DNA of 25,352 nucleotides from positions 1 to 25,352 of the IMG/VR virus record IMGVR_UViG_3300031566_014038; one strand, given 5' to 3'. A program made the translations under genes and the position numbers. The notes under the pieces are model-generated. The model was not told the DNA's origin, did no database searches, and saw only the letters and a program-made list of their open reading frames with translations. This document shows positions 1 through 25,352 of the stretch, piece after piece (position 1 is the stretch's first letter; the number at the start of each line of letters is the position of its first letter). Source of the stretch: a virus.

Positions 1-1617
1 TCATTCCCAGATCTCCTCAAAGTACTCGAATGCTTCCGCGACACTCCGAAAGCCCGGAAGGCGGTCCACAACGGTGATGACCCTGCACGTAACATTGCCT
101 CCCACCTTGGGGCCCCTTGCAGCGCGCCCAACCATCTGGCTGTAGAGGACAACAGACTGTGTTGGCCTAGCGATCAGAGCACAACTTGTCTTGGGGGCGT
201 CAAAACCCATAGTAAGGACTCCGTAGTTGCAGAGAATCTGGATGCCACCTTCTTCTTTGTACTGCGCGATGAACTGCCGCCTTCTGGCCGGCGAGGTCCT
301 GGTCGAGACAGCTGCTGCACGTAATCCCTTCGCAGACAATATGCTGGCGAGCAAATGAGCATGCTCCACTGAGCAGGCGAAGACCAAGATCTTCCCGCCT
401 TGCTTGGCCTCCTCAATCAGCCTGGTCACGATAAGGAAGTTGCGCTTGTGGTCTGCCCCGAGTCGGGCAATGACGGAGTCGGGTAGGTCGAGTTCAGTCT
501 GAAGCCGGGTGACTTCGTCTCGGGTGAGGGCGAAATCGGGCCCTGGAGCGTACGGAACGTAGTCATAGTCTACTTTGGCAAGGTAGCCATTCTCTTGCAG
601 GTATTGGACGGGGCTGTCATAGCCTTCCACCCTCAGGGTGACCTTGTGCCTCTTAAAGAACTGCGCTAGCTCCATATCCTGATGCGCATCAAGCAGGCTA
701 CGACCAGGGGTGGCAGACAAGCCTAATATGGCTGTCCGCGGGTCCCCAGCGAGAAGATTGAGAACTTGCTGGTATGCCGGCGCGATCGCCTGGTGGGCCT
801 CATCCATCACCACTAGAGGGGTACGGCGTGCGAGCTTCAGGAACACGCCTTGTTCCGAAAGGCTCCTTCTGTACAGGAGTTGCAGCCCCGCGATCAAGAT
901 CCCCCCGCTCATTTTATCAAGGGGGGTCCGGTACCGGCCAAAGGCACGTTGTACTGCGACGGGGCGGTTTCCGAGAAAGGACCAGGCCTTCTCGAACTCC
1001 TCAGCTGCTTGTTCGCAGAGCTCCTCACTGTGTGCGACCCAGACAACTACATCGTCACTGCTGAATCGGTCTCGCAAGAAAGTGGCGATCACATTCATCG
1101 CCGTCCTGGTTTTACCCGCCCCCGTCGGCATGTGAAGCATGACTCGTGGCTGCGATGCTTCCTCGAGGAATGACGCTGTCTCGCGACATGCCTTCACCTG
1201 ATGTTGGAACAGACTGTAGCCGGGATCGATCCGCAAACTCGAGGGCTTATCTGACCCTTCACGCTCCTTGGGTAAGCGACAACCGAAGAAGGCGAATAGG
1301 ACTTCGCAGGCGGGGCTGTTCGGCGAGACGGGTAGGCTTCTCACCGAATGCCAGGGATCATCTGTTGACGATAGGCCCAGAAGCCGGGCGAGTCTGTCCG
1401 CATCCTCGCGACTCAGCGCGTCCGTAATCTCGTCCCTGCGGCTCTTGACCAACAGAAGGTCTTCAGGGCCCACCTGCCTCAGGACCAGCTCTGCCAAGCG
1501 ATGAGGCTGTAGTTGCTTCAGGCCGAGAAGCTCCAGAAGACTAACCGTGCTTTCGCCCAAGAACTGGGCAAGCAGGCCAGTACCCAAGCGCGTAAGCGTC
1601 TCAAGAAGCTTCGTCAC
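1..1617 (-). CDS. SF2 DEAD/DEAH-box helicase, candidate restriction-side partner of the Ssp system
   Basis: The protein has about 538 residues and all the main superfamily 2 helicase motifs. Walker A MPTGAGKT is near residues 163-170, the Walker B box VVMDEAH ends near 275, motif III SAT is near 301-303, and the arginine-finger motif QMVGRAARG is near 494-502. This is the ResIII/UvrB-like ATPase architecture used by restriction and DNA-translocating helicases. About 150 N-terminal residues show no motif I recognise. I chose the GTG at 1617 because a G-rich Shine-Dalgarno stretch (GGGGGGGAG) lies 5 bases upstream; a further GTG at 1659 is possible. The TGA stop is at bases 1-3, so the gene is complete. 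It faces the same way as the ssp operon but has its own promoter and is separated from it by a plus-strand gene. An SspF-like role is plausible by context, but I cannot confirm it. Confidence 0.85.
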   Translation of the reverse strand: MTKLLETLTRLGTGLLAQFLGESTVSLLELLGLKQLQPHRLAELVLRQVGPEDLLLVKSRRDEITDALSREDADRLARLLGLSSTDDPWHSVRSLPVSPNSPACEVLFAFFGCRLPKEREGSDKPSSLRIDPGYSLFQHQVKACRETASFLEEASQPRVMLHMPTGAGKTRTAMNVIATFLRDRFSSDDVVVWVAHSEELCEQAAEEFEKAWSFLGNRPVAVQRAFGRYRTPLDKMSGGILIAGLQLLYRRSLSEQGVFLKLARRTPLVVMDEAHQAIAPAYQQVLNLLAGDPRTAILGLSATPGRSLLDAHQDMELAQFFKRHKVTLRVEGYDSPVQYLQENGYLAKVDYDYVPYAPGPDFALTRDEVTRLQTELDLPDSVIARLGADHKRNFLIVTRLIEEAKQGGKILVFACSVEHAHLLASILSAKGLRAAAVSTRTSPARRRQFIAQYKEEGGIQILCNYGVLTMGFDAPKTSCALIARPTQSVVLYSQMVGRAARGPKVGGNVTCRVITVVDRLPGFRSVAEAFEYFEEIWE

Positions 1618-1693
1618 GACGACTCCCCCCCAACTAGACGGCCAACCACCATCGTGCACCGTGCAACCTGAAGATGGGCGTCAAACATGCGGC

Positions 1694-1723
1694 ATCATAC
1701 CGCGACAGCATCCTCGCGTGCAA
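1694..1723 (-). promoter_or_regulatory. Sigma70-type promoter of the helicase gene
   Basis: On the minus strand a TTGCAC -35 box (1718-1723) and a TATGAT -10 box (1694-1699) are separated by 18 bases. They lie about 75 bases upstream of the chosen GTG start of the helicase. Each box is one or two bases off the consensus, so this is one of the better promoter candidates in the window. It suggests the helicase is transcribed independently of the ssp operon. Confidence 0.5.
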
Positions 1724-1845
1724 GTACCTAACAGCCGCCGGCGCGGCAGCATGAGCTTGTCCCGTGGGACTTCTGCGGATCGCCACCCGAGGGCACAACC
1801 GCGCCCGTAACTTGCGGCGAAACACATGCCTTCGAAAACGGACAC

Positions 1846-1874
1846 TTGTGCCGCGTTCGCTGAGGATGTACCCT
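1846..1874 (+). promoter_or_regulatory. Possible promoter for the membrane-protein gene
   Basis: A TTGTGC hexamer (1846-1851) and a TACCCT hexamer (1869-1874) lie 17 bases apart, about 70 bases ahead of the GTG start at 1944. The -10 box keeps only the first two and last consensus bases, so the support is modest. Confidence 0.3.
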
Positions 1875-1943
1875 CTTAGGAAGCCATTGCCCGTCTAGGT
1901 GGGGGCACTGAATACGCCCTGCGGCCGTATCGAGGCGCCGATC

Positions 1944-2756
1944 GTGAGTAAAGACAGGCAAGACCACGCCGAGTTGCTGAAGTCACGTCTTGACTACGCC
2001 TGGAAGTACTTCGAATCCGCTTCGCGGCAGCGCATGCTGTTCTTTAACTATTTTCTTCTTGCAGTGGGCATCCTTGCTAATGCCATCGTATTGGCGATCA
2101 GGGAAGGGCTCCATCCCATCGCCGTCTTCGCGGGGAGCTTCGGCTTCATAGTGTCCATCGCGTTCATTGCCTTCGATGTGCGCATGCTCGCGTTTGTCGA
2201 GCGTGCATCGGCAGTACTTGATGAGATGGAGAGGCAGTGGGTCTTCCCCGATTCATTTCGGTACACCCGGCCAGGGAAGGCAAAGGACCAGCAGCTCGGC
2301 TTAGCTCGGATCGAGCCTGATCGGAAAGCCTTGGAAACGGTCGACCTAAAAACCGGCCACAAGGCTACCAAAGTCAAGTACTGGATATGGGCTGTTGAAG
2401 CGATAGCTGCTCTAGGTTTTGTCCTGGCTGTAATCTGGACCAGTGTTCTGTGGGCAGGAGGAGACGGTTCAGGATCAGACCCTCCGGCCCCAGGGGCAGA
2501 CGCGCGCCCTATGCTTGTGTCCCCTCGGGAGGGGCAGCCGAACACTCCTCAAGGCGCGCCAAGTAGCCAAGGAGCTGGTGCGCATCGCCAAAGACTCGAA
2601 CCCGGGGGTGCCAGTGGAAGATGTTCTCCCTATGGCCCACAACGTATACTGGCCTGCCGAGGCCCAGTGCTATGCCTGCCTCAACGTGCTTGCCCCCGGG
2701 CACACACCGCCCCGACTCCTCGCTCAAGACAACCACTCCATCACCGGCAAGTCTGA
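1944..2756 (+). CDS. Three-pass membrane protein of unknown function beside the Ssp locus
   Basis: The protein has about 270 residues. A charged N-terminal helix (residues 1-30) is followed by hydrophobic segments near 32-52, 58-78 and 146-170, with a soluble loop between the second and third. The N-terminal section (YAWKYFE, then an aromatic-rich first membrane helix) resembles small membrane proteins of the RipA-like or SLATT-like kind, but I cannot assign a family with certainty. The GTG at 1944 has a GAGG site 8 bases upstream and is preferred over the GTG at 1899. The last 100 residues are Pro/Gly/Arg-rich and lie antisense to the neighbouring deoxyribosyltransferase-like gene, with a 248-base tail-to-tail overlap. 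That tail is probably genuine read-through rather than a folded domain. The strand switch suggests separate regulation from the ssp genes. Confidence 0.65.
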   Translation: MSKDRQDHAELLKSRLDYAWKYFESASRQRMLFFNYFLLAVGILANAIVLAIREGLHPIAVFAGSFGFIVSIAFIAFDVRMLAFVERASAVLDEMERQWVFPDSFRYTRPGKAKDQQLGLARIEPDRKALETVDLKTGHKATKVKYWIWAVEAIAALGFVLAVIWTSVLWAGGDGSGSDPPAPGADARPMLVSPREGQPNTPQGAPSSQGAGAHRQRLEPGGASGRCSPYGPQRILACRGPVLCLPQRACPRAHTAPTPRSRQPLHHRQV

Positions 2757-2937
2757 CATCCGCCTCGTCCATTACGGCTATCTTCTCACGCTCATCTGGC
2801 GTGTATGCGTCCCCAGGAAGGTGGAACTTGCTGTCCTCTGTGATCCAGCGTGACGTCACTTCGTGGCCGCGCTGCAGGAGCAGATCCCGCATCTCCTGTG
2901 CCTTTTCCAGGGAATGGGATGCAACATAGAGTTTCAC
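2509..2937 (-). CDS. Nucleoside 2-deoxyribosyltransferase-like protein
   Basis: This 142-residue protein has the compact Rossmann-like layout of the nucleoside 2-deoxyribosyltransferase superfamily. It starts with a beta strand KLYVASHS. The middle has VTSRW and an MDEADV acidic segment followed by the strand GVVVLS. Near residues 82-99 is the characteristic GGKHVEAGIALGLGRP helix and strand, then VYVVG and a HRENIFHWHP segment. Members cleave or exchange the N-glycosidic bond of deoxynucleosides, using a catalytic glutamate. Glu86 in KHVEAG is the best candidate here. The gene begins with GTG at 2937, 33 bases after sspD, with a GAGG ribosome site, so it is probably the last gene of the ssp operon. 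A catalytic role is not proven. A nucleotide-sensing or NAD/nucleoside-hydrolysing role in defence is an alternative. Confidence 0.7.
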   Translation of the reverse strand: MKLYVASHSLEKAQEMRDLLLQRGHEVTSRWITEDSKFHLPGDAYTPDEREKIAVMDEADVRLAGDGVVVLSEESGRCVPGGKHVEAGIALGLGRPVYVVGHRENIFHWHPRVRVFGDAHQLLGYLARLEECSAAPPEGTQA

Positions 2938-2970
2938 GTGGGTGCCTCGGATGTAACTAGCCCAGCGGGG

Positions 2971-3783
2971 CTAGAGGTGACAGATGGCGCAGCCCTCAAC
3001 TTCGTCCATCGTGGGCACGGGGTAGCGTTCCCCCAACCGCTCAATATCCCCGAGCGTCCTTCCGTCGACCCAGGTGAAGTCCCGGCCGTTCTTCTTGGTC
3101 TCGTATTGCCTCGCCCTCTCGAAGAGATCCGGATGGTTCTCGAGCAGGCCTTGCCATTCACCAATCTGCTGGTAGAAGCAGAAGTAGCAGCCAGAGCGCG
3201 ACCGCCAGCGGTAGTATTCTGGCAGGCCTAGACCGGATTCCTCGAGGATACATTTCACGTCCTCAAGGCAAATGGCGTCGTCTTTGAACGGGTACACCGG
3301 GATGATGTTGGGACGCTGTGAGAATTTCGGAGGCTTCTTCGGGCGATACCCTTGGCGGTCCTCATCGCCGCGAATGCCGATGTAGCTGAACGCGGTGTCG
3401 TTGCCAATGGACTCCTCGAATGGCTCGATCTTGAGTGCTCGTGTACACCAGCGACTTCTGGGATTCGGCAGAAAGCCTCCGTACATACTGAGCCACAGGT
3501 CAAACGGGTTGCGGCCGGGCTTCTCGGGAACGCGGAGTACGTCGAAGGCGTTCACCCGAACGATACTCTTCCCCAGCAATCCCTGCAGCCGCTCAAGGTA
3601 GTCATAGGTCTCCGGAAGCTCGCATCCCGTATCACAGAAAACATACTCCACCGGGATCTTGGGATAGGCTTGGCGGAGATAGACCGCCAAGGCCGCGGAG
3701 TCTTTCCCGCCCGAAATGCTGACGATGTGCCGCACCTCAGGCTGCTTCTCTATGGTTGCAATCGCTTCAACTAGCGCTGCCAT
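2971..3783 (-). CDS. sspD: SspD-like PAPS-reductase-family ATP pyrophosphatase of DNA phosphorothioation
   Basis: The protein has 270 residues. A PP-loop SGGKDS lies at residues 24-29, followed by the strand EYVFCDTG typical of the adenine-nucleotide alpha-hydrolase (PAPS reductase/DndC) fold. RWCTRALKIEP follows near 111-121. Cysteine pairs CYFC (near 199-202) and CAIC (near 265-268) could ligate a 4Fe-4S cluster, as in DndC. In Ssp systems this protein activates the DNA backbone with ATP so that sulfur from the desulfurase can be inserted. I chose the ATG at 3783; a GTG at 3795 is in the same frame. The start lies inside the 3' end of sspC, which implies translational coupling. The assignment rests on the motifs plus its place directly after SspA, SspB and SspC homologues. 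Confidence 0.85.
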   Translation of the reverse strand: MAALVEAIATIEKQPEVRHIVSISGGKDSAALAVYLRQAYPKIPVEYVFCDTGCELPETYDYLERLQGLLGKSIVRVNAFDVLRVPEKPGRNPFDLWLSMYGGFLPNPRSRWCTRALKIEPFEESIGNDTAFSYIGIRGDEDRQGYRPKKPPKFSQRPNIIPVYPFKDDAICLEDVKCILEESGLGLPEYYRWRSRSGCYFCFYQQIGEWQGLLENHPDLFERARQYETKKNGRDFTWVDGRTLGDIERLGERYPVPTMDEVEGCAICHL

Positions 3784-6700
3784 GCGGTTTCTCACTCAGA
3801 TGCCGTCTCAGCACCTCGTCCACAGCTCTTCTTGCCTCGTCTTCACCGGCCAACCTGACCAATTGCCTCAGGAGATAGTCCAGGCGCTGACGAATCACAT
3901 CACTCATGCCCTCCCAGTGACGGCGGTCTTCTCCATTCACCTTGGTGTCAAGTGCGGCCTCTTCGATCCTGTGTACCATGTCGCGGAGGCGGCTGTCAAA
4001 GGTTACTGCAGTGCCATCGTCCCAGCGACTTATCGGACGCCCAACGATCAGCAAAGACAGCGACTCGACCAAGAGCTCATCGATATCGTACTCGCTCTGC
4101 ATTCGACTGAGAAGGCCCTTGGCAACGGCAGGAACAGCTCCGGCCAGAACTGCTTCGGGAATGCTAGCCGACCAACGGGACGCGAGTTCGCGAAGGTCAC
4201 CTGCGCCTTCGGAAGAACCATGGGTTAACGCTTTGCGTATGGAGGCTGACGCCTTGTCCACGAAAGTCTTGGCTACGCCTTCCATCCCGCGCCTCATTTC
4301 GCGGATGGCATCGAGGACCTCATCAACCTTCTCAACCTGAACCCCGGCAATTGCAGGAAGATCCTGAAGCAACAGCTTGACCGGATCCTCGTCCTCTCGC
4401 AGCGCCTGCTGGAACTGCATCGCTTGGCCTGACAAGCTCTTCGTGGCCAAGGCGGACGACGGCAGCTGGAACTTCCATCCCTGAATCGCGTCGTAGCAGA
4501 GGCGGATCAGGTCATTCTCTGCCACGATGACGTCGGACACCGGGCTAAAGCAGCTGTGCAGCCTGCGTAGGTAGCGGAGTTCGTCCTCGCCCAAGGCTAG
4601 GACCGAGAGAGCGTAGGAGTCCGGATGGCGACATAGATCCTCGATGTCGTCAGGCATGACGTCCGTGACGTACCGGCCGTCCTTGGTCAGCGATACGACC
4701 CGCGAGAACGCCTTGAAACCAGCCGCAAACAGAATAGGCAGCAGGCCCTCTCTGACGCCATAAGGTGGTTCGCGCAGTTCCCTGAGTAAGTCAGCAGGTC
4801 TTTTCGGCTTCTCGCTGGGCTCGCCAAAGAAGGTCTGGAGCTTCTGCCATACCGCTGCGATGCCGCGCTCCAGTCCTTTGCAGGAGGGCGCGACATAGCC
4901 CCATCGACCCTCGCCCTCTCGATAGAGTCCGGTATGGACAAGCACAGTGCGAAACATGGAGTAGTCCGGGAAGTGCCCCCTTATCCCAAGGTTCTCTTGG
5001 CCATGTCTATCGAGGATCCCGAGCAAGAGCTTCTTCCTCGAATTGACAACTGTCCCCGAGGGTTTCCGCCTGACGACCAATTCGTTCCGGATCACTGGTG
5101 TCAAGGGGAACACCTGGTCAGCGATATCCGATAGAGTTCGGCGCAGTTCGCCTACAGTTCCTGCAGCCATCTCCTCTCCCTGCCAGAACCACGCCGGACC
5201 ATCCCTCCCGGGAATGAGCATCCCGTCAAGCATTCTGTGGAGGTGCGACCGTGCGTCGTCCATCATCTGCTGAAGTTGGGGCGCTACGAGCGGATCGCTG
5301 CCAACGAGGTCGCCATTGTGGACCATCTCGGAGAGGCAGAAGACCTCTAGGGCTGCATCGCGTGCCCGTAGAGGTCTGGCAGGCACCACCACAAGCAACC
5401 GTGGATCTGCGCGCCAACGTTTCGCTAGATTGCCGGCAAGCTTGAGTTGCTCGTGGTCCTCCGCTAGAAGATAGAGGATCTTGCTGTCACACCCCACCGG
5501 GATCGAAGCTTCCCGCTCGCCACGTGCAAGAGAGGCAAAGGCCTCTGGGGAAACGTACTCACCTTCCCAGTACCGACAGACGCCGCATCTACTGTTATGC
5601 TGCAGCGGCTTCCATGTCTTGGGGGGTGCCTCGCGTGTGAGGAACTCTACGAGGGCGAAGCTGCCAGCATGCCGGCTCTTCTCCTCCTCGAGTTTCCCGC
5701 GAAGGTCGAAATCTGTGCCGTGCCACACCGAAAGCTCATCATTATGCTTGCGATGGAGAAGCAAATTTCTTTCAATAAGCGCATCAATGGTGTCGTTCCA
5801 CGGCGCCTTGTCGTCAAGACCAGCCAAAGCCACCGTCACCATCTCCCGCCCAGCTCTAGCTCGTTCTCCGCTCGTCCCCAGACCCAGCAGACAGGCGGTC
5901 TTCAACACCTGGGCTTGCTTGGGGTCGTCGTGGACCTTCAGAAGGGCGCTCTGCGTCTCCAGCCACTGCTTGTACGTTCCCCCAACAGTAGTGTCAGCCC
6001 TCATGGCCGAAGAGAAGTAGTCATACAAGTCGGCCGCGGAGATGGGTCGAGTCATGTCCACCGAGTAAAGGAATGTAAAAAGGGTTCTTTCGTACTGGGC
6101 GACACGGGCGGATACCCTGGGCAGGAGGTAGAAGGCTATGGGTTCCAACGGATACGCTCGCCCGAGCATTTCGGCCAGTTGCGTCAGCGCCACGCCAGGG
6201 AAGAGGCCGAGATCGTCGCGGCACCGTCGGGCTATATCCAGGAATCGCTTCCTTGGCGGCCGCCCCACCTTGCCTCTGTTGGCTGCCACAACCTCGGACA
6301 CCAAGCGGTATACCTCTCGGCTATCGTCGATGTACTGGGTTTCCTGGAAGCGGCCCGAGATCTTCATCCACTCGGTGCGCACTGACTGCGGCATCTGCCC
6401 CGCATAGTGAAAGAGGGCCTGGTGAAGTGCGAGGCCCAAGGTGATTGGCAGATCACTCGATCTGGAGGCAAACTCGGCAAGTAGCTGAATGTCTGCCAGT
6501 TCAGAGGCACGACCGTGGCTCACCAAGGCCTCAATGTGCCGACCTGCCTCGTCCCACATAATGCTGATTCTATCCAAGCCACTTGCTCGACACTTCTGTT
6601 GGAGAACGGCGAGGAGGTTGACAGCCTGTTCGATAGAACCGGAAGGCAGTGCCCCAATGGTCCTCGCTTGGCGCCCCAGTTTCATTCTCCCCATGGCCTC

Positions 6701-7123
6701 TAGGACTGCTTCCTTGAGACGCATTGGCAAGTCGCTGCAGTAGCCATGGAGGGCCACAACAAGGCCCTTTCTCCCCTGTCGACGCCTACGTCGAGCAAAA
6801 CGGTGCAACTCAGGCGACACGCCCGCAAGCCGCCCTTCAATAGCCTTGAGCGTAGCCTGTGCAGACGCGCGGTTCTCTATGAGCTGCAGCAGATATGCAA
6901 GCGTTATCGACTTTCCCGAGCCATACGGAGCGACGATGAGAAAGGCGCGCTCCTCGGCTTGGGCAAGGAGGCTACGCACCAGAGCCACGCTCTTGCTTGT
7001 GGGGCGGAAGTGCGAGATTCTCTCTGGAGCACTTGCATCGTAGCAGAGGTTAATCGAACGCAGGACCCGCTCTGCCGAAAGGCCCCCATCACCGCCTGCG
7101 CGCCGACCCGCTCTATGCGGCAT
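3767..7123 (-). CDS. sspC: SspC-like large P-loop ATPase
   Basis: This is a 1118-residue protein. A Walker A motif APYGSGKS is at residues 65-72 and a Walker B-like strand ISIMWDEAG is near 186-194, so the ATPase domain occupies the N-terminal third. The rest is helical, with one CxxC pair in the segment CGVCRYWEGEY and no other motif that I recognise. SspC is the ATPase required, with SspB and SspD, for single-stranded phosphorothioate modification. Its length and position between a DUF4007 gene and a PP-loop gene match that role. The ATG at 7123 has a GGGGGAA ribosome site and overlaps the end of sspB by 11 bases. The TGA at 3767 lies within the start of sspD. The gene is full-length with no visible frameshift. 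Confidence 0.85.
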   Translation of the reverse strand: MPHRAGRRAGGDGGLSAERVLRSINLCYDASAPERISHFRPTSKSVALVRSLLAQAEERAFLIVAPYGSGKSITLAYLLQLIENRASAQATLKAIEGRLAGVSPELHRFARRRRRQGRKGLVVALHGYCSDLPMRLKEAVLEAMGRMKLGRQARTIGALPSGSIEQAVNLLAVLQQKCRASGLDRISIMWDEAGRHIEALVSHGRASELADIQLLAEFASRSSDLPITLGLALHQALFHYAGQMPQSVRTEWMKISGRFQETQYIDDSREVYRLVSEVVAANRGKVGRPPRKRFLDIARRCRDDLGLFPGVALTQLAEMLGRAYPLEPIAFYLLPRVSARVAQYERTLFTFLYSVDMTRPISAADLYDYFSSAMRADTTVGGTYKQWLETQSALLKVHDDPKQAQVLKTACLLGLGTSGERARAGREMVTVALAGLDDKAPWNDTIDALIERNLLLHRKHNDELSVWHGTDFDLRGKLEEEKSRHAGSFALVEFLTREAPPKTWKPLQHNSRCGVCRYWEGEYVSPEAFASLARGEREASIPVGCDSKILYLLAEDHEQLKLAGNLAKRWRADPRLLVVVPARPLRARDAALEVFCLSEMVHNGDLVGSDPLVAPQLQQMMDDARSHLHRMLDGMLIPGRDGPAWFWQGEEMAAGTVGELRRTLSDIADQVFPLTPVIRNELVVRRKPSGTVVNSRKKLLLGILDRHGQENLGIRGHFPDYSMFRTVLVHTGLYREGEGRWGYVAPSCKGLERGIAAVWQKLQTFFGEPSEKPKRPADLLRELREPPYGVREGLLPILFAAGFKAFSRVVSLTKDGRYVTDVMPDDIEDLCRHPDSYALSVLALGEDELRYLRRLHSCFSPVSDVIVAENDLIRLCYDAIQGWKFQLPSSALATKSLSGQAMQFQQALREDEDPVKLLLQDLPAIAGVQVEKVDEVLDAIREMRRGMEGVAKTFVDKASASIRKALTHGSSEGAGDLRELASRWSASIPEAVLAGAVPAVAKGLLSRMQSEYDIDELLVESLSLLIVGRPISRWDDGTAVTFDSRLRDMVHRIEEAALDTKVNGEDRRHWEGMSDVIRQRLDYLLRQLVRLAGEDEARRAVDEVLRRHLSEKPHGSAS

Positions 7124-8018
7124 GCTGTTCCCCCATATGGTGTGCCCGGTCGTAGTAGCGCTGGGCCCACTGCACCGGAGTGCGAGGCATGAAGCGGATC
7201 ACGCGTTCACCCGCGTGGCCTGCGACTTCAATTTCACCGCTGCTGTGTTCCTCAGCCTGAAGTGCCGAATCGAGCACTCCCTCCGGGCTCAAAGCAAAGG
7301 CCTTCCCAGGCCCGCCAGCCACCCGCGCAGCCTCTGACACACGGACATCCCTCCGCGCACCGCCTTCTTGGCCATCCGCAAAGGCAGCCGACAAGCAGTA
7401 GCCCAAGACCTCCGGCTCAATACTCCTAGGGCCTTGATGGGCTTGGTAGTAGCCAGATGTCTGGAAGTGGCTCATCAGGTCCAATTCCTGGAAGGGGCAG
7501 TCGCGAGATTCCTCGGGGTCCAGCCTCTCACCTGGAATGGACCGAGCGTAGCTCGCCAGAAGGCAAGCCACGTCTCTTTGGAGCGTCGTATGGCTCGGCA
7601 TCCGCCTAGCCTGGGCTTGCAGAAAGCGACGTAGATTCTCGACTACAGTGGCCCGCTCGAATCGCTGCAGACCAAAAGAATTGAAGAACCAGAACCAAGT
7701 ATCAGCGTACACCGGCTCGCCGAGGAGGTTAATATGCAGGAACCACCATGTGCCGGGCTCGGCGAAGTAGATATCCTGCTCTGCGACGCAGTGGCCGAAG
7801 TCGGTAACATTGAGATGTCCCCGGCGAGAGGGATCGGGCATGGCAAGTTTCGTGGCTTGGAGCCAATGCTTGATTGACCGGGCCATGTTTTTCCCAACCC
7901 CCAAGTAGTCTGCCGCATGCTTCGAGTGGAACTCCTCAGGGGCCCCCAACAACAATGCTAAGCCTTTATGTAGCCACCCATCTCGGACCGGAAATGTCTC
8001 GTGCCCCGAAAAACGCAC
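7113..8018 (-). CDS. sspB: SspB-like DUF4007 protein
   Basis: This 301-residue protein opens with RFSGHETFPVRDGWLHKG, the diagnostic start of the DUF4007 family. A LGVGKNMARSIKHWL helix-turn-helix-like segment lies near residues 40-55. SspB is the DUF4007 member of the Ssp phosphorothioation system and has been described as a DNA-nicking component that opens the strand for sulfur insertion. The GTG start at 8018 has a strong purine-rich ribosome site (GGAGTGAGGTG) and lies 2 bases after the sspA stop. The 3' end overlaps sspC by 11 bases. These tight junctions mark a coupled operon. I could not place nuclease residues by eye, so the enzymatic role comes from family knowledge. Confidence 0.87.
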   Translation of the reverse strand: MRFSGHETFPVRDGWLHKGLALLLGAPEEFHSKHAADYLGVGKNMARSIKHWLQATKLAMPDPSRRGHLNVTDFGHCVAEQDIYFAEPGTWWFLHINLLGEPVYADTWFWFFNSFGLQRFERATVVENLRRFLQAQARRMPSHTTLQRDVACLLASYARSIPGERLDPEESRDCPFQELDLMSHFQTSGYYQAHQGPRSIEPEVLGYCLSAAFADGQEGGARRDVRVSEAARVAGGPGKAFALSPEGVLDSALQAEEHSSGEIEVAGHAGERVIRFMPRTPVQWAQRYYDRAHHMGEQHAA

Positions 8019-8020
8019 CG

Positions 8021-9196
8021 TTACACCTCACTCCTTTGGCGGGCTAGCGAGCGCGAACGCGCCGCAATAAGCTCATGGACACGGCCAATAGTCTCCACCG
8101 CGACATCGACGTCGAGGTTGCTATTCAGCTCCGAGAAGCTAAACCTGATGCTAGCATAGGCGTCCTCCTCACTTAGCCCCATCGCCCTGAGGACGCGCGA
8201 GGGCTCGGGCCGCATCGATTCACAAGCGGAGCCCTGAGAGCAGGAGATCCCCTCAAGCCCCAGCTGCGCCACCATCGCTTCGCCGTCGATTCCTGCAAAG
8301 AGCACGTTCGACGTATTGCAGATGCGATCTGCCCCCCCGCCATTGATCACTGCGCTGGGAATGCGCTGCAGCAACTGTTGTTCGAACTCGTCTCGGAGTC
8401 GTTGCATCGCGGCAGAAACCTCGGCGAGTCGTGCAGAACGCAATCGAGCTGCGCAGCCCATCCCGGCGATGCCAAGGATGTTCTCCGTGCCAGGCCTAAG
8501 CCCAGCTTCCTGTCCACCACCGAAGAAGAGTGGCCCGAACCGACGAGGGGAGCGAACGTAGAGGGCACCCACACCTGCCGGTCCATGCCACTTGTGGGCG
8601 GTTAGGGTGAGAAAATCGGCAGGAAGCTCGTGGAGGTCAATGGGTAGCTTCCCGACAGCCTGAGCGGCATCGGTGTGGAAAAGCACACCTCTTCGCCGAC
8701 ATTCCTCGGCAATGGCCTGGATAGGCTGAACGACGCCGGTCTCATTGTTGGCCCATTGAATACTTACCAGCGTGGTTGGCCGCTGCAGGGACGCTGCCAG
8801 ATCAACAACGTTTACCCGACCGCAGACATCAGCTGGTAGCAGGTCGACGGTCACCCCAATATCTGCCAAGGCGTCGCACGTCCGCAAGATCGACGCATGT
8901 TCGATGGGAGACGTCAGGATCCTGTTGGCCGTGGCTACCTCCCTGCGCGCCAGCGCCTGCAGGACCCAACTGTTCGCTTCGGTGCCTCCGCTCGTGAAGT
9001 AGAGACTGCCAGGATCACAGCCAATGAGCTCCGCAAGCGCGGCACGCGAGTCTCGCAAAACCGCTCGAGCTCTATCGCCAGATGGCTGCGAGCTCGACGG
9101 GTTGGACGCGTCCCCTTGCGCGGCCGCAATGACAGCTTCGCAGACCTCCGGAAGCAGCTTCGTTGTCGAGTTGTTGTCCAAATATACTTCATGCAC
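8021..9196 (-). CDS. sspA: SspA/DndA-like cysteine desulfurase
   Basis: This is a class V aminotransferase-fold PLP enzyme of 391 residues. It opens with VYLDNNSTT and continues with TSGGTEAN, SPIEHAS (PLP-stacking His near 100), WANNETG and FHTDAAQAVGK. AHKWHGP supplies the PLP lysine near residue 202, followed by GGGQEAGLRPGTEN. The catalytic cysteine is near 325 in QGSACES. The enzyme removes sulfur from L-cysteine as a persulfide for the phosphorothioation machinery. I chose the GTG at 9196 because AGGAAGG lies 10 bases upstream; the in-frame TTG at 9220 has no ribosome site. It is the first structural gene of the operon, 36 bases after the regulator. Motifs alone would also fit IscS/NifS; the operon gives the specific role. 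Confidence 0.9.
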   Translation of the reverse strand: MHEVYLDNNSTTKLLPEVCEAVIAAAQGDASNPSSSQPSGDRARAVLRDSRAALAELIGCDPGSLYFTSGGTEANSWVLQALARREVATANRILTSPIEHASILRTCDALADIGVTVDLLPADVCGRVNVVDLAASLQRPTTLVSIQWANNETGVVQPIQAIAEECRRRGVLFHTDAAQAVGKLPIDLHELPADFLTLTAHKWHGPAGVGALYVRSPRRFGPLFFGGGQEAGLRPGTENILGIAGMGCAARLRSARLAEVSAAMQRLRDEFEQQLLQRIPSAVINGGGADRICNTSNVLFAGIDGEAMVAQLGLEGISCSQGSACESMRPEPSRVLRAMGLSEEDAYASIRFSFSELNSNLDVDVAVETIGRVHELIAARSRSLARQRSEV

Positions 9197-9232
9197 AGAG
9201 ATTCTGCCTTCCTGTGTCAAACAAGGGCTCTG

Positions 9233-9469
9233 TCAGAATAGCGTGGGGTGCGTCTGGAATCCACTGTCAAGAGGTTCGAGCCTGTTTGCGTGCGCCTCGA
9301 TGGCATCCGCCTCTTCCTCCGTAAAAAGCACCTGACCGTTCCGGTACCTACGCCCAGGAGGGATCACGCCGCTCTTTCGCCAGCGCCATATTGTCTGCCT
9401 CGACACGCAGGCGCGCTCCGCAACCTCTGTGGTTGAGAAATACTCTGTGCCGTTGACTTCGGTAGGCAT
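9233..9469 (-). CDS. Small helix-turn-helix regulator at the head of the ssp operon
   Basis: This 78-residue protein has the excisionase/MerR-type winged helix. FSTTEVAERACVSRQTIWRW forms the helix-turn-helix and the basic wing GRRYRNGQVLFTEEEADA follows. Proteins of this kind bind short DNA repeats as repressors, activators or excisionases. The ATG at 9469 has a GAGGGG ribosome site 9 bases upstream and sits about 30 bases downstream of a promoter-like pair. I prefer it to the in-frame ATG at 9577, which would add 36 residues containing CNGCG but would place both promoter and palindrome inside the coding sequence. The gene ends 36 bases before sspA, so it is probably co-transcribed with it. 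A prophage excisionase is the alternative reading. Confidence 0.75.
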   Translation of the reverse strand: MPTEVNGTEYFSTTEVAERACVSRQTIWRWRKSGVIPPGRRYRNGQVLFTEEEADAIEAHANRLEPLDSGFQTHPTLF

Positions 9470-9506
9470 TCCGCCAAGCCCCTCATCGTCTACCCTAGTC
9501 AAGCCT

Positions 9507-9535
9507 AAGGTACCACATCCGTTGCACGGCGTCAA
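9507..9535 (-). promoter_or_regulatory. Promoter of the regulator-ssp operon
   Basis: On the minus strand TTGACG (9530-9535) and TACCTT (9507-9512) are separated by exactly 17 bases. A TGG directly precedes the -10 box, giving an extended -10. The predicted transcript would start near 9500, about 30 bases before the ATG at 9469. An 11-base palindrome CCGT-TGC-ACGG (9519-9529) lies in the spacer, where a bound repressor would block RNA polymerase. Confidence 0.55.
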
Positions 9536-9547
9536 GTCCGACCCATC

Positions 9548-9566
9548 GCGCAACACGATGTTGCGC
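9548..9566. promoter_or_regulatory. Perfect 19-bp palindrome, probable operator
   Basis: GCGCAACA and TGTTGCGC form a perfect 8-bp inverted repeat around CGA. It lies 12 bases upstream of the -35 box. Its half-site GCGCAAC recurs as GTGCAAC in the promoter spacer. The arrangement suits a dimeric DNA-binding protein, most simply the adjacent helix-turn-helix protein. If that gene actually starts at 9577, the palindrome would be coding instead. Confidence 0.5.
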
Positions 9567-9645
9567 ACCTTGGGCATAGGATCCGCAGACGCCGGGTGCT
9601 GGCTGCTCAGGAATCCTCCCAACGGTGTACCCGGCCTTCCTGTTT

Positions 9646-9676
9646 GCACGTGCCTTACCGAACCATGAGCACGTGC
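9646..9676. repeat. Pair of identical palindromic GCACGTGC boxes
   Basis: Two copies of the self-complementary octamer GCACGTGC occupy 9646-9653 and 9669-9676, 23 bp apart from centre to centre (about two helical turns). They can act as tandem protein sites or pair into an 8-bp stem with a 15-base loop. They sit between the last phage gene and the ssp control region. Confidence 0.5.
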
Positions 9677-9788
9677 GTGAGCGGTGGCGGTCCACGGGAA
9701 GTTGCCGGTGGGGGAGCGCCAGCGGAAGCGCGGCGGCGCGCGGGGTCTGACAGTGGGGGCGGCTGAGAAGTGGCACACACAGGCACCG

Positions 9789-9896
9789 TCAGCTGCTCTG
9801 CCAAGCACCCGTTACGTGGCCTTTTTTGTCGATCTCGACCTCGATGGTGCTGTACCAGCCGTAGAACTGGCCGTTCTTGGTGTAGCCGTGCTGCAC
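9789..9896 (-). CDS. Very small phage protein, paralogue of the upstream 53-residue protein
   Basis: This 35-residue reading frame begins at a GTG 5 bases after the preceding stop codon, with a GAGG site overlapping that stop. It contains TKNGQFYGWYS and ends in DKKGHVTGAWQSS. The gene just upstream has KKNG and ends in DSGHVTDGWWD, so the two look like a duplicated short beta-rich unit. No family is recognised. Its position at the end of the phage late region suggests a minor virion or tail-tip accessory. It is too short for automatic calling and could be an eroded fragment. Confidence 0.4.
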   Translation of the reverse strand: MQHGYTKNGQFYGWYSTIEVEIDKKGHVTGAWQSS

Positions 9897-9901
9897 CAAC
9901 C

Positions 9902-10063
9902 TCAATCCCACCACCCGTCCGTGACGTGACCGGAATCGTTGAACGTCATGTCCAGTTCGGTCCCGTCCGGCAACCAGATGCCGTTCTTCTTGACCCGCAC
10001 GTGGAGGTTCTTGTCGCCGTCCTGCCAGATGACGATCTGCTCGAGGCCGCTGGTCTCTCTCAT
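9902..10063 (-). CDS. Small phage tail-end protein, unknown function
   Basis: This 53-residue protein has alternating polar and hydrophobic residues suggestive of beta strands (IVIWQDGDKNLHVRV, then KKNGIWLPDGTELDM), ending in GHVTDGWWD. Its ATG overlaps the preceding stop as TGATG, so translation is probably coupled to the upstream reading frame. It shares spaced KNG and GHVT residues with the next gene downstream. I do not recognise a family. It belongs by strand, spacing and base composition to the prophage late operon. Confidence 0.5.
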   Translation of the reverse strand: MRETSGLEQIVIWQDGDKNLHVRVKKNGIWLPDGTELDMTFNDSGHVTDGWWD

Positions 10064-10101
10064 CACGGATAGTAGGGACGAGCAGAGGCGGGCTTAGCCA
10101 T
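10063..10101 (-). CDS. 12-codon coupling mini-ORF
   Basis: This frame reads MAKPASARPYYP and stops. Its ATG overlaps the stop of the Cys-rich gene as TGATG, and its own stop overlaps the next ATG as TGATG. It could pass terminating ribosomes from one gene to the next, or be chance. No function is claimed. Confidence 0.25.
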   Translation of the reverse strand: MAKPASARPYYP

Positions 10102-10646
10102 CACACGGATGCCGCCGCTTTCGGCATGATGCTTCCCGGCAGGCGCGGCTCGTTCACTGCCGACCACTTCGGCGGGTCAGCGGGACAGCACGATGAAGCC
10201 CGGCGAACGAATCGGTTGAACCAGCAGGTTCTGCCGCTGGCCGCCTGAAGTTCGCGCTTGTACCGGACCTCGCACTCCAGGGCTGGCACCTCACACGCAT
10301 CGCAGATCGCTCGACGCTCCCTGGCACGGGTACGGCTCGCGGTCGAGCCACGGCAGCGGGCCACGGCGGGCGCAGCCCTGCCAGGGGCTCGCCCTGCCAG
10401 GGTGCCGTGGCTGGCGGCGACATACGGCAGGACGGACCGGCGCGTTCGCTCCGGCGGCTGATACCCCCACGGGTTCCCGTGCGGACAGGGCCAGTCAACG
10501 CCGTCCACTTCGAACCGCTGGGCGATGAGCCGTCGCCACCGGCGACCGCCCTCCTTGTCGCGGCAGACGCAGCAATGCGCACCGACGTGGCAGTGCGCGG
10601 ACTCGCAGAACTCGGGTCTCAGCCAATCGTCACGTTCGCCGTGCAT
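10101..10646 (-). CDS. Cys/His-rich phage protein with two metal-site-like clusters
   Basis: The protein has about 181 residues. The N-terminal part carries CESAHCHVGAHCCVCRD followed by CPHGNPWGY, a Cys/His pattern I associate with small zinc- or disulfide-stabilised domains near the ends of phage late operons. The C-terminal part carries CDACEV, CEVRYK, CWFNRF and CCPADPPKW. The middle (about residues 70-110) is Ala/Arg/Gly-rich and coincides with a palindromic repeat cluster, so it may be an inserted linker. The ATG at 10646 overlaps the upstream gene by 28 bases; an upstream in-frame start at 10661 is possible. Function unknown. Confidence 0.55.
   Translation of the reverse strand: MHGERDDWLRPEFCESAHCHVGAHCCVCRDKEGGRRWRRLIAQRFEVDGVDWPCPHGNPWGYQPPERTRRSVLPYVAASHGTLAGRAPGRAAPAVARCRGSTASRTRARERRAICDACEVPALECEVRYKRELQAASGRTCWFNRFVRRASSCCPADPPKWSAVNEPRLPGSIMPKAAASV
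10360..10411. repeat. Nested palindromic repeat cluster inside a coding region
   Basis: Two copies of GCCCTGCCAGGG (10375-10386 and 10391-10402, 16-bp period), each nearly self-complementary around one base, lie between GCCACGGC (10360-10367) and its inverse GCCGTGGC (10404-10411). A further GCCACGGC is at 10347-10354. The cluster can fold into a large hairpin on either strand and encodes the low-complexity middle of the Cys-rich protein. Confidence 0.6.
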
Positions 10647-11182
10647 CCTACGCACCCGCAATAAGGCGCAATGGCCAGGCCCGGCAGCGAAAACGAGCCG
10701 CTGAGCTTGTGAGTCGTGTGGTCACACGCGAGCGGCGGGATGTCGCCCTGGTAGGTGACGCTCTGGTCGTTGTGTCCCCACAGGGTCGCCTGCCAGATGT
10801 CCAGGTCCAAGTCGTAATTGATTTGCAGCCGCCACTCGTGCCCCTCCTCGGGGACGAAATACCAGTACCACACGAGACCATCGGTTGGAGGCCCCTGCTG
10901 GAACCAGCAGCCATACCACTCGTACGCCCCGGCCCCCTCGTGACACCAGTCGGAGCAGAACTCGGACGGCTCGCCCCACTCGTCCGTGCCGCACTCCCCA
11001 ACGATGGTAATGACGGCATCGTTCTGGGGGTGGCCGGGAGGGTTGTCGGAGCCGCAGCATCCGCCAATTCCCCCGCAGCAGTCACAGTCGTCCGGGTCGC
11101 CGTAGATCAGCCTGTCGTTGCTCTTGCGGTAGATGGGCTTGCCGGTCTTCTTGCTGTACATCGGCTTGTCTGAGTAGGCCAC
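10619..11182 (-). CDS. Cys-rich prophage late protein, unknown function
   Basis: This 187-residue protein starts with a basic, Tyr-rich segment (MYSKKTGKPIYRKSNDR). A Cys cluster DCDCCGGIGGCCG and a Trp/Tyr-rich body (EWYGCWFQQG, GLVWYWYFVPEEGHEWRLQIN, DIWQATLWGHND) follow. The C-terminus has CGCVGCTANVTIG. The body looks like an extracellular beta-sandwich, as in tail-tip or receptor-binding accessories. I do not recognise a named family. The GTG start at 11182 lies 16 bases after the preceding stop, with an AGGGG site. The 3' end overlaps the next gene by 28 bases. Confidence 0.6.
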   Translation of the reverse strand: MAYSDKPMYSKKTGKPIYRKSNDRLIYGDPDDCDCCGGIGGCCGSDNPPGHPQNDAVITIVGECGTDEWGEPSEFCSDWCHEGAGAYEWYGCWFQQGPPTDGLVWYWYFVPEEGHEWRLQINYDLDLDIWQATLWGHNDQSVTYQGDIPPLACDHTTHKLSGSFSLPGLAIAPYCGCVGCTANVTIG

Positions 11183-11198
11183 GGCGAGCGCCCCTGAA

Positions 11199-12137
11199 TC
11201 ACGTGTCGTCGCATTCCGTCAGGTCCGTGATGGCGGTCCATGCGGCGTCCTCATCTTCGGTCTCGATGACCCGCACGCTGGTCTTCTTGTACTGGAACTC
11301 GTGCGCGGTGGTGTCATAGCGCAGGCTGGTGAGAACCGCGACGAGGTCGGTCTTCGGCACCTCCTCGACCGCCTCGAGGAGTTGCAGGTCCCCCTGGGCG
11401 TCGTACCAGGCGGTGCCCGGCGAATCCGCGCCCGGCTCGACGTACTCGGTGTGCGCAAAGCGCGGCCGCAGGGGCGAAAGGGCCGTGGCGAGTTCCGCGC
11501 CGAGAAGGTCCTTGACCGTGTAGGTGAACGTGCAGTCGGTCGCGGCGTCTCCGGCCACCCCGCCGTCTTTCGTGACCAGCACGGCAAACAGGCTGCCGAG
11601 CGAGTCGGGGGGCACGCCGAGTTTGACCACGGCCCATTTCTCGCCCGTGCCGGACTCCTTCCAGAGGATGAAGGCAGCCCCGCTCACGCCGCTCTTGAGA
11701 CTTCCGGCCTGGCCGTCGTTCACGTCGGCGCAGGGGTGGTCCTCGTCCTCGACGCTGACCTTCACAGGACAGACGCCCTGGACGCACGCGAGGCCGATGG
11801 CGCCCGCCTTCAGCGGCTCAAGGAGGATAGCGAACCTGCCCGCGTGGTCGGCTTCGGTGGGCAGGACGCCTTTGAGGGCGACTTGGTTCTTGAAACCGTC
11901 CTCGTTGTCGGTGGGCGTGAAGATCGGCGCATCGATGCCCAGGATATCGAACCGCTCGCGATCCGCGCCGCTTGCGTTCTTCACCGGCACGATGCCGCCA
12001 GGACGGAGTTCCGCAACGGGCGCACCTGCCACGTTCTGCTGCCGGGCCAGGTGGTCACGGGCGGCGTCGATGAAGGCGTTGTGGGTGCGTGCCGGGATCT
12101 CCAGTGGGTCGCCGGACTTGACTTTCTGCAGGCTCAC
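11199..12137 (-). CDS. Distal tail protein of the prophage, unknown function
   Basis: This 312-residue protein opens with SLQKVKSGDPLEIPARTHNAFIDAARDH, an N-terminus I have seen on tail-end phage proteins of environmental bacteria. A long beta-rich body without membrane segments follows (strands such as FAILLEPLKAGAIGLA, and a C-terminal VRVIETEDEDAAW). It starts with GTG at 12137 after an unusual G-only ribosome site (GGGGGGG about 8 bases upstream). Its 5' side faces the divergent nuclease gene, so the late transcript must cross that gene in antisense. A baseplate, fibre or adhesin-anchoring role is inferred only from its position after the tape measure. Confidence 0.6.
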   Translation of the reverse strand: MSLQKVKSGDPLEIPARTHNAFIDAARDHLARQQNVAGAPVAELRPGGIVPVKNASGADRERFDILGIDAPIFTPTDNEDGFKNQVALKGVLPTEADHAGRFAILLEPLKAGAIGLACVQGVCPVKVSVEDEDHPCADVNDGQAGSLKSGVSGAAFILWKESGTGEKWAVVKLGVPPDSLGSLFAVLVTKDGGVAGDAATDCTFTYTVKDLLGAELATALSPLRPRFAHTEYVEPGADSPGTAWYDAQGDLQLLEAVEEVPKTDLVAVLTSLRYDTTAHEFQYKKTSVRVIETEDEDAAWTAITDLTECDDT

Positions 12138-12160
12138 TCGCCATCCCCCCCAGCACTCGC

Positions 12161-12250
12161 TATACTACGCATGTTCAACAAGCCTTTAACGCTGGGAGTG
12201 TCCGTGCTGAAGACGCTGAGCATCCGTGCGGCAAGGAGGAGGGAGGAGCC
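12161..12250 (+). promoter_or_regulatory. Promoter element and ribosome site for the GIY-YIG cargo gene
   Basis: A TATACT -10-like hexamer is at 12161-12166, with no good -35 box at the right distance. A very purine-rich ribosome site (AAGGAGGAGGGAGGAG) ends 2 bases before the ATG at 12251. The gene is therefore likely expressed from its own promoter, independently of the opposing late operon. Confidence 0.4.
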
Positions 12251-12985
12251 ATGATCAAGAGGCTCCCTTCGTGCGTCACTCGCGAACTGGGCTACTACGT
12301 CTACCTGTACGTCGACCCCGAGACCGACGAGGTGTTCTACGTCGGCAAGGGGAAAGGCAACCGCTTGCTCTGTCACGTAGACGGGCGAGGCAAAACCCCT
12401 CACGGCGCCAAGATTCGGGGGCTCCGCAAGCGCGGGCTGGAACCTCGCGTAGAGGTCCTCATCCACGGCCTGAAGGACGAGAAGGCGGCACTGGCTGTTG
12501 AGATGGCGGCGATTGACCTCGTCGGCCTCGACCGGCTGTCTAACCGTGTTCACGGACATCACAGTTCCCGCCAGGGCCGCATGTCCCTCGACCAGGTGCT
12601 CTCGCTCTACCAGCGGAAGCCGGCCCGGATCACCGAACCCGTGATGCTCATCCGGATCAGCCGTATGTACCATTATGGGATCTCGGAAGCCGAACTCTAC
12701 GACGCCACCCGCGGCGTGTGGGTCGTCGGAACCAGAAGAGAGAAAGCCCGATATGCCCTTGCCGTGTACCGGGACATCGTCCGCGAGGTCTACGCCATAT
12801 CGCAGTGGTTGCGGTCCGGTTCCACCTTCAACGCGTGGCACCATCAGGGCCATCCGATGAAAGGCCGGTGGGAGTTCGTCGGAACAGTTGCACTGGATCC
12901 TGTCCGAAGGAAGTACCTCGGGCGCTCCGTCGACGGATACTTCAGCGAGCGGAGCCGGAACCCGATCCAGTACGTCAACTGCTGA
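12251..12985 (+). CDS. LEM-3-like GIY-YIG nuclease, prophage cargo gene
   Basis: The 244-residue protein has an N-terminal GIY-YIG nuclease domain. YYVYLY (15-20) and FYVGKGKGNR (29-38) form the core strands, Glu84 in ALAVEMAAIDLVG is the expected metal-binding residue, and LSNRVHGHH near 97-104 closes the domain. The spacing fits the LEM-3-like branch, which cuts DNA. Residues about 125-200 form a second domain (RISRMYHYGISEAELYDATRG, then a segment that includes ARYALAVYRDIVREVY), which I take for a DNA- or substrate-binding module. The gene lies on the plus strand between two minus-strand tail genes. It has its own ribosome site and leaves only 26 bases to the convergent gene. That is the usual look of a phage moron. 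It may act in exclusion of other phages, host DNA attack or repair. Confidence 0.8.
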   Translation: MIKRLPSCVTRELGYYVYLYVDPETDEVFYVGKGKGNRLLCHVDGRGKTPHGAKIRGLRKRGLEPRVEVLIHGLKDEKAALAVEMAAIDLVGLDRLSNRVHGHHSSRQGRMSLDQVLSLYQRKPARITEPVMLIRISRMYHYGISEAELYDATRGVWVVGTRREKARYALAVYRDIVREVYAISQWLRSGSTFNAWHHQGHPMKGRWEFVGTVALDPVRRKYLGRSVDGYFSERSRNPIQYVNC

Positions 12986-13011
12986 GCCGCAGCACCTGCG
13001 ATTCTCCTGTC

Positions 13012-13836
13012 TCATGAGCCAATCCCCAAGCCCACAAAGTCCCCTTCCTCGTACACCTTCTCCACGTGCACGGACGTGGGCCGCTTGACGAGCTCCTTCG
13101 CGTCGTCATCCTCAGCGTCGGCGTAGCGGACCCACATGTACTCCCACCCCTTCTTCGAGATGCCGGTGATGTCGCCGACCGTCAGGCCCGTCCGGTTCGG
13201 GCTGGCCGCAAAACGGAACGTGATCTCCCAGTCCGTTTCGCCACGCTTCGACCCGGACGCACCGAGGAACAGGACCTCGCCCGCCTCAAAGCCCTTGAAC
13301 GCGCCCGAGTTAACCTTGCCGGTCAGGTTGAAGAGCGTCGCCTTGTAGGCGGGCGTCACGACCGAGTCGGCCAGGTAATGCGTCTCGGAGAACTGGTAGA
13401 TCGGGACGGTGATATCCACGCCCTCGACCGAGTCGTGTGTGACGCCGATCGCGCCCTTGAAGTTCGGGGCCGTCTTGCCCGGCGGCGCGTAACTGCCCGC
13501 GGTCTGGAGGCTCTGGGTGATATGCTGCGTCCCGCCGCCCGTGTCGAAGTTGAACACGGACTCGCCGGTCTCCGGCGGCGTGTTGTTCACACGGCCGTAT
13601 CGGACCGTGCCGTCCCAGATACAGTCGTCGGGACTCCCGGTATCGACGTGGACCGGTTCGACGCCCCAGGTCTGCCGGACGAGGTCACCGTGCGTCGTGG
13701 GAGCCTCGGACGCCAGCGCCGCCTTCGCTGCAGCATCGTCGGCCGTCCCGCGGACGGTGTAGAGGAGTTCGGCTGAGGCGTCCTGGCCGTCCGAGGACGG
13801 GCGGCTGTCGGGCTTTTCGGTAACGGTGATGGCCAT
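13012..13836 (-). CDS. Tail protein downstream of the tape measure, unknown function
   Basis: The protein has 274 residues. The N-terminal segment (LLYTVRGTADDAAAKAAL) is followed by a beta-rich body with THGDLVRQTWGVEPVHVD, FNFDTGGGTQHITQSL and RGETDWEITFRFAASPNR. There are no membrane helices. Its position directly after the tape measure is where siphoviruses encode the distal tail or baseplate hub protein, and the beta-rich make-up agrees, but I cannot name the family. ATG at 13836, 12 bases after the tape-measure stop. The 3' end faces the convergent nuclease gene with a 26-base gap lacking a clear terminator. Confidence 0.6.
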   Translation of the reverse strand: MAITVTEKPDSRPSSDGQDASAELLYTVRGTADDAAAKAALASEAPTTHGDLVRQTWGVEPVHVDTGSPDDCIWDGTVRYGRVNNTPPETGESVFNFDTGGGTQHITQSLQTAGSYAPPGKTAPNFKGAIGVTHDSVEGVDITVPIYQFSETHYLADSVVTPAYKATLFNLTGKVNSGAFKGFEAGEVLFLGASGSKRGETDWEITFRFAASPNRTGLTVGDITGISKKGWEYMWVRYADAEDDDAKELVKRPTSVHVEKVYEEGDFVGLGIGS

Positions 13837-13848
13837 GGCCGTCCTGTG

Positions 13849-16194
13849 CTAGCTGAAGGTCAGCCCGCCGACGCGGGTTTCCGTGACGAGTTTCTTGGTG
13901 TTCTGGGCGGTCTCCTCGGTCGCCTTGGCGGTCCGTTCGGCCACGCTGCCGGCACCGAGTCCGGCCACCGCCATGGCACTGAACGTGCCGGTGACGCTGA
14001 TGGTGCGCTCGGCCGTCTTCTTCAGCGTGTCACCCAGACCGGCCAGGCTGTCCTGGACCTTGCCTACGAGGCTCGCAGGTCCCTTGAGTTTGCCGGGGCC
14101 CTCGTCGGCGGCCTCACGGGCCTCGCGTTTCCTGCGTGCCTCGGCGATGGCAGCGCGCCACTCCTGGCGGGCCTGATCCAGTTCGGCCTGGGCCGCGGCC
14201 GTCCGAGTCCGAGCCTCCTCTTCCATGGCCCGCTTCTTCGCCTGGTGGGCCCGGCTGATCTCGGCCATCCCGGCCTCGTACTGCTCCTGCTCGTGCTCAC
14301 GGACCCGCTGACGGGCCCCCTCGAGCGTCTTCTGGCGACGCGCACCTTCCTCCTTGAGGTACTGACTCCCGTACTCGTACTGTTGCTGGACGGCACGATT
14401 GGCGGCCTGAGGGTCGAACGTCTCGTCGAACTTCCCTTTGAGGACGTTCCAGATCTTCGTCAATCGTGACTGGAGCCACAGCATCGCCCGGGCCACGGCG
14501 AAGACGTACCGGTCCCAGGCCTTGAGCATGAATGCGGCCGCCTCGACGGCCGCGATCTGGATGCCGTGCCAGACGGTCCGCGCGAGCGCCAACGTCCCGT
14601 AGAACGCGGCGTAGGCGACCGAGAGGAACCCATGCTTGAACTGCAGCCAGACGCGGAGGAGCCAGCCGACGCCTTTCTGCCAGGCGACCTTCAGCGTCAG
14701 CCACAGGATCCGAGCCGCGAGGCCGATGTCGCCGGCAGCCAGGGCGTCAGCGATGCCGCGGTACGCCTCGCCGGCAAACTCCCTCAGTTGACCGAACTTC
14801 TCCCCGAGCCATTTCAGGGCCTTCCCCGCCGCTCCGGTCGCATACAAGATGTATGCGCCGAGGGCGGCCACGGCCGCGATCACAAGACCGATGGGTGAGA
14901 CGAGGGCAGCCAGAACGGTGCCAAGTACGCCGATAGCCGTCCCCACACCTGTGACGATGGCTGCGATGCCGCCAAAGACCGTCGCCAGGGCCGAACCTGC
15001 CGCACCCACGACCACGAGCGCACCGCCCACCAGGCCGATGATGGCAACGACCTTCGCGGCAGCGACCACGAGGCCCTTGTTCCGGGCGATGAGGTCGGTG
15101 ACGAACGCAGCGTACCGCTTGATGGTGGCAGCCGCCTTCGAGAGCGGCTCGGCAAGCGATTCGCCTACCACCGACAGCGCCACGAGCCCCGCCTGTTTGA
15201 CCTGGGCGAAGGCGTGTGCGAGCGTGGCGGCCATCTTCTTGTAGGCGGTCTCGGTCGCCCCGGCTCCGGTCCTCATGGCGCCGATGTCCGCCAGAAAGCC
15301 TTCCATGTTCTTGAGCGCCGGGATGACGCCCCGCAGCGCCCGGGCGTTCGGGAACAGTTTGGCGATGGCGTCGGGCGAGAGGCGACTGATCTTCTCGAAG
15401 ACCCCGGCGAGGCCTTCGGTGTGGAGCGTCGCGGACGACATCTCAAAGCCCAGTTGCCTGGCCACGTCAGCCGCCTCTTTCGAGGGCTTCAGGAACGACA
15501 TGACGATCTGGTTAACGGCCGTGACGGCGTTCTCGGTCTTCACACCGTGGCGCGTGAGGGTGGCCAGGGCCGCGCCCAGTTCATCGAGGCCCACACCCGC
15601 GCTGGCGGCGGTGGATGCGACCATACCGATCTGCGGGGCGAGTTCGGCGAAGGTCGTCTTGCCGCGCTTGACCACGGAGAAGAGGAGGTCGGAGACAGCA
15701 CCCGCGTGCTCCGCCGCGAGGCCGTACGAGTTCAGGACCGTCGTGATGGCGTCGGCTGCCGTCTTCGTGTCCGTGAGCCCTGCCTTCGCTGCCCTGGAAG
15801 CAACGGCCAGGACCTCCAGGGCCTTCTCGGCGGGAATGCTGGCCGACAGGATGTCGTACAGTCCACCGGCCAGCGCCTCGGTCGATTCGCCGAACTCCAC
15901 CGCCATCGACCGGATGCCCTTCTTGAAGGCGTCCATGTGGTCAGCAGGCTTGTCGAGCATCGTGGCAACGTTGGCCATCTGCTGCTCGAAGTCGGCGTAG
16001 ACCTTGGCGCCGGCCACGAGCGGTGTAGCCATGACGGCGCTCGCCTTGACGAGGCGCGCACCGATGTTGCGGACGTTCGCGCCGAACGCCTTGAGGCGCC
16101 TGGAGGCCCGCTTCAGGCCGCGGACGAGCTTCGAATCGTGGGCGTACAGTTCGACGTAAGCCGCGCCCGCTCGGATACCGCGTGACGAGACCAT
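13849..16194 (-). CDS. Phage tail tape measure protein, TP901 type
   Basis: This is a 781-residue protein. The TP901-like tape measure core begins with ADFEQQMANVATMLDKP and continues through SIPAEKALEVLAVASRAAKAG and the GLDELGAALATLTRHGVKTENAVTA region, about residues 70-320. A run of hydrophobic Ala/Val/Gly-rich helices covers about 370-465. A long charged coiled coil follows, rich in Glu, Arg, Ala and Gln (about 590-715). The protein sets tail length and is injected ahead of the DNA. The ATG at 16194 lies 3 bases after the holin-like gene. At this length it predicts a tail of modest size, and it supports a siphovirus-type virion because no sheath gene is present. Confidence 0.92.
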   Translation of the reverse strand: MVSSRGIRAGAAYVELYAHDSKLVRGLKRASRRLKAFGANVRNIGARLVKASAVMATPLVAGAKVYADFEQQMANVATMLDKPADHMDAFKKGIRSMAVEFGESTEALAGGLYDILSASIPAEKALEVLAVASRAAKAGLTDTKTAADAITTVLNSYGLAAEHAGAVSDLLFSVVKRGKTTFAELAPQIGMVASTAASAGVGLDELGAALATLTRHGVKTENAVTAVNQIVMSFLKPSKEAADVARQLGFEMSSATLHTEGLAGVFEKISRLSPDAIAKLFPNARALRGVIPALKNMEGFLADIGAMRTGAGATETAYKKMAATLAHAFAQVKQAGLVALSVVGESLAEPLSKAAATIKRYAAFVTDLIARNKGLVVAAAKVVAIIGLVGGALVVVGAAGSALATVFGGIAAIVTGVGTAIGVLGTVLAALVSPIGLVIAAVAALGAYILYATGAAGKALKWLGEKFGQLREFAGEAYRGIADALAAGDIGLAARILWLTLKVAWQKGVGWLLRVWLQFKHGFLSVAYAAFYGTLALARTVWHGIQIAAVEAAAFMLKAWDRYVFAVARAMLWLQSRLTKIWNVLKGKFDETFDPQAANRAVQQQYEYGSQYLKEEGARRQKTLEGARQRVREHEQEQYEAGMAEISRAHQAKKRAMEEEARTRTAAAQAELDQARQEWRAAIAEARRKREAREAADEGPGKLKGPASLVGKVQDSLAGLGDTLKKTAERTISVTGTFSAMAVAGLGAGSVAERTAKATEETAQNTKKLVTETRVGGLTFS

Positions 16195-16197
16195 CGG

Positions 16198-16386
16198 TTA
16201 CCCCTGGCCCTTGGCGACTCCCGCACGGAGAAAGCCGAGGCCGAACGCAACCAGCGCAGCCCACACGAACTCCGGGATCTCGACGCCGTACAGCTGGAGG
16301 ACACCGCACACCAGGATCGTGACCGCCACGGCGTAGGTCTTCTTCCCTTCGAGCCACTGGACGACGACGTTCTTCTCGTCAGCCAT
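16198..16386 (-). CDS. Holin-like two-pass membrane protein
   Basis: This 62-residue protein has a short charged N-terminus (MADEKNVVVQWLEGKKTY), two hydrophobic helices (about residues 18-36 and 38-55) and a basic tail AGVAKGQG. The size and topology fit small phage holins, which open the inner membrane at lysis. The ATG at 16386 lies inside the end of the preceding gene. The frame could be extended upstream to 16449, but that part is shadow-like. No endolysin is adjacent, so a non-lytic membrane role is possible. Confidence 0.55.
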   Translation of the reverse strand: MADEKNVVVQWLEGKKTYAVAVTILVCGVLQLYGVEIPEFVWAALVAFGLGFLRAGVAKGQG

Positions 16387-16576
16387 CGGTCTGCCCCTTG
16401 TCTGTTCCTTCGGCGTTCGCCTTATCCCACGCGGCGTCAGCCCGGTCACACCGGGCGAAGACGGCCGCGAGTTCCTCGTCCGTCACGTCCCTGCCGGCCT
16501 CGATGGCCCGCGCCACGAGCCCCGTGGCTTCGGTGATCAGGTGGATCAGGATCAGAATGTTCGTGAGGTCAGTCAT
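16379..16576 (-). CDS. Small phage protein in the lysis-like cassette
   Basis: The 65-residue protein has an amphipathic to hydrophobic N-terminal helix (LTNILILIHLITEATGLVAR) and an acidic helical C-terminal half (DVTDEELAAVFARCDRADAA). Its ATG overlaps the lipoprotein stop as ATGA and its own stop overlaps the holin-like gene, so the three form a coupled unit. The family is not recognised. A holin accessory or spanin-like partner would suit the context. Confidence 0.5.
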   Translation of the reverse strand: MTDLTNILILIHLITEATGLVARAIEAGRDVTDEELAAVFARCDRADAAWDKANAEGTDKGQTDG

Positions 16577-16926
16577 TTCACCCGCCTCCTGTCTGCGGCC
16601 AACTTCTCATCCAGAAGGACCTGGAGCTGACGGTTGAAGTTCGAGACGGCCTCGCTCACAGGCCGGTTCTCCTTGACGGCCGCGTACCACTCGTTCAGCG
16701 CTGCCCGTGCAAGTCGCATGGCCGTGTTGATCCGCTCGGCCGCCTCATCGTCGATGAAGCCGGCGCGACGGTATTCGGCAAGCAACATCACGGTCGTCGC
16801 GTACACGTCCGCGCTTGCCCGAAGGGCCTGCCGTTCGGTCGGCACCTGGATCGCCTGACACCCCAGGGCCCCGGTCGGGATGAGCACGATCCACCACACC
16901 ACTCCCAACATCGCCAGTCGTCTCAT
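16573..16926 (-). CDS. Small lipoprotein, possible spanin-like lysis protein
   Basis: This 117-residue protein has a signal-peptide-like N-terminus (basic MRRL, hydrophobic stretch to residue 20). A lipobox-like ALGC ends at Cys23, a somewhat degenerate signal-peptidase II site. The mature part is helical and charged (ADVYATTVMLLAEYRRAGFID, and a C-terminal region rich in Leu, Lys and Arg). The ATG at 16926 overlaps the upstream stop as ATGA and has a strong GGGAGGAG site 5 bases before it. A periplasmic outer-membrane-anchored spanin is the simplest reading given the holin-like neighbour, but sequence alone does not prove this. Confidence 0.6.
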   Translation of the reverse strand: MRRLAMLGVVWWIVLIPTGALGCQAIQVPTERQALRASADVYATTVMLLAEYRRAGFIDDEAAERINTAMRLARAALNEWYAAVKENRPVSEAVSNFNRQLQVLLDEKLAADRRRVK

Positions 16927-17165
16927 ACGTCTCCTCCCTTCCCGCGCCTGACAAAGACCTGTTTCAGCAGACCAATGTTCCCCGCCCGAAGCGGAACGCC
17001 CTGGCCGCGCTTCACCTCGTACGGATTGAAGTCCGACGGCTTGAAAGCCTTCCCTCTCTTGGGATCCCGGTGGATGTTTGCCAGCAGCGCCATCACCGCG
17101 CTCGTGTGATTCCACGCCTCCCGGCACCGGGCCTCGGCCATCCACACGAGTTCCCGGAGCGTCAA
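16923..17165 (-). CDS. Tail assembly chaperone, gpT-like second frame
   Basis: The 80-residue protein (RELVWMAEARCREAWNHTSA, then PKRGKAFKPSDFNPYE) resembles the short second-frame products encoded between tail tube and tape measure in siphoviruses. The first codon is TTG, overlapping the stop of the upstream chaperone as TTGA; an ATG at 17141 is an alternative. In lambda-like phages the second product is made by a programmed frameshift. I see no classic slippery heptamer here, so translational coupling is at least as likely. Confidence 0.6.
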   Translation of the reverse strand: MTLRELVWMAEARCREAWNHTSAVMALLANIHRDPKRGKAFKPSDFNPYEVKRGQGVPLRAGNIGLLKQVFVRRGKGGDV

Positions 17166-17647
17166 CGGTCCGGGGTCGGTTCCGACGAGCCCGGCGAGTT
17201 GCCAGATAAGTCGCCAGACCGAAAGGCCTCCTCGATCTCCCGATCCACGTCCACTGCCTCGATCCTCGCCTCGGCTGCCTGGACCGCTGCCCGGACCATG
17301 GCGATCTGTTTCTCCACCGCCTTCGTGACGTCCGTCCGGCGAAGGCTCCGGAAAAAATCCGCGAGTTCCTCCAACAGCGCATCGTGCGCCGCGATGATCG
17401 CGTCACCGCCCAGGGCCTCGGCGAACGCCTCGTCCGTCACGCCCTGCTCGTCCGCCTGGGGCTTGACGAGGGCGAAGATCACGTCACACAGGAGCACGAT
17501 GTCGGTGTCCAGGCGCGTCAGCAGCGGAGGGTCACCGTCCATCAGGTCCGTGAGGTCCACGTCCAGCAGGCCCTTGACGCGCTTGACGGCGTTGATGGTC
17601 ACAGCGACGGTCCAGGTCCGCCCGGCGTTGTCGTCGAACGTCTTCAT
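17162..17647 (-). CDS. Tail assembly chaperone, gpG-like
   Basis: This 161-residue acidic, helical protein begins with a beta hairpin (KTFDDNAGRTWTVAVTINAV) and ends in a flexible Ser/Pro/Asp tail. It sits between the tail tube and tape measure genes, which is the defining location of tail assembly chaperones. It precedes a short overlapping second-frame gene. These chaperones coat the tape measure while the tube polymerises and are absent from the virion. Identification rests on position, size and general make-up rather than on a strict motif. Confidence 0.65.
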   Translation of the reverse strand: MKTFDDNAGRTWTVAVTINAVKRVKGLLDVDLTDLMDGDPPLLTRLDTDIVLLCDVIFALVKPQADEQGVTDEAFAEALGGDAIIAAHDALLEELADFFRSLRRTDVTKAVEKQIAMVRAAVQAAEARIEAVDVDREIEEAFRSGDLSGNSPGSSEPTPDR

Positions 17648-17650
17648 GGT

Positions 17651-18091
17651 CTACGGCACCTCCATCCACTCGGGCGCGTTGTCGGCGTAGGTCGGCTTGA
17701 TGGTGACGCTGACGGTGATGGCCTCCTCCAGCGGTTCGTTCCGAGAGAAGTTCGTGACGGCCATCGTCGCCCGGAGCCCTTGAGTGCCGCTCGTGGCGAT
17801 GTCACCGTCCATGACGGCGAACTCGAGGGAGGTGTTGTCGAAGTACGCCTCCTGGATGGCCGTGAACCCCGCGTCGGCCGTGTCCCAGACCATCTCGAAC
17901 TCGACCGACCCGTCCTTCAGCGTGGCCGCGGTGGCACGCCAACCGTTGTTCGCGCGCGTGGTGACGTCCGCCTCACCCGTCTCCAGGTTCAGCGTCACGT
18001 CCTTGACGTTGTCGATCTCGGTCCACGTCGGCGTTTCGTAGGTGCCCGTGTTCTGGTACAGCCGCGCTTCCATTCCGAGTTTGAATCCCAT
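17651..18091 (-). CDS. Major tail tube protein
   Basis: This 146-residue beta-rich protein begins with GMEARLYQNTGTYETPTWTEIDNVKDVTL. It contains EVTTRANNGWR-like and GSVEFEMVWDT segments typical of the phage tail tube fold. It polymerises as hexameric rings around the tape measure. The ATG at 18091 has a GAGGAG site 6 bases upstream. Followed immediately by the two chaperone genes and then the tape measure, it matches the usual siphovirus order. Confidence 0.85.
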   Translation of the reverse strand: MGFKLGMEARLYQNTGTYETPTWTEIDNVKDVTLNLETGEADVTTRANNGWRATAATLKDGSVEFEMVWDTADAGFTAIQEAYFDNTSLEFAVMDGDIATSGTQGLRATMAVTNFSRNEPLEEAITVSVTIKPTYADNAPEWMEVP

Positions 18092-18101
18092 GGTTTGCTC
18101 C

Positions 18102-18494
18102 TCACCTCACCGACCCGGCCCACAGCCTCGGGAGCCTGGGTCGCAGTTTCTCAAGCGCCGGGCCCATGAAGGGCCGTTTCGGGTACCGGCCGCGCCGGTA
18201 CCTGCCGCCGAACTCGTGGGCCGTGGCCGAGAGGCCGATGCCCGCATAGTCCGGCCCGATGATCACACGATCTTGGGCCCGTTCGACGGCATACAGGATC
18301 GCTCCGCGAAGTTGCCCGCGCCGTGTGTGCGGCGGCTTGCCGGGCGCCGACGGCCGAGGCGAACGCCGGATACTGCGTCGCGCCGTAAGACGGATAGCAG
18401 CGCCGGCGTGACCCAGGCTCTCGATGGTCGCCCGCCGCACCTTGCGCAGCACCTTCGGCACGTCGCTTCGCGTTCTCACCGTCATGCCGACCAT
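18102..18494 (-). CDS. HK97 gp10-like neck/tail completion protein
   Basis: The protein has about 130 residues and is strongly basic (RRSIRRSPRPSAPGKPPHTRRG near the middle). A C-terminal RPFMGPALEKLRP segment matches the conserved end of the HK97 gp10 and minor tail protein family, which joins head and tail. HEFGGRYRRGRYPKR precedes it, as expected. The ATG at 18494 overlaps the upstream stop as TGATG and has an AAGGA site; a GTG one codon earlier is also possible. It directly precedes the tail tube gene, as in many siphoviruses. Confidence 0.75.
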   Translation of the reverse strand: MVGMTVRTRSDVPKVLRKVRRATIESLGHAGAAIRLTARRSIRRSPRPSAPGKPPHTRRGQLRGAILYAVERAQDRVIIGPDYAGIGLSATAHEFGGRYRRGRYPKRPFMGPALEKLRPRLPRLWAGSVR

Positions 18495-18718
18495 CACGCT
18501 TCCTTCAGTTGTGGCTTCTTGGCCGCCAGGTCGTCCCGTGCAGCCCTCAGGTCCACCAACTCCGCCTCCATCCGCGCGATGCGGTTGTCGATGTTCTCGA
18601 TGGCGGCCTGGACCTGCGCCTCGTCCATCAGCCGCTCGTCCGTCCGTGTGTGAACAACCTTGAGGCGCTTGCCCTTCGCGGTATCCACGACCTCGCGCGT
18701 CTCGTTCCTGCGGCCCAT
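18494..18718 (-). CDS. Small coiled-coil phage protein
   Basis: This 74-residue protein has a basic N-terminus (RRNETREVVDTAKGKRLKVV) and a heptad-rich C-terminal helix (IDNRIARMEAELVDLRAARD) that should form a coiled coil. The ATG at 18718 has an AGGAGAAGG ribosome site. It lies between a glycosyltransferase-like gene and a gp10-like gene. The family is not recognised; a structural or oligomerising accessory is plausible. Confidence 0.6.
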   Translation of the reverse strand: MGRRNETREVVDTAKGKRLKVVHTRTDERLMDEAQVQAAIENIDNRIARMEAELVDLRAARDDLAAKKPQLKEA

Positions 18719-18727
18719 GGCCTTCTC

Positions 18728-19252
18728 CTACCGTTTCCGATCGTGGTCACACCAGCCGGCGCGGACGACCGTGAAACCTGCCTCCACGACCTTGTCCCGG
18801 AAATACCCGCACTCACACAGGCCGAGGCCCGCCCCGTCCTCGGCGTAACCGAACAGGAACCACGGCGGCTCCAGTGCCTCGAACACCTTCCGCCTGACCC
18901 GCACCATGCCCAGGTGGATCATCGCCGGGTCCGCCCAGCCGGCCATGTGCGAGATCGGGTACGTGCATCCCACCACGTCGCCCTCGGCCTGAAGCATGGG
19001 CAGCGCCGCCTGCCCCGGCCGCATGTCGCGGTCCATCAGGATGAAGTTCGTGATCTCGGGCGGTGCCTTCAGGCACAGCTCTTTGACCACCGCATTCCGG
19101 GCCACCACCAGGTTCCGGCCGCAGAAGCCGATGATGTTCTCAGGCGGCAGCAGGTGGTATAGCCACGCGGCCCCTTCCCACGTCAAAGCGTGGTCCGGCC
19201 ACGTGAGCACGATGGCCCGCGTCGCCTCGGGGCGAATGGCCAGGCCGTCCAC
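18728..19252 (-). CDS. Glycosyltransferase-like (GT-A fold) protein encoded within the tail region
   Basis: The protein has 174 residues. NFILMDRDMRP near 71-80 supplies a DxD-like metal and sugar-nucleotide site (Asp74 and Asp76). VVGCTYPISHM follows near 93-103. GYAEDGAGLGLCECGYFRDK near the C-terminus resembles the ED catalytic-base segment of GT2 enzymes. An N-terminal RNLVVARNAVVKE helix also fits the family. I place the start at GTG 19252, just after the preceding stop at 19266; upstream extension would be shadow sequence. Such enzymes can decorate virion proteins or host surface glycans. It is short for a full GT2 domain, so substrate and activity are uncertain. Confidence 0.65.
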   Translation of the reverse strand: MDGLAIRPEATRAIVLTWPDHALTWEGAAWLYHLLPPENIIGFCGRNLVVARNAVVKELCLKAPPEITNFILMDRDMRPGQAALPMLQAEGDVVGCTYPISHMAGWADPAMIHLGMVRVRRKVFEALEPPWFLFGYAEDGAGLGLCECGYFRDKVVEAGFTVVRAGWCDHDRKR

Positions 19253-19265
19253 GTCCGGGCCGGCC

Positions 19266-19715
19266 TCAGCACCCGCTCTCGAATTGGAGGCTGTACCAGC
19301 ATCCACCGCAGTAGACCTGCAATCTGGCATCGTACGTGCACCAGCGAATCGAACCGCCCGTCTCGAGCTCCGAGCCGCCAAAGGGGGCCAAGAGACCGTA
19401 GTCGAAGTACCCGGCGCCTGTGGAGAAGTCGTAGCCGACGACCAGGTCGCTCTGGATCTGGGTCTCGGCCGATACCTCGAGTCCGCCCAGCACCGCCACC
19501 GTCTGCGGGAACGTGAACGCGTTGTCGCCACAGATGTGCCCCGAGCAGATCGACCCACAGGCGATCTTCGCACCGGTCACGGCGCCGCCGGCAATCTTGG
19601 CCTCGGCGACCGCGCCGTTGGCGATCTTCGCGCAGGTCACAGCGCAGTCGGTGAGGTCGACCGTCTCGACCGTGCCGTCGGCGATCAGCGCCGAGTTGAC
19701 CACCCGGTACCCCAC
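19266..19715 (-). CDS. Ten-residue-repeat protein, probable tail-fibre or virion surface protein
   Basis: The protein has 149 residues. Five decapeptide repeats occupy about residues 14-63, with the pattern GAVxxAKIAx (for example GAVAEAKIAG and GAVTGAKIAC), suggesting a regular beta-solenoid or triple-stranded fibre. A globular C-terminus with Cys-rich ends follows (WCTYDARLQVYCGGCWYSL). The GTG at 19715 overlaps the upstream stop as TAGTG and has GGGAGGG 8 bases before it, so the much longer upstream frame is not used. AKI-type repeats are common in phage fibre shafts. The neighbouring glycosyltransferase-like gene could modify this protein, but that is speculation. Confidence 0.6.
   Translation of the reverse strand: MGYRVVNSALIADGTVETVDLTDCAVTCAKIANGAVAEAKIAGGAVTGAKIACGSICSGHICGDNAFTFPQTVAVLGGLEVSAETQIQSDLVVGYDFSTGAGYFDYGLLAPFGGSELETGGSIRWCTYDARLQVYCGGCWYSLQFESGC
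19527..19676 (-). repeat. Five tandem 30-bp coding repeats
   Basis: The decapeptide repeats of the fibre-like protein correspond to five imperfect 30-bp units. The second to fourth are closest, sharing the AKIA core with variation elsewhere. Length change by slippage or recombination is possible here. Confidence 0.6.
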
Positions 19716-19972
19716 TACCAGGTCCCTCCCACCAGCGTGACGGTGTTGCCCGGCGCGCCTTTGACCTCGATCTCTGAAAGGTCCACACGCTCGAAGTCGT
19801 GCCACTCGCCCGGCACCCAGGGCACGTCGGAGCCGTCGTCGCCTTTGAAATACACCGTCCCCGTATTCGTCGGGGGCGAAGAGATTGTCACGGCGACGAC
19901 GGTCGGCTCGGAGGCGAGCGGCTGGTAACTCGCCGTCACCTCGATCTTTCGCATCAGGACGTTGTTAGCCAT
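19715..19972 (-). CDS. Small beta-rich phage protein, unknown function
   Basis: The 85-residue protein (MRKIEVTASYQPLASEPTVV, then TGTVYFKGDDGSDVPWVPGEWHDFERVDLS) looks like one beta-sandwich domain. It starts at ATG 19972, 2 bases after the tail terminator-like gene, and its stop overlaps the start of the repeat protein. The W-x-P-G-E-W-H segment is typical of small phage structural proteins that copy a ligand-presentation loop, but I cannot name the family. Confidence 0.55.
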   Translation of the reverse strand: MANNVLMRKIEVTASYQPLASEPTVVAVTISSPPTNTGTVYFKGDDGSDVPWVPGEWHDFERVDLSEIEVKGAPGNTVTLVGGTW

Positions 19973-19974
19973 GG

Positions 19975-20403
19975 TTACCTCACAATACGGAACGTGAACG
20001 TTAGGACGCTCGTGAACTGCCGCAGTTCATCCATGTGCTCGGGTGCGTAGACGGTCGGGTGTTCGGTCCTTCGCCAGACGGCGGTCGGGTACGCCGTGAG
20101 GCGCCGGAGGCGGAAGAAGTCGGCGATCTCTTCGACGAGCGTCACGAGCGGGTCGAGTTCAGCCGCATCGCCCTTGCTGAACTTCTTCTGGACCGCCACG
20201 TCGACCTGGTAGTCGTAGTGGTTGTTGCTCCGACCCGCCGGCGTTACCTCGACGCCTTTCGGCACGACCGTCACGTGGAGCGTCTTCATGTCCTTCAGGT
20301 CGAAGATGGGCCGGTAATGGCGCTCGGCCGTCAGCGGCAGGCTCAGCGTGGCGGCGTTCAGTTCGGTCACCACCGCGTCGGCGATGTCGATGATGACGGC
20401 CAT
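19975..20403 (-). CDS. Tail terminator / tail completion-like protein
   Basis: This 142-residue protein opens with IIDIADAVVTELNAATLSLP. A central beta sheet (LHVTVVPKGVEVTPAGR, YDYQVDVAVQKKF) and a helix (LVTLVEEIADFFRLRRL) follow, and it ends in a strand (FTSVLTFTFRIVR). This alpha/beta layout and length fit the tail terminator (gpU-like) family, which caps the tail tube at the head end. ATG 20403 has AAGGAG 7 bases upstream. It is identified by fold pattern and by its place between head-tail and tail genes. Confidence 0.65.
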   Translation of the reverse strand: MAVIIDIADAVVTELNAATLSLPLTAERHYRPIFDLKDMKTLHVTVVPKGVEVTPAGRSNNHYDYQVDVAVQKKFSKGDAAELDPLVTLVEEIADFFRLRRLTAYPTAVWRRTEHPTVYAPEHMDELRQFTSVLTFTFRIVR

Positions 20404-20414
20404 GTCAGGTCTCC

Positions 20415-20582
20415 TTACAGCAGGGCGAGGATGGCAGCCGCGATAGCGCCGACGGCGGCAGCCAGCGCGGTGATCGTCACGGCCCAGTGGTGCTGAAGAT
20501 GGTTCACGAGGCAGCTCTCCACCTTCTGCAACCGCTCATCGATCCGAATCAGGAGGTCATGGTCGCTTGGCTCTTGGATCAC
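20415..20582 (-). CDS. XhlA-like small membrane protein
   Basis: The protein has about 55 residues. An amphipathic helix (DHDLLIRIDERLQKVESCLVNHLQHH) is followed by a single C-terminal membrane helix (TITALAAAVGAIAAAILALL). This is the architecture of the haemolysin XhlA family found in phage lysis modules. I chose the GTG at 20582, overlapping the upstream stop; an in-frame GTG at 20621 would extend into the previous gene. A role as holin accessory or virion membrane anchor is inferred. Its place among head-tail genes is unusual. Confidence 0.55.
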   Translation of the reverse strand: MIQEPSDHDLLIRIDERLQKVESCLVNHLQHHWAVTITALAAAVGAIAAAILALL

Positions 20583-20965
20583 ACCACCTCCGTATCCACG
20601 TGCTTCGTGTGAATGCGCCACGCCTTCCGGTACGGGTCCGACGGCTCGTAATGGCTCATCTCGCCTCCGGGCGACATCACCTCGTACACGTGGACGGCCT
20701 GGCCATCCGTCACACGAATCTGGTCGCCCCGTTCCGACAGAACCGCCTCGCCACCCAGGACCAGTTCGGCTGCCGACACGATGAAGTCCGTCGAGTCAGC
20801 CCACACCAGCGCGCCGTAACCGCCCTCCACCTGGTAGGACTTGCGGCCGACCGTCGCCTGGACCTCGACCGAGTCCTCGCCACGCTCGTACGTCACCGCC
20901 TGCGAAGCGTGTTTGGCACGCTGCTCATCGAGCCAGGCGGCCCCTTGTTCCAGCAGGTCGGCCAC
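20579..20965 (-). CDS. Head-tail joining / head completion-like protein
   Basis: The 128-residue protein has an N-terminal helix (LLEQGAAWLDEQRAKHASQA) and then a beta-rich body (YERGEDSVEVQATVGRKSYQ, IRVTDGQAVHVYEV). This helix-plus-beta-barrel pattern and its place between the cement protein and tail terminator fit the small head completion (attachment) proteins of lambdoid phages. The GTG at 20965 has AAGGGA 8 bases upstream. Family assignment is by pattern and position only. Confidence 0.6.
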   Translation of the reverse strand: MADLLEQGAAWLDEQRAKHASQAVTYERGEDSVEVQATVGRKSYQVEGGYGALVWADSTDFIVSAAELVLGGEAVLSERGDQIRVTDGQAVHVYEVMSPGGEMSHYEPSDPYRKAWRIHTKHVDTEVV

Positions 20966-20977
20966 GGCGGCGGTCCC

Positions 20978-21313
20978 TTACTGGCTGAGGCGCACGCGGA
21001 CCGTCGCGTCGTCGTCGCCGGCTGCCGCGACCGTCTTGCCGATCAGCTTGTTGGCGCCCGACTCGTCGTCCGTCTTGGCCACGCTGTCACCGACGTCCCA
21101 GTACACCTTGGCGCCCGCGCCGATGGCCTCTCCGACGCCGGCCGTCTTCGGGAAGTCGAAGACGCCCGCGACGGCGAGCGCGCCGAGCGCGTCGGCCGCG
21201 ATGGGCTGCTTGGCCACGCCCACCAGGTCGCCCTGGACCACCACGTCGCCGGCCGCCACGTCCGAACCGGGCGTGTAATCGACGGCCGCACCGTCATGCA
21301 CGAAAGTTGCCAT
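20978..21313 (-). CDS. DUF2190 capsid cement/decoration protein
   Basis: This 111-residue, acidic, beta-rich protein matches the DUF2190 family. The layout is a strand-rich ATFVHDGAAVDYTPGSDVAAGDVVV opening with a QGDLVGVAKQPIAADALGAL section and then GVFDFPKTAG, with AKVYWDVGD later. These proteins sit on the capsid surface and stabilise the expanded head. ATG 21313 has an AAAGGA site. It follows the major capsid gene across a structured gap of 295 bases. Confidence 0.85.
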   Translation of the reverse strand: MATFVHDGAAVDYTPGSDVAAGDVVVQGDLVGVAKQPIAADALGALAVAGVFDFPKTAGVGEAIGAGAKVYWDVGDSVAKTDDESGANKLIGKTVAAAGDDDATVRVRLSQ

Positions 21314-21608
21314 GTTCGTTTCCTTTCGCCCTCAAAGCGTGTACAATGCGGTTAGCCGCACTTCAGCGGCCGGAAGGAGGTGTCTTTTGAAGGCCATATT
21401 GACCCTTCCGGGAAAACCCCATGCGGGGATAACCACAGCCCTTCCCTCGATCCCTTGGGATCGCTGACGGACAGGCGTCAGAAACGGGCAGAGAGATGTG
21501 GCGCGCGCGGCAAGGCATGGCATGGGACCGTGGGTATCACGGTCACGGCTCCCCGGGCCTGTCACCGGGGGGTCGCCTTCCTTGTACCTTGCCCTCAGGA
21601 CCATCAGC
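21314..21608. other. Hairpin-dense intergenic region after the capsid gene
   Basis: No convincing minus-strand gene is seen. Potential stems on the plus strand: TGCGG/CCGCA (21347-21360), CCGGAAGG/CCTTCCGG (21370-21377 with 21404-21411), CCCC/GGGG (21417-21428), CGATCCC/GGGATCG with a 2-base loop (21448-21463) and, directly abutting it, CTGACG/CGTCAG (21464-21481). Further along are GACCGTG/CACGGTC (21526-21544) and CCCCGG/CCGGGG (21551-21570). No T-run follows, so simple Rho-independent termination is not supported. A structured RNA, mRNA-processing site or packaging-related element is possible. Confidence 0.5.
21387..21467 (+). CDS. Possible plus-strand 26-residue peptide inside the hairpin region
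   Basis: A perfect GGAGG (21376-21380) stands 6 bases before a TTG. The frame reads MKAILTLPGKPHAG and continues to a stop at 21465-21467, inside a hairpin. A TACAAT -10-like box is at 21342-21347, without a good -35. It could be a small independent unit antisense to the late operon. The length makes chance a real possibility. Confidence 0.2.
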   Translation: MKAILTLPGKPHAGITTALPSIPWDR

Positions 21609-23729
21609 CTACGCCTCGCCCTTGTTTTTCACCCCGCCCTTCGGATCCTGCAGAGCGACCCCGAAATCATGGTAGCCCCGCATCTGGACACCCAGGACGT
21701 TGAAGTCCGCCTCGGCCGTCTCGATGGTCGGCGACTCCTGACCGTTGAGGAACGCGACCTCGATCACCGGCAGGTCGTTCGCGTCGGCCAGCAGGTACCA
21801 CGCCTTGTCGCTCGCGCCGGTGTAATGGGTGTTCGCCAGGTACCGGCTGACCTCCACCCGGAACTTGCCCTGGTGGGGGTTGGCGACCGGGTACTTGGTC
21901 GAGGCCGTCGTGTCACGCAGTTCCAGCGACTTGTAGAGCTGCGTGCCCATGGCCGACAGGGCCGTCGGCACCAGGACGATCTGCGGCATGATGCCGATGG
22001 GCTTGCCGTCCGAGTCCACCTGGTCGAGGAACGCCACCTCCGCCTTCGTCAGGCCGTCAATCGACAGGACCGTGTCGGTCCCCGTCAGGTAGTTCTTGTT
22101 GGCCGTCTTGAAGAACCCCGAGTTGGCGAGGAAGATCGTCCAGAACACGTCGTTGATCTTCAGGCCCGACCCACGGCCGAGTTTCCGGGGCACGGTGGTG
22201 ATGGCGCCGAGGTCGTCGTTGATGATGTCACGCCGGTCGACCGACAGGAGCAGGCCGTAGGTATCGGCCTTGTTCGCGTACTGTTCCTCTCCCAGCGTGC
22301 CGTGCTTGAGTTCCCCGCCTGGCGCGACCGGCTCGTACTGGTCCTTGCCGATCAGGCGGTAGGAGGTGACGGTCTTGAAGTCCGAGACGTTGCGGACGGC
22401 GCAGATGTTGCGCCACACGCGCTCGACGCTGAAGAACCCGTCCAGGAGGAACTTGTTGGCGACGTTCGACAGGATGCCGCCGATGTCGATGGTCGAGAAG
22501 GCGGCCGCCAGGTTCTGGCCGAAGGCGAACCGAAGGACCTCGCGGGTCGCTCGGAAGTTGCGGCCGGTGTACCCATTGGCCCACGCCGCCTCCAGCAACA
22601 GTTCCTGGAGGCCGATGCCGCCGCGGAACCGCTTGGCGGCCGCGTCGAGCGCCTGCTCGTCACAGTGGTCCTCGGGTTTCTGGAGACCGGCCGTCAGGAG
22701 ACAGGCGGCCTCGAGGACGGTGCCGTTGACACCGGCCTCCGGTACGTGGGCCGCCGGGGCCTTGGGACGCGAGGCCCGAAGGACCTCCAACTCGGTCTTC
22801 GTCTCGTCCCAGCCTTCCTCGATGGCCTTCGCCTCGATCTCCGGATGCCTGCCGGCGCAGGTCTTGCGGATCGTGGCCACGCGCTTCGTCTCAGTGGCCA
22901 GTTCCGCCCGCAGGTTCTCGACGGCCGCTTTCGCGTCCACCGCGCTTGGCGCGGCTTGCGTGACCTGCGGTTCGTCGGACCCGTCCGGGTCGGCCGGAGG
23001 CGGCTCCTCGCCGCCATCGTCACCTTCGCCGCCGGCCTGACTCGCCTCGATGGCCTCGTACGTGCCTTTGAGGTTCTCGGCCTGTTTCTCCGACAGGTCC
23101 GCCAGCGTGAAGCCCTGTGCTTCCACCCACTCTTCGAAGTTCATCGCAAACACCTCCGTGTTCTGTCGGGCCGCCTGGGCGGCCACCTTCGCACTCGTGT
23201 CCTCGTCCGCTCCCAATGCCACGAAACTCATCTCGCCGAGCGTCGCACGCCGGGCGACGTAGACCGGCCCGGAGAACTCGCGGCCGTTTGCGCGGGCCGT
23301 CTTACCCTCCGGCACGAACACGACCTTCTCGGCCCGGGCGCCGACCGACGCCTGCCAGGGAAAGCCGTTCTCGCTCGACTGGACCACCTCCTGTGCCACG
23401 CGGCCGGCGCCGGAGATGACACCGGTGACCTCGAGCGTGGTGTCGGTCTTCGTGATCCGGTCCGTGTGACCCACGATCAGGCTGCGGTTGTGGTCCTTGA
23501 GAATCGGCCGCGACTGTTTCGGGATCTTCAGGCCCTTCAGGTCCACGACCACCGGGTAGGGCCACCCAGCCAGGACCATCTCGCCGCCGGTGTAGGCCGT
23601 CATCGTGAACCGCCGCAGTTGCTGACCTTCTTCGGCGGCGGCCTCGATGGCCAGAGCACCCGCCTCGCCGCAGATCTCGAAGGTCGTCGGGACCGACTCA
23701 GGCAGCTTCACGGTTCGTTTCCGGCTCAT
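21609..23729 (-). CDS. Prohead protease-major capsid protein fusion
   Basis: This 706-residue protein joins two functions usually encoded separately. Residues 1 to about 190 are a U35-type prohead protease: LKDHNRSLIVGHTD contains the catalytic-type His80, QASVGA carries Ser128, and LGEMSFVALGADEDT closes the domain. A flexible acidic and proline-rich linker spans about 190-265, and a helical scaffold-like stretch follows to about 320. The rest is an HK97-fold major capsid protein (FSTIDIGGILSNVANKFLLDG, then YRLIGKDQYEPVAPGGELKH). Self-cleavage would release the capsid subunit during head maturation. The ATG at 23729 has AAGGA 8 bases upstream and overlaps the portal gene by 32 bases. Such fusions are known in temperate siphoviruses and myoviruses. 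Confidence 0.88.
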   Translation of the reverse strand: MSRKRTVKLPESVPTTFEICGEAGALAIEAAAEEGQQLRRFTMTAYTGGEMVLAGWPYPVVVDLKGLKIPKQSRPILKDHNRSLIVGHTDRITKTDTTLEVTGVISGAGRVAQEVVQSSENGFPWQASVGARAEKVVFVPEGKTARANGREFSGPVYVARRATLGEMSFVALGADEDTSAKVAAQAARQNTEVFAMNFEEWVEAQGFTLADLSEKQAENLKGTYEAIEASQAGGEGDDGGEEPPPADPDGSDEPQVTQAAPSAVDAKAAVENLRAELATETKRVATIRKTCAGRHPEIEAKAIEEGWDETKTELEVLRASRPKAPAAHVPEAGVNGTVLEAACLLTAGLQKPEDHCDEQALDAAAKRFRGGIGLQELLLEAAWANGYTGRNFRATREVLRFAFGQNLAAAFSTIDIGGILSNVANKFLLDGFFSVERVWRNICAVRNVSDFKTVTSYRLIGKDQYEPVAPGGELKHGTLGEEQYANKADTYGLLLSVDRRDIINDDLGAITTVPRKLGRGSGLKINDVFWTIFLANSGFFKTANKNYLTGTDTVLSIDGLTKAEVAFLDQVDSDGKPIGIMPQIVLVPTALSAMGTQLYKSLELRDTTASTKYPVANPHQGKFRVEVSRYLANTHYTGASDKAWYLLADANDLPVIEVAFLNGQESPTIETAEADFNVLGVQMRGYHDFGVALQDPKGGVKNKGEA

Positions 23730-25158
23730 CCTCGTCGTCCTTTTCTGCCACAGGCAGGGCCTCGGGTTCCGTCAGGCCCAGTTCCCGCATCAGTTCCTTC
23801 TCCTTGGCCCGTTGCCGGAGCTGCTCCTCCCAGTCCAGGCCCGCCTTCGCGTACTCAATCGCCAGCGTGGTCGTGTGGTTCGCAAGGCGGGTCGTCTGGG
23901 CCCTCGCTTCCTTCGCCGGGTCCACGTGCTCGTAGCCGTCCCAGAACCACTGGTGCGGGTACGCGCCTCGCTTGCGCAAGAGGAGCAGCGGGAGACTCAA
24001 CACGCGGGTCGCTTCCTGCATCCATGCCCCGAAGATGCGGTCCAGGGCGACCGCGCCGAGATGGGCCTGTTCCACGCGGACCGACTTGAAGTACGTCTGG
24101 TGGTCGAGGCGACCCGAAGCGTAGTTGTAGCCCGAGGAGTTGCCCGCCGCGACGTTGAACGGCATGTTCAGGCACCGGGCGATCTCGTTCAGGATCTGGT
24201 TCTTGAACTCCGCGTAGGTCGTCGCTGGCTGTTCGGCGTGGACCTGGGCCATCTTCCACCCGCCCGGCATCGTCATGAGCATCCGCTGTTCGAGTTCGAT
24301 GGCGTCCATCGGCTCGATGGGGTCGGCCTCGCCGTTCGGCGGCGCGTCGGTGTAGAGGACGCCGGCGAACTCGGCAGCCGTCTCGGCGGATGCGATGACG
24401 GCGAGGGTGAACCGGCGCAGTTGGGCAAACAGAGGCAGCGCCGGCATGATGTCCGGGATACCGCGCGACTGGCCCGGCCGGTCGGCACGGAACCAGTGAA
24501 TCATCGATTCGGCAGGGACCCGGTCGTATTTCATGCCGAGCGCGGCCTGTTTGCTGCCTGGATGGGCCTTGAGGACGTGGTACTCGCGCGGATTGCCGAA
24601 CCGGTCGAACACGATGCCGTCCACGGCGCCCTTCGCGTCGGGCTTCAGGTCCGGCGTGGCGACCTGGTCCGCCTCGATGAGGCGCAGGTCGAGTTTCACG
24701 GAGGACGGGAGTGCGTCGTTCGAGACGAGCATGGCGAACGCCTCGCCGTCCTCGGCCCGGGCCATCCGCATCGTCCGGAGTTTTTCGGCGAGACCCACGG
24801 CCCTCGACCACTCGGCGAACTCGCGTTCGATCCGGCGATTGGCTTCCGGGTCGTCCGTCAGCATCTGGAGGCGCGGTCCGGTGCCCACCAGGTCGTTCGC
24901 GAGCGTCAGGACGATGCCGCGGGCGTAGGAGTTGTTGGCGACCTCGTAGCGGGAACGGTTCCGCAGCGTCCGCCGAATCTGCGGGCTGTTGGCGACGTCG
25001 GCCGAGAGGCCGTCGGCGCTGGCCCAGTGGCGGCGGTTCTCGTCGGTCGTGGTGGCCGCATCGTAGCGGCCGCGCAGGAAACGGAAGAGGAGGCCCTGCC
25101 GGTCGCTCACACGAGCGGGCTTCGATGAAGAACGGATTCTCTTGAGCCAGTTGAACAA
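23698..25158 (-). CDS. Lambda-family phage portal protein
   Basis: This 486-residue protein matches lambda-type portals. WASADGLSADVANSPQIRRTLRNRSRYEVANNSYARGIVLTLANDLVGTGPRLQ is spread over residues 45-98, a conserved portal N-terminus. WFRADRPGQSRGIPDIMPAL lies in the middle, and EIARCLNMPFNVAAGNSSGYNYASGR comes later. It forms the dodecameric channel for DNA packaging and exit. It begins with TTG at 25158 preceded by GGGAG, 2 bases after the upstream stop. The C-terminus is acidic and overlaps the protease-capsid start. Full length for the family. Confidence 0.93.
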   Translation of the reverse strand: MFNWLKRIRSSSKPARVSDRQGLLFRFLRGRYDAATTTDENRRHWASADGLSADVANSPQIRRTLRNRSRYEVANNSYARGIVLTLANDLVGTGPRLQMLTDDPEANRRIEREFAEWSRAVGLAEKLRTMRMARAEDGEAFAMLVSNDALPSSVKLDLRLIEADQVATPDLKPDAKGAVDGIVFDRFGNPREYHVLKAHPGSKQAALGMKYDRVPAESMIHWFRADRPGQSRGIPDIMPALPLFAQLRRFTLAVIASAETAAEFAGVLYTDAPPNGEADPIEPMDAIELEQRMLMTMPGGWKMAQVHAEQPATTYAEFKNQILNEIARCLNMPFNVAAGNSSGYNYASGRLDHQTYFKSVRVEQAHLGAVALDRIFGAWMQEATRVLSLPLLLLRKRGAYPHQWFWDGYEHVDPAKEARAQTTRLANHTTTLAIEYAKAGLDWEEQLRQRAKEKELMRELGLTEPEALPVAEKDDEDEPETNREAA

Positions 25159-25160
25159 GC

Positions 25161-25352
25161 CTATGCTCCCGGCGGTACGAGCTTCGTCAGACGAAAGCCC
25201 CGGCCCTTCCGCACCGCGTCCTTGGAGGCGAGGTAACGGTCGGCCTCGACCTGGTCCTTCAGGTCGTGCTGGCGCATCGAACCCGAATCGCCCGTGGCCT
25301 CGGCAGGGCCCTGGGCGTTCTCGCGAATCGTCTGTTCCAGGTCGTCGGCCAC
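25161..25352 (-). CDS. gpW-like head-tail joining small protein
   Basis: This 63-residue protein is directly upstream of the portal, the position of lambda gpW. It is helical and charged (MADDLEQTIRENAQGPAEAT, then EADRYLASKDAVRKGRGFRLTKLVPPGA). The first codon is GTG at the very edge of the window, so either the start is exact or the gene continues beyond. Proteins with this ENAQGPAxAxGDxGS and RGxRxTKLVPPG pattern occur before portals in many temperate phages. The functional label comes mainly from position. Confidence 0.6.
   Translation of the reverse strand: MADDLEQTIRENAQGPAEATGDSGSMRQHDLKDQVEADRYLASKDAVRKGRGFRLTKLVPPGA

Follow-up and report, generated by a model that had tools for sequence, protein, structure and literature searches.

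What is a lone nuclease gene doing, in reverse orientation, among the tail genes of a phage? This question is raised by the virus record IMGVR_UViG_3300031566_014038, a stretch of 25,352 bases analysed here in full (hereafter the window). Family matches on its minus strand identify genes for a portal (23698-25158), a capsid/protease (21609-23729), a major tail protein (17651-18091) and a tail length tape measure protein (13849-16194; PF10145, E = 8.8e-30; PHROG 1533), followed on the same strand by the tail-module genes g13012 (13012-13836; 274 aa) and g11199 (11199-12137; 312 aa). Between these two lies an intact plus-strand gene (12251-12985) that reads from ATG to TGA and encodes 244 aa, matching the Pfam family PF22945 (LEM-3_GIY-YIG) over its GIY-YIG domain (29.4 bits against a cut-off of 27). 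The first-pass annotation had described a GIY-YIG nuclease at 12161-12985, inverted within the tail-tip genes and with its own strong ribosome site. The nuclease, its inversion and its end point stand; the start is moved to 12251, position 12161 being that of a TATACT -10-like box upstream. The gene does lie inside the tail module; "tip" is a reading of its position, and the flanks have no family match in Pfam or PHROG.

The ribosome sites are strong: the purine-rich AAGGAGG/GGGAGGAG at 12233-12248, within a long plus-strand Shine-Dalgarno-like tract that reads AAGGAGGAGGGAGGAG. Upstream, a promoter-like TCGCCA-17-TATACT (12138-12166, +) is a weak candidate defined by consensus match only (9/12 matches; one such site found against 0.2 expected). 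The nuclease gene is convergent with the neighbouring tail-module gene, and an antisense frame (12134-13015, -) was discarded as a shadow of high third-position GC. Comparison with a homologue on a second phage contig (L002), which is 64% identical and sits in the same slot in the same orientation, yielded differences of 65/56/144 by codon position, mostly at the third, with dN of 0.31, dS of 1.99 and dN/dS of ~0.16; purifying selection on the gene is thereby shown. These values, together with the intact same-slot homologue and full-length homologues spread over many phyla, indicate that the gene is more than a chance reading frame.

To which family does the protein belong? By sequence comparison it is a full-length member of the CMoRE/PD-T4-3 family. 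The PADLOC model PD-T4-3 matched over the whole protein (E = 1.7e-38), PHROG 5356 covered it entirely (9.6e-50), and a phmmer search of the PDB gave only two significant matches, 9U75 (1.6e-27) and 9U7U (5.3e-27), over residues 2-241; both entries are titled as the PD-T4-3 5hmC-specific restriction endonuclease. Searching NCBIfam with the protein returned one meaningless match and nothing else. An AlphaFold2 model of the full protein (pLDDT 89) found CMoRE structures as its sole matches at E < 0.001 (VIA Z 17.0). CMoRE, identical with PD-T4-3 and described from E. coli O157:H7 and APEC O1 (PDB 9U75, 9U7U), is a single-gene type IV enzyme that degrades 5hmC/5ghmC DNA and protects E. coli from T-even phages; it carries the motif GIYxY-YIG, joins a nuclease at its N-terminus to a modification sensor at its C-terminus and acts as a tetramer (PMC12923530; native activity in PMC12409345). 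The window protein shares the full-length homology, the motif, the catalytic Arg, Glu and Asn, the sensor domain and the single-gene form. It stands alone in its slot, and chromosomal and plasmid homologues lie in neighbourhoods unrelated to each other; among 140 neighbours of chromosomal homologues, screened with PADLOC and Pfam, there was no recurrent partner gene (at most four members per family), as expected of a one-gene system. We therefore consider that the gene probably encodes a type IV (modification-dependent) restriction enzyme of this family, a one-gene system carried by the phage.

The nuclease-domain part (12251-12565, +) carries GYYVY (14-18), YVG (30-32), R38, H42, E84 and N98. 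In an alignment of 121 homologous sequences, Y16, Y18, Y30, G32, R38, H42, E84 and N98 are kept in 120 or all 121, and Glu84 is the invariant catalytic glutamate (121/121). Against this conservation stand several differences from the tested E. coli enzymes: identity is 32-33%, the gene occupies a slot in the tail module of a phage that probably infects Planctomycetota, and the equivalent of L96 of the dimer interface is A87 (found in 26/121). The equivalent of V92 is conserved (V83). In addition, the window protein has Asp175 where 114/121 homologues have Gly. Copies of the E. coli enzyme also occur on contigs called viral.

The second domain was correctly recognized in the first-pass annotation, which had called it uncharacterised; it corresponds to the CMoRE modification sensor (residues 120-244; 12608-12982, +; AlphaFold2 pLDDT 91), with W157, W186 and R206 invariant across the 121 sequences. 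Its profile matched CMoRE at 2.5e-27, and the domain folded alone superimposed on 9U75 with Z 16.5 and an rmsd of 2.3 over 121 residues. Below CMoRE, the VIA matches listed were YTH, EVE or ASCH domains with the exception of two DrmA entries, including Mmi1 YTH (Z 5.9), the modified-cytosine enzyme VcaM4I (Z 4.5) and a THYN1 5mC-DNA complex; their Z scores of 4.2-5.9 lie in the range of common arrangements and below proof of kinship, and redundant entries for YTH proteins are numerous in the PDB. Some of these rows carry a gene code only, and we take them to be EVE domains. A sequence link was dropped, as EVE, YTH and ASCH profiles matched none of 46 members and a PDB profile search gave no such match either. 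A PUA-like (YTH/EVE/ASCH) fold is thus a lead with weak scores from a predicted model. Liu et al. had reported the C-terminal domain of CMoRE to be without homologue in sequence or structure (PMC12923530). Enzymes such as the EVE-HNH protein VcaM4I (PMC7897488) similarly combine a modification sensor with a nuclease and show weak fold similarity, whereas the window sensor lacks a sequence-profile match to theirs. The three invariant residues may form a base pocket comparable to that of W82/Y130 in VcaM4I (PMC7897488) or W377/W428 in YTHDC1 (PMC6112328).

The sensor proves to be portable, and recurs with GmrSD-type and PD-(D/E)XK-like nucleases as well as alone. Its profile matched the C-terminus of two actinobacterial frames of 1016 and 1076 aa (L298 and L299; G581, G505) that also contain GmrSD_C (PF07510; 6.5e-24 and 2.6e-23), and a protein of a Pimelobacter plasmid (L292:2510-4399) combines a tandem sensor pair with a PD-(D/E)XK-like domain (PDDEXK_4 at 2.1e-4, below its cut-off). 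In a scan of viral contigs with the domain profile, no sufficiently conserved stretch was available. A phage protein named PD-(D/E)XK nuclease (BFVD A0A8S5N646) likewise shows the sensor fold (TM 0.76, rmsd 1.8). One frame of 110 aa (L285:2337-2669) is a standalone sensor domain, and scanning with it found no relative; its scaffold was deposited as phage but by eye encodes a relaxase-like protein, and may therefore be some other mobile element. The same range of nuclease partners has been described for EVE domains, in EVE-GIY-YIG, EVE-PD-(D/E)XK and EVE-GmrSD fusions (PMC7641849). The weak PUA-like fold likeness and the recurrence of the sensor with other nucleases go beyond the published description of the family.

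How would such an enzyme tell its target from ordinary DNA? In E. coli CMoRE, the active site is blocked by a lid, an insertion of 15 residues of which four in a row are acidic, and the window protein is without most of it: the loop after H42 (residues 43-54, VDGRGKTPHGAK; 12377-12412, +) is 8 residues shorter, and its remnant DGRGKTPHG is basic rather than acidic, with a net charge of +2. The acidic autoinhibitory loop is therefore missing here; it was described for "most" members and hence is not strictly defining. Removing the charge of the lid in the E. coli enzyme, by replacing the four acidic residues, led to cutting of ordinary DNA and to toxicity (PMC12923530), so that the window protein may tell its targets apart in another way. 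The same result lends itself to a reading in which a lid-less nuclease cuts ordinary DNA irrespective of modification, as a degrader or toxin for host takeover or abortive infection. We consider this unlikely. Short loops occur in 61/121 aligned sequences (a fraction biased by drawing the sample by similarity to the window), including chromosomal copies of many phyla that must tolerate them; the four-residue (4A) lid mutant still strongly preferred modified DNA (PMC12923530); and the sensor domain is fully conserved. The tree places the short-loop sequences together on one side of a strongly supported branch (100/99); the long acidic loop is restricted to a sub-branch in which the E. coli enzymes stand with some relatives from phages and plasmids. 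Absence of the lid is thus not specific to this phage. Within the loop, the window protein and its same-slot homologue have His51 at a position that is Lys in 118/121 sequences.

The genomic position was then considered on its own merits. The flanking gene g13012 has more than 100 viral relatives, and g11199 lies beside it in 95 of them. In 83 of these 95, at most 89 bases separate the two genes; two have ~195 bases with no evident gene; and the remaining 10 have an insert of 523-2764 bases. Among the products of the inserts are GNAT acetyltransferases, a DinB-family protein, glycosyltransferases, an HTH_3-type regulator and, judged by eye, a small membrane protein; several of the genes are on the opposite strand. 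The junction is a true moron slot, as the first-pass annotation had assumed, but it is not specifically one for defence: because most relatives leave it empty and the genes otherwise found there largely have nothing to do with defence, position by itself says little for a defensive role. The proposed defence by cleavage of invading DNA nevertheless remains the best reading, since the protein is a full-length PD-T4-3/CMoRE member and E. coli members protect against T-even phages. The nearest relative (L003), with tail proteins 74-97% identical to those of the window, has an empty site. Between the two carriers, identity is 64% for the nuclease, 58-64% for g13012 and 46% for g11199; the divergence of the nuclease is close to that of g13012 and smaller than that of g11199, a pattern better explained by long residence and loss elsewhere than by recent arrival. 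In a further record of the same tail group, a different, long-loop CMoRE homologue lies beside an integrase (L247/L250; G011, 44752-45465). Two separate copies of the tail module (L043 and L065) were seen on one 102-kb contig, IMGVR_UViG_3300048599_000897.

A slot that is occupied in one phage and precisely empty in its near relative, with the same slot used in a second carrier, is also what a free-standing homing endonuclease would leave behind if it cut the empty g13012/g11199 junction of co-infecting relatives and spread via repair. The GIY-YIG fold matches I-TevI (Z 8.7), and in the jumbo phages OBP and N1M2 the annotation of relatives reads "putative homing nuclease". Such homing is marginally less likely still than unspecific cutting. 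Over its full length the protein matches a restriction enzyme whose second domain senses modified bases and is not a sequence-specific DNA-binding domain, homologues occur on chromosomes and plasmids in unrelated neighbourhoods of many phyla, and the slot also takes unrelated, non-nuclease genes. Co-conversion of the flanks is not apparent, because g13012 is less alike between the carriers than between the window and the empty allele (74%). Homologues consistently placed in introns as homing endonucleases, which the first-pass annotation had named as evidence against its defence proposal, were not borne out: the gene interrupts nothing and has two intact neighbours, and a near relative has the empty site. 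Homologues in the jumbo phages Moabite, OBP and N1M2 and in 107-kb E. coli phage-plasmids (PHROG 5356) belong to the same two-domain family at 30-36% identity; they differ in genomic setting, in being annotated as homing endonuclease or hypothetical and, for the jumbo phages, in medium or long loops. The entries from OBP, N1M2 and Moabite (L086, L087 and L085) are named "putative homing nuclease" or "G-I-Y Y-I-G endonuclease", and are probably misnamed.

The flanking gene g13012 was found in 44/392 Planctomycetota genomes, often in multiple copies; three of them (G389, G402 and G409) hold up to six copies per genome, suggesting many related prophages or phage-derived elements there. The nearest chromosomal homologues of the nuclease are planctomycetal too (tree with weak support), and 5/23 related records contain an integrase. 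Together these observations suggest that the source is likely a temperate phage of Planctomycetota, with lysogeny deduced from the relatives with integrases. In Planctomycetota chromosomes the nuclease was not seen in the slot, copies and tail genes lying on different contigs or far apart, and no 5hmC phage of Planctomycetota was identified.

Beside the tail genes, the window also contains a complete SspABCD-like phosphorothioation cluster (2971-9220, -), composed of SspA (8021-9220), SspB (DUF4007; 7113-8018), SspC (3767-7123) and SspD (2971-3795), and a helicase partly like PbeA (1-1659). The G+C content of the cluster is 59% against 66% for the tail genes, and the nearest relative diverges from about window position 9900 on; the cluster may be cargo of the phage or flanking host DNA. 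An Ssp system requires a restriction effector, and with the complete cluster 3 kb away the nuclease could be that partner, reading the presence or absence of backbone sulphur. This is very improbable: the nuclease is on the other strand and in another module with tail genes between, the cluster is present in 0/80 tail relatives, SspD was not found in the record (a fragment) of the second nuclease carrier, and the known family members read base modifications. Equally improbable is a structure-specific repair or recombination nuclease of the UvrC/LEM-3 type for phage DNA processing, for although the GIY-YIG domain has the PF22945 label and a fold like that of UvrC (Z 7-8, within the Z 7-9 seen for I-TevI and UvrC nuclease domains), LEM, ankyrin and UvrC domains had no Pfam match in the protein, so that the "LEM-3-like" of the first-pass annotation is a domain-family label and does not make the protein a LEM-3/ANKLE1 nuclease, the C-terminal half matches the CMoRE sensor only, and presence among relatives is sporadic.

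Each of these four alternatives is thus less likely than a modification-dependent restriction enzyme, which would work as follows. Signals of its own would drive expression of the nuclease without dependence on the late tail operon, and a lysogen or an infected cell could thus carry it. Its C-terminal sensor would bind modified bases in DNA that a competing phage brings in, most likely 5-hydroxymethylcytosine or its glucosylated derivatives, although the bases read may differ at this level of identity. At least two subunits would then place GIY-YIG sites (Y16, Y18, Y30, R38, E84, N98) on both strands, cuts would fall near the modified sites and the rival genome would be destroyed, with unmodified host and self DNA spared. 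A precedent is HHPV4I of an archaeal virus, likewise a virus-encoded modification-dependent enzyme and proposed to exclude other viruses, which unlike the window protein is an SRA-wH-HNH enzyme that reads m6A (PMC10101028). A bolder extension, to which we give somewhat less than an even chance, holds that the sensor is a divergent PUA-like (YTH/EVE-like) reader swapped among GIY-YIG, GmrSD-type and PD-(D/E)XK nucleases, that Trp157, Trp186 and Arg206 form a base-flipping pocket distinct from the edge site seen with 5hm-dCTP, and that Planctomycetota phages use the lid-less form against modified competitors.

The family was already known, and the window gene adds a member to it; the wider points are that a large branch has lost the lid and that the sensor is mobile. 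The locus would be a case of a modification-dependent restriction enzyme lodged in a slot of a phage tail module, for which a relative supplies the exact empty counterpart. The lid proposed as a guard against self-damage is missing from a large branch of the family, and phage genes annotated as homing nucleases fall, probably misnamed, into a defence family. Should the sensor be a PUA-like reader that is mobile, as suggested by its recurrence with GmrSD-type and PD-(D/E)XK-like nucleases, it would provide a searchable marker for modification-dependent enzymes with new base specificities, some of which may be useful for DNA-modification mapping.
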